This document shows, in pieces, positions 1 to 64,000 of a stretch of DNA of 64,000 nucleotides. This DNA comes from Peptoniphilaceae bacterium (GTDB lineage Bacteria > Bacillota > Clostridia > Tissierellales > Peptoniphilaceae), in NCBI GenBank assembly GCA_028726605.1, contig JAQYPV010000023.1, forward strand, positions 62,001-126,000, given 5' to 3'. The notes under the pieces are model-generated. The model was not told the DNA's origin, did not search any database, and saw nothing but the letters and a program-made list of their open reading frames with translations. Each line of letters begins with the position of its first letter. Position 1 is the first letter of the stretch. Made by a program: the position numbers and the translations under genes.

Positions 1-677
1 TACGTAAACGAATACGTCGACAGAAAATCCAACAGTTCCGGCGCGGTCTGATAGAACACCTGCTGCCCGCGGTCCAAGACGCCCTTCACGATGGCGTTGA
101 GCAGGAAGGTCTTGCCCGTGCCCGTCGGTCCGTAGAAATACAAATTCGGAGAATCCGACGCAAACCCCGGCACGTAGTCCTGCTCCAGGGCGTCGCGAAT
201 CTCCTTCATGTTCTCATACGGCGACAGTTCTTCCCCCGCCTGGCGGTCCCGCCGAAAGAGCGAGAGGTCAAAGGTCTCGAAGTTTTCCTGCGCAATGCGC
301 TGCTGTACGGCGCTCATCTGATAACGCTGCTCCAACAACAAGTCGTTGCGACAGTGGCACGAGACGCCGTCCACAAAGCCCGTGTCGCCGCAGTCCGGAC
401 ACGTGTAGTCCGGCGTAAAAAAATCCGGCCCCACGCCCGTCGCTTCGATGGCGCGGTCCTCTGCCTCGCTCATCTCCTGGATCTCCCGTTGCGCGGCGGC
501 CACCTCTTCCGGCGACATCCGAAGCATCTCGCCCAAGAGCGCCCGCGACCGCGCCAGACGCTCTTCTTTTAATTCCATAATCTGTGGATTTCTCTTGTAG
601 AACTCCATCACGCGTCCGTCGCGCTGGGCCAAGGCACGACGACGTCGCGCGGCCAAAATATCGGCAATTCCGGTCAA
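1..677 (-). CDS. DnaI/DnaC-like helicase loader ATPase (3' end beyond window)
   Basis: AAA+ ATPase of the DnaC/DnaI/IstB type, expected to load the replicative helicase DnaB onto DNA. It is absent from the ORF track because it runs off the left edge; I read at least 225 residues. The start is TTG at 677, overlapping the TGA of the upstream dnaD-like gene (TTGA), with AGGAGG six bases upstream. The N-terminal part is basic and helical, followed by a four-Cys zinc-binding pattern (CPDCGDTG...SCHC) and a Walker A motif GPTGTGKT. The zinc-finger-plus-ATPase layout matches Firmicutes DnaI-like loaders. Translational coupling to the DnaD-domain gene supports a joint helicase-loading role. The C-terminal ATPase motifs lie outside the window. 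Confidence 0.88.
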   Translation of the reverse strand, partial: MTGIADILAARRRRALAQRDGRVMEFYKRNPQIMELKEERLARSRALLGEMLRMSPEEVAAAQREIQEMSEAEDRAIEATGVGPDFFTPDYTCPDCGDTGFVDGVSCHCRNDLLLEQRYQMSAVQQRIAQENFETFDLSLFRRDRQAGEELSPYENMKEIRDALEQDYVPGFASDSPNLYFYGPTGTGKTFLLNAIVKGVLDRGQQVFYQTAPELLDFLSTYSFT

Positions 678-1618
678 GGCTTACCTCCTCTCAAATCCCG
701 CAATCGTGAGGCTTCCAGCTTCTTTTTCACCCATTCCCTCTGCTCATCCTTCGACAGACGCGTATCCTCATCCACATTTTTTTCGCGGCGCCGTTTTCCA
801 CGCTTTATGGATTTTTTCTTCGCTTTCTGGTCCAGGTAGCGGTCCAAAGCGTCCTTCGTCGTGATGCCGTCGAAGCGCGCCCAATTCTCCACGATCGTCG
901 TGAGGTACTTCACCGAACGCGCCGTGGACTCGCTGTTCACCGCCGCTTTCTGATACGCGTAGAGAAAGTACTCCGGCGTAAACGCATACGTGTTCATGAC
1001 GTCCAGGATGAGCCGCAGCTCGTTGTCCTTGAGGAGCACGCGATACTGAAACCCGCGCGATAAAAAGTCTTCCAGCGCGTCGAACATCTGCGTGCGCGTC
1101 ATCCCCTCGTCCGGCGTCCCCTCGTCCGCACTCGCCCGCCGCTCCGCGCCGGGGGCCGCGTAGACCACGTCGTTCGTCGCCGAGGCGACGTTCAGGAAGC
1201 CGTTCGTTCCGGCATGTTCCGACGTCGCCGGGGCGACGCCGCGAGAAGGCATCGCCTCCCCTTCGGTAGAATGGGGCGCCTCCGCGTTACTGCGGGACGA
1301 CTTCGCCGCGTCCCCCACGCCGGCCCAGAGGAGCAGCATGGAGCGAAAGAACACCGTCCCGTCGGCATCGCGCACAACGAGGCCCTCGCCCTCCCAATAG
1401 GACAGCGCCTCGTCCAGGGCATCGGGGGACAGCTGGAGCGCTTCGGCCAGATCCGCACCGTTGACCCCAGTGGCATGAGCGTCGGAACAGGCTTTCCATC
1501 CCATGAGGTACACGCGCAGCGCCGTCTCCGGAGCATGTGCCACATAGGTATCCAAGAAGATGTTTTCGAACGGCGTGGTGCGAAAGTCCACGTGCGACAG
1601 GTCGAATGAAGCGTGCAT
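674..1618 (-). CDS. DnaD-domain replication protein
   Basis: 314-residue protein with a DnaB_2/DnaD-like C-terminal domain around residues 175-265, recognisable from the helical region ending in YLTTIVENWARFDGI (the YxxxIxxxW signature). In Firmicutes such proteins remodel DNA and help recruit the helicase and loader at oriC or restart sites. The N-terminal 90 residues look like a winged-helix region (LSPDALDEALSYWEGEGLV), and a low-complexity Ala/Glu linker follows. The extreme C-terminus is very basic (KKKSIKRGKRRREK), suiting DNA binding. Start ATG at 1618 is preceded by TAGGAGGTATT. It lies 8 bases after dnaB and overlaps the loader gene by 4 bases, so all three are probably co-translated. 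Confidence 0.85.
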   Translation of the reverse strand: MHASFDLSHVDFRTTPFENIFLDTYVAHAPETALRVYLMGWKACSDAHATGVNGADLAEALQLSPDALDEALSYWEGEGLVVRDADGTVFFRSMLLLWAGVGDAAKSSRSNAEAPHSTEGEAMPSRGVAPATSEHAGTNGFLNVASATNDVVYAAPGAERRASADEGTPDEGMTRTQMFDALEDFLSRGFQYRVLLKDNELRLILDVMNTYAFTPEYFLYAYQKAAVNSESTARSVKYLTTIVENWARFDGITTKDALDRYLDQKAKKKSIKRGKRRREKNVDEDTRLSKDEQREWVKKKLEASRLRDLRGGKP

Positions 1619-1626
1619 AATACCTC

Positions 1627-2994
1627 CTAAACCGTGGGATCGACGCCCGAGCTCAAGTCCTTAAAACGCGTGAGTTCCTTTTCAAAGTAGAGGTTGACCT
1701 TGCCGATGGGGCCGTTGCGGTGCTTGGCCACGTTGACCTCCGTCACATTGGGATGCTCCGTCTCTTCATTGTAGTAGTCTTCGCGGTAGAGCAACATCAC
1801 CACGTCCGCATCCTGCTCGATGGCGCCGGATTCGCGCATGTCGCTCATCATCGGTCGAGCCCCTTCCCGCGACTCCGCCTTACGCGACAGCTGCGAGAGC
1901 GCGAGCACCGGGCAGTTGAGTTCCTTGGCGAGCCCCTTGAGTCCCCGCGAGATCTGCGTGATCTCCTGCTGGCGGTTCTCGTTGCGCCCACCGGAGTCGG
2001 CGCTCATGAGCTGCAAGTAATCGATGACGACGAGGTCGAGCCCCTCTTGGATCTGCAATCGCCGGCACTTGGAGCGCAACTCCTGCACGCTGATGCCCGA
2101 AGTGTCGTCGATGAAGATGGGCAGTTCCTGGAGCACGGTCACCCCTTGGATGAGCTGCGCCCAGTCCTCATCCTCTTTGAAGTCGCCAGAGATGATGCGC
2201 TGGAGGTTGACGCCCGACGCCATGGCGATGAGGCGCTGCACCAGCTGGTTTTTGGACATCTCCAGCGAAAAAATCGCCACACGGTAGGGATGCTTCCCTT
2301 CCTTGTCGCGATAGCGCGCCGCATTAAACCCGATGTTCAAGCCCAGCGCGGTTTTGCCCATGGACGGGCGCGCCGCCAAGAGCACGAGATCCGAGCGATG
2401 GAGGCCGGAGAGCAGCTCGTCCAGCCAGCGGAAGCCCGTAGGAATGCCGGTGATGGTCCCCTGCGTCATGGCCAGAGTGGAAATGGCGTCCAGCGTCTCC
2501 TCCAGCGTGTCGTTGATCGGCGTGAGACCCACGTTGGTGCGCTCTTGAGTGAGGGCCAAGAGCTTTTCCTCCGCCGCCTCTAAAACCACCGCCGAGCGAT
2601 CCTCGCCCGTCTGCGCCCGGCGCGAGACGTCTTCGCCAAAGCGAATGAGCGCCCGCTGCAAGGTGTGATTCTTCATGATCTCGATGTAGGCGTCGATGTT
2701 CTGCGGATAGAACACTTCTCGTGTGATGTCCAGAATGCCGTCGATGCCGCCCACCGCGTCCAGCTGATTCTCCTGCTCCAGCGTCGCCATGAGCATCTGC
2801 ACGTCAATGGGCTCGTGGTCGCGATTGAGTTTCAGCATCGCCTCGTACAGAATCCGGTTCTTGGGATAGTAGAAATCCTCGCTCGACAGCGCCTCCATGG
2901 TGCGGATGAGAAGGCTCTCATCCAAAAGCACAGACCCCAGAACCGAACGCTCGGCGCGGGCGTTGGCCGGCAGTTTGGGCAGGGCTTGGTCCAT
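1627..2994 (-). CDS. dnaB: Replicative DNA helicase DnaB
   Basis: 455-residue hexameric 5'-3' replicative helicase, normal length for the family. The N-terminal primase-interacting helical domain starts at LPANARAERSVLG. The RecA-like C-terminal domain carries Walker A (ARPSMGKTALG, near residue 210), Walker B with the VVIDYLQLM motif, and the conserved LSQLSR and MSDMRESGAIEQDAD segments near the end. No intein is visible. The start ATG lies one base past the rplI stop (TGAGATG), with GAGGTG as ribosome site. The position between rplI and dnaD/dnaI-like genes extends the common Firmicutes gdpP-rplI-dnaB cluster with the loader genes. Confidence 0.97.
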   Translation of the reverse strand: MDQALPKLPANARAERSVLGSVLLDESLLIRTMEALSSEDFYYPKNRILYEAMLKLNRDHEPIDVQMLMATLEQENQLDAVGGIDGILDITREVFYPQNIDAYIEIMKNHTLQRALIRFGEDVSRRAQTGEDRSAVVLEAAEEKLLALTQERTNVGLTPINDTLEETLDAISTLAMTQGTITGIPTGFRWLDELLSGLHRSDLVLLAARPSMGKTALGLNIGFNAARYRDKEGKHPYRVAIFSLEMSKNQLVQRLIAMASGVNLQRIISGDFKEDEDWAQLIQGVTVLQELPIFIDDTSGISVQELRSKCRRLQIQEGLDLVVIDYLQLMSADSGGRNENRQQEITQISRGLKGLAKELNCPVLALSQLSRKAESREGARPMMSDMRESGAIEQDADVVMLLYREDYYNEETEHPNVTEVNVAKHRNGPIGKVNLYFEKELTRFKDLSSGVDPTV

Positions 2995-2995
2995 C

Positions 2996-3439
2996 TCACA
3001 CCTCTTTAATTCTGACCTTGAGTTTGGCCACCATCTCCGGGTAGACGCGCACGTCCACGCTCGTCTCGCCCGCTTCGCGCAGCGACTCCTTCAGTTCGAT
3101 CTTCTTTTTGTCGATGGTGATGCCCTGCTTTTCCAGTGCCTGGGCGATGTCCTGGTTCGTCACCGAGCCGAAGAGCTTGCCGTTGCCGCCGCCCTTGGCC
3201 TCCACCGTCACCTCGGTCTGATCCAACTGGGCTTTGAGTTTCTCCGCTTCCGCCTTGCGCGCCGCTTCCTCTTCCGCCATGCGCTTCTGCTTGGCCTTCC
3301 ACTCCTTCACCACGGCCGGCGTGGCCTCCACAGCCAGCTGATTGGCCGCCAGAAAATTGTGGTAGTAGCCCGGCTTGGAATTCACCAGATCGCCCGCTTT
3401 GCCCAGTCCTTTAACGTCTTTCAGCAGAATGACTCGCAT
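2996..3439 (-). CDS. rplI: 50S ribosomal protein L9
   Basis: 147-residue L9, which binds 23S rRNA near the L1 stalk. The N-terminal RNA-binding domain is typical (MRVILLKDVKGLGKAGD, then GYYHNFL), followed by the long connecting helix (KEWKAKQKRMAEEEAARK) and the C-terminal domain. The track ORF begins ten codons upstream, but the family always starts MRVILL; ATG 3439 is preceded by GAGGAGGAAGAGG, so I use it. The gene then overlaps the 3' end of gdpP by 29 bases, suggesting coupling. It is followed one base later by dnaB. Confidence 0.97.
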   Translation of the reverse strand: MRVILLKDVKGLGKAGDLVNSKPGYYHNFLAANQLAVEATPAVVKEWKAKQKRMAEEEAARKAEAEKLKAQLDQTEVTVEAKGGGNGKLFGSVTNQDIAQALEKQGITIDKKKIELKESLREAGETSVDVRVYPEMVAKLKVRIKEV

Positions 3440-5432
3440 CCTCTTCCTCCTCTTCCAAATACGCCACAATGGCGTCTTCTAATTTGTGTTGTGCTGTCTC
3501 CATGTCGTCCGGAAGCCGCGTGGCCGCCGCAGTCAGATGCCCGCCGCCGCCCAGTTTTTCCATGATGAGCTGCACGGAGATCTCCCCCATGCTCCGCGCC
3601 GAGATGTGCGTCTTGCCGTCCGCGCGCGCCAGCACGAAGGACGCTTCAATGTCCCGCACGCCTAAGAGGTCGTCCGCCGCCTGGGAGGCGATGAGCGTGG
3701 CCCCAGGGATCTCTTCCTCAAAGCGGCCGATCATGATGTGCGGCCGGAACGGCGCCGCATTCGCCAGAATTTCAGAGCGATAGCGCACCAGATCCCACGG
3801 GTCCTTGAAGACTTCTTTGATCATCATGGAGTCTGCGCCGCGGCGTTTGAGATACGCCGCCGCCTCAAACGTGCGCGTGCTCGTCTGATAGAAGAAGTTC
3901 TTGGTGTCCACGGTGATCCCCGCGAGCAGCCCCTCGGCGATGACCTTCGGTAGCGCCACTTCCTCTTCCTGATAACTGATGAGTTCCGTGATCATCTCCG
4001 AGGTCGACGAGGCCGACGGCTCGATGTAGGAAATCTCAGCGTTTTGTATATACCCGCTGCCGCGGCGATGGTGGTCGATGATGATGATGCGGGCGTCGCC
4101 ATCCAGCAGTAACGGCGCGGCCACAGCGTCGTGACGGTGGTTGTCCAACACGATGACGAGACTTCCTTGGCCGGCCGGCTGACGGATGGCATCCGCAAAG
4201 ACGATGTGCTCCCGGATCTCCGGAAGCTCGGCGACGACGCGGTCGTAGAGGTTCTCAATGGCAGCCGGGACGCTGTCGAGCACGATCGTCGCCGGGACGC
4301 CCGTGGCCTCCGTAAACGCCAGCATGCCGAGCGACGCGCCGAAGGCGTCGAAATCCGGATTCTGGTGACCGCAGATATAGACTTGATCGGCTTGTTCGAT
4401 GAAACTGCGCAGCGTATTGGACATGACGCGCGCCTTGACTTTGGTGTAGCGCTGGGTGGCCTGATTTTTGCCGCCGTAGTAGTCGATGTCCTCGCCCGAC
4501 TTGATGACCGCCTGATCGCCGCCGCGCGCCAGCGCCACGTCCAACGCCTGTCGGGCTTCGTCCAACATTTCGGCCGGAGAGGACAGTCCCACGCCCACGC
4601 CGATGGAGCACGTCGGCCGGACGGACGCGTCGTGCGGCACATCGCGCATGCTCTCCAAAATGGGGAATTTGTCCTGCTTCATCTTGTCGAGCCATTCGCG
4701 CGTCGTCACCAGGAGATAGCGGTCGGGCTCGTACTTCACGAGGGAGGCCTCATAGCCCGCCGCGAAGTCGGACAACTTGCGGTCGATGAGAGCAAAGAGA
4801 ATGGGCCGATTCTGCTCGGGCGTGGCCTTACGCACCTCTTCATAGTTGTCGAACAGGATGACGGCGATGACCGTCTGTTCGGCCAGATACCGCCGTCGAA
4901 TTTCTTCGTCTTCCGTGTTGTCGATGCCGTAGAGCAAGATGAGCGTCTCGTCGTTCCGCGCCTCGGTCACATTGTGATAAAAGTGAAAATTGCAGTCGTT
5001 GACGTCGATGGCAAACTGCGTCTCGGCCTTGTCGCGCAGCTGCGTCACCGTGAGTTCCGGGAAGATCTCTGTGTGCGCTTTGCCGAGCAAGGTCTCGCGA
5101 ATGTCGAACACGTCGCGGAAGGTGGCGTTATACCAGAGGAACCGGCCCTCGCCGTTTAACACGGCCATGGGAAACGGCATGGAAAACACGGCGTTTTTGG
5201 TGACCTCATCGAAGCGCATGTCGAGTTCTTCGATGGCCCTGACGGCGCGATCCACCGTCTCTTTTTCCCGCACATAGCTGTGATAGCCCAAGAAGCCCAT
5301 CGCCACGAGGCCCGCAAGGCCTGCGAACGGAGACAGCCTAAAGAGCCCCACGGTCATGGCCAGGGCGATGAGCGGCACGATGAGGACTTCTCCCCAGCGA
5401 AACTCGTGCGGATTGTGCGTCTCGTGGTTCAT
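3411..5432 (-). CDS. gdpP: Cyclic-di-AMP phosphodiesterase GdpP (DHH/DHHA1)
   Basis: 673-residue membrane enzyme that hydrolyses c-di-AMP to pApA. Order of domains: two N-terminal transmembrane segments (about residues 15-55), a PAS-like sensor (about 75-160, MAVLNGEGRFLWYN), a degenerate GGDEF domain (about 175-310, CSIGVGVG), a DHH phosphoesterase domain with NPDFDAFGAS, VLDNHRHD and the signature IIIIDHHRRG, and a DHHA1 domain ending in GGGGHLTAAAT. This is the canonical GdpP architecture and length. Its ATG overlaps the TGA of the upstream yybS-like gene. It sits in the conserved gdpP-rplI-dnaB cluster and is the only c-di-AMP enzyme in the window. Confidence 0.95.
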   Translation of the reverse strand: MNHETHNPHEFRWGEVLIVPLIALAMTVGLFRLSPFAGLAGLVAMGFLGYHSYVREKETVDRAVRAIEELDMRFDEVTKNAVFSMPFPMAVLNGEGRFLWYNATFRDVFDIRETLLGKAHTEIFPELTVTQLRDKAETQFAIDVNDCNFHFYHNVTEARNDETLILLYGIDNTEDEEIRRRYLAEQTVIAVILFDNYEEVRKATPEQNRPILFALIDRKLSDFAAGYEASLVKYEPDRYLLVTTREWLDKMKQDKFPILESMRDVPHDASVRPTCSIGVGVGLSSPAEMLDEARQALDVALARGGDQAVIKSGEDIDYYGGKNQATQRYTKVKARVMSNTLRSFIEQADQVYICGHQNPDFDAFGASLGMLAFTEATGVPATIVLDSVPAAIENLYDRVVAELPEIREHIVFADAIRQPAGQGSLVIVLDNHRHDAVAAPLLLDGDARIIIIDHHRRGSGYIQNAEISYIEPSASSTSEMITELISYQEEEVALPKVIAEGLLAGITVDTKNFFYQTSTRTFEAAAYLKRRGADSMMIKEVFKDPWDLVRYRSEILANAAPFRPHIMIGRFEEEIPGATLIASQAADDLLGVRDIEASFVLARADGKTHISARSMGEISVQLIMEKLGGGGHLTAAATRLPDDMETAQHKLEDAIVAYLEEEEEDASHSAERR

Positions 5433-6460
5433 TCTGCGTCCTCCGATGGGCCGTGCTCATCAGCCGCTTCCGACGACGCCTCCGTGGGCGCCATGGCGGG
5501 CGCTTCTTTGATCTGAAGGCCCTTGTAGATGCCGTAAAAGGTCACAAAGAGAGTCGGAACGAGGAACACCACGATGACGAGGCCCACCAGAATGCGCAGC
5601 GCGAGCCCCATGCCGTGGCGTTTCAAACTCTCTTGTACGCGCGCCATGCCGTGGATGAAAAACACCAACAGTCCGCCGGAGAGCAAGTTGAGTCCGATGG
5701 CCTGAAGCGGCGCGAGCCACGAGCCGAGCAGCAACGTCACCACCGTCGAAAGCACGAGCCCCGTCGCCACGGAACGCGTCACGTAGAAACTCTCGAAGCG
5801 CAAGGGCGCGATGTCTTCACTCACCGTGTTGTGCAAAAACCAGCGCGAGAGGCTGGAGGACATGATGGCCGCAATCACCCCTTCGGTGAAGAAAAAGGAT
5901 GGGGTGAGCGTGATCATGGTCCGGGCGAGGGAACGCGTGAAGACTTCGTATTCCACAATTTGGGCGTTCATAAAGCCCTCTTCGCGCATGCGGTTGGTGA
6001 GCTCGTCGATCACGGCATTCACCACGTCCTGCACCCGTCCCATGAAGCCGCCGTCTTGAAGCGCCGCGTTCATGAAGAGGTACGCCGCTGACGCCGCGGT
6101 GAAGACCAGGGCCGGAATCACGAATTCTTCGAAGGTCGGCCGTTTGCGCCGGATGAGTTCGCCCATCGCAGCCGCCATCAGCGCCGTTTGCGGGATGACG
6201 CCGAGCGCCAAATCCACCCCCATCATGGGGTCGGTGAAGCCCATCATCCCCATGGCGAGCGCGATGATACCGCCTGAGAGCGCCGCTGCACCCAAAAGCC
6301 ATCCCAGGCCCTCGGTCACGTAAAGCGTCACAAACGGAAACACCATGAACAAGCTCAAAAGGGGAAGCGTGGTGTTGGATAAGTAGAAGAGAAACGCCGT
6401 CAATACCGCTGCCAGCAGCATGTGAAGTGGCGCACTCATGGTTTCAAAATTGCGTTTCAT
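5429..6460 (-). CDS. YybS-like polytopic membrane protein (DUF2232)
   Basis: 343-residue membrane protein with about eight hydrophobic segments, resembling the DUF2232/YybS family that lies next to gdpP in many Firmicutes. Its biochemical function is not established. The track ORF opens at a GTG (6469). I prefer ATG 6460 (MKRNFETMSAPL) because AAAGGAG lies eight bases upstream of it. A charged segment between hydrophobic helices (VDLALGVIPQTALMAAAMGEL then RRKRPTFEEF) is visible. The C-terminal tail is acidic and low in complexity. It is the first gene of the operon, just downstream of an extended -10 promoter, and overlaps gdpP by four bases. Confidence 0.8.
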   Translation of the reverse strand: MKRNFETMSAPLHMLLAAVLTAFLFYLSNTTLPLLSLFMVFPFVTLYVTEGLGWLLGAAALSGGIIALAMGMMGFTDPMMGVDLALGVIPQTALMAAAMGELIRRKRPTFEEFVIPALVFTAASAAYLFMNAALQDGGFMGRVQDVVNAVIDELTNRMREEGFMNAQIVEYEVFTRSLARTMITLTPSFFFTEGVIAAIMSSSLSRWFLHNTVSEDIAPLRFESFYVTRSVATGLVLSTVVTLLLGSWLAPLQAIGLNLLSGGLLVFFIHGMARVQESLKRHGMGLALRILVGLVIVVFLVPTLFVTFYGIYKGLQIKEAPAMAPTEASSEAADEHGPSEDAE

Positions 6461-6481
6461 GATCATCACTCCTTTGGGGAT

Positions 6482-6490
6482 ATTCTAACA
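6482..6490 (-). promoter_or_regulatory. Extended -10 promoter of the yybS-gdpP-rplI-dnaB operon
   Basis: On the minus strand the sequence reads TGTTAGAAT, a TG-extended -10 (TAGAAT at 6487-6482), about 20 bases before the chosen start codon. No good -35 box is seen at 16-18 bases. The predicted leader is very short. Confidence 0.5.
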
Positions 6491-6693
6491 TAAAGCCAGA
6501 GAAGGGGCCTTTAGAGATGGGAAACAAATCGATCACACGTCGCACGCCAGAGCGCTTCGCAAGTGATGTGAACGCGCACAGGATGACACGCGTCAGAATC
6601 CGGACACCGTGAAAGGACGCTCATCCCATAGAACGCCGTGTAGCGCCACTTGTGCCGTAAAACGCCATAAAATGTCACTCGTGCCGTAAAGTG

Positions 6694-6738
6694 CACAACA
6701 AAAGCCGCTTGGGCATCCCCCAAACGGCTTTTGTTGTG
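6694..6738 (-). terminator. Intrinsic terminator after rpsR
   Basis: Near-perfect inverted repeat: CACAACAAAAGCCG...CGGCTTTTGTTGTG with a GC-rich inner part and short loop, starting 19 bases past the rpsR stop. The A/T ends make it potentially bidirectional. It closes the rpsF-ssb-rpsR operon. The 200 bases between it and the yybS promoter hold two copies of a gccactTgtGCCGTAAA-like motif and no convincing gene. Confidence 0.8.
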
Positions 6739-6756
6739 ATTGATTTGACTTTGTGT

Positions 6757-6984
6757 TTACTTGTCTTCGTAAGGAATGATCGCGATGTGGCGCGCCCGTT
6801 TGACGGCCGTCGCGACGTCGCGCTGATGTTTGGCGCAGGTGCCGGTCACGCGGCGCGGCAGGATTTTGCCGGCTTCGCTGACGAATTCCTTCACGTCTTC
6901 GACCTTTTTGTAGTCGATCGTCTTGTCTTTATCTTTGCAAAATACGCAGACCTTCTTGCGCGGTCTAAATTTCCGTTGTGCCAT
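6757..6984 (-). CDS. rpsR: 30S ribosomal protein S18
   Basis: 75-residue S18, the usual length. It begins [16 protein letters not shown] and retains a CxxC pair plus a later Cys in TGTCAKHQR, so it is the zinc-binding (C+) form rather than the Cys-free paralog. S18 pairs with S6 on the platform of the small subunit, and S6 is encoded two genes upstream. Start ATG 6984 follows GGGAGGCAACC. It is the last gene of the rpsF-ssb-rpsR operon. Confidence 0.97.
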
Positions 6985-7004
6985 GGTTGCCTCCCAGTCT
7001 TGGA

Positions 7005-7520
7005 TTAGAAGGGAATGCGGTCATCGTCTACCGGGTTGAAGTCGTCGCCAAAGAAGTCCGCATCGGAGACAGCTTCGGCTTCTTTATTTTGCGGAAAGTT
7101 CTGACGCTGCGAATTCTGTGAATACGAATTTCCATTCTGCGAATTCTGCGGGCGTTGATTCTGGAACGAGTTGTCACGGTCTTTCCAGTCGATAAACTCC
7201 ACGTTGCTGACGACGACGTCCGTCGTATAGCGGCGTGTCCCGTCCTGCGCCTCATACGAGCCGGTCTGGATGCGGCCTTCCACCATCACCCGCTTGCCCT
7301 TCGCCGTAAAGTTGTTTACCGATTCCGCCAATCTTCCCCAGCATACGCAATTGATAAAATCGGCCGTGGGCTGATTCCGCGATTCCATTTCCTGCTTTTT
7401 CTCGCGCGACAGGCGACGATCCACGGCGATGGAGAATCGCGTCATGGCGTTACCCGTCGTATTGTTATACGTAAGCTCCGGATCGCGTGTCAGGCGACCC
7501 ATCAATACTACCTGATTCAT
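7005..7520 (-). CDS. ssb: Single-stranded DNA-binding protein
   Basis: 171-residue SSB. The OB fold covers about residues 1-110 ([16 protein letters not shown], then [12 protein letters not shown] and [11 protein letters not shown]). A disordered Asn/Gln/Ser-rich linker follows (repeats of the type [12 protein letters not shown]). The acidic tip ends DDDRIPF, a slightly altered version of the DDDIPF tail that recruits replication and repair partners. The start follows AAGGAGGTCCCG. It lies between rpsF and rpsR as in most Firmicutes, where it is the main chromosomal SSB. Confidence 0.97.
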
Positions 7521-7538
7521 CGGGACCTCCTTAAAGAA

Positions 7539-7823
7539 CTAATCCTCTTTCTTTACAGTGAGGTAGCGGAGTACTTGATCCAGGATTCTTGCGCGACGTT
7601 CGACTTCGGCCACAACCGACGGGTCCGCCTCATAGTTGATGACGTAGTAATAACCCTCTTTGTTGTAGTTGATTTCGTACGCAAGTTTCCGGGTGCCCCA
7701 GTCGTCGATGTTTTCGACGGAACCGTTCTGGTTGATGGCATCTTGCAGACGCTCAAGCACCTGCTGACGTTCCTCGTCTTCCAGACCGGCCTTGACAATA
7801 AGGACCATCTCATACTTGTTCAC
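7539..7823 (-). CDS. rpsF: 30S ribosomal protein S6
   Basis: 94-residue S6. The track opens three codons earlier at a GTG that is part of the ribosome site itself (GGGAGGTG). I choose the next GTG (7823), which gives the usual start M-NKYEMVLIV and lies eight bases after GGGAGG. The protein contains the conserved IDDWGTRKLAYEINYNKEGYYYV region and ends with DQVLRYLTVKKED. It is first in the rpsF-ssb-rpsR operon, with a promoter and a structured leader just upstream. Confidence 0.96.
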   Translation of the reverse strand: MNKYEMVLIVKAGLEDEERQQVLERLQDAINQNGSVENIDDWGTRKLAYEINYNKEGYYYVINYEADPSVVAEVERRARILDQVLRYLTVKKED

Positions 7824-7899
7824 GTGTTTCACCTCCCTTTGGGTTTGCCCTGTTTCGAGCAGAGCCGAGATCTCGGCGTTTCGCCAGAGTCACCTAATC

Positions 7900-7927
7900 A
7901 TTATACACAAAACGGCCCAATCGACAA
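7900..7927 (-). promoter_or_regulatory. Promoter of rpsF-ssb-rpsR
   Basis: Minus strand: -35 TTGTCG (7927-7922), 16-base spacer, -10 TATAAT (7905-7900). The leader of roughly 70 bases contains the self-complementary CCGAGATCTCGG and GGCGAAACGCC stems before the ribosome site. The rest of 7930-8310 shows no convincing gene. Confidence 0.8.
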
Positions 7928-8184
7928 GCAAAATGCGCCGTTTGCGTCATTCGGGACCTGTCTCGAGCCGGCGGGCCCTCCCGCAGCGTCGCCGACTTCG
8001 ACTTGGTCGCAATCGACTGACCCGAAATCGACGACATCGACGAACGCCTTCCAGTGGCAAAACACTTCGCTCCCTCTTCCGCACCTTCGTGCGAGTACCA
8101 ACCACCTCCATTCTAACGGGTAATGCCGTGGATGACCATGCCTCGCGGCCGAACGGGACGTCGTGACACAGGCATGAGACAAGA

Positions 8185-8227
8185 GGGAACAGGCTCTCTT
8201 TTGTCGAGAGGGGACGCGTTCCCTTTT
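8185..8227 (+). other. Leader stem-loop upstream of the CAP/CWB2 gene
   Basis: GGGAAC...GTTCCC encloses an inner CTCTC/GAGAG stem and is followed by TTTTAT, about 90 bases upstream of the CAP-domain gene. It could be a weak terminator or an attenuator in the leader. No known riboswitch consensus was recognised. Confidence 0.4.
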
Positions 8228-8316
8228 ATCGGGTATAGAGGGTCTGACTCCAATGATTTTGGGCCGATTTTCGCGCTCAAATCGAACACTTTGAACACTG
8301 CAGAAAGGAAGAAAGG

Positions 8317-10197
8317 ATGAGTCCTCGACGTCAGAGGTGGATAGGCTCCGTCATCGCCGGCTTGTTGTTCACGCTCGTCATCGCGATGGGGATGACGAAA
8401 CCCGCGTGCGCGGTGGATGCGAATTACGCGTATATCAAGATGGAAGGCCATTACGCCACGGCGGATCGGCAAAACGTGCTCAATCGCTTGAACGAGATCC
8501 GTCAGGAAGCTGTGAATCATGGCTATGTGAAGACCTATGTGCCCCTTTCGTGGTCGCCGGCGCTGGAGAATATCGCGCAGACGCGTGCCGCAGAGACTGC
8601 CGTTTTCTTTGAGCATCAACGTCTGGACGGCGCGAAGATTTGGATGAGCGAAAATCACGCGAGTGAGAACCTCGCCTTCAGCGCCGAGGACGACGCGATG
8701 CTCGAGGCGGTGGAGCAGTGGTACGAGGAGAAGGCGTACTACGATGCGGATCCTGAGGATTCTCGGGCAGGGCACTATCGGAACTTGATCGATCCGGAGT
8801 TCACGTCCACGGGGCTGGCGTCGTTTGCGCCCGCGCATCAGGTGGATGAGCGCTTTTTCACCTATTATTACACGGCCCTAGCCCTCGGTCGTCAGGTAGA
8901 TACGAGTGCCCAGGCGCTTCAAGGCGACAACCCGACGGTGGCCGTCGGGCCGCAGTTCGTCCAAAAGTTGTCGATTAAGAGCGCGCCCCAGTCGCTCAAG
9001 GTCGGTGAATCTGAAGGCATGGTCGTGACGGCGACGGTCACGACGCAAGAGGCGTGGGCCGCGCAGAACGCGCTTACGGCCGACATCGCGAAGGGACAGT
9101 TTACGTCGTCGAATCCCAATGTGGCGACGGTGGATGAGGCGGGTCTCGTTCGCGCGGTGGCGCCGGGCCAGGCCACGATTTCGCTTGCGGCGGCGGGAAA
9201 GACGGCAAGCGTCACCCTCGTCGTGGAAGGGAAGTCGACCGATTCTCCGTCGAATGCAAATCCGACGCAGCCGTCGACCCCGGCGAAGGTGCTCGGCGGT
9301 GGGCGTCTCTCGGGCCGCGATCGCTTTGCCGTCGCCGCTAACGTCTCGAGCCAATTCTTTGAGGATGCGGATGCCGTCCTGTTGGTGAACTACCTCGCCT
9401 ATGGCGATGCCATCAGTGGCGCCAATCTCTCGCAGGGCAAGGCGCCCATCCTCTATACGACGGCACAGACGCTCCCGGCGGCCACGAAGGCGGAGCTTTT
9501 GCGCATGCAGCCCAAGACGGTCTATCTGCTGGGCGGCACGCAATCGATTCAGGCGGCGGTGGAGCAGCAGGTGCACGCCGTCGTCTCGGGCGCCCCGGTG
9601 AAGCGCCTGTCGGGGGCCGACCGCTTTGCGGTGAACGTCACGACGCTGGGCCAGCCTGCCGACGTCGCGCACCTCGTCATCGCCAATGGCAATGATTATC
9701 CGGATGCGCTCACGGGAACGCCGCTTGCGCAGTCGAAGGGCGCGAAGCTTCTGCTGACGAAGCCCCAGGCGATTCCCGCGGCGACGGAGGCCGCACTCCG
9801 TCAGATGAAGCAATTGCGTTCCATCACCGTGGTCGGCGGGCCGAAGTCGGTCTCCGATGCGGTTCTCGCCCGGTTGCAGCAGTTGACGGGCGTAAAGCCG
9901 GTGCGCCTCACGGGCAAGGACCGCTACACGCTGTCGGCGCAAGTGGCCCAAAATGCCTTCACCAAGCCGGCAGTGGTCCTCACGACGAGTGGCGAAGGCT
10001 TCGCGGACGCGCTGGTCGCCGCCCCGCTGTCACAGAACCTCAAGGCGCCGATCGTCCTGGTGCGCGCCGCGTCCGTTCATCCCGACGTGTTGCACTACCT
10101 CCGCACGACGACGAGCCTCAAGACGAACTACGTCATCGGCGGACCGCAGTCCATCACCCCCGCCGTCTTTGACCAGGTGATAGACGCGGCGCAGTGA
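8317..10197 (+). CDS. Secreted CAP-domain protein with Big-like domain and three CWB2 repeats
   Basis: 626-residue surface protein. A signal peptide of about 32 residues (hydrophobic core GLLFTLVIAMGM, likely cut after ACA) is followed by a CAP/SCP domain at about 45-190 (GHYRNLIDP motif), a Big_2-like Ig domain at about 215-305 (SSNPNVATVDEAGLV), and three cell-wall-binding repeats type 2 at about 325-415, 418-515 and 520-626 (RLSGRDRFAVAAN, RLSGADRFAVN, RLTGKDRYTLSA). CWB2 modules anchor clostridial surface proteins to anionic wall polymers; the CAP domain's activity is unknown. Start ATG 8317 follows AGGAAGAAAGG. A paralog with the same layout lies at 15-16.9 kb on the other strand. Confidence 0.93.
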   Translation: MSPRRQRWIGSVIAGLLFTLVIAMGMTKPACAVDANYAYIKMEGHYATADRQNVLNRLNEIRQEAVNHGYVKTYVPLSWSPALENIAQTRAAETAVFFEHQRLDGAKIWMSENHASENLAFSAEDDAMLEAVEQWYEEKAYYDADPEDSRAGHYRNLIDPEFTSTGLASFAPAHQVDERFFTYYYTALALGRQVDTSAQALQGDNPTVAVGPQFVQKLSIKSAPQSLKVGESEGMVVTATVTTQEAWAAQNALTADIAKGQFTSSNPNVATVDEAGLVRAVAPGQATISLAAAGKTASVTLVVEGKSTDSPSNANPTQPSTPAKVLGGGRLSGRDRFAVAANVSSQFFEDADAVLLVNYLAYGDAISGANLSQGKAPILYTTAQTLPAATKAELLRMQPKTVYLLGGTQSIQAAVEQQVHAVVSGAPVKRLSGADRFAVNVTTLGQPADVAHLVIANGNDYPDALTGTPLAQSKGAKLLLTKPQAIPAATEAALRQMKQLRSITVVGGPKSVSDAVLARLQQLTGVKPVRLTGKDRYTLSAQVAQNAFTKPAVVLTTSGEGFADALVAAPLSQNLKAPIVLVRAASVHPDVLHYLRTTTSLKTNYVIGGPQSITPAVFDQVIDAAQ

Positions 10198-10537
10198 TGA
10201 TGTGAGTTTTGCGGAGCGCGGGTGCGGGCGGCCGGCGCGGCGGTGCGGCGGTGATGGCGCGGCAATGACGTGGTTTCGCGCGGCGATGGCCGGCGCGGCG
10301 GTGGCCGGCGCGATGCCAGCCGTAAACGCCGACGGACGGCATCGCAACGACGGGGCTTGCACGGCATTCGGCGAAATCTGTCGACGCGCGACTTTTTATC
10401 GGAAGACATGGTCTTGCCAGCGGCCGGAGTCGGCGACGCTCAGCATCGAAACGCACGCAATTGCGAATCATTCGGCGACGGAACGAGGAGCGTCGCGTGT
10501 TCGGCCGCGGCCTGTAGTTCAAATTCTTAAAAAATGG
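10198..10537 (+). other. GC-rich 3' region after the CAP/CWB2 gene, no gene supported
   Basis: 340 bases between the stop codon and the terminator. It contains low-complexity GC-rich sequence with a repeated 15-mer GCCGGCGCGGCGGTG (10231-10245 and 10289-10303). A GTG-initiated ORF across it (113 codons) has no ribosome site or recognisable domain. It is probably a long 3' untranslated region. Confidence 0.5.
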
Positions 10538-10580
10538 ATTTGACCCACGGATTTTTCAAAATCCGTGGGTCAAATTTTTA
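10538..10580 (+). terminator. Intrinsic terminator downstream of the CAP/CWB2 gene
   Basis: Perfect stem ATTTGACCCACGGATTTT / AAAATCCGTGGGTCAAAT (10538-10555 with 10558-10575), running into a T-rich tail. The stem is long and has A/T flanks on both sides, so it may act in both directions. Confidence 0.85.
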
Positions 10581-10710
10581 TATATGCAATTTGAACGATC
10601 AAAAACGCCCCAAACACTAGTTCATTTTTTCAAAAGTCATAATAAAACCACAAAACCCCGATTTTTGTAGTTTTATTGAGAAAAAAGTGAAATTGAACTG
10701 CGTAAATCGG

Positions 10711-10759
10711 CAAAAACGAAGTTCAAAGTGAAGATTATTCGATTTGAACTTCGTTTTTG
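10711..10759. repeat. 17-bp perfect inverted repeat in an AT-rich gap
   Basis: CAAAAACGAAGTTCAAA (10711-10727) pairs perfectly with TTTGAACTTCGTTTTTG (10743-10759) around a 15-base loop. The surrounding 10580-10800 is strikingly AT-rich against the GC-rich neighbourhood and has no supported gene. Related short motifs (ctagttca) occur on both sides. Confidence 0.7.
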
Positions 10760-10809
10760 CGAAAAACGCTAGTTCAAATCGAGAATCGAGAGATTTCAAC
10801 TAAAGTCTG

Positions 10810-10842
10810 GCGCTCTGCGATAGAAAGGGGCCCACGCCGATG
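10810..10842. repeat. 33-bp direct repeat, copy 1
   Basis: Begins GCGCTCTGCGATAGAAAGGG and continues to CCGATG. It matches copy 2 at 10939-10971 with one difference. The copies are 129 bases apart in a gene-free stretch downstream of the M16C peptidase. Confidence 0.75.
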
Positions 10843-10938
10843 TCGTAAGCCTGATGCCGCGCGGCGGACGACAGGGCCCCGTCCCTCGAAATGACCACCA
10901 CGCCGATTCCAAACGTCTACCGTCAAGCGTCCCCGGCG

Positions 10939-10971
10939 GCGCTCTGCGATAGAAAGGGGCCCACGCCAATG
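10939..10971. repeat. 33-bp direct repeat, copy 2
   Basis: Same 33-mer as at 10810 (one A/G difference near the 3' end). The sequence between the copies has no gene I can support. Confidence 0.75.
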
Positions 10972-11013
10972 CCGAGTGCCCGCCGCCGCCCCCTGACGCC
11001 GCGAATCAGTCCC

Positions 11014-13893
11014 TCAGATCCGCGTCACCGTGTCAAACGGCGTTTTGGCCGCGTCGATGGCCTGCGCGTTGCCGATGGTGACGCGCGTCGCCTGGGCCAC
11101 GGCGCGGGTCAGGCGATCGCCTTCGCGGTGGATGTCTTCCGCCGTCGTCGCCTTCATCTCCTGCAGGCGCCGGTCGCTCCACTCCGGATCGCGGCCGGCG
11201 AGGTATTCGGAGAAATCCATGCGCCCCTTCAACGCCTCCGTCAACGGGCGATCGAATTGGCCCACCGCCCCGATGATGAAGCGGTCGAGATCCTCCGGCT
11301 CAAGGGACAAGTTTTTCACCATCTCGCCCACCTTCTCGTACACCGCATAGGTGTCGTCCAGGCGCGGATCGCGATACGACGACATCACGACCTCACCGTC
11401 CATCGTAAAGCTGGCCGCCTGCCCATACGCGCCGCCTTTCGCGCGAATCTCATTGTAGAGGATGGCATTTTCCAAAATGCTCGTGAGCACCAGGAGTTGT
11501 CCGTCGAGGCCCTTTTCCATCACGTACGGCGCGGCGATGGCGTTATACTGCACATCGGCCGTGGTCTTAAACGCCTCCGCCGCCTCCCACGGCGTAAAGA
11601 GGACGGGCACCGGTTCATACTCGTTTTGCGGGAGCGTGTCCAGATATGCCAACACGTGATCCAGGAATTCCTCCGCCGGCGCTCCGTGCGACGTCAAATT
11701 GACCACGCGATGCTTTCCCGTGAAGAGCAGATCGTAGACCGTCTCCAGCCGCGCCACGTCCTCGTCGGTGAGATGCTCCGCGAGCCTCGTGAGCACCGTG
11801 AAATAGCCCAACCCGGAGAGCTGATCCCGATAGGCCGACGTCGGATTGATGTGGGCCAGCGCCCGCGCCTTCGCATAGTAATCCCCCGCCGGGACGATGC
11901 TCATCTTGTGGTCCGCGTGGATGATGCGAATCTGCTCCGCCAGGCGCTCCCGATCCGAAAACTGCGTATGGCGGATCTGCTGATCCAGCACGTCCAGCGC
12001 CTCGCGCACGTCCGCATGCGGAAGCAACTTCGTGGAGACGAGGAGTTTACGCGCAAACCCATCCGCGTCCTCTCGCGACACCACACTCGGCGCCATATTG
12101 ATGCCGCCCGTGGATTGCTTCTCCTTGATTTCCAACGTCTTATAGTCGTAACGATCCGTGTCCAGCCGCCCCAAGAGTTCCGCCACCAACATGGCGTACG
12201 GCGCATCCGCAAGCGACAAATGCGACACGTCAAACGCCACATCCAGGTAGTGAATCCCCGCCGTCGGAAGGTCGTGGAACAAGACCACATCCTCGCCGTG
12301 GCGACGCACCTCGCGCGGCACACGCTCCTTCTGTTCCGGCAACTCCTCGCGCGACAAGACCGGCAACGTCGCCTTCGCTTCCGGCGCATCCTCCGCATTC
12401 TGCCGTTCCCGGAGTTTTTCATTCTGACAAATCAATTCCTGAAGCGCCTCCGAAGACAAACTCTCCTTGTACGCCGCCAAGCGCTCACGCGTCTTTTCAT
12501 CGCGCCGGCGGTTCTTTCCCGGCTCCGGGCGATGCACCGAGAGCACGCAGTGCGGGTTGTCCAGAAAGCGCTCCTGGATGTACTGCTCCATGGCCCCGTG
12601 CGACAACGCCTCCCGAAGCGCCTTCAGCTGCTCCTCGTAGTGGAATAACGGGAACGGGTCTTGACCGTAGTTCGCTTCATTCATGAGGATCCCCTTGAAG
12701 ATGATGCCCTTCGTCGGGTAACCCTGCTTTTCCCGCAAATTGAACTCCAGCGAGTTGAGCACGCCGTCCAGCACGTCCTGCGGAATCCCTTCCCTGACCC
12801 ACGTGGAGAGCGTCTCGCGCACGATTTCCACGAAGCGGTCGGCAAGCGCCGGATCCGTCTCCTTCACCACGATGGAGAAGCCAATCTGCTTGACGTCCAT
12901 GAGTTCGCCGTACACATCCGTCGGCTTCAACTCCCGGAACAGCGCGCGACGCAGCGGCGACGACTCCGACTGAATGAGCACATCGTCCAGCAGCACATAG
13001 AGATACCGCCTCCAGTCCGTGCGCGCCTCGTCCACGAGCCAAGAAAGCGCCAGATAACTCTTGCGCTCCGTCGGATCCTCGTCCGCCACATCGAACGTCG
13101 TCTCCAGCCGAGGCACGATGGCATCCAGATCGACGTCCTCCGGCATCGTCACCGCCGTGTCCACGCGCTCGTACTCATCCAAAAACGAAGCCAGCTGCGC
13201 AAACGACTTCTCCTCATCGATGGCGCCGTAGTAAAAGATGATGGCGTTGGACGGATGGTAGTACTGCTCGTGATAAGCCACGAAGTCCTCATACGAGAGT
13301 TCGGGAATGGCCAACGCATCCCCGCCCGCATTCTCCACGTAGATGGTACCGGGGAACAGCGCCTCCATGATCTGCTGCGACACCTGACTCTCCGGCGCAC
13401 TCATCGCCCCCTTCATCTCGTTGTAGACCACGCCCTGATAAGTGATGGGGTCCTTCGCATCGAAGATCTCATAGCGCCACCCCTCCTGACGGAAGATACG
13501 CTCATCCTGGAGCACGCTCGGGTGAAACACCGCATCCAAGTACACATCCGTCAAGTTCAGAAAGTCCTGATCGTTGCGACTCGCCACCGGGAAAATGGTC
13601 TTATCCGGGTACGTGATCGCGTTCAGATACGTCTGCAAACTGGACTGAATCATGTCCATGAACGGCTCTTTCGTCCGATACTTCTTCGAGCCGTTGAGCA
13701 CGGCGTGCTCCATGATGTGCATGTTCCCCGTGGACCCAATGGGCTTCGTCCGAAAGCCGATGGCAAAAGTCTTGTTGGGGTCGTCATTTTTCAGGTGGTA
13801 AACACGCGCACCCGTCTTGTCGTGTTCATAGAAGAGAAGCGTCGCTTGTTCTTCCGCAATGGTCTCCTGATGTTTCAACGTAAATCCCTGCAC
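11014..13893 (-). CDS. M16C (presequence-protease-like) zinc metallopeptidase
   Basis: 959-residue insulinase-family peptidase of the M16C/PreP type, expected to degrade peptides in a clamshell chamber formed by two homologous halves. The inverted zinc motif HIMEH is followed by the family's AVLNGSKKYRTKEPF, near residue 65; the distal Glu region follows at about 150 (YNEMKGAM). The C-terminal half has the RGGAYGQ-like segment (KGGAYGQAA). The track ORF opens at 13923, but I choose GTG 13893 (MQGFTLKHQ) because GGGAGAAAGGATG lies seven bases upstream. No signal peptide is present, so it is cytoplasmic. It stands alone between two CWB2 genes, divergent from xth. Confidence 0.92.
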   Translation of the reverse strand: MQGFTLKHQETIAEEQATLLFYEHDKTGARVYHLKNDDPNKTFAIGFRTKPIGSTGNMHIMEHAVLNGSKKYRTKEPFMDMIQSSLQTYLNAITYPDKTIFPVASRNDQDFLNLTDVYLDAVFHPSVLQDERIFRQEGWRYEIFDAKDPITYQGVVYNEMKGAMSAPESQVSQQIMEALFPGTIYVENAGGDALAIPELSYEDFVAYHEQYYHPSNAIIFYYGAIDEEKSFAQLASFLDEYERVDTAVTMPEDVDLDAIVPRLETTFDVADEDPTERKSYLALSWLVDEARTDWRRYLYVLLDDVLIQSESSPLRRALFRELKPTDVYGELMDVKQIGFSIVVKETDPALADRFVEIVRETLSTWVREGIPQDVLDGVLNSLEFNLREKQGYPTKGIIFKGILMNEANYGQDPFPLFHYEEQLKALREALSHGAMEQYIQERFLDNPHCVLSVHRPEPGKNRRRDEKTRERLAAYKESLSSEALQELICQNEKLRERQNAEDAPEAKATLPVLSREELPEQKERVPREVRRHGEDVVLFHDLPTAGIHYLDVAFDVSHLSLADAPYAMLVAELLGRLDTDRYDYKTLEIKEKQSTGGINMAPSVVSREDADGFARKLLVSTKLLPHADVREALDVLDQQIRHTQFSDRERLAEQIRIIHADHKMSIVPAGDYYAKARALAHINPTSAYRDQLSGLGYFTVLTRLAEHLTDEDVARLETVYDLLFTGKHRVVNLTSHGAPAEEFLDHVLAYLDTLPQNEYEPVPVLFTPWEAAEAFKTTADVQYNAIAAPYVMEKGLDGQLLVLTSILENAILYNEIRAKGGAYGQAASFTMDGEVVMSSYRDPRLDDTYAVYEKVGEMVKNLSLEPEDLDRFIIGAVGQFDRPLTEALKGRMDFSEYLAGRDPEWSDRRLQEMKATTAEDIHREGDRLTRAVAQATRVTIGNAQAIDAAKTPFDTVTRI

Positions 13894-14203
13894 GATGTCA
13901 TCCTTTCTCCCGCGATTCACCAAAGCTCTCGGCTTTTACGCTGCGTCCTTCATTTTCACCATCCCGCTCGCTGCCTTGGTCTCTGCCTCAATTCAGTTTC
14001 CTCGTTGCGATGCTGTCCGCCGACGTTACGACACGGCCCTGAGGCATCCGACGCTGCGGCGCTGTGACTGAGCCGACCAACACTACGGCACGGCCCCTGC
14101 GCGGCTTCCGTTCACGCCCCGAGCGACTTTTCCCCCGAAACCTGTGCCAATTCGGTATCATAAGTGTATCATTCATCGTCCGAAAACAGGAAAGGGAACC
14201 ACT
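13894..14203. other. Divergent intergenic region between M16C peptidase and xth
   Basis: 310 bases with a degenerate repeated motif (TACGACACGGCCC and TACGGCACGGCCC). Two TATCAT boxes upstream of xth (around 14156 and 14167) could be -10 elements. No gene is supported. Confidence 0.4.
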
Positions 14204-14962
14204 TTGCAAAAACTCATCTCATGGAACGTCAACGGCCTTCGCGCGCAGATGAAGCGCGGCTTCCTCGAGAAATACCACGCCTTTGACGCCGACTACTTCT
14301 GCCTGCAAGAGATCAAACTCCAAGCGGGACAGCTCGAAATCGACCTCCCCGACCGCTACGAGTTCTACAACTACGCCGAGCGCAAGGGCTACTCCGGCAC
14401 CGCCATCTTCGCCAAAACAGAGCCGCTCTCCGTCACCTACGGCATCGGCATGCCGGAGCACGACACCGAAGGGCGCGTCATCACGCTGGAGACGCCCCAC
14501 TACTACCTGGTGACCGTCTACACTCCGAACTCCAAGCGCAACCTGGAGCGCCTCGACTACCGCCAAGTCTGGGAGGATGACTTCCTCGCCTACCTCAAGT
14601 CCCTCGAACGCACCAAACCCGTCGTGGTCTGCGGCGACATGAACGTGGCACACAACGACATCGACCTGGCCAATCCCGCCACCAACCACAAGAGCGCCGG
14701 CTTCTCCGACGAAGAACGCGCCAAATTCAACCAACTCCTCGACGCCGGCTTCATCGACACCTTCCGCCACTTCTATCCCGATCAGACCGAAGCCTACACG
14801 TGGTGGTCCAACTTCGCCAAATCTCGTGAGCGCAACATCGGCTGGCGCATCGACTACTTCCTCGTCTCCGCAGCCCTCGCGCCCCACCTCGTCGACGCCA
14901 AGATCCACGCCGACGTCATGGGCTCCGACCACTGCCCCGTCGAACTGCTGCTGGACTTCTGA
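14204..14962 (+). CDS. xth: Exodeoxyribonuclease III (AP endonuclease)
   Basis: 252-residue Mg-dependent exonuclease III/AP endonuclease of the ExoA type, acting in base-excision repair. Conserved motifs: [11 protein letters not shown] (metal-binding Asn), CLQEIKL (catalytic Glu), [23 protein letters not shown], and the terminal [10 protein letters not shown] and [10 protein letters not shown] (catalytic Asp-His). The track ORF starts at 14144. I choose TTG 14204, preceded by AGGAAAGGGAACC, giving the family's normal length. It is monocistronic and convergent with the second CAP/CWB2 gene. Confidence 0.96.
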
Positions 14963-15026
14963 ACCGCACGACCGAGAAGAGACCGCGCGACGACGGTCAA
15001 ACGGCGCGGTGTCGCCGTCAAAGCCG

Positions 15027-16889
15027 TCACTGAAGGGCCGCGGCCACGTCCTCGCCGACCGACGCCGGTCCGCCCAAAATGATGACCTGGCGATTCGAAA
15101 GCGCCTCGGCCACTTCTTCGGAGAGCCGGTGCGCACGCGTGAGCAGAATGGGCGCGTGCAGCCGCTGCGCGAGCGGCGCGGCCACGAGCGCATCTGCAAA
15201 CGTCTCACCGCTCACCAGAATGGCGGGCGCCTTCTCCGAGAAACGCGCCGCCACGGCCGCACTCAGAGCATAGCGGTCCCGCCCCGTAACCCGAGACGGC
15301 GCAACCCCCGTGAGCGTCCCCAGACGACGGGCGACGCTTTCCGGCACGCTCGCCGGCCCGCCCACGATCACCACAGACGCCGGCACAGTCGAAAGGCGCG
15401 CCGCCAAGACCTCGGGCACGGCAAACGGGGTGGTGAGCGCCACCTGCGCGTCCATGGACGCGGCATACGGCGCGGCCACGAGCGCATCCGAAAACACCGT
15501 CCCGCTCACGGCCACGTAGCCCGCCGTCGACGCCAGCGTCTTGGCGTTCACCGCATAGCGGTCCGCCCCGCTGATGCGCTCCACCCGCGCCGCGGGCGCC
15601 GTCCGCGCGATGTCGTCCACCACCGGACGGCTCACCGACGAAGGTCCGCCCAACACCACCACGCGCTGCGGCGCCAGCTCCCGAAGTACCTCACGCGACG
15701 CCTCCGGCAGGGCGTCTTTTTTCGTGTACAAAATCGGCGACGCGCCCCCCGAAAGGTTGGACGCACTGATGGCATCGCCAAAGGCCATGTCGTTCACCAC
15801 GAGCACCGTATCCGCATCGCCAAAATACCGACGTGCGACTTCCGCCGCCACGTGCTCGCGCCGCGGTCCGTCGATCCGCGTACCTGTCCCCTCCGGTTGT
15901 GGCTTCGGCTCCGCGGGAGTCGACGGTTCGCTTGGCGTCGCCTCGAGGGCGACTGCGCCTTCCACGCCGCCAATCTGTGCGCGCACCGTGACCGGGCCGC
16001 GCTCCGAAAACGTCAAGATCATCTCCTCGCCGTGCGGTGCCAGCGACCCAGCCGAGGTGGGCAGCACCTCCCACGAGAGGCCATTCACGATGGGGGCAGT
16101 CATCGTCGTGCGGCCCTCGTCCGCAAACAGGTCCGTGCGTGTCACCGCACCGGTCACGCGAATCACGACATCGCGCTCCTGAGCGTCGATGCCCTCCGCC
16201 GAGAGGGCGAGAGCCGTCACGCGCGAGGCGTCGATTTCCACGGGGACGGCGTGCGGAAAAGCCGGAAGCGTCATCTTTCGCTCCGCCGGCGCTGACGAAA
16301 AGGCGAAGGCCACCTGATACACACCCGAATCCGGCGAGTAAAACGACGCCGCGCCCACGCGCTGGTAGACGGGATCGATCAACACCCGGTAGTGACCGAT
16401 CATCTGATCCGACGACTCCACGTGTGCCGCGTGCAGGTCCGTGGCCAAAAAGGCGTCCTTCTCCGCGTAAAACTGCTCCACGCCGCGGAAGATTCCGCGC
16501 TCGTTAAACGCCAGACTCTCGGCCGAATTGCGCAAGCCATTGGACGCCGTCATATAGGGATTGCGCCCGCCCCGCGGACGGATGTGCCCCGGCACCACCG
16601 TCAGTTCTGCCGCCCGCGTGCGCGCCGTCTCTTCCAGGCCATTCGACCAGACGAGCGGCACATAGCGATCCACGAGGCCTTCATCCTTCGCCTCCTTGCG
16701 GATGCGGTTCACTTCCGAGAGGAGCGCGTCGCGGTCGAAATCCTCGTACTCGCCCGTCACGAGAATGACGACGTGCCCTTCTTCCAGCTCTGTCACCGCC
16801 TGTGCCTCCGCCGGCTGCGGCAGGATCCAAGTGGCGATGACGACAGTACAAAACAGGAACTTCAAAAAAGCCGACTTCGCGTGTTTCAT
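15027..16889 (-). CDS. Secreted CAP-domain protein with three CWB2 repeats (paralog)
   Basis: 620-residue surface protein with a signal peptide (core FLKFLFCTVVIATWIL, probable cut after AEA), a CAP domain at about 45-195 (GHYRVLIDP), an Ig-like region around 210-305, a Pro-rich linker (PSEPSTPAEPKPQPEGTG), and three CWB2 repeats. The first repeat has a diverged opening (RIDGPRREHVAAEVA); the next two are canonical (RISGADRYAVNA, RVTGRDRYALSA). Start ATG 16889 is chosen over the track GTG because AGAGG lies five bases upstream. It follows the ABC permease gene by only 16 bases, so it is probably the last gene of the ABC operon. Same architecture as the 8.3-kb gene. Confidence 0.92.
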   Translation of the reverse strand: MKHAKSAFLKFLFCTVVIATWILPQPAEAQAVTELEEGHVVILVTGEYEDFDRDALLSEVNRIRKEAKDEGLVDRYVPLVWSNGLEETARTRAAELTVVPGHIRPRGGRNPYMTASNGLRNSAESLAFNERGIFRGVEQFYAEKDAFLATDLHAAHVESSDQMIGHYRVLIDPVYQRVGAASFYSPDSGVYQVAFAFSSAPAERKMTLPAFPHAVPVEIDASRVTALALSAEGIDAQERDVVIRVTGAVTRTDLFADEGRTTMTAPIVNGLSWEVLPTSAGSLAPHGEEMILTFSERGPVTVRAQIGGVEGAVALEATPSEPSTPAEPKPQPEGTGTRIDGPRREHVAAEVARRYFGDADTVLVVNDMAFGDAISASNLSGGASPILYTKKDALPEASREVLRELAPQRVVVLGGPSSVSRPVVDDIARTAPAARVERISGADRYAVNAKTLASTAGYVAVSGTVFSDALVAAPYAASMDAQVALTTPFAVPEVLAARLSTVPASVVIVGGPASVPESVARRLGTLTGVAPSRVTGRDRYALSAAVAARFSEKAPAILVSGETFADALVAAPLAQRLHAPILLTRAHRLSEEVAEALSNRQVIILGGPASVGEDVAAALQ

Positions 16890-16905
16890 GGTCACCTCTT
16901 TCGGT

Positions 16906-17772
16906 TCAACGGTCGATCCGACGCCAGTTCACGTCGGAACGCCAGAGGAAAAACAGACAAAACGCCAAGGTGTAGACGAGGGCAACGAGCGGCGTGCCGT
17001 ACAAGAGGTTCGTCTCACCCATGGGCACCTCCGCCATCATGCTCGATTCCCCCAGGTAACCGAGGTCGGCCATGACTTCGCCCGGGCGGGCGTAGAGCAG
17101 GCCCTGCTCCGTGAGCAGGAGGGGAACCTTCGCAATGAGGACGGTGAGCACTTGATCCAACGCCACCAACACGCCGACGATGAAGATCACGCGCAGAAAG
17201 ACCTTCCCGTGACGCCAGTTCTTCCGCGTGGCCCACTTTTCCGTGAGCGTCATGGCCCAGTCGCCCACAAAGAGGACGAGCGTCCAACGCAAAATGAAGA
17301 GCACGAGCCCCGGCACCGACATCCCCGTGAGGAAAAACACCAAGTCACGGATTCCCGGGCCCAGCCCTTGGGCAAAGCCGCCGAACAGAACTTGCCACGA
17401 ACCGGTGACGTCCTGCCCGGGCAGCGGGAAGAGCTGTGTGGTGAGCGAGAACACCACAAACGTGAGTCCAAACGACACGATGAGGTTGAGCCACTTTGCC
17501 ACCAGGATCTTCCACGGCGCCATGGGGATGAGAAAGGTCAGCAGCCCCTCAGGTTGTGCCAGTTCACGGTGAATGTCGAAGACGACAAACGCCACGGAGG
17601 CGAGGAGCGCGGCCAGGACAAAGGCCAGGCCGAAGAGCACCGTCGGCAAGATGGACAGTTCGCTGCCACTCGGTTGCGCGCGCGCCCACAGCCACGTCAA
17701 AAGGGCGCTCACAAGTAAGACGGCGAAAAAGGGAAAACTGCGTTTCCATTCGAATGTAAATCGCTTGACCAT
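16906..17772 (-). CDS. ABC-2-type transporter permease, second subunit
   Basis: 288-residue membrane protein with about six hydrophobic segments and a basic N-terminus (MVKRFTFEWKRSFPFF) typical of ABC-2 permeases. ATG 17772 is preferred to the track GTG 17778, which directly abuts the stop of the preceding gene; TAGGTG lies just upstream of the ATG. The substrate is unknown. It partners the ATPase at 18.6-19.7 kb and the permease at 17.8-18.6 kb. Position downstream of a YtrA-type regulator suggests an envelope-stress or peptide-antibiotic related exporter, by analogy only. Confidence 0.75.
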   Translation of the reverse strand: MVKRFTFEWKRSFPFFAVLLVSALLTWLWARAQPSGSELSILPTVLFGLAFVLAALLASVAFVVFDIHRELAQPEGLLTFLIPMAPWKILVAKWLNLIVSFGLTFVVFSLTTQLFPLPGQDVTGSWQVLFGGFAQGLGPGIRDLVFFLTGMSVPGLVLFILRWTLVLFVGDWAMTLTEKWATRKNWRHGKVFLRVIFIVGVLVALDQVLTVLIAKVPLLLTEQGLLYARPGEVMADLGYLGESSMMAEVPMGETNLLYGTPLVALVYTLAFCLFFLWRSDVNWRRIDR

Positions 17773-17778
17773 AAGCAC

Positions 17779-18609
17779 CTACCAATCGATGTGATCTTCC
17801 ACGAGGGACAGCGCGCCGGCAAAGTGGAGGCACGTCATCACGAAGAGAAAGAGGAAGATGGGCAACGACACGAACACGCCCACCGGCGCCGCGTCAAACG
17901 ACAGCATGGACCAGTTGAGAGGATTGACCATCACGGAAGCCCCCATCTCCATTGGCGCGAGCGCAAAGGCGTTCACGTCTAAAACCACCGGAATCCGCTG
18001 CTGCAAGAAGAGCGCCACGGCATACGAGAGCACCCAGAAGATCACCGAGATGAAGAGGTCCAACACCCGAAGGACGATCTCTGGCAGCGTCGAATGTCCA
18101 CTGCGCTGGTCAAGCCGCCGCCGGGCGGTTTGCACCAACAGGACGAGGCTCACGAAGTGCACGAGTTGCAGCCCCCAGAAGAGAAGCGCAATTCCCGAGG
18201 CGGAACGCAGGGCGTTTAAGGCTTGAGTCCACAGCGTCGCGATGTTGAACGTGCCGCCCATTGTGGAGACCAATACGTACATGATGACAGCGCCCGCGGC
18301 CGCATAGAGGGCGCCGCTCAAGATGAGGCTCAACGCGATGGCCGTGAGGCCGCTGCGTTCGGGCACGGGGATGAGGTGCGCCATGGGCTCATCGTAGACG
18401 AGGTGCGCCGTGCGAAAGAGTTCGAGGGCGAAGGCAAACACCAACAAAAAGATGGTGATGACTGGAGTCATGGAATAAAGCAGTGTCGGCGAATTCTGGT
18501 TCCCCCGGCCGGTGAGCACCGCGTAGCCCAAGAGCGCCAGCGTCGTGAGCAGCACACCCCAGCGAATGCCCGCCGTGTGACGCCGTGCGCGTCGAAAGAA
18601 ATACCCCAT
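17779..18609 (-). CDS. ABC-2-type transporter permease, first subunit
   Basis: 276-residue polytopic membrane protein (about six segments; MGYFFRRARRHTAGIRWGVLL at the N-terminus). A conserved-looking cytoplasmic segment, RTAHLVYDEPMAHLIPV, follows the second helix and resembles the coupling region of ABC-2 permeases (TxxlVfsepmaylipv-like). The start follows AGGAGGGCAC, eight bases after the ATPase stop. It is co-transcribed with the ATPase and the second permease. Substrate not identifiable. Confidence 0.75.
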   Translation of the reverse strand: MGYFFRRARRHTAGIRWGVLLTTLALLGYAVLTGRGNQNSPTLLYSMTPVITIFLLVFAFALELFRTAHLVYDEPMAHLIPVPERSGLTAIALSLILSGALYAAAGAVIMYVLVSTMGGTFNIATLWTQALNALRSASGIALLFWGLQLVHFVSLVLLVQTARRRLDQRSGHSTLPEIVLRVLDLFISVIFWVLSYAVALFLQQRIPVVLDVNAFALAPMEMGASVMVNPLNWSMLSFDAAPVGVFVSLPIFLFLFVMTCLHFAGALSLVEDHIDW

Positions 18610-18617
18610 GTGCCCTC

Positions 18618-19700
18618 CTACTCGTAGATTCGCCGGTAGACCGCGTCCAAGTCAGCGCCGGCCTCCTCGCGCACCACTTCCGCCGGGCCGTATTGCACCA
18701 CTTTGCCCTCGCGCAAGAAGCAGACTTCGTCGAAGATGCGCTCCAGATCTCGCACTTGGTGTGTCGTGATGAGCAGGGTGGCATCCTGGCCCATCGCCTC
18801 GATCAAGATGTCCATGACCTCCTCGCGCACGACCGGATCCACGCCGCCCAAGGGTTCATCGAGCAGGTAAAGGCGCGCCCTTCGGCTCATCACGAGTGAA
18901 ATGGTCAAGCGGTCGCGAAAGCCCTTGGAAAGCCGCACGAGCTTGGTCTTTCTGGGCAATTTTAGCCGCTCCGTGAGTTCGTCGAAGCGTGCCTGGTCGA
19001 AATCTAAAAAGAATTTGGAGAAGAAGGCGCGCGCCCGCTCAACCGTCATGTCGTCCGGCAAAAACTGACGATCCGGCAGGTAGGAGACGATCTTCTTGGT
19101 CTCGATGCCCGGCGTCATGCCGTCAATTTCGACCCGTCCCGATGTCGGGTGGGCAAGCCCCGCCAAGATGCGCAAGAGCGTGGTCTTACCCGAGCCGTTC
19201 GGCCCCAAGAGGCCCAAGACGTGGCCCTGCAAGAGCGCGAGGTTCACGCCGTCCAGCGCCTGAACGGAGCCGATGCGCTTTTTGAGATCGCGGATGAGCA
19301 CCACGGGGTGGGCTTCACTGTCACCCGGCGCATCGGCGTCCGCCGGCGCGGGCGTCTCGACCACGCCCGACCCCTCGACTGATACAGGAACCTGTTCGGC
19401 CACGCTTGACGCCTCTTCCGGGACGACTGTCCCTACAGTCTCCGCTGACATCACTTCCGACACGGCCGTCGTCTCAGCCGTCAGCAGCGCCTCTTCGGGC
19501 ACCGGCGTCGCCTGCATTTCCATCGGCGTTTCTGCCGACACCGTCGTCACGTTGGACGCGGCCGATGTCGGGACTCCCGCCGGTACGTCATGGGGCGTCG
19601 GCGTCGCCCCGTTTCCGCCCGACGCCTTCGCCTCTGCGAGCAGTTCCGCGACGGTTTTCATCTTCTCCGCGGGTTTGGTCTCATCCTTTGGCGTCATCAT
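18618..19700 (-). CDS. ABC transporter ATPase with long N-terminal extension
   Basis: 360 residues. The ATPase domain starts near residue 133 and has Walker A (GPNGSGKTTLL), a Q-loop region without the classical Gln context (VSYLPDRQFLPDD), the signature LSKGFRDRLTIS, Walker B (LYLLDEPLGGVDP) and the H-loop (LITTHQ). This resembles YtrB-type ATPases. The first 130 residues are a low-complexity Ala/Thr/Val/Glu-rich extension not normally seen in the family; a helical KTVAELLAEAKAS stretch opens it. The start has GAGGAAGGGGG upstream and overlaps the gntR 3' end. It is followed by two permeases and the CAP/CWB2 gene. Confidence 0.85.
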   Translation of the reverse strand: MMTPKDETKPAEKMKTVAELLAEAKASGGNGATPTPHDVPAGVPTSAASNVTTVSAETPMEMQATPVPEEALLTAETTAVSEVMSAETVGTVVPEEASSVAEQVPVSVEGSGVVETPAPADADAPGDSEAHPVVLIRDLKKRIGSVQALDGVNLALLQGHVLGLLGPNGSGKTTLLRILAGLAHPTSGRVEIDGMTPGIETKKIVSYLPDRQFLPDDMTVERARAFFSKFFLDFDQARFDELTERLKLPRKTKLVRLSKGFRDRLTISLVMSRRARLYLLDEPLGGVDPVVREEVMDILIEAMGQDATLLITTHQVRDLERIFDEVCFLREGKVVQYGPAEVVREEAGADLDAVYRRIYE

Positions 19701-20034
19701 AGCCCCCTTCCTCTAAGAAAATGCGCACCGTACGATGGTCGGGAAGACCCATCTTGCGCGTCATCGCATACAATTCTCTCACCGCCCGGCGGGCCATCGC
19801 CTCGCGGGCCTGCATCAAAAAGACGGGATCTTCACTCACCACCAAGACGCCGTCCTGTCGCTCCAAGAGCCGTTCCTGCTCAAGCAAAAAGCACGCGCGC
19901 TGAACCGTGGGTTTGGTCGTGCGATAGCGGCGCATCAAAGCCGCGATGCTCTCCAAGTTCTCTCCCGGTGGCAACGCGCCGGAAAGCACATCGGCGCGCA
20001 TCCGCGCGGCCACCTCTTGATAGAGTGTCTTCAT
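19681..20034 (-). CDS. GntR-family regulator, YtrA subfamily
   Basis: 117-residue repressor-type protein: N-terminal GntR winged helix (MKTLYQEVAARMRADVLSG, then LPPGENLESIAALMRRYRTTKPTVQRA) and only about 45 residues after it, the hallmark of the YtrA subfamily. Such proteins usually control the adjacent ABC transporter genes, often in response to cell-wall-active compounds. The track ORF is 25 codons longer. I use ATG 20034, preceded by CGGAGGAAAAC, 13 bases after the helicase stop. It overlaps the ATPase start by 20 bases. Confidence 0.88.
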   Translation of the reverse strand: MKTLYQEVAARMRADVLSGALPPGENLESIAALMRRYRTTKPTVQRACFLLEQERLLERQDGVLVVSEDPVFLMQAREAMARRAVRELYAMTRKMGLPDHRTVRIFLEEGGYDDAKG

Positions 20035-20047
20035 GTTTTCCTCCGGG

Positions 20048-22831
20048 TCAAAACGTCTCGTGGCGTCCACAGATCCACTGCGCAGGACACCCCTCGCACT
20101 GCGCGACATCGTCCGTCATGCGCTCAACATCGCCCGCCAGAATGCCGTCCACCAGAGTCCGGACCTTGCGTTCAAAGGCGTCGCGCTCCTCGGACGTCAG
20201 ACGGACGTCTTCTACGACATCCTCATCTATATAATACAGGATGTTGGCCGCTTTGGCTTCCCCGCCGTGATGGCTTAAAAGCGCCCGATACAACGCAAGC
20301 TGCTCCCGATATTGCCGTGTCTTTTCCGGCGTACGGCGTCCGGTCTTAAAGTCCACGATCGTCCCATCCGCGCCCAAAAGGTCCAGCGTCCCTTCGAGGA
20401 GCGCATCGCCCCGCGCCACCTGCACGTCCATCTCCACGGCGCGGATCCCGCCCCACTGACGCCACGGCGCAGCATGCGCGTAGCGCAGAAGAGCGGCCCA
20501 CGCCGACTGCCCCGCCTCCGGCGTCAACGGAAACCGGGCCTTGCGCAAGCCTCCGTAGACGCGCTGGAGCAGCTCTCGCAGTGCCTCTTCGTTCACGGCG
20601 TCAGGGGCATCATACGGCGCTTTCATGAGGCGATGATGGAGAAGCGAAAGCGTCTCGTGGAGGAGCGTGCCGCGCGCCTCCGCGGACTCAGGCGGCGCGG
20701 AGAGGCCCGCTTCACGCAGAAAATAGTACTGACGGGGACAGGCTTCGTAGCGCGCGAGGTCCGCCGTGTAGGAAATGCGCCGCACCGCTGGCGCGCTCGT
20801 CTGGTGCGTGAACGTGAGACGCCCGAGGGATGCCTCGCTCGGGGCCGGGTCGTCGTACCCCGCGCGCACCGCCGTCTCCACCAAGAGCGTCCGGGCGCGC
20901 GTGCGCGCCGTGTAGTGCAGCCGCGCGTGATCCATTGCCGCGGCCACCGTGGCGTCCACGGGCTCCTGAGACGTCGCCGGCGTGAGCGTGTCGATGCCGG
21001 TCGGTCGTGGTGCCCAAGGCTTGCGAAACGGCGTCTCCAGCAAGATCACCACGCTGAACTCCAGTCCTTTCGACTGATGGATGGTCATGACGGGAAGCGT
21101 CTCTTCCTGGAGCACGACCTCGTCCTTTCCCGGCCGCGGTTTTTTGGCTTCTAAAAAAGGAAGGGCCCAGCCGAAGAGCGCTGCGGAAGCGGTCACGAGA
21201 TCTCCTTCGAAAACGCTGCAATCCGCCGTCCGGAGCGGGTCGGCGGTGGGCGTCTCGCGCAGGAGGGCATCGGCCGTACGGATGAAAAAGGTCAGCGCCT
21301 CCCACTGCTCGCGGGCGCGCACCGCCCCGTCGAGAGCTTCGAGCGCCAATGTCTGAAAGGGCGGCGTCCCCAAAAGCTCGTGACAAAAGGTCAGAAACGG
21401 CAAAGTGACGCCGGCATCCATGGCGTGGTGAAACGCCGCAAGCGCCGCCGCACGTTCATCCCGCCCTGCGATGGGAAGCGCCGCGGCCTCTTTGCGATAG
21501 CGACTGAGAAAAGGAGCCTCGACGCTCCCGCGCCGCACCGCCATTTCCAGCGGCTCTTCCAAGGCCAAATACAGCAGGGCCGTGAAACGATCCACGCTCT
21601 TCGCGCGCATGAGATTCGCAATGGGACTGAGGCTCAGCGGCACCCCGGCCTCTCGCAGTGCGCGGTAGAGCGCCGCGCGCTCGTTCACCGGTTGAACCGA
21701 GTGCGACAAAAACGCCATTTCGTGATACGGCACGCCCTCGGCGTGCAAGCGCAGGATGGTCTCGGTCACACGCGCCGCCCACGTCTCTTCGTCCTCGACG
21801 TAGAGGCGCTGCACGGCCTCCTCGTGGACGTGCTCCCGAGCGGCCGGTACCAGCGACTTCGAAAGGCGCAGCGGCTCAGCGCTCTCTTGCGCCGCCACGG
21901 CCTGTTCCAGCTTCTGCGTCGCCTCGTCCAAAATGGCGCCATCGCTGCGGTAGTTTTCGCTGAGGCGGATGACGTGGACGTCCTCGTAACGCCGGGCGAA
22001 GCCCAGCAGGTTGTCCACCGTCGCGCCTCGAAAGCGGTAGAGGCTCTGGTCGTCGTCCCCCACCACGCAGAGATTGCCGTAGGCTTCGGACAGCAGGCGG
22101 ATCATGCGCTCTTGGACGCGATTTGTGTCTTGGTATTCGTCCACCATCAAGTAGCGACAGCGCGCCTGCGCCGCCTCGCGCACCGCGGGCTCTCGTTCCA
22201 GGCGCTCACAGGCGGCGTAGAGGATTTCGCTGTAGTCCAGGACGTTGTTGTGCAGCAGAAACTGACGGTAGAGGGAGAGCATCCGACAGGCGGCGCGGGT
22301 GGGTGCGTCGTCCTGAGAGAGGTCGTAGAACCCTTCGCGCAGCCGGTCGAAAAAGGAACCCAGATACCGCGCAGCATTCGCCGGATCCGTTCGAAGCTGC
22401 GGCACGAAGTCGATCGCCGCCGACAGGCGCCGAAATTGCGGCACGAGGCGCACCAACAGCGCATCTCGCGAGAGCACGTCGAGCGTGCGCGCCCCGGGAC
22501 GCCACGGCGAAGTCTCAGGCTGGAGAGCCAGGATCTCCCGCCCCAACTGATGAAAATTGCCAATGGTAAGCGTCCCCGCGTCCACGGCCATGTGACGCGC
22601 GTCGAGCGCAGACAACACGCGCGACAAGAGTTCGTCGGCGGCGCGGCGCGTAAACGTGGTCACCGTGATGGCCGACGGATCCACCTTTTTTTCCGCAATC
22701 AAGAACACCACCCGCTCCGTGAGCGTGCGGGTCTTCCCCGTCCCCGGGCCGGCGATGATGAGCACGCGCCCTTCCGTCTGGCGAATGGCCTGTCGTTGCG
22801 CTTCATTGGGCTTCGGTCGTCGCGATGCCAT
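20048..22831 (-). CDS. UvrD-like helicase fused to a RecB/AddB-like Fe-S nuclease
   Basis: 927-residue SF1A helicase-nuclease, likely in recombination or double-strand-break processing. Helicase motifs: Q-motif (LNEAQRQAI-like PNEAQRQAI), Walker A (AGPGTGKTRTL), motif II VDEYQD, DDDQSLYRFRGA, and MTIHQSKGLEF. The C-terminal PD-(D/E)XK nuclease has LLHETL, EGTLDLL...VDFKTGR and QYREQLALYRALL. Four Cys (YEACPRQYYF and a terminal C-x2-C-x5-C) fit an AddB/Cas4-type Fe-S cluster. I start at ATG 22831 because GGAGGAGTT directly precedes it. It heads the gntR-ABC-CAP run. AdnB is the closest architecture I know; AddA usually lacks the Cys set. Confidence 0.88.
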   Translation of the reverse strand: MASRRPKPNEAQRQAIRQTEGRVLIIAGPGTGKTRTLTERVVFLIAEKKVDPSAITVTTFTRRAADELLSRVLSALDARHMAVDAGTLTIGNFHQLGREILALQPETSPWRPGARTLDVLSRDALLVRLVPQFRRLSAAIDFVPQLRTDPANAARYLGSFFDRLREGFYDLSQDDAPTRAACRMLSLYRQFLLHNNVLDYSEILYAACERLEREPAVREAAQARCRYLMVDEYQDTNRVQERMIRLLSEAYGNLCVVGDDDQSLYRFRGATVDNLLGFARRYEDVHVIRLSENYRSDGAILDEATQKLEQAVAAQESAEPLRLSKSLVPAAREHVHEEAVQRLYVEDEETWAARVTETILRLHAEGVPYHEMAFLSHSVQPVNERAALYRALREAGVPLSLSPIANLMRAKSVDRFTALLYLALEEPLEMAVRRGSVEAPFLSRYRKEAAALPIAGRDERAAALAAFHHAMDAGVTLPFLTFCHELLGTPPFQTLALEALDGAVRAREQWEALTFFIRTADALLRETPTADPLRTADCSVFEGDLVTASAALFGWALPFLEAKKPRPGKDEVVLQEETLPVMTIHQSKGLEFSVVILLETPFRKPWAPRPTGIDTLTPATSQEPVDATVAAAMDHARLHYTARTRARTLLVETAVRAGYDDPAPSEASLGRLTFTHQTSAPAVRRISYTADLARYEACPRQYYFLREAGLSAPPESAEARGTLLHETLSLLHHRLMKAPYDAPDAVNEEALRELLQRVYGGLRKARFPLTPEAGQSAWAALLRYAHAAPWRQWGGIRAVEMDVQVARGDALLEGTLDLLGADGTIVDFKTGRRTPEKTRQYREQLALYRALLSHHGGEAKAANILYYIDEDVVEDVRLTSEERDAFERKVRTLVDGILAGDVERMTDDVAQCEGCPAQWICGRHETF

Positions 22832-22853
22832 AACTCCTCCTTCGTTCTTCTCC

Positions 22854-22862
22854 ATTCTATCA
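22854..22862 (-). promoter_or_regulatory. Extended -10 promoter of the helicase-nuclease gene
   Basis: Minus strand reads TGATAGAAT (TAGAAT at 22859-22854), 23 bases before the chosen start codon. No clear -35 box is seen. Confidence 0.5.
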
Positions 22863-22927
22863 GTTTGGCGCGACCGTCCTGTCCTCTTTCCTCTTTTTTA
22901 AGACAAAATTAAGATTGCGTCGACGCA

Positions 22928-22956
22928 TGGAAATCGCCTTTCGACTTTGCTATGCT
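22928..22956 (+). promoter_or_regulatory. Promoter of the polysaccharide deacetylase gene
   Basis: TGGAAA (22928-22933), 17-base spacer ending in TGC, then TATGCT (22951-22956). It combines a weak -35 with an extended -10. Confidence 0.55.
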
Positions 22957-23025
22957 AAAAGGCGGATGTATCAAACGACTTCTGAAGCCTTTCAGAATTC
23001 AATGGGAAAGGAGAAAAAACGCTTC

Positions 23026-24168
23026 ATGGACGACAATAAAAAGGACAAACGACAGGAGGGATGGCACGATCTCTCCGATTACGAGCAAAACGAGCGTCAG
23101 GTGGTGCACCATCCGGAGCAGAAAGGCAGCGCCCCCCATCGTCGCCGCCTTCCGGATGACAAAACGCCGGAACAGGCCATGCGCTATCGTTCGGCGGAGC
23201 GGGCCAAGCGAAATCGCGCGCGCCGGGAACGCCAGATGATCGGCATCGTGATCCTGACCCTGCTCGTGCTCTTCCTCGCCTTCTATCTCATCCGCTCGCT
23301 CTTCACCGGAAACGACGACAACCAGGTGCAGCCGGTGCCGCTGCCCGTGACGAGTGACAGTGCGGAGGCGTCGCAGAGCGCCGCGCCGGCCGAGACGACG
23401 GCCGCTGCGGAGACCAGCGCCTCCACCGAGGCCGCGTCTGTTGCGGCGGGCGCAAATGGCGAAAATCACAGCCCGGCGGCGGACAAGTACGCCTACGACA
23501 CGGACCAGGTGAAAGCGGCCATGTACGATGGTGAGGCGCTTCCCGAAGGCAAGGTGGCCTTTCTAACCTTCGACGACGGCATCGACCCGGACACGACGCC
23601 GCTCTTGTTGGACAAATTGAAGGAACTGGACGTTCCGGCCACGTTCTTCATGGTCGGTTCCACGTTTAAGGAGAGCAACAAGGAGATTTTGGAGCGCATG
23701 TGGGATGAGGGACACGCCTTGGCGTTTCATTCCTACGACCACGACTACGACACGCTCTATCCGGATCGCCACGGCGACACGGACGCCATCCTCGAGGAAT
23801 ACGAGAAGTCCAAAGCCGCGCTCCAGGAGGTACTGGGGCCGGAGGCCAATTCCAAGGTGTGGCGCTATCCGGGCGGCAAGATGTCTTGGAAAGATCTCGA
23901 CGAGGCCAACGAACGCTTTGCGGAGATGGGCGTCAAGTGGATCGACTGGAACTGCATGACGGGCGATGCCGAACCCAAGAGTCGCCGGCCGACCACCACG
24001 CAAGGGCAGGTCGACATGATCTACGAGTCTTGGGCCGAATGGGGCAAACCCGACGTCATCACCATTCTCATGCACGACGGCTCCACGAAGGAGCTCACGC
24101 GCGACTCTCTGGACGAGGTCGTGGCGGCCTTAAAAGACGAAGGGTTCACCTTCGGCATCTTGAAATAG
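23026..24168 (+). CDS. Membrane-anchored polysaccharide deacetylase (NodB/CE4)
   Basis: 380-residue type II membrane protein: cytoplasmic charged region (about 1-80), one transmembrane helix (IGIVILTLLVLFLAFYLI), an Ala/Ser/Thr-rich extracellular linker, and a NodB domain from about residue 180. CE4 motifs are all present: TFDDG (catalytic base and metal Asp), HSYDH (metal His pair), RYPGG, DWNCMTGDA, and ILMHDG (catalytic His). Expected to deacetylate peptidoglycan or another wall glycan. The track ORF is 37 codons longer; I choose ATG 23026 (MDDNKKDKRQ), with AAAGGAG 12 bases upstream. An alternative start is ATG at 23002. Confidence 0.9.
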   Translation: MDDNKKDKRQEGWHDLSDYEQNERQVVHHPEQKGSAPHRRRLPDDKTPEQAMRYRSAERAKRNRARRERQMIGIVILTLLVLFLAFYLIRSLFTGNDDNQVQPVPLPVTSDSAEASQSAAPAETTAAAETSASTEAASVAAGANGENHSPAADKYAYDTDQVKAAMYDGEALPEGKVAFLTFDDGIDPDTTPLLLDKLKELDVPATFFMVGSTFKESNKEILERMWDEGHALAFHSYDHDYDTLYPDRHGDTDAILEEYEKSKAALQEVLGPEANSKVWRYPGGKMSWKDLDEANERFAEMGVKWIDWNCMTGDAEPKSRRPTTTQGQVDMIYESWAEWGKPDVITILMHDGSTKELTRDSLDEVVAALKDEGFTFGILK

Positions 24169-24225
24169 TTCTAGCCACGGCATGAGTCGCCTTTAACGGC
24201 GGGGCGAGTCACATCAACATGGGGC

Positions 24226-24282
24226 GGCCGGGCGGATGGGGAGCGACATCGACACGAAAGGGAGCGCTTCCCCATCCCGGCC
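24226..24282. repeat. Long GC-rich inverted repeat between short direct repeats
   Basis: GGCCGGG..GATGGGGAGCG pairs with CGCTTCCCCATCCCGGCC around an 18-base loop. A direct repeat CTAGCCACGGC(A/G)TG lies on each side (from 24171 and from 24299). No T tract follows, so it is not a typical terminator, although it lies 57 bases after the deacetylase stop. Confidence 0.6.
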
Positions 24283-24427
24283 GCGGCAATCGAATCATCT
24301 AGCCACGGCGTGCGAGGTGAAAGCCTCAAAATCGCCGTTACCACCTACAATTTTGGGCTGCGCCGTGAGCCGCCGTGAGTTGTTATTTAGATTTCTCATT
24401 GAGCCACCAGCGAATGGCGCATGAAAT

Positions 24428-24462
24428 TCATGGGAAATCTTCGATTAGCGATTTTCCCATGA
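24428..24462. repeat. Hairpin element TCATGGGAAA, copy 1
   Basis: TCATGGGAAATC pairs with GATTTTCCCATGA. A second copy lies at 24596-24630. Confidence 0.6.
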
Positions 24463-24489
24463 CGTATTCATCGCTATACAGGGCGGATT

Positions 24490-24526
24490 TGTGGTGGCTA
24501 TTCCTCGAATCGACATCGCAACCACA
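24490..24526. repeat. Hairpin element TGTGGT...ACCACA
   Basis: TGTGGTGGCTATTCC opens the element and GCAACCACA closes it. The motif GTGGCTATTC...GCAACCAC recurs at 34918-34949 in the second gene desert. Confidence 0.55.
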
Positions 24527-24595
24527 TGGACAAGGCAGATCGTGTGGTTGTAAAGTCAATTTTGAAAATAGCGACACAAAAACGGCCGAAAAGGG

Positions 24596-24630
24596 TCATG
24601 GGAGAACGTCGATTCTCGATTTTCCCATGA
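24596..24630. repeat. Hairpin element TCATGGGAAA, copy 2
   Basis: TCATGGGAGAA pairs with TTTTCCCATGA around a loop containing a small TCGATTCTCGA stem. Related to the copy at 24428. Confidence 0.6.
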
Positions 24631-24821
24631 AGGCCAATTTGAGGTATTCACAAAATGGCTAAAAAAGCGTTTATATATTCATAATTCTTAATATATCCAG
24701 CTTCGAGAGTCAGTCTCCAGTAACGCGACACCATTGAAGCCGAAACCCCACTCCGAAGCCGAAACCCGATAGCCGCGATCACCATGGCTACGCCTCCATC
24801 ACCGATACCGCCGTGAGGCAA

Positions 24822-24896
24822 GCCCTTCGAACCGACTCCCTCGTGACCCCTTCGAACCAACTCCCTCGTGGCCCCTTCGAACCAACTCCCTCGTGG
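24822..24896. repeat. 25-bp tandem repeat, three copies
   Basis: Unit CCCCTTCGAACCAACTCCCT plus CGTGG, starting at 24822, 24847 and 24872. Copies 2 and 3 are identical; copy 1 has three differences. It lies about 40 bases upstream of the queT promoter. Confidence 0.8.
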
Positions 24897-24934
24897 CCCT
24901 ACAAAAGTGACGATCATTCATTTCTCGTGCCGGT

Positions 24935-24963
24935 TTGCCAACTGGCGCGTTTTTTGTTACACT
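24935..24963 (+). promoter_or_regulatory. Promoter of queT
   Basis: -35 TTGCCA (24935-24940), 17-base spacer, -10 TACACT (24958-24963) with an upstream TG (TGTTACACT). Transcription would start just before the riboswitch. Confidence 0.75.
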
Positions 24964-24974
24964 TTGCGTGTTGT

Positions 24975-25009
24975 ACAGTGTTTCTTGGCACCCACTTTAA
25001 AAATCAAGG
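24975..25009 (+). promoter_or_regulatory. preQ1-I-like riboswitch controlling queT
   Basis: The leader reads AGTG-TTTC-TTGG-CACC-CACT followed by TTAAAAATCAAGG. This matches the preQ1 class I plan: a short P1 stem (AGTG/CACT), a loop with the conserved TTC and CACC-type segments, and an A-rich tail ending CAAGG that can fold back to form the pseudoknot. A terminator follows at once, and the gene behind it is a queuosine-precursor transporter, the expected regulon. The match is by eye; a covariance search would settle class and boundaries. Confidence 0.78.
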
Positions 25010-25010
25010 C

Positions 25011-25034
25011 GGTGTCTTTATGACACCTTTTTTG
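25011..25034 (+). terminator. Riboswitch-linked intrinsic terminator in the queT leader
   Basis: GGTGTC-TTTAT-GACACC followed by TTTTTT. It starts two bases after the riboswitch tail and 39 bases before the queT start, implying transcriptional control. Confidence 0.82.
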
Positions 25035-25072
25035 TTGCCATGAACACTCCCATTTATCTTGAGGAGGTTCAC

Positions 25073-25630
25073 ATGAAAAAAGTCGATCAAACGGTTGAAC
25101 ACGGGACGCCCCACTCTGGTTTTCCCACGCATCAGGTGGCACGGCAGGGCATCATCGCCGCGGTCTACGTGGCACTCACGCTCTCCGGCCTCGGCATCAG
25201 CTACGGCCCCATTCAATTTAGGTTTTCGGAAATTCTCAACTGGCTCGCGTTCTTGGATCCCAAAAACGTCATCGGCCTCACGCTGGGGTGCTTTATCGCC
25301 AACATCCCGAGCCCCTTTGGCCTCATGGATATGATCTTCGGCACCGCCGGCACGCTCTTTGCAACACTGCTCATGGCGAAGACCAAGAGCGTCTGGATTG
25401 CTTCGATCTGGCCGGCCGTCTTCTCCTTTATTTACAGCGCAGAAGCCCTCTTGCTGGGGCAGATCACAGCGGACCTCTACATCGCCACAACGGCGTCCAT
25501 CATGCTCTCTGAGTTCGTCATCGTGGGCGTGATCGGCCTTCCCGTCATGGCCATCGTCCTGCGCAATGAGCGCCTGCAGAACGCGTTCATCGACCCGACG
25601 GTGCTGCCGACCAAGGCGTCGTGGACTTAA
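25073..25630 (+). CDS. queT: Queuosine-precursor transporter QueT
   Basis: 185-residue membrane protein of the QueT family (substrate-binding S component of ECF-type vitamin transporters), importing a queuosine precursor such as preQ1. Family features: GIIAAVYVALTL, the highly conserved YGPIQFRFSEILNWLAF, GCFIANIPSPFG and the Asp near FG(TA)G. About five to six membrane segments are visible. The track start at 25040 lacks a ribosome site and overlaps the terminator; ATG 25073 follows GAGGAGGTTCAC. The energy-coupling module is not in the window. Regulation is discussed under the riboswitch entry. Confidence 0.93.
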   Translation: MKKVDQTVEHGTPHSGFPTHQVARQGIIAAVYVALTLSGLGISYGPIQFRFSEILNWLAFLDPKNVIGLTLGCFIANIPSPFGLMDMIFGTAGTLFATLLMAKTKSVWIASIWPAVFSFIYSAEALLLGQITADLYIATTASIMLSEFVIVGVIGLPVMAIVLRNERLQNAFIDPTVLPTKASWT

Positions 25631-25658
25631 CCGGAAGCCAACGAAAAGTTAATCACAC

Positions 25659-25690
25659 AAAAACGGGATCCGCTCTGGGGTCCCGTTTTT
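25659..25690. terminator. Bidirectional terminator between queT and the ATP-grasp gene
   Basis: AAAAACGGGATCC...GGGTCCCGTTTTT. The A/T flanks make it work for both the converging queT (+) and ATP-grasp (-) transcripts. Confidence 0.85.
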
Positions 25691-25742
25691 GGATCTCAAG
25701 TTTTGGTGGCACGACGACTGGGCGCTGCCACGGCGCCATCGT

Positions 25743-27089
25743 CTATGCCTTGCGCCGCACGACAAACGCGGGCGCGGAGTAGTACGGCCGCGCCCCGGAG
25801 ATGAGGCCGTGGCGGCCCACGCGCGTGTACGAGCCGGCAAAGGCTTCATCGTAGAGGAAGAGGCCGATGACGTGCCCGAGCCGCGTCTCTTCGAGGGCGC
25901 CGGTTTCGGGATTGAGTTCCACGAAGGGCGTGGGATCCACATCGACGTATTCCTGATAGATGTAGCGGTCCAGCGGCAGATCGCGGATAATCTGTGCCCA
26001 CTCGCGCGGTTCGTGTTCGCGCCCCAGGAGAATGCCCTGTGACGCATAGGAATTGTACGGTTTCAAGATGAACGCGTCTTTTTCGGCGATGACGCGCGCC
26101 TTGTCTTCTTCGGAGACGAGGTCTTTCGTCCACGGCACGTGGGCCGCGACGAACGCGTTCTCGGCATCGCTCAGAATGGCCTGCGTCCTGGGATCGTACA
26201 TCATCGAGAAGATGGTCTTGGCGTGCATGACCTGCGATCGGAACGACCCGAACGACAAAAAGGCTCGGTCGCGGTAGGCCTGTTCGAAAGGTTGCGCCGC
26301 GTCGGCGAGGGCCACGTAATCGGACGTCACGAGGCGGCGGTACACGAGGTCGATGGGAAGGCGTTCGGCCGTGTCCTCTTGCGGCGCCCAGAGGCGTCCG
26401 CCGGTATAAGTGAGGTCCCGGACGTCGGCGATGACGGCCGAAACGCCGGCGCGGCGAAACGCGTCGCAAAAGACCTCAAATTCCAGAGACGTGCCTTTCT
26501 CGAGCGCGTCCACGATGGCGACGCTCTGGCAATCCCGCCCGGTGAGGGCGCGGTAGCGCGTCAAAAAGCGCGAAACGAGCGTGTCGAAGAGGGAAAAGGG
26601 CTGAATGTCCCAATCCTCGGCCATCGCGCGGAACAGTTCGGTTTCGCTGAGCAACCCGCCCAAGACGCGATCTTCGTTCATGGCGGACGAGCCGTCGGTG
26701 TTGAGTTCGCAGAATTTGAAGTCCGTCCCGCCGTTGTAGAAAATGTCATAGCGCCCCACGGGCACGGGGATATCGTAGCCGGGGTCGATCAAGATGAGGT
26801 CTTCCGTTTTAGCGTCAAAGTGAAAGCCCGGGCGGTAGTCTGGATTTTTCACGTATTCGGCCGTGATCTTGCGCCCAATGCTCACCATCGTCGCAATGAT
26901 CTCTTCGAAGAGATGGACGGTCTCTTCGGGAAAGAAGATGCCCTGATAGGTCATGGGGATGACGATGCCGTGGTAGAGACGGCGCGTCTCTTCGCTCGTC
27001 TCGAGCATGTTTTGCGCGTCGGCGCCGAAGCGCCGGGGCTCGGCGAGCGCTCTTTGGATGTAGTCTTGTGTGAATTCAGGATAGAACAT
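25743..27089 (-). CDS. ATP-grasp ligase related to glutathionylspermidine synthase
   Basis: 448-residue protein resembling the C-N ligase (synthetase) domain of glutathionylspermidine synthase-like ATP-grasp enzymes. Visible features: GRYDIFYNGG, the ligand/metal-type FCELNTDGSSAMNEDR (ExNxD), a nucleotide-binding ILKPYNSYASQGILLG segment, and the EYVDVDPTPFVELNPE region. No amidase domain is present. The track ORF begins at 27101, but GAGGTG lies five bases before ATG 27089 (MFYPEF), which I use. It overlaps the upstream glutamate-cysteine-ligase-like gene by 14 bases, so the two are almost certainly coupled. The natural reading is a second peptide-bond-forming step on gamma-Glu-Cys or a similar product; the acceptor is unknown. 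Confidence 0.72.
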   Translation of the reverse strand: MFYPEFTQDYIQRALAEPRRFGADAQNMLETSEETRRLYHGIVIPMTYQGIFFPEETVHLFEEIIATMVSIGRKITAEYVKNPDYRPGFHFDAKTEDLILIDPGYDIPVPVGRYDIFYNGGTDFKFCELNTDGSSAMNEDRVLGGLLSETELFRAMAEDWDIQPFSLFDTLVSRFLTRYRALTGRDCQSVAIVDALEKGTSLEFEVFCDAFRRAGVSAVIADVRDLTYTGGRLWAPQEDTAERLPIDLVYRRLVTSDYVALADAAQPFEQAYRDRAFLSFGSFRSQVMHAKTIFSMMYDPRTQAILSDAENAFVAAHVPWTKDLVSEEDKARVIAEKDAFILKPYNSYASQGILLGREHEPREWAQIIRDLPLDRYIYQEYVDVDPTPFVELNPETGALEETRLGHVIGLFLYDEAFAGSYTRVGRHGLISGARPYYSAPAFVVRRKA

Positions 27090-28398
27090 GTCGCACCTCA
27101 ATGGAATTCCATGCTTCTTGCCAACCGACCCGATCGACCAGGCGGCCGAGTTCTGTGGCGGGCGTATCCAAGTTGTTCCACAGCGCTTCGAGCGGATCCA
27201 ACAAGGCCGCCTCGTCAGAGGATAGCGCCTCGCGCGCCATGCGGAGGAGGCCCAGACCCCAGTTCACGAAGTAATCCGAGTGGTAATAACCCTGTAGGCC
27301 GTGATCGCGTCCAGAGCACTTGCCGCGCTCCACCCACTGTGTCGTCATGGGCGTAAAGAGGGCGGAGAGTCTCTCGAGGTTGTCGCGGTTGTAGAAGAGG
27401 CCTTTGATGAGGGCTGCCGCGCCCATGCCGTATGTCGGCTTCACGGAATCCATGGCGCGGATTTCCAGTACCCCTTTCGCTCGGACGTCGGGAAAGACGA
27501 TGGACATCCCGTGACGGACGAGGGCTTCGGCTTCTTCGGGTGAGCGGGCGTCGTCCAAGACGTCAGCGAGCGTGCGGTCTCCCGTGCGCACGACGTCGCC
27601 GCCGCTTTCGTAGAAGATGGGCGGCACGCCGAGGACCCAATCGGCGTACTTCTCGACGGAGAAATCGTCGTCGAACACCGTGGACGGAAAGCCGCTGCGC
27701 GCGGGGTCGGTGTGGGTCCACACGTCTTGGCGAAAGTTGTGGTGCAAAAGTTGTTTCCCTTCGAAGTCGACGGCGGAGTCGAACAGGGTGTAGAGGATGG
27801 GCGAAAGTGCCACGAGCACGCGGTATTTCGTGATAAAATCGGCATCACTACCGACATCGATGGAGAGCTGAAAGGCACAACTCTGGCGCATCATGGTGCG
27901 GGAGAGTGCGCCTCGGGCGCCCATGTGCTGATCCATCAAGGCGTAGCGCGTCTTCGGGATGAGGGGAATGGCGTCCACGGGGTTTTGAGGGTCGAGGCCG
28001 AGCGTCACGAGCCGCAGGCCGCGGGCGTCGAGGACTTCGTAGACTTCGTCCACGGCGTGGCGATACGCGGCGAGGAGCGTCGTGACTTGAGTCGCCGGGG
28101 GCAACGAGAATTCGAGCTGTGCGCCCGGTTCCAAGGTGATGGCGTTCGTCGGCCCTTCCAGCCCGATGATGTGCCCGTCCGTTGCGGTGACCGTCCAGTC
28201 GGGATGCAAGGCGGAAAGACGCTCCATCACGCCTTCTACGCCGTCATCGCCGGGGTACATGACGCGGTGGCCTTCCGCATCGATGACCAGGTGTTCGATT
28301 TCGGGCCCCAACATCCAGCGGATGCGATCTTTGTATCCGGCGCGAATGCGATTGGTGATCAGGCGTCGCTTCTCTTCATGTGATTGAAACAAACTCAT
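27076..28398 (-). CDS. Glutamate-cysteine-ligase-like enzyme (GCS2 family)
   Basis: 440-residue carboxylate-amine ligase, similar to the plant/proteobacterial GCL and EgtA group (GCS2). Motifs: GPEIEHLVID near residue 30, ITLEPGAQLEFS (the family's LEPGGQxELS), MMRQSCAFQLSIDVGS, LSPILYTLFDSAVDFEGK, and VLEIRAMDS near the C-terminus. It would join the gamma-carboxylate of glutamate to cysteine or another amine using ATP. The track ORF is 147 codons too long; ATG 28398 follows GGAGGAATTT and gives MSLFQSHEEK. No GshAB-type fusion is present; the ATP-grasp partner is a separate overlapping gene. The substrate cannot be proven from sequence. Confidence 0.82.
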   Translation of the reverse strand: MSLFQSHEEKRRLITNRIRAGYKDRIRWMLGPEIEHLVIDAEGHRVMYPGDDGVEGVMERLSALHPDWTVTATDGHIIGLEGPTNAITLEPGAQLEFSLPPATQVTTLLAAYRHAVDEVYEVLDARGLRLVTLGLDPQNPVDAIPLIPKTRYALMDQHMGARGALSRTMMRQSCAFQLSIDVGSDADFITKYRVLVALSPILYTLFDSAVDFEGKQLLHHNFRQDVWTHTDPARSGFPSTVFDDDFSVEKYADWVLGVPPIFYESGGDVVRTGDRTLADVLDDARSPEEAEALVRHGMSIVFPDVRAKGVLEIRAMDSVKPTYGMGAAALIKGLFYNRDNLERLSALFTPMTTQWVERGKCSGRDHGLQGYYHSDYFVNWGLGLLRMAREALSSDEAALLDPLEALWNNLDTPATELGRLVDRVGWQEAWNSIEVRHVLS

Positions 28399-28431
28399 AA
28401 ATTCCTCCACGCCCTCGAAGGCGTCTGCGTG

Positions 28432-28440
28432 TGCTATCGT
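28432..28440 (+). promoter_or_regulatory. Possible extended -10 promoter of the MBL-fold gene
   Basis: TGCTATCGT, 37 bases before the start codon, in the 78-base gap between divergent genes. The -35 is not clear. Confidence 0.35.
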
Positions 28441-28476
28441 TTCGGGTATGAAAGTCTGGATCGGAAAGGAGACAGG

Positions 28477-29253
28477 ATGCACGACCAAATTGTCATACGG
28501 TATCTCTACAATAGCGGATTTACGATCGAATATGGTAATGATTTTATCGTCATCGACTACGTCGAGGGCCCTCTGACCTTGCCCGTCGATCGTGAGATTT
28601 TGTTTATAGTTACCCATGCGCACTCGGATCATTACAATCCGGCCATTTTCTCGCTTCCGGGCGCTGAGCGGGCCCGCTATGTGCTGTCGACCGACATCGA
28701 AGCGCCCGAGGCGATTGAAGCGTCCCAGGCGTCGGGAACGATCCTCCGCCTGGCGTCCACGCGGGAAGAGGCGGCAGTGCGCAAGATCGTCTACGACCCG
28801 AAGCGCACGCGCCGCATCGCGCCCATGGACGCCTTTCACTGGGGCGACGTCGCCTTTCAGGCGTTTGGCTCAACGGATCAAGGCGTTTCCCTTCTGTTCA
28901 CCATTCGCGGAGTCAGCTTCTTTCACGCCGGAGATCTGAACGCTTGGGCGTGGCCCAACACGTCAAAAGCTGAACAGACCCGCGAAGAGTCCGACTACCG
29001 GCGCTGGCTGGATCGCATCTCGGCCTACCCCATCGACATTGGCTTCGGCGTCGTCGACCCCCGCCTCGGGGAAAATGCCATGATCGGCGGCGCGCTTTTT
29101 CTGGAAATGCTCAAGCCCCAGATCTTCATCCCCATGCACTTTCGCGAAGGCACCGACGCGCCGTTTCACTTTCGCAAGATCTACCAGCCCCGCACCGACA
29201 GCGTCATCAAAGTGCTGACCGAGCCCGGGGAGCGGGTCATCGTGCAGGGATGA
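28477..29253 (+). CDS. Metallo-beta-lactamase-fold hydrolase
   Basis: 258-residue MBL-fold protein. The zinc motif THAHSDHYN is intact; a second metal ligand lies in FFHAGDLNAW and a later His in FIPMHFREG. The short length and the DLNAWAW segment resemble the UlaG/YtnP-like or generic 'MBL fold metallo-hydrolase' group seen in Clostridia; the substrate is unknown. Start ATG 28477 follows GGAAAGGAGACAGG; the track start at 28384 lies inside the divergent gene. It is divergent from the GCL/ATP-grasp pair, which may imply a link in thiol or peptide metabolism, but that is only positional. Confidence 0.82.
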   Translation: MHDQIVIRYLYNSGFTIEYGNDFIVIDYVEGPLTLPVDREILFIVTHAHSDHYNPAIFSLPGAERARYVLSTDIEAPEAIEASQASGTILRLASTREEAAVRKIVYDPKRTRRIAPMDAFHWGDVAFQAFGSTDQGVSLLFTIRGVSFFHAGDLNAWAWPNTSKAEQTREESDYRRWLDRISAYPIDIGFGVVDPRLGENAMIGGALFLEMLKPQIFIPMHFREGTDAPFHFRKIYQPRTDSVIKVLTEPGERVIVQG

Positions 29254-29320
29254 GGGCGGCCTCTTGGAGGCCGCGACAGACGAGGCCACAGTGTCCCCTG
29301 CGTGACGCACCTCGCCGAAC

Positions 29321-29352
29321 AAAAAACGGTCATCGGACCACTCCGATGACCG
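29321..29352 (-). terminator. Intrinsic terminator of rubrerythrin
   Basis: Minus strand: CGGTCATCGGA-GTGG-TCCGATGACCG then TTTTTT. It lies about 90 bases past the rubrerythrin stop. Confidence 0.85.
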
Positions 29353-29441
29353 CTCATCACACGATTCCGTTTGTTTCGCGATGCCGACCTTCGCCGGTTT
29401 CGGAATTCCGTAACCCTCGGGAACTCCCTCGCGTCCAGCGC

Positions 29442-29981
29442 TTAGTAGTTCTGCGCTTCGATCTGGAAGAACGCCTGCGGATGATGGCAGACCGGGCAAA
29501 CTTCCGGCGCCTGCTCGCCGACGACGATGTGACCGCAGTTGCGGCACTCCCAGATTTTCACTTCGCTGCGCTTGAAGACTTCCTGCGCCTCGACGTTGTG
29601 CAGCAGGGCGCGATAGCGCTCTTCGTGACGCTTCTCAATTTCAGCCACCTCGCGGAACTTCTCCGCCAATTCCGGGAAGCCCTCTTCGTCCGCCGTCTTG
29701 GCGAAGCCCGGATACATGTCCGTCCACTCGTAGTTCTCGCCATGAGCCGCATCGTCCAAGTTAGCCGCCGTGTCGCCTACGCCGTACAGCTCGTCAAACC
29801 AGAGCTTCGCATGTGCGCGCTCGTTGTTGGCCGTATCCAAGAACAGAGCCGAAATCTGCTCAAAGCCCTGCTTCTTCGCCTTCGAAGCGTAATACGTATA
29901 CTTGTTGCGCGCCTTCGACTCGCCCGCCAGCGCCGCTTCCAAATTCTTCTGCGTCTGCGTTCCTTCGTACTTATTCGCCAT
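29442..29981 (-). CDS. rbr: Rubrerythrin
   Basis: 179-residue non-haem iron peroxidase protecting anaerobes against hydrogen peroxide. The N-terminal four-helix domain carries the diiron ligands ([31 protein letters not shown]), and the C-terminal rubredoxin-like domain has two CxxC knuckles ([17 protein letters not shown]). Length is slightly below the classical 191-195 residues. The start follows AAAAGGAGTTTATC and lies behind a strong promoter; a terminator follows, so it is monocistronic. It fits with rubredoxin at 51.8 kb, a likely electron donor. Confidence 0.97.
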
Positions 29982-30027
29982 GATAAACTCCTTTTCTTTT
30001 TACCTCGTGCCAATCCCTACGTATGCG

Positions 30028-30056
30028 AGTATGGCCCTGCTTTTCGCCGTTGTCAA
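30028..30056 (-). promoter_or_regulatory. Promoter of rubrerythrin
   Basis: Minus strand: consensus -35 TTGACA (30056-30051), 17-base spacer, -10 CATACT (30033-30028). One of the few strong -35 boxes in the window. Confidence 0.85.
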
Positions 30057-30075
30057 GAAAACATCCGCTTTCGCG

Positions 30076-31272
<1,197 letters not shown>

Positions 31273-31357
31273 AATCGACTCCCTTCCGTTTGACACATTC
31301 GTTCCCCTTCATCCGCCGCGATGTCGTCCGTCCGCGGCGCCTCATCATCCAACGTCT

Positions 31358-32275
31358 TTATTTCCACAGGGGCGACGGATAAACGCCGTCCTGCACCAAA
31401 TTTTGGAACCCTTGAACGACCGGCGCACGATCCTCGTGGTACGTCACGCCCAGCCACGCGTCATCCGACGTGAAGACATCCACCAGAATGGCGTCCTCTT
31501 TTTTGAGTTCACCCCCGACCGCTTCCGGGAGCAGCGCCTCCGCCTTCAGCGGATCGCGTTGGACCTCTTCCGCGAAGAAGTGCTCGTACGCCTGCGCGAT
31601 GACCTCCATAAACGCCTCTTGGAAACCCCAGAAGTTCATCGAGACGATGGTGTCGCCCGAAAGGCTCTGCATCGCGCCAGAGACATCCTCAAAGAGGGCG
31701 TCGTCCCCGTCTTTGTAGACCTTTTTGCGCTCCACGATGCCCACCAGGTGGTCGTCCGCGACACGGCACACGCCGCGCGACACCGACCCGTGCTCGGTCA
31801 AGGTGTTACGAATCTTGAACCCGACCATGGCGTGATGGTTCGGTTCGTGCTCCTCCTTCAAAAAGTTGTAGAGTTTGACGAAAGCCTCCCGTCCATAGTA
31901 GTCATCCGAGTTGATCACGGCAAACGGCGCATCGATGAGATCCCGCGCCGAATAGATGGCGTGCGTGGTCCCCCACGGCTTCTCCCGTCCCTCGGGAATG
32001 GCGAAGCCTTCGGGCACATCCTCCAAGTCCTGATAGACGACTTGGAGGTCCAGTTCCTTCGGCAGGTGCGAAAGCAGCACCTCGTCAAACACCTCGCGAT
32101 TTTCCTCTTTGATGATGAAGATGAAACGCTTGAATCCCGCGGCTACCGCGTCGAAGACGGAATAGTCGATGATGATTTCACCATGGGGCCCCACCGGGTC
32201 AATTTGCTTGAGCCCCCCGTAGCGCGAGCCCATCCCTGCCGCCAAGATCAGCATAATTGGTTCTCTTCTCGCCAC
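31358..32275 (-). CDS. Sugar-phosphate nucleotidyltransferase family protein
   Basis: 305-residue protein with a Rossmann-like nucleotidyltransferase fold: LILAAGMGSRYGGLKQ (nucleotide-binding loop), GTTHAIYSARD, and VINSDDYYG (metal Asp). The N-terminus is typical of NDP-sugar pyrophosphorylases, but I cannot tell which sugar or nucleotide it uses. The C-terminal half (VFTSDDAWLGVTYHEDR) contains a segment found in many clostridial 'nucleotidyltransferase' proteins. Start GTG 32275 is chosen because AAGGAGGGAAGT precedes it; the track ORF runs 100 codons further without support. It is divergent from the AI-2E-type exporter and 85 bases upstream of ackA. Confidence 0.82.
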   Translation of the reverse strand: MARREPIMLILAAGMGSRYGGLKQIDPVGPHGEIIIDYSVFDAVAAGFKRFIFIIKEENREVFDEVLLSHLPKELDLQVVYQDLEDVPEGFAIPEGREKPWGTTHAIYSARDLIDAPFAVINSDDYYGREAFVKLYNFLKEEHEPNHHAMVGFKIRNTLTEHGSVSRGVCRVADDHLVGIVERKKVYKDGDDALFEDVSGAMQSLSGDTIVSMNFWGFQEAFMEVIAQAYEHFFAEEVQRDPLKAEALLPEAVGGELKKEDAILVDVFTSDDAWLGVTYHEDRAPVVQGFQNLVQDGVYPSPLWK

Positions 32276-32385
32276 ACTTCCCTCCTTGAACTTCCGCATC
32301 AGTAAAAACGATTCCCTCTCATCCTTTACTATAGCATAACGCGGCGTCGCGTTGAGTGTGCACGGCCAAAATGACCGCTCGTCTG

Positions 32386-32394
32386 TGATAGAAT
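32386..32394 (+). promoter_or_regulatory. Extended -10 promoter of the AI-2E family gene
   Basis: TGATAGAAT, identical to the element before the helicase-nuclease gene, about 115 bases upstream of the start codon. No convincing -35. Confidence 0.45.
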
Positions 32395-32510
32395 AGAAGA
32401 AATTTTGAATTCGCGACCACGCCCGTCGATCCGTTCTCTGATCGAAGGGGTTGAGCGCTGAGATAACAGGTCGAAGAATGGATCGCTCAGATATACAGAA
32501 AGAGGATGCG

Positions 32511-33689
32511 ATGAAACTGACACCGGAACAAAAGAACACCATCCAAGTCGGCACCCGCATTGCGGCATTTGCCATTGTCTTTGCCTATCTCGTCTACAAT
32601 GTGCCCGTCCTCTGGAAGATGCTGATGACGCTCATCGGCATCATTCAGCCGTTCCTGGTGGGCCTCGGCATCGCCTTTCTGGTCAACATGCCCATGCGCG
32701 TCATCGAAGGGCTTTTGATGAAGATGCACCTCAAGCGCTCCCAGGCGCGGCCCATCGCCATGATTCTGGCGCTTCTGTTCATTCTGGGCTTCGTCATCTT
32801 CACCTTTGGGATCATCATGCCCCGCGTCATCGACTCGGTCATGTCGTTCGTGCGCCTCGTCCCGAATGCGTTGAGCGATGCGCGCACGTGGATCCACGAC
32901 GCACAATGGCTTGGCAACTACCGCCAGCCCATTAACGACTTCATCGATCAACTCATGATGAACATCAACACCATGACGTTCCAGCAGTTCATCGACACGT
33001 ACTTCCAGCAGATCGATCTCAAGGCCATACTGCAACAATTCGCCTCGAACATCTTTACCCGCGTTGGCTCCATCTTCGGCGTCATCGTGACGAGCTTGGC
33101 CGCGTTCATCTTCACCATCTACATTCTCATGGGCAAAGAGCGCTTGAGCCGCTCGATGAAGAAATTCGTCTATACGTTCTTGAGCGAAAAGCGCGCCGAT
33201 ACAGTGATGTACGTCTCGTACACGGCGTTTGACAACTTCTACAACTTTTTCACCGGCCAATTCCTGGAGGCCATTCTGCTCGGCGTCATGAACTACGCCG
33301 GCATGACCATCTTGGGCTTGCAATACGCCCTGGTCATCTCCCTGCTGACCATGATCGGCGCGCTCATCCCGCTCGTGGGCGCGTTCCTCGCCGGCCTCTT
33401 CGGCGCCCTGATGCTCATCACCATCTCGCCCATCGACGCCGCGTGCTACATGCTCTACATCACCCTTTTACAACAGCTCGAAGGCAACATCGTCTATCCG
33501 CGCGTGGTGGGTTCGCAGACCGGAATGCCGGGCATGGTCGTCATGCTGTCCGTCATCGTCGGCGCCGCACTCATGGGATTTGCCGGCATGTTCTTGTTCG
33601 TGCCGCTCACAGCCACGTTCTACACCATCATCAACGACTACATGAATCGGACCATTGCCGAGAAGCACTTGCGATTAGAGGCGAAATAG
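32511..33689 (+). CDS. AI-2E family transporter
   Basis: 392-residue polytopic membrane protein of the AI-2E (TqsA/YdiK/YtvI-like) family, whose members export small molecules or act as Na+/H+ antiporters; the name does not prove autoinducer transport. Eight or so hydrophobic segments are visible, with the family's amphipathic periplasmic stretch in the middle and the conserved LIPLVGAFLAG and QQLEGNIVYPRVVG regions near the C-terminus. Start ATG 32511 follows GAAAGAGG; the track start is 20 codons upstream. Monocistronic. Confidence 0.9.
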   Translation: MKLTPEQKNTIQVGTRIAAFAIVFAYLVYNVPVLWKMLMTLIGIIQPFLVGLGIAFLVNMPMRVIEGLLMKMHLKRSQARPIAMILALLFILGFVIFTFGIIMPRVIDSVMSFVRLVPNALSDARTWIHDAQWLGNYRQPINDFIDQLMMNINTMTFQQFIDTYFQQIDLKAILQQFASNIFTRVGSIFGVIVTSLAAFIFTIYILMGKERLSRSMKKFVYTFLSEKRADTVMYVSYTAFDNFYNFFTGQFLEAILLGVMNYAGMTILGLQYALVISLLTMIGALIPLVGAFLAGLFGALMLITISPIDAACYMLYITLLQQLEGNIVYPRVVGSQTGMPGMVVMLSVIVGAALMGFAGMFLFVPLTATFYTIINDYMNRTIAEKHLRLEAK

Positions 33690-33811
33690 ACAGAAGCGTC
33701 AACGTAGAGGCAGCACGATGTAGCGTCCCCTCGCGACCCACGACTCTCATTTTTCGCGATGTTGTGATTCTGAGCCATTCCAGGCCGATATCATTGTCGT
33801 TTAACAAAAAG

Positions 33812-33830
33812 AGGGGGCCTCTCGCCCCCT
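33812..33830 (-). terminator. Terminator of the small membrane protein gene
   Basis: Minus strand: GGGGGC-GAGAG-GCCCCC followed by TCTTTTTG, 22 bases past the stop at 33852. Confidence 0.82.
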
Positions 33831-33851
33831 TCGTTCAATGATTTCTTTGAT

Positions 33852-34247
33852 TCACGACAGCTCTTGAAAGGACTGAAGTTTTTTCTTTTGCCATGAATAG
33901 AATACGGCAAAGACAATCATCGGAACGGCAAACATGACAATCGCCGGTACGAGCTCCTCCACCCTACTCGGGTATGCTCCCTTTGATAGAATCTTGAAAA
34001 TCAGAAAGACGATGCTGTTCAACAAGAGCACGCCTAAAAAAGCGAGACGGGTGAATTTGAGCGAGCGCTTCTCATAGGACAGCTCTGCCGCCGCGACAAT
34101 TTCTGGTATGACCAAACCATACAAGGTCACAGCTGTGCCTGATACTAGTTCTGATTGAGATAAGAAAATTAGAGCGAGCAGCAACCACGTTCCAACGAAG
34201 GCTAGAATTGAACGCCTTGCCGCCCATTTCCATTTATTACTTTTCAC
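33852..34247 (-). CDS. Small four-helix membrane protein, unknown function
   Basis: 131 residues with four predicted membrane segments (LAFVGTWLLLALIFL, VTLYGLVIPEIVAAA, LAFLGVLLLNSIVFLIF, VPAIVMFAVPMIVFAVFY) and a basic N-terminus (MKSNKWKWAARR). GTG start with AAAGGAAGTGGCGC upstream. I do not recognise a family. Codon use is AT-richer than the core genes around it, and it lies at the edge of the accessory region. A short signal-peptide-like ORF sits 51 bases upstream on the same strand, and a terminator follows. Confidence 0.65.
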   Translation of the reverse strand: MKSNKWKWAARRSILAFVGTWLLLALIFLSQSELVSGTAVTLYGLVIPEIVAAAELSYEKRSLKFTRLAFLGVLLLNSIVFLIFKILSKGAYPSRVEELVPAIVMFAVPMIVFAVFYSWQKKKLQSFQELS

Positions 34248-34298
34248 GCGCCACTTCCTTTCACTTCATTGGATAGAACGTCTCTAAAACGATCTAGA

Positions 34299-34367
34299 TC
34301 ACGCATTCACTCTATTCATAACAATCACTAAGAATAACCCGGCTAAAAATAGCGCTTTTCGTTTCAT
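34299..34367 (-). CDS. 22-codon signal-peptide-like small ORF
   Basis: Too short for the track. It reads MKRKALFLAGLFLVIVMNRVNA then stop, with GAGGTG six bases before the ATG. It looks like a complete secretion signal (positive start, hydrophobic core, VNA end) without a mature part. It may be a short hydrophobic peptide, a leader of the gene downstream, or the remnant of a truncated secreted protein. Confidence 0.45.
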   Translation of the reverse strand: MKRKALFLAGLFLVIVMNRVNA

Positions 34368-34917
34368 GATGCACCTCACTAGCCATTTTTCATCACGTTT
34401 TAAATGCTCAAAATATGAGCTTGCAAACGTTTTCTATTCACTTACGCTTCACAAAAAAAAACGGTCACGCCATCGGAAGGCACCTTAAAATAGATCTATT
34501 CCACTTTTACTATAAATCAGTTGTCATTAGAAGTCAATATAAAAAGTTGTGTAGTCGGTCAGCCGCAAATTGCAAGTTAAAATGCAACACTCCATTACAG
34601 ATGAAATCCGGTGATTCATCCCTCTAGGCTTCACCCCCTAGGGGGTGGAATATTTTTCCCTCCGTGCCCGCTCCTCTGCCGCACGAGCCGTGAAACGCGG
34701 CGATTGGCGCCCTCGAACCGCCGGGAGCCTCGACGAACGGCATCGCACGCCGCAATTTTTTGTGGTGCTATTCTCATATTTGAATGAGCAAAGACATTTT
34801 GAGGCAGCCCTGTTGTCGCTCTTTTCGATATGGCGTTTAGCGCATACCGAAATCGCCGAAAAGATGGTGGCTAATTCCTATATAGGATGAGCGCCCAAAA
34901 AATCCGCGCCGTCGATG

Positions 34918-34949
34918 GTGGCTATTCTCATTAACGCGAGAGCAACCAC
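34918..34949. repeat. Hairpin element GTGGCTATTCTC...CCAC
   Basis: GTGG/CCAC and CTC/GAG stems around ATTAACGC. Sequence-related to the element at 24490. Confidence 0.5.
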
Positions 34950-35012
34950 ATTTTGGCCGGATTCGGTAGGTGCAAAAATCGAATATGAAAAGAGCGATAA
35001 ACGAGTTTTAAA

Positions 35013-35052
35013 AAATGTGGTGGCTCAGGCCGATATCGAAAAGAACCATCAA
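35013..35052. repeat. Interspersed repeat GTGGTGGCTcaggCCGATAT, copy 1
   Basis: Aligns over about 40 bases with 35084-35126, with about six differences. Ends are partly complementary (TGGTGGCT with AACCATCA). Confidence 0.6.
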
Positions 35053-35083
35053 GTCGACGCCACACCACTGCGCGCCGGTTCTG

Positions 35084-35126
35084 AAAAATGTAGTGGCTTA
35101 AGCCGATATTGAAAATAGCCATCAAA
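35084..35126. repeat. Interspersed repeat, copy 2
   Basis: AGTGGCTTAAGCCGATATTG core, ending TAGCCATCAAA. See copy 1 at 35013. Confidence 0.6.
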
Positions 35127-35278
35127 TGGAGAGGACGGCCGGTCTCTTCCTGTACCGCAATTTTCATATATGGCCTGTAGGTGCCAAATGAGAATTGCAA
35201 TCAATTCAATCGCCACATAAAAACCGGGAGCCATCGGCATCCAGCTTTTTTATTTAACTAAAGTCTTTGTTAACTCAT

Positions 35279-35306
35279 TTGACACTTACAAGCGAATTGA
35301 GATGAT
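35279..35306 (+). promoter_or_regulatory. Candidate promoter of the secreted-protein operon
   Basis: Consensus -35 TTGACA (35279-35284), 16-base spacer, weak -10 GATGAT (35301-35306). The leader to the first gene would be about 140 bases. Confidence 0.45.
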
Positions 35307-35319
35307 GAACATTACGAGC

Positions 35320-35352
35320 GCAATATCTGCGTGATTGCTTTTTTTATTTTTT
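35320..35352 (+). terminator. Short hairpin with long T tract in the operon leader
   Basis: GCAAT-ATCTGCGTG-ATTGC followed by TTTTTTTATTTTTTTT. The stem is only five pairs, so it is a weak terminator or attenuator between the candidate promoter and the first gene. Confidence 0.5.
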
Positions 35353-35452
35353 TTATGATTTTTCCGTAGAAATGTCGGTTTGGCTTCGATAAAATTATTA
35401 CAAACAACGTTGTTTTGATTGTTTCGTTGTTAATTTTCAAAAGGAGGTTGAA

Positions 35453-35878
35453 ATGAAAAAGAAGTTACTCGCGATCATTTTCGCCACTTGCCTTTTGTTT
35501 GGAGCACAATCTCTCGCTGCCAACACCAATGACACTGGATGGGACTGGGATATGCCTCGCTTGAGCCTTGCAAGGTCTACCCCTGAAAGGGCGAAAACTA
35601 ATTCCACTCCAGTATACTTCTACATTAGTTCCTATAAATCCTCTTCTACTGAAGGTAGTATTCTTTTATCGGTTAGAGGGCAAACGGGTGCCATGTTTAC
35701 GAATGGCAAAAAATTTGTTGTTTATGCTGATCGAATTGGTAAATATTGCCTTAGCTCTAACGCCTATGAGGACTATGGGAGCGGTGTTTTTGTAAAAGTC
35801 CGTGGAGACCGTCAAGTCGCAAACTATATTGCAGCCTCTGGTGTATGGAGTCCCGATTCATCTTCGTGCCAGAAGTAA
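35453..35878 (+). CDS. Small secreted protein with SGVWSPDS C-terminus
   Basis: 141-residue exported protein. Signal peptide MKKKLLAIIFATCLLFGAQSLAA (cut near SLA-A). The mature part is about 118 residues, Ser/Tyr/Gly-rich and beta-strand-like (RAKTNSTPVYFYISS, ILLSVRG), with two Cys (about residues 109 and 139) that could form a disulfide. It ends SGVWSPDSSSCQK. This pattern resembles small secreted proteins (DUF2712-like) found beside ABC transporters in Firmicutes, some bacteriocin-associated; I am not certain of the family. A strong AAAGGAGG site precedes the ATG. It is the first gene of the operon with an anchored protein, two permeases and an ATPase. AT-rich coding sequence. Confidence 0.75.
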   Translation: MKKKLLAIIFATCLLFGAQSLAANTNDTGWDWDMPRLSLARSTPERAKTNSTPVYFYISSYKSSSTEGSILLSVRGQTGAMFTNGKKFVVYADRIGKYCLSSNAYEDYGSGVFVKVRGDRQVANYIAASGVWSPDSSSCQK

Positions 35879-35899
35879 TTTATGTACCAGTCCTAAAAT

Positions 35900-35929
35900 A
35901 CGCCAGCAATGCTTTATGCTTGCTGGCGT
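35900..35929 (+). promoter_or_regulatory. Stem-loop between the secreted-protein gene and the next gene
   Basis: ACGCCAGCAA-TGCTTTATGC-TTGCTGGCGT, a perfect 10-bp stem with no T tract, ending five bases before the ribosome site AAAGGAAG. It could stabilise the upstream mRNA or tune expression of the transporter genes. Confidence 0.6.
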
Positions 35930-35943
35930 GAAAGGAAGTGGAT

Positions 35944-36477
35944 ATGAAAAAATTTGTGGCGGTTTTCGCCGTTTTTCTGCTTTTGAGCGTCGTCCGCTAT
36001 CAAACATTGAACGCCGATTATCCTCAGGATGTTGAGATTGAAGAAAAAACACTTCCTGTAACCTACGAGCAAGATGGCATTTCGTTTACGGTGCATCGAG
36101 TGACAATGGATACCGTTACTCGGGATGAGGAGGAGGACAAACCTCTGATTCGTGTGGTAGCACACTTGACGATTGAAAATGAAAGTGCTGAAGACGTCCC
36201 GCTTCCTCTCGTGTTAAATCAAATGCACCTCAATAATTTTTCCAAGACCTTTTCCACAATACAGCCGCCCATCGATGGTGATGATCCCGAAGAGATCGTG
36301 ATTCCAGCGGATGAAACCATCGAATTTGACGCCGAATACTTGGTGGCGAAGCTCAACCAGGAAGAACAGATGGTCTATTTGGCCATTATACCCGAACTGT
36401 ATGAGGAAAAATATCAAGAAAAGCTCGAGCAAAAGATTCTCTACTACGAAACCATTCCTGTCGAGGGGGCACTATGA
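35944..36477 (+). CDS. Membrane-anchored extracellular protein, unknown function
   Basis: 177 residues with an N-terminal hydrophobic segment (FVAVFAVFLLLSVV) that is either an uncleaved anchor or a signal peptide, followed by an acidic, beta-rich extracellular domain (TYEQDGISFTVHRV, IRVVAHLTIENES) resembling immunoglobulin-like or DUF4352-like folds. No lipobox Cys is present. ATG 35944 follows AAAGGAAG. It overlaps the next permease gene by ATGA, so it belongs to the transporter operon; a role as an accessory or immunity protein is plausible but inferred only from position. Confidence 0.65.
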   Translation: MKKFVAVFAVFLLLSVVRYQTLNADYPQDVEIEEKTLPVTYEQDGISFTVHRVTMDTVTRDEEEDKPLIRVVAHLTIENESAEDVPLPLVLNQMHLNNFSKTFSTIQPPIDGDDPEEIVIPADETIEFDAEYLVAKLNQEEQMVYLAIIPELYEEKYQEKLEQKILYYETIPVEGAL

Positions 36478-37259
36478 TCCGATCCGATTTTTATCGCGTC
36501 TCGAAACGACGCCGCCTTTGGCTTCTCCTTCCCATCTACTTGATCCTCTTGGTCATGGAACTCAACTCCATTTTTACGACCGATATGGCTCAATCCCTTC
36601 AAGATGTCGATTGGTTCGTTCAAGCGGGATCCAGGACGATCTGGCCACCGCTGTTCCCCACCAAAGCCTACTTAATTCACCAATACTTGGTCTATTTCAT
36701 CGTGGCCTTACCTGCGTCTGACCTCTTCATTGAAGACGCCAAGACGCAGTTTCTCGAGCACTATCAGATGCATGCGAAACGCGAGAAGTACGCCCTCTCC
36801 CATTACATGTCGAACTTCATCATCGCCGGACTCGCCGGAGTGCTTCCGCTTTTGTGCATCTCTTGGCTCGACTTTATGATGGTACCATCCGTTGGCACGC
36901 ATCCGATCAACATGAACGTTTTGCCGGCCGACCGCGCCTACCTCTATGACCTGTTCTTCGACCACTTTTGGCTCTATTTTTTCATCGTACAGATCCGCGC
37001 TTTTCTGGGATGTGGCCTCATCGGCGCATTTTCAATGGCCATCAACAATACGTTTCACAATTCGTATGTGGGCTATGTCTTGCCGCTCTTCATCATGCAA
37101 TTGAGCGTGGAACTTCCAGTCATTGGCGACGCCTACCTCGTCACGGAACTGCCCTCCAGTGTTTCAAAAATAGGTGTCGGTGGTTGGATTTTTGTTCTTT
37201 TGATGATTGCCTTTATTCTGTACGATGTCTTCAAGCAAATGAAGGGAAATGAGCGATGA
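36474..37259 (+). CDS. Polytopic membrane protein, putative ABC permease 1
   Basis: 261 residues, about six membrane segments (LWLLLPIYLILLVMEL, YLVYFIVALPASDLFI, FIIAGLAGVLPLLCI, YFFIVQIRAFLGCGLIGAF, YVLPLFIMQLSVE, WIFVLLMIAFILY). The cytoplasmic loop LEHYQMHAKREKYALSHYMSN between helices 2 and 3 is the sort of coupling segment seen in DUF2705-like/ABC-2 permeases. It overlaps its neighbours by four bases on both sides (ATGA), so stoichiometric production with the second permease is likely. No sequence-specific substrate clue. Confidence 0.7.
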   Translation: MIRSDFYRVSKRRRLWLLLPIYLILLVMELNSIFTTDMAQSLQDVDWFVQAGSRTIWPPLFPTKAYLIHQYLVYFIVALPASDLFIEDAKTQFLEHYQMHAKREKYALSHYMSNFIIAGLAGVLPLLCISWLDFMMVPSVGTHPINMNVLPADRAYLYDLFFDHFWLYFFIVQIRAFLGCGLIGAFSMAINNTFHNSYVGYVLPLFIMQLSVELPVIGDAYLVTELPSSVSKIGVGGWIFVLLMIAFILYDVFKQMKGNER

Positions 37260-38026
37260 AGTCTTTTGCCGAACATTTTTTACGTCTCAACCGGCGGAAA
37301 TTGCTCATCCTCGCTCTCGTCTTCGTCGCGACCATTGCACTTCCCCTCTATCTCGCCCCGCAACAGAGCGCAGATACCTTGGGCACCAACGTGAACGAAG
37401 TGACGGACCCGAATGAGATCATCCCCTTTGTGTTTACTGTGCCACCCGTCGGCTACGATCCCAAAGCCTATCACTTGCCCATCTTTTGGCTCCTCCAGCA
37501 CTACTTGGTGGTCTTTCCCGTGAGCCTTTTGCTCTGGCAATACCATCGAAACTTTTCATCATCCTATGTGCTGATCCTGCAAAGCCGCCGAAGTTATTTC
37601 AACATCTTACTGATGCTCGCCGTCGCTTTGCCCCTCTGCTTTGGTCTCGTGCGTCTGGCGCTCATCGCAATCATCACAGGACAGATGACCGAACTCAACC
37701 TGAACAACTTTCAATTCTCTCTGAAGTTGTTCGCCATGTTCATGGCGGAAGACGTCTTTTTTTGCCTTCTGAGCCTCACCATCGCCTTGTACGGGAACAT
37801 TCGAAGCGGCGCCATGACCAGCCTCAGTTTGATCCTGCTTTCGACCTTTTTCCCCACACCGTTTTTGCCCGGTCAGGCGTCCATGGCCATCCGTCAGCAG
37901 GAAATCATGGAAAATGGCTTTTCTTTTTCCACGGAAGTTGTCATCTACGGGGTCTACCTCTCCGCGGTATTGCTGGCCTATGAAGCAGGCACCCGAAAAT
38001 ACGATTTTCTTTTTAGTCAAGAATAG
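37256..38026 (+). CDS. Polytopic membrane protein, putative ABC permease 2
   Basis: 256 residues, about six membrane segments. The N-terminal basic helix (LNRRKLLILALVFVATIALPLYLA) is followed by an extracellular loop, then YHLPIFWLLQHYLVVFPVSLLLW and a cytoplasmic ILQSRRSYFNILL segment, a layout close to that of the preceding permease and reminiscent of DUF2705-like proteins. It starts within the stop of the preceding gene. The ATPase follows nine bases later. The two permeases probably form a heterodimer with the ATPase. Confidence 0.7.
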   Translation: MKSFAEHFLRLNRRKLLILALVFVATIALPLYLAPQQSADTLGTNVNEVTDPNEIIPFVFTVPPVGYDPKAYHLPIFWLLQHYLVVFPVSLLLWQYHRNFSSSYVLILQSRRSYFNILLMLAVALPLCFGLVRLALIAIITGQMTELNLNNFQFSLKLFAMFMAEDVFFCLLSLTIALYGNIRSGAMTSLSLILLSTFFPTPFLPGQASMAIRQQEIMENGFSFSTEVVIYGVYLSAVLLAYEAGTRKYDFLFSQE

Positions 38027-38035
38027 GAGAGCGGT

Positions 38036-38707
38036 ATGATTCAAATCCAACATGCCACCAAAATCATCAACGGACAGCACGTACTGGACGACATCAATCT
38101 AGATCTGCCGGACGGCAAGATCATCGGCTTTCAGGGACGAAATGGATCGGGAAAGACGATGCTGTTTCGCGCCATCACGGGACTCATCTTGCTCACCGAA
38201 GGCAAAATCTGGGTCAATGGAAAGCTCGTCGGCGAAAAATACACGCCGGAACACGTCGGATTGTTGCTCGAAAATCCACGCTTCATCGACAACATGTCCG
38301 GCCGTGAAAACTTGCGGCTCCTCAGCATGATGATGGAAAAAAGCGACCCCCACGAAGTGGATCGCGTGTTAAACGACGTCGGTCTCAGCGCCGCCGCGGA
38401 TAAAAAATATCGCGCCTATTCTCTGGGGATGAAACAGCGCCTCGGCATCGCCGGCGCCCTGCTCGGTTCGCCCACGCTCATCTTGCTGGATGAACCCACC
38501 ATCGCGCTCGATGACGACGGCATCGAGTTGCTCTACGAGATCCTGAAACGCCTCCGAGCGCAGGGCAAGACCGTACTCATTTCGAGCCATGAAAAAGAAA
38601 TCATCGACCGCTTCTCCGATATCGTCGTGATGATGAAGACCGGAAAAGTGGTCGATGTAATCAAACATGAGAGCGTAAGCCCTTCGGCGTCACGCCTCTC
38701 TCAATGA
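38036..38707 (+). CDS. ABC transporter ATPase with E-loop (self-protection type)
   Basis: 223-residue ATPase. Walker A GRNGSGKTMLF, signature YSLGMKQRLGIA, Walker B LILLDEPT and H-loop ISSHE are intact. The Q-loop Gln is replaced by Glu (VGLLLENPRF). This E-loop is a known hallmark of LanF-type lantibiotic-immunity ATPases, along with the YSLGMKQRLGIA signature. Nine bases separate it from the second permease; the ribosome site is GAGAGCGGT-like and weak. The downstream end of the operon has no clear terminator. The likely job is expelling a membrane-active peptide, possibly one related to the secreted protein encoded first. Confidence 0.88.
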   Translation: MIQIQHATKIINGQHVLDDINLDLPDGKIIGFQGRNGSGKTMLFRAITGLILLTEGKIWVNGKLVGEKYTPEHVGLLLENPRFIDNMSGRENLRLLSMMMEKSDPHEVDRVLNDVGLSAAADKKYRAYSLGMKQRLGIAGALLGSPTLILLDEPTIALDDDGIELLYEILKRLRAQGKTVLISSHEKEIIDRFSDIVVMMKTGKVVDVIKHESVSPSASRLSQ

Positions 38708-38802
38708 CATTTTTCTATCTCTCTTCACAAAGAGCGATGTTCAAGGCCGGTTCCCACCTCACAAACGGTCCCACCTCAAACGCGGATCGCCTTCCCCTCC
38801 GC

Positions 38803-39654
38803 TTACGCTTCATGGTCTCGAAGCAGCCCCAAAAACTCAGCCATAACGGCCGCCTCGGCCGCTCGGTTGGTGTCGCTGGTCGCAGCCATTTCCGCCCAGC
38901 GCTGGGCCTGTTCGTAGTCGACTTCCACGCCCTTACCGAGGATGAGGTCGTAGGCCAGCTCGATCATACTGTCCGCATCACCCTGATCGGCGCGCACGAT
39001 GTCCGTCTGTACTTCCAGCGCCGTCGTAAACGGCGCAAAGAAAGCATCCACGTCATCGCCATAGGGCGCAATGGCGGCCTTGAGAAGATCTAAGGCCCGT
39101 TCGTCCGTCCACGTGGAAAATGCCTCTTCCTCTGGCGCGCGCACCTCAGGTGGCGCATCCAAGGCATCCGGGGTTTCAGCGGCAAGGGTTTCGTCGGACG
39201 CCATGTTTGAGGACTCAGCCTCGGCGCTCGCTGTCGGCGCTCCCACCGAATGAGCATCGCCCGCGTCCGTCAATGCGTCCACCGTCGTCTTATAAATATG
39301 CAAGCTCATCCAGAGCGCCGCCACGTCGCCATCGTCCAACTCGTAGGCGTCGCGCAAGAGCGGAAGCATGCCCAACGGCGCCTCGGGATCGTAGTCATAG
39401 CCCGTGTACTCTTGGCGGAAGAGAAGGTAGATGACGTCTTCGAAGGCAAACCCCGAGAGGTCCACGCCCACCGGCGTCAGCGCAATCGGCGGCGTGGGCG
39501 TCGCCCGATGCGCAAAAATGCGTTCGATGTCGGCTGCCGCCGCGTTCACATCCATGGCGTCGTTGTACGTCTGACTGATGGCCTCCATGAGCACCGGCTG
39601 CACGCCAAAGAGGCACGCGTCATGGATGATTTGAGGAAATGCGTAGCGAATCAT
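38803..39654 (-). CDS. Sel1-like repeat protein with acidic linker
   Basis: 283 residues, no signal peptide. The N-terminal half (about 1-125) is alpha-helical and unrecognised; residues about 125-190 are a low-complexity Ala/Glu/Ser/Pro linker. The C-terminus has a Sel1/TPR-like stretch (GDADSMIELAYDLILGKGVEVDYEQAQRWAEMAA), where AQRWAEMAA is the typical second helix. Such repeats usually mediate protein contacts. ATG 39654 follows AAGGAGGGAGC. It lies nine bases after glmS, so is co-transcribed with it. Function unknown. Confidence 0.7.
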   Translation of the reverse strand: MIRYAFPQIIHDACLFGVQPVLMEAISQTYNDAMDVNAAAADIERIFAHRATPTPPIALTPVGVDLSGFAFEDVIYLLFRQEYTGYDYDPEAPLGMLPLLRDAYELDDGDVAALWMSLHIYKTTVDALTDAGDAHSVGAPTASAEAESSNMASDETLAAETPDALDAPPEVRAPEEEAFSTWTDERALDLLKAAIAPYGDDVDAFFAPFTTALEVQTDIVRADQGDADSMIELAYDLILGKGVEVDYEQAQRWAEMAATSDTNRAAEAAVMAEFLGLLRDHEA

Positions 39655-39663
39655 GCTCCCTCC

Positions 39664-41496
39664 TTACTCGACGGTCACGCTCTTGGCCAGGTTGCGCGGC
39701 TTGTCCACGTCGAGGCCACGCCCCACCGAGACGTAATACGCCATCAGCTGCATAGGCACCACCGAGAGACTCGTCGCCCACAGCGGGTCGATGGCCGGGA
39801 TGGTCGTGATCTCCCCGATGGCGTCAAAGCCGTCCAGGCCTTCCATCACCAACGTGAACACGGCCGCTCCGCGCGTCTTCACTTCCAACAGGTTCGAACG
39901 GATCTTCTCCGACAACGCCGGTTGCGTGGCGATGCCGATCACCGGCGTTCCCTCGTCGATCAGGCTGATGGTGCCGTGCTTGAGTTCTCCCGCGGCATAG
40001 GCCTCCGAATGCACATACGAGATCTCCTTCAGTTTGAGGCTCGCTTCCAAGCACGCCGCGTAGTCCAGCCCGCGGCCCACGTAGTACATGTGCTCGTCGT
40101 TCAAATAGTGCTGCGCGATGGCCTTGTAATCCTCATGATGCTTCAAGATGGCGTCCATCTTGCGCGGGATGCTCTTGAGTTCCCCGAGGAGTTCCTGCAC
40201 GCGCGCCTCGTCGATGCGGCCGAGCGTGACCGCCAAGTCGAGGGCGATGAGATCCATCACCAAAAGTTGACAGCTGTAGGCTTTGGTCGTGGCCACGGCG
40301 ATCTCCGGCCCCGCCACCGTGTAGATGACGCGATCCGCCTCGCGCGCAATGGACGACCCCACGACGTTCACGATGGCGAGCGTCGGCGCGCCCTGCTTTT
40401 TCGCCTCCCGAAGCGCCGCCAGCGAATCCGCCGTCTCGCCCGACTGCGAGATGATGATGACGAGGTCCTTCTCGGACAAAATGGGATTGCGATAGCGGAA
40501 CTCCGACGCGATGTCCACGTCCACGGGAATGCGCGCCAACTCCTCCATGACGTACTTGGACACACAGCCCACGTGGTACGCCGAGCCGCACGCCACGATG
40601 TGCACGCGATCAAACGACTTGTAGAAGTCTGGCGTCATGTGAGAACCCTTGAAGCGAATCCACCCGTTCGTGTCCACGAAGTGGCGCAACGTGTTCGCGA
40701 TGACCACCGGCTGCTCGAAGATCTCTTTGAGCATGAAGTGATCGAAGCCGCCTTTTTCGGCCGCCTCGATGTCCCAGTCGATGTGCGTGAGTTCCAGTTC
40801 AATGGGATGCCCCTCGCCATCGTAGAACTGGATCCCGTCGCGCGAGAGCGTCGCCATCTGGTCGTCATCCATGTAGTAGACGTCACGTGTGTGTTTCAAA
40901 AGCGCCGGTACGTCCGAAGCCAGGTACGCCCGTCCGTCCGCCACGCCCAAAATCATGGGCGAACTCTTACGCATGACCCAGATCTCGCCCGGCCGGTCGT
41001 CGAAGAGAATGGCCAGCGCGTACGACCCGTGAATGGCCGCCTTCGCATGTTTGAGCGCGTCCAGCGCATCGCCCGATTCGCGGTAGTAGTAGTCGATGAG
41101 ATCGATGCACACTTCCGTGTCGGTCTCCGAATAGAACGTGTATCCTTTATCCGTGAGCTCCGCCTTGAGTTCCGCAAAGTTCTCGATGATGCCGTTGTGC
41201 ACGCCCACCACGCGGTCGCCCTTGGAGTGGTGCGGATGCGCGTTGAGCTGGTTGGACTCGCCATGCGTGGCCCAGCGAGTGTGGCCGATGCCCTCCGTGC
41301 CTTGGGGGGCCGCCTCAGCGACCAGCTTCTCCAAATTCGAAAGACGCCCTTTTTCCTTAATCACCTCGATGGCACCTTCGGGATGGCGCACGGCAATGCC
41401 CGCGGAATCATAGCCGCGGTATTCTAATTTCTCTAATCCATCCAATAAAATGTCTGTTGCTTTTTCGTCACCGACATAGCCGACGATACCGCACAT
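39664..41496 (-). CDS. glmS: Glucosamine-fructose-6-phosphate aminotransferase
   Basis: 610 residues, the normal length. The N-terminal class II glutaminase starts with the catalytic Cys (MCGIVGYVG) and has RWATHG and HNGIIEN. Two SIS isomerase domains follow (ACGSAYHVG, SQSGETADSL, and FVGRG-like YYVGRGLDYA), ending KSVTVE. It makes glucosamine-6-phosphate for cell-wall synthesis; glmM, the next enzyme, is at the right edge of the window. The leader holds a CCGGCG/CGCCGG hairpin but no recognisable glmS ribozyme. A TAAAAT box near 41546 could be the -10. Confidence 0.97.
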   Translation of the reverse strand: MCGIVGYVGDEKATDILLDGLEKLEYRGYDSAGIAVRHPEGAIEVIKEKGRLSNLEKLVAEAAPQGTEGIGHTRWATHGESNQLNAHPHHSKGDRVVGVHNGIIENFAELKAELTDKGYTFYSETDTEVCIDLIDYYYRESGDALDALKHAKAAIHGSYALAILFDDRPGEIWVMRKSSPMILGVADGRAYLASDVPALLKHTRDVYYMDDDQMATLSRDGIQFYDGEGHPIELELTHIDWDIEAAEKGGFDHFMLKEIFEQPVVIANTLRHFVDTNGWIRFKGSHMTPDFYKSFDRVHIVACGSAYHVGCVSKYVMEELARIPVDVDIASEFRYRNPILSEKDLVIIISQSGETADSLAALREAKKQGAPTLAIVNVVGSSIAREADRVIYTVAGPEIAVATTKAYSCQLLVMDLIALDLAVTLGRIDEARVQELLGELKSIPRKMDAILKHHEDYKAIAQHYLNDEHMYYVGRGLDYAACLEASLKLKEISYVHSEAYAAGELKHGTISLIDEGTPVIGIATQPALSEKIRSNLLEVKTRGAAVFTLVMEGLDGFDAIGEITTIPAIDPLWATSLSVVPMQLMAYYVSVGRGLDVDKPRNLAKSVTVE

Positions 41497-41702
41497 GTCT
41501 TCTCCTTCCCCGGCGTCTTCGCGCGCCGGAACCTTCTCTCTGAATTAGTTTATTTTACCCCAAACGGAGCACTCCTGCACATGACACCGCGGCGTTTGCG
41601 CTGGATCAGCTTGCAACCTTTTCTGCAAGAGAAGGCGAATTATGCTAGACTTGTCACGGAAAGAAGTCGTTTTCACAAAGACGAAAGGAGCAAAACAAGA
41701 CA

Positions 41703-41987
41703 ATGAAAGTGCAAATTTGTACCGGCACCAAGTGTATGTTTTATGGTGCGGATAATATCATAGACCGCGTCGTCGATCTCAGTGAGAATCTCTCCGAGTA
41801 CCCGGGCATTCCGGAAGACGCCCAGCTGGACATCGAAATCATCCCGTGCAACGACCACTGCAAGGGCAAGGGACGCCACGTGAGCCCCCTCGTCTATGTG
41901 GACGGTGAGGCCATCGAGAAGGCGTCCAGTTCGGCACTCATGGAGCGCATTCTTAACACATTACAGGAGGAGCAAGGACAAACATGA
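41703..41987 (+). CDS. Thioredoxin-like [2Fe-2S] ferredoxin
   Basis: 94-residue protein with the thioredoxin-like ferredoxin pattern of HndA/NuoE C-termini: CTGTKC (C-x4-C) and, near residue 50, CNDHC (C-x3-C). It would carry one [2Fe-2S] cluster and pass electrons to a partner. The helical N-terminal part of NuoE is missing, so this is the stand-alone small form. Ribosome site AAAGGAGCAAAAC. It overlaps the hydrogenase gene by four bases (ATGA), which points to a functional pair. Confidence 0.88.
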   Translation: MKVQICTGTKCMFYGADNIIDRVVDLSENLSEYPGIPEDAQLDIEIIPCNDHCKGKGRHVSPLVYVDGEAIEKASSSALMERILNTLQEEQGQT

Positions 41988-43486
41988 GAAGCAGTTATGT
42001 TGACGTCATCAGCATTCGGCGTATGGCTTTCGCGAGTATCGCGCGCATGGCGTACAACAACCGACCGCTGAATCAACTTCACGAAGAAATCTACGCGCAG
42101 CTTCCCGGCGAAGTGGCCCGTTATCGCGAGAACATCTTTCGCGAGCGCGCCGTCTTCGGCGAGCGTCTGCGTTTGGCGCTGGGGCTCGACTCCCGGCCGG
42201 CGGACCAGATCGGCGACGTCACCGAAGGGGTTGAAGATGTCGACATCGACACGCGCTTTTTCAATCCGCCGCTGGTGGACGTCTTAAAGATCGCCTGTGA
42301 GGCCTGCCCCGACCACCACATCCAGATCACCGACAACTGCCGCAAATGTCTGGCGCATCCGTGCAAGAACGTCTGCCCGAAGAACGCCATTTCGGCCGGA
42401 GACGGGAAGATGGTCATTGACCAGAACAAGTGCATCAAGTGCAAGAAGTGCATGATCGAGTGCCCGTATTCGGCCATCGTGGAGACCAATCGCCCCTGTG
42501 CGGCGGCGTGCGGCGTCAAGGCCATCGGCTCAGATTACTTAGGGCGTGCGCAAATCGACGAAGACAAATGCGTCTCTTGCGGCGCCTGCATCAGCGCCTG
42601 CCCATTCGGCGCCATTGCGGACAAATCGCAGATCTATCAGGTCATCAAGGCCATTCAATCAGACGTGCCCATCTACGGCATCATTGCGCCGTCGTTTACC
42701 GGACAGTTCGGCGCGCTCACCAAACCAGAACAGGTGCGCGCCGCCATTCGCGAGCTGGGCTTTAAGGACGTCGTCGAAGTCGGCTTGGGCGCGGACCTCA
42801 CCACAATGAACGAGGCGAAAGAGTTTTTGGAGACGGTGCCGGACGAACGGCCCTTCATGGGCACCAGTTGCTGCTACTCGTGGAAGCTCATGGTGCAGAA
42901 GAATTTCCCGGAGGTGAATCCGCTGATCTCCGAGAGTTCGACGCCGATGGTATACACCGCCCAGCAGATCAAGAAGGCGCATCCGGATTGCAAGGTCGTC
43001 TTCATCGGCCCCTGCCTCTCCAAGAAGTTGGAAGGGTTGCAACCCCACGTGCACTCCTATGTGGACTTCGTCATCACGTTTGAAGAGCTCATGGGCATGT
43101 TCGTGGCTCGTGAAATCGAACCGGCGTCCATCGAGACCGAGGAATCCCTCACCGACGCCTCCAGCACCGGGCGCGGCTACGCGGTGGGCGGCGGTGTGGC
43201 GCACGCCGTGGTGGCCCGCGCCAAAGAGATCGACCCCTCGCGCGAAATCCAAGTCGAAGCCGCGGAAGGCCTCGCCGACTGTGTCATGCTCATGCGCCTC
43301 GCAAAGGCGGGTCGCAAAAACGGCATGCTCTTGGAAGGCATGGCGTGCAAGACGGGATGCATCGGCGGCCCCGGAACGGTCGTCCCACGGCATCGCGCGC
43401 GCAAGGCGAACGCCGCCTTTGCCGCCGCTTCGCCCTTTACGTCGCCTGCCGACAATACGAACATCCCGGACGAAGACAAACCGTAA
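41984..43486 (+). CDS. [FeFe] hydrogenase, group B-like
   Basis: 500-residue iron-only hydrogenase, producing or consuming H2. The N-terminal 100 residues are unique; then come three ferredoxin-type cluster motifs (CRKCLAHPCKNVCP, CIKCKKCMIECP, CVSCGACISACP). H-cluster motifs: P1 TSCCYSW, P2 GPCLSKK, P3 EGMACKTGCIGGPG. The GPC and GGP variants and lack of the group A MPCxxKxxE sequence suggest group B; P1 has Tyr where Pro is usual. All four H-cluster Cys are present. A small [2Fe-2S] protein is encoded upstream. The HydEFG maturases are not in this window. Rex, 3 kb away, is a likely regulator, but no operator was found. Confidence 0.9.
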   Translation: MRSSYVDVISIRRMAFASIARMAYNNRPLNQLHEEIYAQLPGEVARYRENIFRERAVFGERLRLALGLDSRPADQIGDVTEGVEDVDIDTRFFNPPLVDVLKIACEACPDHHIQITDNCRKCLAHPCKNVCPKNAISAGDGKMVIDQNKCIKCKKCMIECPYSAIVETNRPCAAACGVKAIGSDYLGRAQIDEDKCVSCGACISACPFGAIADKSQIYQVIKAIQSDVPIYGIIAPSFTGQFGALTKPEQVRAAIRELGFKDVVEVGLGADLTTMNEAKEFLETVPDERPFMGTSCCYSWKLMVQKNFPEVNPLISESSTPMVYTAQQIKKAHPDCKVVFIGPCLSKKLEGLQPHVHSYVDFVITFEELMGMFVAREIEPASIETEESLTDASSTGRGYAVGGGVAHAVVARAKEIDPSREIQVEAAEGLADCVMLMRLAKAGRKNGMLLEGMACKTGCIGGPGTVVPRHRARKANAAFAAASPFTSPADNTNIPDEDKP

Positions 43487-43501
43487 TCGACTCAAATGGA
43501 A

Positions 43502-43538
43502 AACGCCCCGGCAACAGTGCGGTCGGGGCGTTGTTTTT
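43502..43538. terminator. Bidirectional terminator after the hydrogenase gene
   Basis: ACGCCCCG...CGGGGCGT followed by TGTTTTTT on plus, and TTTT on minus for the converging GDPD-like gene. Confidence 0.87.
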
Positions 43539-43556
43539 TAGTCAAGGCGGCGTCCT

Positions 43557-44537
43557 TCAGGACACCTTGAAGATCCCTTTCAGGAAATTCATGGCGAGGC
43601 CCGTCAAGAGACTGGCGATGGCGACGCAGATGGCCATGGCCAGGACGATCATGAGCGCGTTCTTCCCGCGCCCGGCCTTGCTGTCTTTACCGTTGGCCAT
43701 GGCTTTGGCGTGGCGCGCCAACAGCTGCATGGACCCCGTGCCGGACTTCTCCTTCGTCTCCGCCTCCGGCGCCTTTTCTTCCAGCGCGAGTTCTTCCGGC
43801 TTAAAGGGCATCTCCGTCACGCCCAACGCCTCACGCGCCAAGGCGACGTCGCTCACCAACGCGCCGTCGACGCCGAGGCCTTCCAGGCGCGTGATCTGAT
43901 TGCGATCGCGCACATCCATAGACAAGATGGTAAAGCCCTCTTCATGGGCTTTCTCGACCAAGGTGCGCTCCGTGCGTTCGATGGACGGCAGCAAGATCTT
44001 GACCTCGCTCGTCTGCAAGATGTCCACGCGCTCTTCCGTCAGGCGATTCGGCACCCACGCGAGCGGAATCTCGGGGTAGAGCGCGTGCATCTGACGCAGA
44101 CTGTTGAGCCGCCCGGACGCCAAAATCAGACGATTGGGGGCGTCGAAGCCCTCCAACGCTTCAATGCGGTGGATGACCTCTTCCTCCAAATTGGGGTAAA
44201 AAAACGCATCGTTGCACAAGATGATGATGGTCTTGTGCGGCAGAGGCGCCGCCCACGTGAGGTACTCCTCCAGCGACAGCACGTGCTGATTGTACTTGGC
44301 ATACGGCTCCACGAGGCGCGCGCTCTGAATTTCTGCGAGCGTGTGGTGACGCACCAGGCCCACCGCATCCACGGTGCGAGAGAGCGCGTCGTCGTGAATG
44401 ATGACCGGCTGTCGATCCCGCGTCATGTGCACGTCGAGCGCAATGCCCTCCGCGCCGTTCATCAGGGCCTCACGAAAGGCAATCATGGTATTTTGCGGCA
44501 GGACCGTGTGTTCACCGCGATAGGAATAAAGTTTCAT
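43557..44537 (-). CDS. Degenerate GDPD-like membrane protein
   Basis: 326 residues. The first 240 match the glycerophosphodiester phosphodiesterase TIM barrel in layout (PQNTMIAFREALMNGAEGIALDVHMTRDRQPVIIHDD). The catalytic set is incomplete: the usual HRG is YRG, the ExD is ALD, and the expected ExK in the next strand reads LCND. Asp and the second His (IHDD) remain. A charged linker follows, and a single C-terminal helix (ALMIVLAMAICVAIASLLTGLAM) anchors it. It is probably catalytically changed or inactive. It lies 19 bases after the ABC-F gene. Confidence 0.8.
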   Translation of the reverse strand: MKLYSYRGEHTVLPQNTMIAFREALMNGAEGIALDVHMTRDRQPVIIHDDALSRTVDAVGLVRHHTLAEIQSARLVEPYAKYNQHVLSLEEYLTWAAPLPHKTIIILCNDAFFYPNLEEEVIHRIEALEGFDAPNRLILASGRLNSLRQMHALYPEIPLAWVPNRLTEERVDILQTSEVKILLPSIERTERTLVEKAHEEGFTILSMDVRDRNQITRLEGLGVDGALVSDVALAREALGVTEMPFKPEELALEEKAPEAETKEKSGTGSMQLLARHAKAMANGKDSKAGRGKNALMIVLAMAICVAIASLLTGLAMNFLKGIFKVS

Positions 44538-44556
44538 TCTCCCCTCCCTCGCGAGG

Positions 44557-46494
44557 CTAAGCCTCTTCTTCCAATTGCTCCTCCAAGAGGAACCACTCGT
44601 CCGTCAACGCCTCTTTTTTCTTCTGAATCTGCAACAATTCATCCTGAATGCGCAGGGCGTCTTCGTAGTTTTCGTAGAGCGCGGGGTCGTAGGACTTGCG
44701 CGTGAGTTCTTCTTCTTGCGCCGTCAAATCGTCCAACAGCCGCGTGATCTCCCCGCTACGCGCCCGCAGTTGACGCAGTTCCCTCTTGGCGCGCTGCGCC
44801 TCTTTTTTGTCCTTTTTGATCTGCGTCCTGGTCTTTTCCGCGCTGTCGACGCTCTCCCCGCCACTCTTCTGCGCTTCCTCGAAGGCCAGGAAGGCGTCGT
44901 AATTGCCCGAAACCGTCTCCATTCCCGACGGCGTGAGGTGGTAAATGTCCGTGGCCACGTGATTCAGAAAATAGCGGTCGTGGCTGATGACAAAAACCGT
45001 ACCCTCGTAGTCGATGAGCGCGTCTTCCAGAATCTCCCGGCTCTCGATATCCAAGTGGTTGGTGGGCTCATCCAAGAGCAGCACATTGGCCGACGACAAC
45101 ATGAGCTTCAAGAGCGACAGCCGCGCCTTTTCGCCGCCGGACAAATCGCCGACGAGGCGGAAGATGTCATCGCCCACAAATTGAAACCGTGCCAGATGCC
45201 CGCGCACGGTGAAGTGATCCATCTGCGGATAGCGATCCCACAGTTCGTCCAGCACGGTCTTGTCCAGCGAGAGTTGCCGCTGTTCCTGATCGAAAAAAGC
45301 CACCTTGACCGACGCGCCAAAGGCGATGGCGCCCGCGTCGGCTTCCTGCTGTTTTAAGAGCATGCGGAAAAGCGTCGTCTTGCCCGCGCCGTTTTCGCCC
45401 ACCAGCCCCACGCGCTGGCCCTTGTGCAATTCAAACGAGACGTCTTGAAAGAGCCGCTGGCCGTCGAACGACTTGGCGAGGTCCTTCACGCTCAGCACGT
45501 CCTCTCCGCTCGGGTAGGCCGGCGCCAGCCGAAACTTCATGTGCGCCACTTCCTCGGGCGGCTTGTCCAGACGCACCATCTTGTCCAGCAACTTCTGGCG
45601 AGACCGCGACTGAGCGATGCCGCGCTTGCGCTTGGAGCCGCCCAGTCGCGACAAGCGGTCGATGATCTCCTCCTGGCGCGCAATCTCCTGCTGCTGGTTC
45701 TCATACGCGTGACGCATCACTTCCAGATCCTTCGCGCGCCTTTGGGTGTACTCCTGATACGAACAGTTGTACGCCGTCAAGTGCTCGTGCTCCACCAGGA
45801 AAATGCGCGTGCAGACGCGGTCCAAAAAGTAGCGGTCGTGGGAGATGACCATGAGCGCCCCGCGGAAGTTCACCAGCATGGTCTCCAAAAAGGAGAGCAC
45901 GTCCATATCCAAGTGGTTGGTGGGCTCGTCCAAGAACAAGATGTCCGGACGTCCGCAGAGCATGGACGCCAGCTCCAGACGGGACTTCTCCCCGCCCGAG
46001 AGCACGGACACGGGCTTTTCAAAGTCCTCCTCCGTAAAGCCCATGCCCTTTAAGACGCCCCGAATTTCCGAATCGTAAGAGAGGCCGCCTTCATCCACAA
46101 AGCGCTCCGTGAGGAGCCGATGCCGCTCCATGACGCGCTCTAACTCTTTCGGCGCGTCGGCGAGTTCGCCCATCTGCGCTTCCAGCTCTTTTAATTCCTT
46201 TTCAATTCGGAACGCGCGGTCGTAGGCGTGGCGGCAGAAGACGTAGACGCTTTCGTCGCTTTCAATGCGCACGTTCTGTTTGAGGTAGCCGATGCGCAAG
46301 TCATCGCGATGGTGAATCTCACCGCCATCCGGCGTAAGTTCCCCGACGAGCATCCGCATCAAGGTCGTCTTCCCCGCGCCGTTCGGCCCGATGACGCCGA
46401 TCTTGTCCCCCTCTTGAATGAGAAACGAGACGTCTTCCAAAATGGGACGAACGCCATAACTCTTATGCAGTTGTGCGACGCTCATCTCTGTCAT
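44557..46494 (-). CDS. ABC-F family ATPase
   Basis: 645 residues with two ABC domains and no membrane segments. Domain 1: GPNGAGKTTLM and LSGGEKSRLELA; domain 2: GENGAGKTTLF and LSGGEKARLSLL; Walker B LFLDEPTNHLD and LLLDEPTNHLD. Between them is the P-site-type linker (ENQQQEIARQEEIIDRL...KRKRGIAQSRSRQKLLDKM). A C-terminal coiled coil (EAQRAKRELRQLRARSG) is as in Uup/YdiF-type factors. These act on the ribosome in translation or antibiotic protection; the subtype is not resolvable here. Start ATG with GGAGGGG upstream, 20 bases after rex. Confidence 0.9.
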   Translation of the reverse strand: MTEMSVAQLHKSYGVRPILEDVSFLIQEGDKIGVIGPNGAGKTTLMRMLVGELTPDGGEIHHRDDLRIGYLKQNVRIESDESVYVFCRHAYDRAFRIEKELKELEAQMGELADAPKELERVMERHRLLTERFVDEGGLSYDSEIRGVLKGMGFTEEDFEKPVSVLSGGEKSRLELASMLCGRPDILFLDEPTNHLDMDVLSFLETMLVNFRGALMVISHDRYFLDRVCTRIFLVEHEHLTAYNCSYQEYTQRRAKDLEVMRHAYENQQQEIARQEEIIDRLSRLGGSKRKRGIAQSRSRQKLLDKMVRLDKPPEEVAHMKFRLAPAYPSGEDVLSVKDLAKSFDGQRLFQDVSFELHKGQRVGLVGENGAGKTTLFRMLLKQQEADAGAIAFGASVKVAFFDQEQRQLSLDKTVLDELWDRYPQMDHFTVRGHLARFQFVGDDIFRLVGDLSGGEKARLSLLKLMLSSANVLLLDEPTNHLDIESREILEDALIDYEGTVFVISHDRYFLNHVATDIYHLTPSGMETVSGNYDAFLAFEEAQKSGGESVDSAEKTRTQIKKDKKEAQRAKRELRQLRARSGEITRLLDDLTAQEEELTRKSYDPALYENYEDALRIQDELLQIQKKKEALTDEWFLLEEQLEEEA

Positions 46495-46514
46495 GACGTC
46501 TGCGTTCCCCTCCT

Positions 46515-47171
46515 TTACTTGGTCTTATAGTCCTTCAAATTGCCCATGTAGTACACGAGAGAATGCAAGCTCTCGTTCAAATAGACGTTCTCCAGCACCA
46601 CTTTCTTGGGCAACTTGAGATCCACTTGCGCGTAGTTCCAAATGCCCTTGACGCCGGCGTTGACCGCGCGGTTGGCGATGTCCTGTGCCACGTCCTTGGG
46701 CGTCGTGATGGTGAAGATGTCCACCCGTTCCTCTTTGATCGTCTCTTCAAGGGTGTCGATGTGCTTCACCGGCACGCCGCCGATGTCCTGCCCCACGACC
46801 TCCGGTTCCACGTCGAAGATGGCCACCAGGTGGAAGCGGTTTTCGCGGAAGAGCCTGGAATTGGCGAGAGCCACTCCCAAGTGGCCCGCTCCTGCGATGG
46901 CCACGCGGTGAATGCGGTTCAGCCCGATGATCTTCACGATCTCGTCGTGCAGCGTCTGTACGTTGTACCCGTAACCCTGCTGGCCGAAGCCGCCAAAGTG
47001 ATTGAGGTCCTGACGGATTTGGGATGCCGTGAAGCCCGTGATCTCGCTCAGTTTCTGCGAGGAAATGCGCTCCACGCCCTGTTCTGTGAGGGTTGTCAGA
47101 TATCGCAGGTACTTCGGCAATCGTCGGATCACCGCATTGGAAATGGCGTTCGAAGACTGTTTCTCATTCAT
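46515..47171 (-). CDS. rex: Redox-sensing repressor Rex
   Basis: 218 residues. N-terminal winged helix (VIRRLPKYLRYLTTL, SSQKLSEITGFTASQIRQDLNHFGGFG) and an NAD(H)-binding Rossmann domain (VAIAGAGHLGVALA) ending with the C-terminal swapped helix. Rex senses the NADH/NAD+ ratio and represses fermentative and hydrogen-metabolism genes, so acetate kinase and the [FeFe] hydrogenase here are candidate targets. Operators could not be located by eye. It overlaps the preceding membrane-protein gene by eight bases and precedes the ABC-F gene. Confidence 0.97.
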   Translation of the reverse strand: MNEKQSSNAISNAVIRRLPKYLRYLTTLTEQGVERISSQKLSEITGFTASQIRQDLNHFGGFGQQGYGYNVQTLHDEIVKIIGLNRIHRVAIAGAGHLGVALANSRLFRENRFHLVAIFDVEPEVVGQDIGGVPVKHIDTLEETIKEERVDIFTITTPKDVAQDIANRAVNAGVKGIWNYAQVDLKLPKKVVLENVYLNESLHSLVYYMGNLKDYKTK

Positions 47172-47703
47172 AGTTTTCCTCCGGAGTTGGCGACGTGCCG
47201 TCGCGATGAGTGACAGGTGGACATGTTGACGCGCACGTGACCTCCAGTTCCTCCAGCGTCAGCGGCTCTGGCGCGGGATGGCGCATCCAGCGATTGCCGA
47301 TGCCTTTGATGAGGAGCACGTAAACGGAAGCGAGACGCGCGAGCATCCAGAACCGAGAGAAGAGCGCGTCGTCAAAGAAGTCGAAGAACCTAAACGCGTC
47401 GTTCGGAAAGGACTGCCAGACGGTGAACACCGACGGCGTCACGAAAAAGGCGAAGAGGAGTTCCGAAAACACGATGAAGAGATCCATCCCCGTCGCCTCG
47501 GGGCGCAAGAAGAGTTGGACGCCGTGCATGAGCGCCAGGATAAAGACCAGCACTTCGGTGAGATAGAACCCCATGAGCAGGCACGTCAGAATGGCGGGAT
47601 CCGTCAAGTTCAAAAACACCATGCCGCCCATCACGGCCGCCATCAGCAGCAAATTGAGAAGGGTCACCACGGTAAAGGCCCTTCCGATTCGACTTTCGCG
47701 CAT
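47164..47703 (-). CDS. Four-helix membrane protein, unknown function
   Basis: 179 residues with four or five hydrophobic segments (FTVVTLLNLLLMAAVMGGMVF, LTCLLMGFYLTEVLVFILALM, LFIVFSELLFAFFVTPSVF, LARLASVYVLLIKGIG) and a soluble Pro/Glu/Thr-rich tail. Unrecognised. The ribosome site is AAGGAGGGAAC. It lies between cls and rex and overlaps the rex start, so it is part of the cls-rex-ABC-F run. Confidence 0.7.
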   Translation of the reverse strand: MRESRIGRAFTVVTLLNLLLMAAVMGGMVFLNLTDPAILTCLLMGFYLTEVLVFILALMHGVQLFLRPEATGMDLFIVFSELLFAFFVTPSVFTVWQSFPNDAFRFFDFFDDALFSRFWMLARLASVYVLLIKGIGNRWMRHPAPEPLTLEELEVTCASTCPPVTHRDGTSPTPEENYE

Positions 47704-47720
47704 GTTCCCTCCTTCCTGGT

Positions 47721-49175
47721 TTACAAGAGCGGTGCAAAGAGACGGCAGAGCGGCTCTTTGAGCTTTATCGACAGCGGCCGCTCTTCCAATCGCGCGACCG
47801 TCATCAGCGTGCTCTTCTCTACATCCGCACGGAACGCCTGGCGCAACTGTTCGCTCACTTGCTTGGAGTAGAGCAGCTCTGAGGCCTCAAAGTTCAAGGA
47901 GAACGAACGTTCGTCCATATTGCACGAGCCCACGAGCGACACGTAGTCGTCGATCAAGAGCACCTTGCTGTGTAAGAAGCCGCCGTTGTAGCAGTAGACG
48001 TTCGCCCCGGCGTGGATGAGATCCCCGGCAAACGACATCGTCGCCGGAAAGACCACCGGGTGGTCGGGCTTGTCCGGAATCATGAGGTTCACTTCCACGC
48101 CCTGTTGCAGCGCAATCATGAGCGCTTCCATGATGGACGTGTCCGGAATGAAGTACGGCGTCTGTATGTAGATCACGTCATTGGCCGCCGAGATCATCTT
48201 AAGCATGGCAAATTTGATGTTCGCCACCGGCGTGTCCGGCCCGCTAGACACTAATTGGCAGAAGACGTTGCCTCCGCCCGAGTATTTGTACGGCACAGAG
48301 ATGGGCTGCTCCGGATTCCGCTTTTCCTGCTTGGCGTAATCCCAGTCCTGCAAGAAGCGCAGCTTCAAATCCGCCTCCGCCGGGCCTTCAATGCGCACGT
48401 GCGTGTCGCGCCAATAGCCGAAGCGCTTGTAGCGTCCCACGTAGTCATCCCCTACGTTAAACCCGCCGATGTAGCCGATGCGGTTGTCGATGGCCACGAT
48501 TTTGCGATGGTTGCGGTAGTTGAGGCGCAAGTTGATGAACCCCAAAATAGAGGGGAAGAAGATGGCGAGATCGACGCCTTCCTCGCGCATGCGACGCCGC
48601 ACCTTTTGAGACAGATTGCGCGCGCCCACGCCGTCGCTCAATACGCGGACCTTGACGCCGCGCTGCGCTGCCCGAATGAGCGCCTCGATCACCTCCATGC
48701 CCAGTTCATCCGACTTCAGGATGTAGTACTGCAAATTGACTTCTTCCTGCGCGGCATCGATGTCTTGGATGAGGCGATGGAACTTCTTTATGCCGTCCGT
48801 GAAGACCGTGACCTGGTTGCCGCCGGAGAAGTCCGTGAGACCCGTGCGCATGTTGAGCCGCACCAGTTCCAGATAGTCCTGAAAGCGCCCCTCGTCTTCC
48901 ACGGGGACGTTCTGCGCGATGGCGTCCAACTGCACGAGCGCCTGTTCCAGCATGCGCAAGTCCAAAGACTCTTTGCGCTGGAACATCTTGCGCCGCCGCG
49001 TGTCCTGCCCCAAAAAGAGATACGGAATGAAGCCCAAGATGGGAAAGAGGGCCATCATCATGACCCAGAGCATGGTCGAGCGCGCCGGGCGACGGCGGTT
49101 CATGTAGATGATCACGAGCACCAAGATGAGGTTGATGCCCAGTGAGTTTTCCAAAAAGAGTTCCCAAAGTCGCAT
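47721..49175 (-). CDS. cls: Cardiolipin synthase
   Basis: 484-residue phospholipase D superfamily enzyme making cardiolipin from phosphatidylglycerol. Two N-terminal transmembrane helices (INLILVLVIIYMN, MLWVMMMALFPILGFIPYLFLG), then two HKD motifs: HRKIVAIDNRIGYIGGFN and HSKVLLIDDYVSLVGSCN. The track ORF starts at TTG 49202; I prefer ATG 49175 (MRLWELFLENS). The ribosome site (AGAAAGAAGTGG) is poor, so the start is not certain. It follows typA by 29 bases. Confidence 0.92.
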   Translation of the reverse strand: MRLWELFLENSLGINLILVLVIIYMNRRRPARSTMLWVMMMALFPILGFIPYLFLGQDTRRRKMFQRKESLDLRMLEQALVQLDAIAQNVPVEDEGRFQDYLELVRLNMRTGLTDFSGGNQVTVFTDGIKKFHRLIQDIDAAQEEVNLQYYILKSDELGMEVIEALIRAAQRGVKVRVLSDGVGARNLSQKVRRRMREEGVDLAIFFPSILGFINLRLNYRNHRKIVAIDNRIGYIGGFNVGDDYVGRYKRFGYWRDTHVRIEGPAEADLKLRFLQDWDYAKQEKRNPEQPISVPYKYSGGGNVFCQLVSSGPDTPVANIKFAMLKMISAANDVIYIQTPYFIPDTSIMEALMIALQQGVEVNLMIPDKPDHPVVFPATMSFAGDLIHAGANVYCYNGGFLHSKVLLIDDYVSLVGSCNMDERSFSLNFEASELLYSKQVSEQLRQAFRADVEKSTLMTVARLEERPLSIKLKEPLCRLFAPLL

Positions 49176-49204
49176 GTGCGCCACTTCTTTCTCAATTAGC
49201 AATG

Positions 49205-51064
49205 CTATTTCGCATATTTGGCCATCTTGTAGCGCTGTTGATTGCTCAAGATCATCTTTCTCATGCGGTAGCCATCCGGCGTCACTTCGATGAGTTCATC
49301 CGGTTCAATGAACTCCATCATCTGTTCCAAACTCAGCCGACTCGGCGGCGTGAGTTTCAGCGCCTCATCCGAGGCCGCCGCACGGATGTTCGTGAGCGCC
49401 TTCTGCTTGCAGACATTGACCTCCAGATCCACGCCTTTGGGGTTCTCGCCGATCACCTGACCCTCGTAGACTTCCTCGCCCGGCCCGATGAAGAGCGTCC
49501 CGCGCTCCTGAGCCGCGTGCAGCCCGTAAGTCGTGGACGTGCCCTGTTCAAACGAGATGAGCGAACCCGTCGGGCGGCGCGGAATGTCCCCTTTGTACGG
49601 GACGTATTCGGAGAATTCGTTGTTGAGCACCCCCGTGCCGCGCGTGTCGGTCAAGAGCTGCTGGCGATAGCCGATGAGACCGCGCGCCGGAATGGCGAAA
49701 ATGAGGCGCGTAAAGCCCGACGGCGACGTCTTCATCTCCACGAGTTCTCCCTTGCGGCGTCCCAAGGCTTGGATGACCGCGCCGGCGTACTCCTGATCCA
49801 CATCAATCGTGGCCAGTTCCAGCGGCTCCAGCGTGTGTCCCTTCTCGTCTTTTTTGAGCAGGACCTCCGGCTTGGAGACCATGAACTCGTAGCCTTCGCG
49901 GCGCATGTTTTCGATGAGCACGGACAAGTGCAGCTCCCCGCGCCCGCTCACGCGGAATGAATCCGTGGTCTCACCCGGCTCCATACGTAAGCTCACGTCC
50001 GTCTGAAGTTCTTTTTCCAAGCGCGCCTTGATGTGGCGCGAGGTGACGTACTTGCCCGAGCGCCCCGCAAACGGCCCGTTGTTGACGGAGAACGTCATGC
50101 GCAGCGTCGGCTCCGAAATGCGCAAAAACGGCAGTGGCGTGGGATCCTGAGGGTCGCAGAGCGTGTCGCCCACTTCAATGCCCTCCACGCCGGAGACGGC
50201 GACGATCTCGCCGACGCCCGCCTCTTCGATGGCCACGCGCTTCAAGCCGTCGAACGCGTAGATGGACGTGATGCGAATCTTGCGATTCTTCTCCGGGTTG
50301 TTGTGATTGGTCATGACGGCCTCGTCGTTCAAGTGGATGATGCCCTGTTCCACCTTGCCGATGCCGATGCGCCCCACGTAGTCGTTGTAGTCCGCCGTGG
50401 AGATGAGCAGTTTGAACGGCGCCTCCACCTCACCGGACGGCGCGGGAATGTAGCGCTTCACGGTTTCCAAAAGCGGGCGCATGTCGTCCCCAGCGGCCAT
50501 CTGTCCACGGGCATCCGCCGCTTCCCACGTCTCTTCGTCCACGGCCCAGCCCGCTTTGGCGGACGCGTACACGACGGGGCTATCTAAGTAGTCGATGGGC
50601 GCGTCAATGGAGAGGAACAAGTCGTACACTTCTTCCCGCACCTCCGCCACACGTGCGTCCGCGCGGTCGACCTTGTTGATGCAGATGATGGCCGGAAGGT
50701 CGAGTTCGATGGCCTTGCGCAACACGAACTTGGTCTGCGGCATGGGCCCCTCAAACGCGTCCACAACCAGTACCACGCCGTCGCACATCTTGAGGACCCG
50801 CTCCACCTCGCCGCCAAAATCGGCGTGTCCCGGGGTGTCGATGATATTGATCTTGCCGCCGTCAAAGTTGACCGCGGTATTCTTAGACAAAATGGTGATG
50901 CCGCGCTCCCGCTCCAGGTCATTTGAGTCCATGACCCGCTCCTGCACGTCCTGATTGACGCGGATCATCCCGCTGGTGCGCAAGAGCGCATCGACCAACG
51001 TGGTCTTGCCGTGGTCGACGTGGGCGATAATGGCTACATTTCTGATATTTTCTCTTTCCAACAT
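49205..51064 (-). CDS. typA: Ribosome-associated GTPase TypA/BipA
   Basis: 619-residue translational GTPase. G domain motifs: G1 [10 protein letters not shown]2 RERGITI, G3 [12 protein letters not shown]4 NKVD. EF-G-like domains follow, and the BipA-specific C-terminal domain ends [22 protein letters not shown]. It acts on the ribosome in assembly and stress adaptation. The track ORF is 36 codons longer; ATG 51064 ([13 protein letters not shown]) has AGAAGGAGAGAAGC before it. It precedes cls. Confidence 0.96.
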
Positions 51065-51118
51065 GCTTCTCTCCTTCTCTGAGCGCTTCGCTTTAATTTT
51101 AACACAGAAAAAGGAACG

Positions 51119-51144
51119 CAAAAAAAAACCAGGGTACCCCCGGT
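51119..51144 (-). terminator. Terminator of the anti-sigma-like gene
   Basis: Minus strand: ACCGGGG-GTA-CCCTGGT followed by a run of at least eight T, 34 bases past the stop at 51179. It insulates typA. Confidence 0.8.
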
Positions 51145-51178
51145 CTTCTGTCGTCCGCTCCTGACATGACACGGCATC

Positions 51179-51592
51179 TCAATGCGCTTGCCGATGCAGA
51201 TTCTGCCGCCGCCAGCGGCAGTGCACGAGGTTCTTTTCCACTGCCATTTCGTCCACCAGCTCGTGCACGATGCGAAGTCCCCGCCCGCCGCAGTCCATCT
51301 GCGAGCAGCATTCCACGCGCGGCACATACGTAAAGCCGTCGCCCTCGTCCTGGACCACGACGTCAATCCACTCGGGCGCCACATCCACCGACAGAAACAA
51401 ACGCTTCTTGTCGTCATTGCCGTTGCCGTGTTCACACCCGTTGATCAAGAGCTCACTTAAGATGAGACGCAAATCCATGAGACTCCCCTCATCCATAGCG
51501 CAAGTCTCCCGAATCCGCTCAATCTGCTCGTCAATGAGACCACAAACCGTCACGATTTCGCTGGGTATGGTCCCGGTATAGCGATAGGTCAC
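51179..51592 (-). CDS. Serine-kinase-type anti-sigma/HATPase protein (RsbW/SpoIIAB-like)
   Basis: 137-residue GHKL ATPase. N box [17 protein letters not shown]1 box VQDEGDGF, G2 box [15 protein letters not shown]. This is the HATPase_c_2 pattern of RsbW, SpoIIAB and related anti-sigma or switch kinases. No anti-anti-sigma or sigma gene is adjacent, so the partner is unknown. Start GTG with AAGGAGGGGTGAG. The sequence upstream to 51733 (about 140 bases) has no gene. Confidence 0.82.
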
Positions 51593-51730
51593 CTCACCCC
51601 TCCTTATCGATCACGGTTCCTCGTCCACTGCATATGTACCCGAACTGCGGCAGGTTTAACGGCATCCCCCCATCACGCGGCGGCTCGGACTGTTGCGGTC
51701 TCTGTAAACTCCCACGGAGCAGAGCGCTTT

Positions 51731-51739
51731 TGTTATAAT
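51731..51739 (+). promoter_or_regulatory. Extended -10 promoter of rubredoxin
   Basis: TGTTATAAT, a perfect extended -10 (TATAAT at 51734-51739). The -35 position has no consensus. Confidence 0.7.
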
Positions 51740-51787
51740 ACATTTAGCGTTATCGATTCGACGCAATCTGGACCTGAGGAGGACATT

Positions 51788-51952
51788 ATGCAGAAATACG
51801 AATGCACCATGTGCGGTTACGTCTATGATCCGGAGAAAGGCGATCCGGACGGCGGCATCAAACCCGGCACGGCGTTTGAAGACATCCCCGAAGATTGGGT
51901 TTGCCCGGTCTGCGGCGCAGCCAAGTCCGACTTCGAGCCGAAGGCAGAATAA
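51788..51952 (+). CDS. Rubredoxin
   Basis: 54-residue rubredoxin, too short for the ORF track. It reads [18 protein letters not shown]..., with both iron-binding knuckles, CTMCGY and CPVCGA, and the usual core [14 protein letters not shown]. It carries one Fe(Cys)4 centre and transfers electrons, for example to rubrerythrin. Ribosome site GAGGAGGACATT. Monocistronic, with an extended -10 promoter upstream and a hairpin downstream. Confidence 0.97.
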
Positions 51953-52021
51953 GGCCTCGGCCCTACGCCGGAGCGCACGAGAGCACCCCTTTGGAGGTCT
52001 TTCGTGTCCTGAATGAACGAC

Positions 52022-52064
52022 AAAAGAGCGGCCTTTTCGATTCGTCCGAAGAGACCGCTCTTTG
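52022..52064. terminator. Hairpin between rubredoxin and the TVP38-family gene
   Basis: AAAAGAGCGG...CCGCTCTTTG with an inner CTTTTCG/CCGAAGAG stem. Weak T tracts on both sides; probably a shared terminator for the two converging genes. Confidence 0.7.
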
Positions 52065-52164
52065 TATGCCTGAATATCCGATCATCGCCGCCCAGCGAAG
52101 GCCCTCGGCGATGCCGCCTTCAAATAGGGCGTGTTCCGTTCCCAAAGCCCGGGGATGAGGCGCA

Positions 52165-52827
52165 TTAGCGGTGCATCAGGCCATTTAACATGGTCTTCAA
52201 CCAATCCAAAACCTGTCCGCCCGATTCAACGGCCTTGTCGAGGAACAAGGTGTAAGCCAAAAGCGACGGCACCTTCGTCCACGCCAGGTGGAACAAGTAA
52301 AAGCGCACGTCCATCTTGGTGAGCCCCACGAGCATGCAGATGACGTCGTCCGGCATACCCGGCAACACCATCGTCATGACGAAGAACTTTTTGATCTTGG
52401 CGTCATTTTCCGTCATCCAGGAGCTGTACTTCTGAAACGTCTCCTCTTTGACCACCGCACGCATGAAGTTCGGACCCAGCAAACGCGCCATCAGAAAGAT
52501 GATGACTTCGCCAATGTAAATGCCGATGTAATTGAGCACAAAGCCCAGCCACGGGCCGAAGATGAGCGCACCCACCAGCGACGTGATGCCGCCGGGAATG
52601 ATGGGGATGATGCACTGAACGATTTGGAGCACCACGAAGAGGAGCGGCCCCCAGATGCCCGCTCGCTCCAAGAAGCGCTGCATGATGCGCGGATCCGAAA
52701 AAAGGCCGTTGCGATAGGCCAGCACCGCCAGCACGATCGACGTCACGATGCCGAGAATGGAGACGACGGAAAACACCTTGCGCACCGTTTCGATGCGCGA
52801 TTCGTCAAGATGGAGCTTATCCTTCAT
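52165..52827 (-). CDS. TVP38/TMEM64 (DedA-like) membrane protein
   Basis: 220 residues with five to six hydrophobic segments. The family signature region is IIPIIPGGITSLVGALIFGPWLGFVLNYIG followed by VMTMVLPGMPDDVICMLVGLTKM. Proteins of this family are linked to lipid scrambling and membrane homeostasis. The track ORF begins 19 codons upstream; ATG 52827 follows GAGGGAAGAGGGCGC. It overlaps the glycosyltransferase gene by 11 bases, so the two are coupled, which fits a shared role in envelope lipid assembly. Confidence 0.88.
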   Translation of the reverse strand: MKDKLHLDESRIETVRKVFSVVSILGIVTSIVLAVLAYRNGLFSDPRIMQRFLERAGIWGPLLFVVLQIVQCIIPIIPGGITSLVGALIFGPWLGFVLNYIGIYIGEVIIFLMARLLGPNFMRAVVKEETFQKYSSWMTENDAKIKKFFVMTMVLPGMPDDVICMLVGLTKMDVRFYLFHLAWTKVPSLLAYTLFLDKAVESGGQVLDWLKTMLNGLMHR

Positions 52828-54178
52828 GCGCCCTCTTCCCTCGCAACGGCTTGCGTTTTCCCTTGGTCCGTCGCTTCTGTTCACTGTGAGACTTTCGATC
52901 CCGCTCCAAACTCAAGCGGCGCCACTGCGACTGCAGCGTCGTGTGCAATTTCCCCGCATCGCTCGCCGCCGCCTGCTCTTTCAAGTGGCGCGCCACGCGC
53001 CGCGCAAGGGCCGTTTCGTGAACCGCGGGCAGCGCATCGCGCCGCAAAATCTCGTCGTACAAGGCGTAGACGCTCTCGCCGAAAATCTGACGGTCGAAGC
53101 GATTTACCGCTTGCACAGCCCCGTCAGAGAGCCTCGCGATCAAAGCGTCATCGTCCAACAGGCGCACGATGTCGGCTGCCGCCTCTTCGGTCGTGTCAAA
53201 TTGGAAGCCGTCTTCGTCCGGGACGACCACCGCGTCGATGGCCGCATCGCGCCGCGCCACCACAGGGCGGGCGTTCGCCAGCGCCTCGATGTAGGTGAGC
53301 CCCTGCGTCTCTGAAACGGACGCCGAAATGAAGAACTCCATCAGGCGATAGTAGTCCCCCACGTCCTTTTTGGGCACCATGCCCGTGAAACGCGTCTGGT
53401 CCCAGATGCCCAAATCCTTCGCCTGCTGCCGGACCTCCTCCATGGCCGCGCCGTCGCCCACCAAGAGCAAAATGCTCTCCGGATGCGCCTTGAGCACCAT
53501 CTGATGCGCGCGCAGGACCTCGTCCAAGTTTTTCTCGCGCGCAATGCGCCCGACCGAACCGTAGACGCGGGCGTCCTCGGGGATGCGCAGGTGCTCCCGC
53601 ATGAGCGCCAGTTTTTGCGGGTTCGGCGCCGTGCGGAAGGCCCTGAGGTCGATGCCCGTGGGGATGACGCGGATGTCCCGCCCGATGTGCTCGCGCAACA
53701 GGTAGTTGCGCGTCTTATTCGTCGGCGCGATGACCACGTCCGCCGTCTCCAGGCGCAGCTGCATCGCCTTGGCGAGGAGCTTCTCCCAATTCCCGGGTAG
53801 GACGTACTGCGTGTAGTATTCATATTGCGTGTGATAGGTGTGCACGATGGGCGCATGGCAGTGGCGCGCAATGCGCTGCACAAAGGAATACGTGAAGAAC
53901 TCACACTGCGAATGGATGATGTCCGGGTGCCAGTCGATGAGCGCATCGATGTAGCGACTGAAGCGGTCTGCCGACGCCCGTACATCCGGATAGATGTTGA
54001 GCGGGACTGAACTGATGTACGTCACGTCTCCCTCGACATAGCTTTTGAACGATGACGACAGCGTCAAGAGCTTCACTTCTGCGCCCAGCCGCTCCAATTC
54101 CTCTTTCAAGAGGAGAACAGACACGATGACACCGTTGACGGATTCCGGATTCAAATCACTTGCCAATAATACCTTCAT
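52817..54178 (-). CDS. GT4 glycosyltransferase with basic C-terminal tail
   Basis: 453 residues. GT-B fold: N-terminal acceptor domain (MKVLLASDLNPESVNGV, IIHSQCEFF, HTYHTQYEYYTQYV) and a GT4 C-terminal donor domain (GSVGRIAREKNLDEVL, GDGAAMEEVR, SETQGLTYIEALA with the EX7E-type pattern). It resembles 1,2-diacylglycerol glucosyltransferases. The last 60 residues are extremely basic (RRTKGKRKPLRGKRAHEG), probably contacting the membrane or nucleic acid phosphate. ATG 54178 has GGGAGGAGAT before it, rather than the track start at 54193. Promoter TGGTATACT lies just upstream. Confidence 0.87.
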   Translation of the reverse strand: MKVLLASDLNPESVNGVIVSVLLLKEELERLGAEVKLLTLSSSFKSYVEGDVTYISSVPLNIYPDVRASADRFSRYIDALIDWHPDIIHSQCEFFTYSFVQRIARHCHAPIVHTYHTQYEYYTQYVLPGNWEKLLAKAMQLRLETADVVIAPTNKTRNYLLREHIGRDIRVIPTGIDLRAFRTAPNPQKLALMREHLRIPEDARVYGSVGRIAREKNLDEVLRAHQMVLKAHPESILLLVGDGAAMEEVRQQAKDLGIWDQTRFTGMVPKKDVGDYYRLMEFFISASVSETQGLTYIEALANARPVVARRDAAIDAVVVPDEDGFQFDTTEEAAADIVRLLDDDALIARLSDGAVQAVNRFDRQIFGESVYALYDEILRRDALPAVHETALARRVARHLKEQAAASDAGKLHTTLQSQWRRLSLERDRKSHSEQKRRTKGKRKPLRGKRAHEG

Positions 54179-54199
54179 ATCTCCTCCCATCACACAGGT

Positions 54200-54208
54200 A
54201 GTATACCA
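54200..54208 (-). promoter_or_regulatory. Extended -10 promoter of the glycosyltransferase gene
   Basis: Minus strand reads TGGTATACT (TATACT at 54205-54200), 22 bases before the start codon. Confidence 0.55.
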
Positions 54209-54260
54209 AATCCCCGTGGCGCGGCCGTGTGCAAAAATTAAGGTTTTATTAAGAATTTCC

Positions 54261-54911
54261 TCAAGTGCATGAAGACTTCGCCGGGCCGTCCGACGCCTCC
54301 GGCGCGATCAACGCCCCAAAGAGCTTCATGATGGGCTCCATGCCTTCAATTTTCGTGGCCGCGCGGCCCGCCATGGGATACACCTGCGCCGGGTTCGCCC
54401 CCAACACGCGCGCGATGGCCTTCTTCTGCGCCTCGCGCTTCGAGCGCGGCACTTTGTCCGCCTTCGTGGCGATGACGTATCCCGAAAAGCCGCTCTCCAC
54501 GATCCAGCGAAACATCTGCCGATCCTGCGCCGTGGGGTCGTGGCGCAGGTCGCAGAGCAGAAAGACCTCCTGCAGGGTTTGGCGCGTTTGGAGATACCGG
54601 TTGATGCTCTTCGCCCAATCGTCCTGCGCCCGCTTCGACGCCTGCGCAAAGCCATAACCGGGGAGATCCACCAGCCGAAACGTCGAGCGCCGCTCATGGT
54701 CTTCCACCCGAACGGTGTAAAAATTCACGGTGCGCGTCTTTCCGGGCGACGCCGACGTATAGGCTAAGTTCTTGCGCCCAGCGAACGTGTTGATGAACGT
54801 AGACTTGCCCACGTTGGAGCGCCCCGCAAACGCAAATTCAGGAACATCCTCCGGCGGATACTGGTCTGAATGGACCGCCATCGCCTCCAGCGAGGCCTCT
54901 AAGATCTTCAT
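54261..54911 (-). CDS. engB: Ribosome-biogenesis GTPase EngB/YsxC
   Basis: 216-residue GTPase needed for large-subunit assembly. G1 AGRSNVGKST, G3 DLPGYGFA, G4 ATKADK, and the FYTVRVEDHERRSTFRLVD switch region. Length is normal. Its ATG overlaps the lon stop (ATGA), the conserved lon-engB order of Firmicutes. No strong terminator follows; an AT-rich stretch at 54236-54260 may serve. Confidence 0.95.
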   Translation of the reverse strand: MKILEASLEAMAVHSDQYPPEDVPEFAFAGRSNVGKSTFINTFAGRKNLAYTSASPGKTRTVNFYTVRVEDHERRSTFRLVDLPGYGFAQASKRAQDDWAKSINRYLQTRQTLQEVFLLCDLRHDPTAQDRQMFRWIVESGFSGYVIATKADKVPRSKREAQKKAIARVLGANPAQVYPMAGRAATKIEGMEPIMKLFGALIAPEASDGPAKSSCT

Positions 54912-57472
54912 ACGCGATCCTCCTCATTCCAGGGGCTGGAGCCGCCGTTTCGCACCCGCGCGTTCGTCTTCGCACCCCAGACGCCCGCGGCGTGTGCGTT
55001 TCGCTGCGACGCGTTAAAATCCACGGCGTCGGCCTGCGCTTCTGCCGTGTCCGCCACGTGGAAGCCGAACGCCGAAGACGGCTCCGACGAGCGGAACACG
55101 ATGGGCGCCTTCATCTCCTTGGGTTCCAAGAGAGCCGCCTGCAACACCTCATCCACGTGATCCACGGGCACGAAGTTCATGCCCCGCTTGACGTCCTCGT
55201 CCATTTCGATGAGTTCGCGCATGTTCTCCTTGGGCAAAAACACCGTCATAATGCCGTAACGCTTGGCCGCGAGAATCTTCTCCTTCACACCGCCGATGGC
55301 GAGCACCTGCCCGGTGAGCGTCACCTCGCCCGTCATGGCGATGTCGTTGCGCACCGGACGCTTCGTGAGCGCCGACACGAGCGCCGTCAGAATGGTCACG
55401 CCTGCCGACGGCCCGTCTTTCGGCACCGCCCCCTCGGGCATGTGGATGTGCGCGTCCAGCGTGGCGTAAAAGGCGGGGTCGATGCCGTAACGCGAGGCGT
55501 TGGCCCGCACGTAGGAAAACGACAGTTCAGCGGACTCCCGCATGACCGCGCCGATGGAGCCCGTAGTGTGCACCTGTCCGCGTCCCTCCATGAGGTTGGC
55601 TTCCACTTTGAGGATCTCGCCGCCCACTTCCGTCCACGCCAGGCCGTTCACCACGCCGATGGCCGGCTGCTTTCCCACCGGTTCGTCGACGTACTTCTCC
55701 ACGCCCAAAAATTGCTTCAAATTGCGCTTGCCCACTGAGACCGCCAACTTTCCCGAGACGATCTCGCGCGCCGCCCGCCGCATGATCTTCTCAATTTGGC
55801 GTTCCAATTCACGCACGCCTGCCTCGCGCGTGTACCCGTGGATGATCTTATCCAACACCTCCGTCGAGAGGCGCACCTGCGAGGCCTTGAGGCCCGCCTC
55901 CGCGCGCACCTTGGGCACGAGATGACGACGCGCGATGGCCAGCTTCTCCGTGTCCGTGTAGCCCGCAATTTCGATCACTTCCATGCGGTCGCGCAGCGGC
56001 GCCGGAATGGTCTCCAAGGTGTTGGCCGTGGTGACGAACATGACCTGCGAGAGGTCGAACGGAATCTCCAGAAAGCGGTCCTGAAACGCGTGATTCTGCT
56101 CCGGGTCGAGCACTTCCAAAAGGGCGCTCGCCGGATCGCCGCGGAAGTCGCTGCCCATCTTGTCCACTTCATCTAGCAAGAAGACCGGATTCATGGAATG
56201 CGCCTTCGTCAAATGGTAGATGATGCGCCCCGGCATGGCTCCCACGTAGGTGCGCCGATGCCCGCGGATCTCCGCCTCGTCCGTAACACCGCCCAAGCGC
56301 ATAGAGATGAACTCGCGGCCCATGGCCTGCGCGATGGCGCGCGCGATAGAGGTTTTTCCCACACCCGGCGGACCCACGAAGCACAGAATGGACCCTTTGG
56401 AATCCTCGCGCAGCATGCGCACCGACAAAAAGTCCAAGATGCGCTCTTTAACGTCTTTCAATCCGTAGTGATCTCGCTCCAACACAGAGCGGCTCTCCTC
56501 CAGATCCTTGCTGTCCTCCGTGTATTCGCCCCACGGCAAGTCCAAAATCGTATCCAGGTAGGAGCGCGAGATGTTCACTTCCGGCGACATGGGCGAGAGA
56601 TACGACAGACGCTCGATCTCCTTCTCCACCGCCTCACGCGCCTCACTCGAGAGGGCCACGTCGGCAAACGCCTCGCGATACTCATCCCCTAAAGAATCCG
56701 GATCGCCGCCGCCCTCGCCCAGTTCTTCCCGCAAGATGCTCATCTGCTCTCGCAAGAGCATCTCCTTTTGCGACTGCTGCATGCGCTCCTGCGCCCGCTC
56801 GTTGATCTCCCGGTCGAGACTCGAGAGTTCCGTCAAGAGCTTGATGTCCGAACGCAACTTGTACAGGCGTTCGACCACATCCAACTCCGCCAGGAGTTCC
56901 AACTGCTCGTCCGGGCGCAAATCCAAGTGGGCCGCCAACGTGTCGGCCAGTTGTCCGGGGTCTTGGATCCCCGTGATGGGAAACAGAAGCATCTCCGGCA
57001 CGCCCACGGCGCCCTTCAGAAAGTTCACGGCCGCGGTGGACGTCAGGCGCATGAGCTGCGTGAGTTTTTCGTCGCGAGGCACGTCATCCGCATGGTAATC
57101 AAAGACGAGGACCTCTCCTTCCACGTACGGGTCGGTGCGAATGAGCTGCAAAACCTCGGCGCGACGCTGCCCTTCCACGATGACGCGCGACGCCTGTCCC
57201 GGCAGGCGGAAGGACTGTCGAATGGAGACGACCGTGCCGATGGGAGAAAAGTCCTCAAACGTGGGCTCCTCCAACGTCGGATCCAGAAGCGACAGGACCA
57301 CAACATCGGAACGATTCTTCAACGCCCACTCCAGCACTTCTTCCGCCGTATCGCTCTCCAGCTCGAAGTGACTGATTTCCCCCGGAAAGACGATGGTTCC
57401 TCGGACGAGCAAGAGCGGTAGAACCGTCTTCGTAGTGGAATAGTACTGAGGGAATTGTGCGATCTTTTCCAT
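54908..57472 (-). CDS. lon: ATP-dependent protease Lon
   Basis: 854-residue AAA+ protease. LON substrate-binding domain ([23 protein letters not shown]), coiled-coil region, Walker [10 protein letters not shown], Walker [11 protein letters not shown], and the protease domain with the Ser-Lys dyad (DGPSAGV; Lys in the downstream [14 protein letters not shown]). After the protease domain there is an extra tail of about 60 residues ([21 protein letters not shown]...), longer than in typical Lon. Start ATG with GAGGAGGAAAG, 12 bases beyond an intrinsic terminator. Coupled to engB. Confidence 0.95.
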
Positions 57473-57483
57473 CTTTCCTCCTC

Positions 57484-57510
57484 AAAAAAGCAGCCGGTCG
57501 CCCGGCTGCT
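57484..57510 (-). terminator. Intrinsic terminator between clpX and lon
   Basis: Minus strand: AGCAGCCGG-GCGA-CCGGCTGCT followed by TTTTTT, then directly GAGGAGG, the lon ribosome site. It lies 26 bases past the clpX stop. Confidence 0.88.
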
Positions 57511-57535
57511 GGTCACCGAACCAAATCGGGGCCGT

Positions 57536-58807
57536 TTATTTCGTATGCAGGGGCATGGTCTGCTGTCCCAGCATTTCACCCTGTTTCAAAATCTCGGGTT
57601 TGGCGCCGTTTTTGACGGTGTCTTCGGTGATGACTACCTGACGGATCGTGTCATCGCCCGGCACGGTGAACATGGCGTCCATGAGGAGACTCTCCACGAT
57701 GGAGCGCAAGCCGCGCGCGCCCATCTTGCGCTGATAGCTCTTCTCGGCGATGGCCTTGATCGCCTCGGGTTGGACCACGAGGTCCACCCCATCCATCTCA
57801 AAAAGCGCCTCGTACTGCTTGAGCAGCGCATTGCGCGGTTCCAACAGAATCCGTTCCAGCGCCGCCGGCGACAGCTCTTCCAGCGCCACGATGACGGGGA
57901 TGCGGCCGATGAGTTCCGGAATCAAGCCGAACTTCATGAGGTCTTCCGGAATCACTCCGCGCAACACTTCCGAGGTCGACTCTTCGTCTTGATGGCGCAT
58001 GGTCTGGTTGAAGCCGATGGGGTTGTTCTCCCGCCGATTGCGGATGACCGACTCGATGCCGTCAAACGCGCCGCCCACGATGAACAGGATGTTCGACGTG
58101 TTCACGTGGATGAGCTCCTGTTGCGGGTGCTTGCGGCCGCCCTGCGGCGGGACGCTTGCCACCGTCCCCTCGATGAGTTTGAGCAGCGCCTGCTGTACGC
58201 CCTCACCCGACACGTCGCGCGTGATGGACGGATTCTCCGACTTGCGCGCAATCTTGTCGATCTCGTCGATGTAGATGATCCCGCGTTCCGCGAGCTTCAC
58301 GTCGTAATCCGCCGCCTGAAGCAACTTCAAGATGATGTTCTCGACGTCTTCCCCGACGTAGCCCGCCTCCGTGAGCGTCGTGGCGTCGGCGATGGCAAAC
58401 GGCACGTCCAGCGTGCGCGCCAGCGTCTGCGCGAGCAATGTCTTGCCCGACCCCGTGGGACCCAAGAGGCAGATGTTGGACTTTTGAATCTCTACGCCTG
58501 TCTCCGCCCCGCGGTAGATGCGCTTGTAGTGGTTGTACACGGCCACGGACAGGACCTTTTTGGCGTCTTCCTGTTCGATGACGTACTCGTCCAGCGCCGC
58601 CTTGATCTCTTCCGGCTTCGGCAACTTCTGCTTCGCCGGCGTGCGGCGCGTGGTCTGTTTGTCGTATTCCGCCAGCAGTTCCGCGCTCAGGTGAATGCAC
58701 TCGTCACAAATGGCGACGCCGCCCGGACCGGCCAACATCCGTTCCACCTGATCCGCCGACTTTCCGCAGAACGAGCAACGAATTTCAGGCTCTTTGAAGT
58801 CCGCCAT
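57536..58807 (-). CDS. clpX: ATP-dependent protease ATPase subunit ClpX
   Basis: 423-residue unfoldase. N-terminal zinc-binding domain (CSFCGKS...ICDECI), Walker [12 protein letters not shown], Walker [10 protein letters not shown], pore loops, and the IGF-like loop (around LIGRIPVIV and RPR region) that docks on ClpP. Length is normal. ATG after AAGGGAGGACGC. It lies 27 bases after clpP, the usual tig-clpP-clpX order. Confidence 0.96.
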
Positions 58808-58834
58808 GCGTCCTCCCTTTTTCTTTTTTCACCC

Positions 58835-59446
58835 TCACATGGAGGTGATGACTTGATCGATCAGTCCGTATTTTTGGGCCTCTTCCGCATTGAGCCAACG
58901 GTCGCGGTCGGTATCGCGCTCGATCACCTTGAGGGTCTGCCCCGTCTGATCCGCTAAGATCTTGTTGAGTCTCTTCTTGGTCTCGAGGATCTTCTTCGCC
59001 GTGATCTCGATGTCCGACGCCATGCCCTGCGCACCGCCCGACGGCTGGTGGATCATGATGTCCGCATTGGGCAGAGCAAAGCGCTTACCCTTCTCACCAC
59101 TCGCCAAGAGCACCGCGCCCATGCTGGCCGCCATGCCCACGCAGATGGTGGAGACGTCGCTCTTGATGTAGTTCATCGTGTCGTAGATGGCCAGGCCCGC
59201 CGTCACCTCGCCGCCCGGCGAGTTGATGTAGAGCTGGATGTCCTTGTTGGGAGCTTTGTGTTCCAAGAAGAGCAGCTGGCCCACGATGATGTTGGCCATC
59301 TGAGTCTCAATCGGACCGCTCAAGAAGATGATGCGCTCTTCCAACAGACGCGAATACAGATCGTAGGCGCGTTCCCCGCGCCCCGTATTTTCAATGACAG
59401 TAGGGATTAATGGCATGGTTCCTTCTTTCTCTGGTTCTTCGTTCAT
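58835..59446 (-). CDS. clpP: ATP-dependent Clp protease proteolytic subunit
   Basis: 203 residues. Catalytic Ser in [11 protein letters not shown], His in [12 protein letters not shown], Asp in DTDRDRWL (catalytic triad S-H-D). A start at the first ATG (59446, GGAGGG upstream) gives [16 protein letters not shown] 59416 ([19 protein letters not shown]) would give the more usual N-terminus and has AGAAGGA close by. Both are possible. Downstream of tig, upstream of clpX. Confidence 0.96.
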
Positions 59447-59466
59447 CCGGCATGCCCTCCGCCCCG

Positions 59467-60852
59467 TTATTCTTCCGATGCCGGGGCGTCCGCCTGTTCT
59501 TCGGTCGTGTTCACATCGGGGGCATCGCCCGTCTCTTCAGCCGCTTCTTCCGAGGCGTCTTCCTTCGCTTCCACGAAGGTCACCTGTTCCACCAGGTAGT
59601 CGAGTGCCTTCTTCTTGCGCACGTCGTCGGCCACCAAGTCTTCCTGGTGCATCTCCTTCATGCGCTTGATGAAGTCCTCAGGGTCTTTGGAGCCGTAGGT
59701 CTCGGCCAATTCCTTCATCTCGGCGTCGATCTCTTCTTCCGTGGCTTCAAAGCCCTGCTCTTCCGCCAGGGCGCCCAGCGCTAAGTCGCCGGCGACGCGG
59801 TCGCGAGCGGCCGGTTCGTAGTTTTCACGCAATTGTTCGATGGACGCGCCGCCGAACTGCATGTACTGCTCCATGGAGATGCCCATCTGCTGCAACTGGT
59901 TGGCGAAGTTGCGGATCTCCACGTCCACTTGTTCCTCCACCATGGCCTGCGGCGGCTCGATGTTGGAGAGCTTCACCAACGTTTTGATGGCGTTGTTCTG
60001 CTTCTCCACGAGTTCGTGCTCTCTGGCGTGTTCCATGAGGTGCTCTTTGATCGACGCGCGGTATTCATCAAACGTGTCGTACTCTGACACATCCTGCGCA
60101 AAGTCGTCGTCGAGTTCCGGCATTTCCTTTTCCTGCACTTCATGCAAGGTCACGGCAAAGACGGCGTCCTTGCCCTTCAAGTCCTCGGCGTGGTATTCCT
60201 CGGGGAACGTGACGTTCACGTCAAAGCTCTCACCCGCCGTATGTCCTTCAATTTGCTCTTCAAACCCGGGAATGAACGCGCCCGAGCCCAACACCAAGGT
60301 CTGCTTCTCCGCGGTACCGCCGTCAAAAGCCACGCCGTCGATGCTGCCCGCGTAGTCGATGGAGACCGTGTCGCCGTTCTGTGCCGCGCGCTCCACCGGA
60401 CGCATGACCGCATTCTTCTCGCGTTCCTGTTCGATGGCGTGATCCACTTCCTCGTCCGCCACCTGCGCCGAATGGTACGCGACCTCGACGCCTTTGTACT
60501 CCGCCAACGTCGGATGCGGCAATGTGGCCTGAGTGACTTTCACGACGATGTCTTTTTTCTCTTCAAACGTGTCCAAATCGACGTCCGGACGGCCCACGGC
60601 CTCGAGTTCCAACTCTTTGACAGCCGCGTCCAACGCATCCGGCAAGAGCGCGTTCAGCGCGTCTTCGTAGAAGATCTTGCCGTAGTTCATCTCGATGATT
60701 TTGCGCGGGGCCTTGCCTTTACGGAAGCCTGGAATAGCGTAACGGCCGCGCGTGCGACGGTACACCTTGTCCGCTTCTGCATTGAAGTCATCCCAAGAGA
60801 TGGTGGTCGTGTAGACCGCCAGATCCTTTTCATGTGATTCTAGTTGTGCCAT
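59467..60852 (-). CDS. tig: Trigger factor
   Basis: 461-residue ribosome-associated chaperone and prolyl isomerase. N-terminal ribosome-binding domain with the signature [12 protein letters not shown], PPIase (FKBP-like) domain at about 150-240 ([21 protein letters not shown]), and the helical C-terminal arms ending in an acidic low-complexity tail ([19 protein letters not shown]). ATG 60852 with AAGGAGTAAGACAA upstream. It heads the tig-clpP-clpX-lon-engB cluster and has its own extended -10 promoter. Confidence 0.96.
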
Positions 60853-60894
60853 TTGTCTTACTCCTTGTCGATCGATTTGTGTGCAATACAGAAT

Positions 60895-60903
60895 ATTATA
60901 GCA
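60895..60903 (-). promoter_or_regulatory. Extended -10 promoter of tig
   Basis: Minus strand reads TGCTATAAT (TATAAT at 60900-60895). The -35 is not clear. Probable promoter for the tig-clpP-clpX run. Confidence 0.7.
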
Positions 60904-60917
60904 CGAACCCGCTCGCC

Positions 60918-61745
60918 TTAGAAACCGACCACGACGCCGCTCTGATTGGCGTAGGTCGTCACGAGGCCCGCCGACTTCATGATCTCCACGTGGCGGAACG
61001 GGACGCGAGCCAGAATTGCCTCTTTCACGGTCTCCGCCAACGGCAGATCGTTGACGTGCGAGATGTACAACGTGCGGTGTTCAAAGTCCACATTCTCTTT
61101 GCGGATGGCGTCGACCATGTTGGAAATGGCCTTTTTCATGCCCCGGGCGATGGATTTGACGCCAATCGTGCCGTTAACCGCATAACACACGGGCCGAATG
61201 GAGAGGCCCTTCAGGAGCCGCCCTGCGAGCGCCGGCATGCGGCCGGATTTCACCAGCGTGCTGTAGTCGTCCAGGATGAAATAGGTGTAATTCGACGCCT
61301 GGACCTCCTCTTCCTTCGCCACGATCTCGTCAAACGAGAGCCCGTCCTCGATGAGCTGGTGAATTTTCATTACGAGCGAAGTGTGGCCCGCCGCGGCGGA
61401 CTTGGAATCGAACACGTACACTTTGCGTCCCTTGGCGATGAGTTCCTCCGCCGCCAAACGGGCGTTGTTGTAGGAACTGCTGAGGCGCGCCGTCACCGTG
61501 AAGATGAACGCCTCCGCCGCGTCGCCCACTGCGTCGATGAACTTCTGCGGCGCGCGCGCCGCGCTCTTGGTGATCTCGGACGAAGCGGCGACGTCCGCTA
61601 AGAAGGCGTCGATGTCCATGGTCTCGTCATCGACGTAATGATGGCCATTGCTCGTCAGGATGAAAGGCACGCGCTCCACGTCCACGCGCTTTGCGAGATT
61701 TTCGTTCCAATCGAGACTGGTGTCCGCAATGATTTTGGGTTTCAC
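60918..61745 (-). CDS. DegV family fatty-acid-binding protein
   Basis: 275 residues of the DegV fold, whose members bind fatty acids for the FakA kinase. Family parts: KIIADTSLDWNENLAKR at the N-terminus, ITKSAARAPQKFIDAV, ARLSSSYNNARLAAEEL (the typical S-GTYQSA region is altered), and KSGRMPALAGRLLKGLSIRPV. GTG start after AGGAGCACGGA. It lies 15 bases after cca; no fakA gene is in the window. Confidence 0.9.
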   Translation of the reverse strand: MKPKIIADTSLDWNENLAKRVDVERVPFILTSNGHHYVDDETMDIDAFLADVAASSEITKSAARAPQKFIDAVGDAAEAFIFTVTARLSSSYNNARLAAEELIAKGRKVYVFDSKSAAAGHTSLVMKIHQLIEDGLSFDEIVAKEEEVQASNYTYFILDDYSTLVKSGRMPALAGRLLKGLSIRPVCYAVNGTIGVKSIARGMKKAISNMVDAIRKENVDFEHRTLYISHVNDLPLAETVKEAILARVPFRHVEIMKSAGLVTTYANQSGVVVGF

Positions 61746-61760
61746 TCCGTGCTCCTTGGT

Positions 61761-63065
61761 CTATGCCTTGTGATGTTGAAACAGAGTCGGATCCGGCAAT
61801 GCCTTTTTCAACGCCTCGGGCGTGTTCAAGACGCGCTCATCGATGACGTCCTCCAGCAAAGACGACAAAACCTGACCCACGACGCGGCCCTGAGGGATGC
61901 CATGCGCCAACACGTCGGCGCCAGAAATGGCCAAGTCCCCCACCGTCGTCGGAAGATGATCTCGTTTTATTATAGCCAAAAATGCAGAAACTAACGCAAT
62001 CTCCCTCTCGGCCGCGGCGTCGTCCCGGGCGCGGGCTTCCGCGTCCAAAAACGTCACGATGTCCTCCGTGTCCGGCGACGTCGCGCCCACAAAGCGCTGC
62101 GCTTCTTTAAGCGTCTGCGGCAAAGGCTCTTGGGGCTGGGAAAGCATGGCGCTGACGCGGTCGAGCCGCTTCGTCGGGAGCTTTAACTGTTTTAAGAGGC
62201 GCCGCATCTCACGCGCCTGAGCTTTTCGATGCCGGACGTTCGGACCCTCTACGGGCCAGAGCGTCGCCGCGCCCTCCGGCGTCTCTTGCGTGACGAGTCC
62301 GCGCCCGAGTGCCGCCCATCGAAAGGCCGCATCGCGCGGCACGGCACAGAACAGCGCAACGGACACGCCCTCGGCCGGGAGCGTGGGAAACAGCGTCGCC
62401 CAGAGGCCGGTTTCCATCAAGAGCGAAAGCGCGCGTTCGGCGTGCGCTCCCTCCCACATGCGCTCGAGTTCGTCCGCAATGCGCTCGGCCGAGATGAGCG
62501 AGAGGCGTGAGAGATGCGTGTGAATGGCCTCGCGGAGCGACGGCTCCAGCTGTAGTGAAAAGCGAGCCGCAAAGCGCACCGCGCGCAACATGCGCAGAGC
62601 GTCTTCGCCGATGCGCTCCTCCGCGTCGCCGACGGCGCGCAAGATGCCGCGGGCGAGGTCGTCGCGCCCGTGATACACGTCCAAGAGTCCGCGTGACGGA
62701 TGCCACGCCATGGCGTTCATGGTGAAATCCCGGCGCATGAGGTCTTCCTCAATGCGCTCTGAAAAGCACACCGCGTCGGGATGGCGACCATCGCGATAGC
62801 CCTGCTCCGCCCGGTACGTGGTCACCTCGTAGACGCCGTCGTCCCACACCACGCGAATGGTGCCGAAGGCCTTCCCCACGTCGAGGGTGGTCACGTCCGA
62901 AAAGAGCGCTTGGATGGCGTCCGGCCTCGCGTTCGTCGTGATGTCCACGTCGTGGCCGGAAAGGCCCAGAAGCGCGTCGCGCACGGCGCCGCCCACAATC
63001 CACGCCTGGTAGCCCGCTTCTTCCAGGCGATGCAAGATGGCGAGCGCGCCGGGTGGGACGTTCAT
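61761..63065 (-). CDS. cca: tRNA nucleotidyltransferase (CCA-adding enzyme)
   Basis: 434 residues. The nucleotidyltransferase head has GGAVRDALLG and DVDITTNA (two catalytic Asp), then RRDFTMNAMAW and the template ERIGEDALRMLRAVRFAARF. The C-terminal helical body has no recognisable HD motif, so it is the class II bacterial enzyme without an HD phosphohydrolase. It builds or repairs the 3' CCA end of tRNAs. Its ATG overlaps the glmM stop (ATGA). Confidence 0.95.
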   Translation of the reverse strand: MNVPPGALAILHRLEEAGYQAWIVGGAVRDALLGLSGHDVDITTNARPDAIQALFSDVTTLDVGKAFGTIRVVWDDGVYEVTTYRAEQGYRDGRHPDAVCFSERIEEDLMRRDFTMNAMAWHPSRGLLDVYHGRDDLARGILRAVGDAEERIGEDALRMLRAVRFAARFSLQLEPSLREAIHTHLSRLSLISAERIADELERMWEGAHAERALSLLMETGLWATLFPTLPAEGVSVALFCAVPRDAAFRWAALGRGLVTQETPEGAATLWPVEGPNVRHRKAQAREMRRLLKQLKLPTKRLDRVSAMLSQPQEPLPQTLKEAQRFVGATSPDTEDIVTFLDAEARARDDAAAEREIALVSAFLAIIKRDHLPTTVGDLAISGADVLAHGIPQGRVVGQVLSSLLEDVIDERVLNTPEALKKALPDPTLFQHHKA

Positions 63066-64000
63066 GCCACGAACCCCTCAGCGCGCAAGGCGTCCAGAAT
63101 CTGCTCCACCGCCGCTTCGCACGTCTCGCGGTCGCGGTGCTCCGCCATGACGCGCACCAAGGGTTCCGTCCCCGAGGCGCGCACGAGCGTGCGGCCGTCA
63201 TCGCCCAGGAGCGCATCCGCCGCCGCAATGGCCTCCTGCACGCGCGCATTGGCCAGCGCCGCCTCTTTGTCCGCCACGCGCACGTTCTTCAACACCTGCG
63301 GGTAGGGCTGGAATTCCATGTGAAGCGACGCGAGGTCGCTCTTGCGTTCGACCATGATCTCCGTCACGCGCAGCGCCGTCAACACGCCGTCGCCCGTCGT
63401 GGCGTACTTGGAGAAGATGATGTGGCCGGACTGTTCGCCGCCCAGCGCGTAGCCGTTTTTGAACATCTCCGCCGCCACGTACTTGTCGCCCACGGGGGTC
63501 TTCGCCGCGTGGATGCCGGCGCGCTCAAAGGCTTTGTAGAGACCGAAGTTGGACATGACCGTGGTCACCACGGTGTTAGCCGGCAGCGCGTTGTTGGCTT
63601 TGAGATCCACGCCGCAGAGGTAGAGAATGGCGTCGCCGTCCACGACGTTCCCGTGATTGTCCACGGCGATGCAGCGGTCGGCGTCGCCGTCAAAGGCGAA
63701 CCCGCAGTCCAGCTTGGACTCTTTCACGAGTTTCACCAGGCTCTCGATGTGGGTAGAGCCGCTATCCACGTTGATGTTGAGGCCATTGGGCTCGTCGTGG
63801 ATGACGAAGGTCTCCGCGCCCAGCGCGTCGAAGACGTTTTTGGCGATGGTGAAGGCGGCGCCGTTGGCCGTGTCCAGCCCGATGCGCAGGCGCTTAAATG
63901 AGCGGCGCACCGTCTGCATGAGGTAGCCGATGTAGCGGTTGCGCCCCTGCGAGTAATCCGACACTTCGCCGATGTCCTCCCGCTCGGCCAGAGGGATCTC
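63062..64000 (-). CDS. glmM: Phosphoglucosamine mutase (5' end beyond window)
   Basis: C-terminal 312 residues of GlmM; the frame is open to the window edge, so the track start at 63964 is not real. The metal-binding loop FDGDADR is present, then GGEQSGHIIF (substrate loop) and RASGTEPLVRVM (phosphate-binding C-terminal loop). The active-site Ser loop lies outside the window. GlmM converts glucosamine-6-phosphate, the GlmS product, to glucosamine-1-phosphate for UDP-GlcNAc. Coupled to cca by a four-base overlap. Confidence 0.95.
   Translation of the reverse strand, partial: EIPLAEREDIGEVSDYSQGRNRYIGYLMQTVRRSFKRLRIGLDTANGAAFTIAKNVFDALGAETFVIHDEPNGLNINVDSGSTHIESLVKLVKESKLDCGFAFDGDADRCIAVDNHGNVVDGDAILYLCGVDLKANNALPANTVVTTVMSNFGLYKAFERAGIHAAKTPVGDKYVAAEMFKNGYALGGEQSGHIIFSKYATTGDGVLTALRVTEIMVERKSDLASLHMEFQPYPQVLKNVRVADKEAALANARVQEAIAAADALLGDDGRTLVRASGTEPLVRVMAEHRDRETCEAAVEQILDALRAEGFVA

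What the first reader, a model, noticed from the sequence alone, without database searches (positions are those of the whole stretch)
25743..28398. Two-gene gamma-glutamyl peptide pathway in an anaerobe
A GCS2-type glutamate-cysteine-ligase-like gene overlaps by 14 bases a gene for an ATP-grasp ligase resembling the synthetase half of glutathionylspermidine synthase, without its amidase. Firmicutes that make glutathione usually use fused GshAB, so this split, non-orthologous pair could make glutathione by another route or a different gamma-glutamyl thiol or polyamine conjugate.
Basis: partly seen in the sequence, partly recalled or inferred. Interest (0 to 1): 0.7.

Follow-up and report, generated by a model that had tools for sequence, protein, structure and literature searches.

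The report
Unrecognised two-gene glutathione-type pathway in anaerobes
Two overlapping genes in an anaerobic coccus encode a plant-like enzyme that joins glutamate to cysteine and an unnamed ligase with the fold of human glutathione synthetase; together they look like a previously unnoticed route to glutathione, or a very close relative of it, shared by many anaerobic Firmicutes.

Summary
Two minus-strand genes overlap by 14 bp, each with its own ribosome-binding site: a GCS2 ligase (27076-28398) and an ATP-grasp ligase (25743-27089). The first closely matches plant glutamate-cysteine ligase (TM 0.90, 2.2 A; 36 of 38 family-invariant residues identical in the Brassica enzyme). The second reaches no curated family cut-off; its best solved fold is human glutathione synthetase, ahead of GspS/YgiC, with most but not all ATP, Mg and gamma-Glu-Cys contacts kept. 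Both genes co-occur in 52 of 101 genomes (one has only the ATP-grasp, three only GCS2; p=7e-24), even where unlinked, and are one fused 886-codon frame in one relative. Canonical glutaredoxin is about 30-fold enriched in genomes with the pair (7/20 vs 3/280), and the classical fused GshF is absent from them. Spermidine synthase is missing from 46 of 53. Best reading: Glu + Cys, then glycine, giving glutathione through a non-orthologous second enzyme. Glycine as last substrate is inferred, not shown, and the window's own genome lacks the two glutathione-use markers tested (canonical glutaredoxin, peroxidase). No published description was found.

The parts
27076..28398 (-). Gene 1: plant-type glutamate-cysteine ligase (GCS2), 440 aa; predicted to make gamma-Glu-Cys
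   Evidence: 2gwc TM 0.90, rmsd 2.2 A; 36/38 family-invariant residues identical in Brassica juncea GCL
25743..27089 (-). Gene 2: ATP-grasp ligase of an unnamed family, glutathione-synthetase fold, 448 aa; predicted to ligate gamma-Glu-Cys to glycine (or another amine)
   Evidence: model pLDDT 93.8; top PDB match human glutathione synthetase
27076..27089 (-). 14-bp overlap of the end of gene 1 and the start of gene 2 (translational coupling likely)
28404..28408 (-). Shine-Dalgarno-like GGAGG, 5 nt before the ATG of gene 1
   Evidence: sequence
27096..27099 (-). Shine-Dalgarno-like GAGG, 6 nt before the ATG of gene 2; supports the ATG at 27089 rather than the TTG at 27101
   Evidence: sequence
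28477..29253 (+). Divergent neighbour: metallo-beta-lactamase-fold hydrolase; relatives lie beside the pair in 14 of 80 named loci, so it is not a constant part

Best explanation
The two genes are a two-step, ATP-driven pathway to glutathione or a molecule that glutaredoxins treat as glutathione. Step 1 (well supported by structure and residues, not assayed): the plant-type GCS2 enzyme phosphorylates the gamma-carboxylate of glutamate and joins it to the amino group of cysteine, giving gamma-Glu-Cys. Step 2 (inferred): the ATP-grasp enzyme phosphorylates the cysteine carboxylate of gamma-Glu-Cys and joins it to glycine. The second enzyme is a separate family, with the fold of eukaryotic glutathione synthetase but not recognisably orthologous to GshB, to the GshB half of GshF, or to eukaryotic GSS.
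For: Step 1: the AlphaFold model of gene 1 matches plant GCL 2gwc at TM 0.90, 2.2 A, E 1.7e-32; 36 of the 38 columns invariant in the family are identical in Brassica GCL. Pathway: GCS2 and ATP-grasp are both present in 52 of 101 genomes and both absent in 45, with 1 and 3 exceptions (Fisher 7e-24); 60 of 80 named loci have GCS2 directly upstream; 8 of 10 genomes where they are not adjacent carry GCS2 elsewhere, so the link is not mere synteny; 18 of 18 strong phylum-level hits outside the order have GCS2 directly upstream, and one of these (L170) is a single fused 886-codon frame. Step 2: top PDB fold is human GSS, E 2.9e-18; profile alignment to GSS runs over most of the length (E 5e-6) and pairs R113=R125, D115=D127, E128=E144, N130=N146, S135=S151, R252=R267, K291=K305, K343=K364, all invariant in 99 sequences; roles of R125, D127, E144, S151 and R267 from PMC2845819, those of N146 and the two lysines from general knowledge. 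Product: the strict glutaredoxin model TIGR02181 rings among the control genomes only in E. coli, Caulobacter and Synechococcus, and in Bacillota in 7/20 pair genomes vs 3/280 others (p 2e-7; family level 6 of 7 glutaredoxin families have the pair); in the order sample it occurs in 5 pair genomes and in all 3 GshF genomes but in none with neither. GshF is absent from all pair genomes sampled.
Against: Two GSS magnesium ligands (E368, E425) and two gamma-Glu contacts (E214, N216) have no clear counterpart, and the glycine-binding alanine-rich loop is not recognisable, so the last substrate cannot be read from sequence. By sequence profile the family is as close to YgiC/YjfC/GspS (E 8.5e-7) as to GSS. 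The Peptoniphilaceae sampled, including the window's genome, have no canonical glutaredoxin, and the window's genome has no glutathione peroxidase; glutathione peroxidase does not track the pair (17/53 vs 25/48). 13 of 20 pair genomes in the phylum sample lack canonical glutaredoxin. Relatedness of genomes was not corrected for except by counting families. No biochemistry or thiol analysis was available.
Confidence: 0.62

Rival explanations
1. Same two-step logic, but the second enzyme adds something other than glycine (for example alanine, beta-alanine, serine or ethanolamine), so the product is a glutathione analogue, a new low-molecular-weight thiol.
For: The glycine-binding loop of GSS is not conserved and the loop near 430-440 varies between subfamilies; GSS-type enzymes can change the last amino acid (homoglutathione synthetase; PMC5919673); the window's own family lacks canonical glutaredoxin.
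Against: Relatives with the same enzyme pair carry glutaredoxins with the standard glutathione-binding motifs CPYC, TVPQIF and GGxDD, which argues for glutathione itself in those species.
Confidence: 0.22
2. The ATP-grasp enzyme is a peptide-polyamine ligase like YgiC/YjfC or GspS and makes gamma-Glu-Cys-spermidine or a similar conjugate.
For: Pfam GSP_synth matches; profile similarity to YgiC/YjfC/Gss E 8.5e-7; structural similarity to YjfC and GspS.
Against: 46 of 53 ATP-grasp-bearing genomes, including the window's own and four same-genus genomes, have no spermidine synthase (polyamine import not excluded); best fold match is GSS, not GspS; no amidase half.
Confidence: 0.06
3. Gene 1 is an EgtA-type enzyme and the pair belongs to ergothioneine synthesis or another pathway in which gamma-Glu-Cys is only an intermediate.
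For: Significant but low EgtA score (TIGR03444 126.7 bits against a cut-off of 370.8).
Against: Far below the EgtA cut-off; no third gene is consistently linked to the pair (the best are in 14 of 80 loci), whereas ergothioneine needs EgtB and EgtD; a fused two-domain version exists. EgtB and EgtD were not searched for.
Confidence: 0.04
4. The two enzymes work on other substrates and make some other dipeptide or amide; cysteine is not involved.
For: The GCS2 superfamily includes proteins such as YbdK with other or weak activities (general knowledge); none of the substrates was tested.
Against: 36/38 invariant residues are shared with plant GCL; the pair tracks canonical glutaredoxin.
Confidence: 0.06

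Closest known systems
Plant-type glutamate-cysteine ligase (GCS2; Brassica juncea GCL, PDB 2gwc; TIGR01436)
   Same: Same fold along the whole length, 36/38 family-invariant residues, about 27% identity
   Different: Below the TIGR01436 equivalog cut-off (203 vs 463 bits); bacterial; coupled to a different kind of partner gene
Eukaryotic glutathione synthetase (human GSS 2hgs/8fbz)
   Same: Best structural match; keeps R125, D127, E144, N146, S151, R267, K305, K364 equivalents
   Different: About 14% identity, no match to the Pfam eukaryotic glutathione synthetase models, E368/E425/E214/N216 and the glycine loop not conserved
GspS / YgiC / YjfC (glutathionylspermidine synthetase, peptide-spermidine ligases)
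   Same: Related ATP-grasp; R-x-D, E-x-N-x-D, K-P and late R motifs shared
   Different: No amidase; most pair genomes have no spermidine synthase; structural match weaker than to GSS
GshF (fused GshAB of Firmicutes, TIGR01435)
   Same: Same overall job (Glu+Cys, then a second ATP-dependent ligation) and, in L170, the same fused layout
   Different: Both halves are from other families; GshF and the pair were not found in the same sampled genome
Cp1B (fungal E-64 ATP-grasp, PDB 9cjn)
   Same: Best sequence-profile hit in the PDB (E 1e-5); pseudodipeptide-forming ATP-grasp that couples a carboxylic acid to an amino acid (PMC12568646)
   Different: Acts on epoxysuccinate in a fungal natural-product pathway

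Membership tests
Plant-type glutamate-cysteine ligase | GCS2 fold and invariant residues of the family | tested here: met
Plant-type glutamate-cysteine ligase | NCBIfam equivalog score (TIGR01436, 463 bits) | tested here: not met
   203.4 bits
Plant-type glutamate-cysteine ligase | Glu + Cys + ATP activity | not testable with these tools
   needs an assay
EgtA (ergothioneine) | TIGR03444 cut-off | tested here: not met
   126.7 of 370.8 bits
Eukaryotic glutathione synthetase | Fold | tested here: met
   top PDB match 8fbz, E 2.9e-18, TM 0.62
Eukaryotic glutathione synthetase | Sequence family (Pfam eukaryotic glutathione synthetase models) | tested here: not met
   no such match
Eukaryotic glutathione synthetase | Catalytic and gamma-Glu-Cys residues R125, D127, E144, S151, R267 (late R450 by motif) | tested here: met
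   R450=R423 rests on the G-x-x-x-R motif and on the alignment to YgiC, not on the alignment to GSS
Eukaryotic glutathione synthetase | E214, N216, E368, E425 and alanine-rich glycine loop | tested here: not met
   no counterpart in the alignment; the alignment is uncertain in these stretches
Eukaryotic glutathione synthetase | gamma-Glu-Cys + Gly + ATP activity | not testable with these tools
   needs an assay
Glutathionylspermidine synthetase (GspS) | CHAP amidase domain fused to the synthetase | tested here: not met
   448 aa, no CHAP
Glutathionylspermidine synthetase (GspS) | Pfam GSP_synth gathering score | tested here: not met
   18.9 of 29.3 bits for the window protein, (other family members match better)
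Glutathionylspermidine synthetase (GspS) | Spermidine available from own synthesis (supporting, not strictly defining) | tested here: not met
   no spermidine synthase in the window's genome (88% complete) nor in 46 of 53 ATP-grasp-bearing genomes; import not excluded
GshF (GshAB) | TIGR01435 match | tested here: not met
   none in G000

The most novel reading that the evidence does not exclude
Anaerobic Firmicutes make an undescribed low-molecular-weight thiol, gamma-Glu-Cys-X with X not glycine, through this pair; in some lineages glutaredoxins and a glutaredoxin-thioredoxin reductase fusion have come to serve it.
Probability: 0.22. Interest if true: 0.8.

Novelty: new variant of a known kind. 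Interest (0 to 1): 0.62.

Why it matters
Obligately anaerobic Firmicutes, among them common human-associated cocci (Finegoldia, Peptoniphilus, Anaerococcus, Murdochiella), are usually treated as lacking glutathione unless they carry GshF. A widespread, unannotated second enzyme would mean that many of them make glutathione or a close analogue, would give a function to a large family of unnamed ATP-grasp proteins, and would add another non-orthologous solution to the second step of glutathione synthesis. It can be tested at once with two purified proteins and thiol mass spectrometry.

Tried and rejected
Sequence search of gene 2 alone against the PDB found nothing; the family profile and the structure model were needed. 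A conserved third pathway gene was sought: the MBL-fold hydrolase and the YbaK Cys-tRNA deacylase neighbours occur in 14 of 80 named loci each, so neither is constant. Glutathione peroxidase was tried as a marker of use and does not track the pair. Pfam glutaredoxin is nearly universal and uninformative; the stricter TIGR02181 model was informative. Ten literature searches found no description of the pair. The primary papers on GspS and plant GCL structures were not held, so residue roles in those two enzymes were not checked. The YbdK comparison failed to align and so is no control. The human GSS sequence used as a yardstick was written from memory and then verified as identical to PDB 2hgs.

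Full report
WHAT IS THERE. Two minus-strand genes overlap by 14 bp. Gene 1 (27076-28398, 440 aa) is a GCS2 protein; gene 2 (25743-27089, 448 aa) is an ATP-grasp protein. Both starts have a Shine-Dalgarno-like site, and the one before the ATG at 27089 favours the 14-bp overlap over a longer one.

GENE 1. NCBIfam's best model is plant glutamate-cysteine ligase, TIGR01436 (E 4e-60, below the equivalog cut-off); EgtA scores far below its cut-off. The significant PDB sequence hits are plant GCL only. The AlphaFold model (pLDDT 94.3) matches plant GCL 2gwc at TM 0.90 and 2.2 A. Of 38 columns invariant among 21 family members, 36 are identical in the Brassica enzyme and a 37th is E for D. Gamma-Glu-Cys synthesis is therefore the clear expectation; it is not assayed.

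GENE 2. It reaches no curated cut-off in Pfam or NCBIfam, although most family members match GSP_synth and CP_ATPgrasp_2. The model is confident (pLDDT 93.8). Its best PDB matches are human glutathione synthetase (8fbz, 2hgs), then 3n6x, plant glutathione and homoglutathione synthetases, Cp1B, YjfC, YgiC and GspS; TM-scores of these are all about 0.55-0.65, so the ranking is a modest preference. Profile alignment of 99 members covers most of human/plant GSS (E 5e-6, 86%) and of YgiC/YjfC/Gss (E 8.5e-7, 92%), so sequence alone does not choose between them. Equivalents of human R125, D127, E144, N146, S151, R267, K305 and K364 are invariant in all 99 sequences; R450 corresponds to R423 by motif. 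The roles of R125, D127, E144, S151, R267 and R450 are described in PMC2845819. The magnesium ligands E368 and E425, the gamma-Glu contacts E214 and N216, and the glycine loop are not recognisable. Shown: an ATP-grasp enzyme of the GSS/GspS fold class with a conserved core. Inferred: gamma-Glu-Cys as acceptor and glycine as nucleophile.

A PAIR, NOT A COINCIDENCE. Among 101 genomes 52 carry both, 45 neither, 1 only the ATP-grasp (a 76%-complete genome) and 3 only GCS2 (one a partial match); Fisher p = 7e-24 (relatedness of genomes not corrected). In 80 named loci GCS2 is directly upstream in 60. Of ten genomes in which it is not adjacent (Anaerococcus, Schnuerera, Anaerosalibacter and others), eight carry GCS2 elsewhere. 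In an even sample of 300 Bacillota, 20 genomes carry the ATP-grasp over most of its length, and all 18 of these outside the order have GCS2 directly upstream; in one of them, G355 (L170), the two are one uninterrupted 886-codon frame, a GshF-like layout built from other parts. No third gene is constant nearby.

WHAT THE PRODUCT IS. The strict glutaredoxin model TIGR02181 rings, among 14 control genomes, only in E. coli, Caulobacter and Synechococcus, which make glutathione (established knowledge). In the 300 Bacillota it rings in ten genomes, seven of which carry the pair (7/20 vs 3/280, p 2e-7; six of the seven glutaredoxin-bearing families have the pair, p 4e-6, taking about 140 families from the label numbering). 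In the order sample it separates cleanly (88 bits and above vs 66 and below): five pair genomes, all three GshF genomes, none with neither. These proteins carry CPYC-type, TVP and GGxDD-type motifs; in two pair genomes and in two genomes without the pair the glutaredoxin is fused to a thioredoxin-reductase-like domain. This favours glutathione or something that glutaredoxins accept. GshF does not co-occur with the pair in either sample. Spermidine synthase is absent from 46 of 53 ATP-grasp-bearing genomes, including this one, which weakens the polyamine reading, though import is possible.

WHAT SPEAKS AGAINST. The sampled members of the window's own family have no canonical glutaredoxin, and this genome has no glutathione peroxidase; peroxidase does not follow the pair. 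Three genomes have the glutaredoxin without GCS2 (one is an incomplete assembly). The glycine step therefore stays inferred, and use of the product in this organism is unknown.

VERDICT. The pair is best read as a non-orthologous, glutathione-type pathway that is widespread in anaerobic Firmicutes. No earlier description was found in the library searched; that library holds open-licence papers only, so prior description elsewhere is not excluded.

Noticed in passing
L170 (G355), minus strand: GCS2 and the ATP-grasp enzyme fused in one 886-codon frame, a GshF-like layout made of non-GshF parts.
   Followed up: partly
L196, L197, L198, L199: Glutaredoxin domain fused to a thioredoxin-reductase-like flavoprotein (395-404 aa) in four Bacillota genomes; two of them have the GCS2/ATP-grasp pair and two do not.
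   Followed up: partly
window 28477-29253 and relatives in 14 of 80 named loci: An MBL-fold hydrolase of unknown substrate recurs beside the pair, mostly divergently transcribed.
   Followed up: partly
L040:12207-12701, L038:7585-8103 and others (14 of 80 named loci): A YbaK/EbsC Cys-tRNA(Pro) deacylase gene recurs near GCS2 in the same orientation; a link to cysteine use is possible but untested.
   Followed up: no
window 24823-24899: Three near-identical copies of a 25-bp tandem unit in an intergenic stretch.
   Followed up: no
window 24428-24462 and 24596-24630: Two 86% identical, self-palindromic 35-nt elements (TCATGGGAAA...TTTCCCATGA) in the same intergenic stretch.
   Followed up: no
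L126 (genome G107): An ATP-grasp homologue in a Lachnospiraceae MAG with no GCS2 found anywhere in that genome.
   Followed up: no
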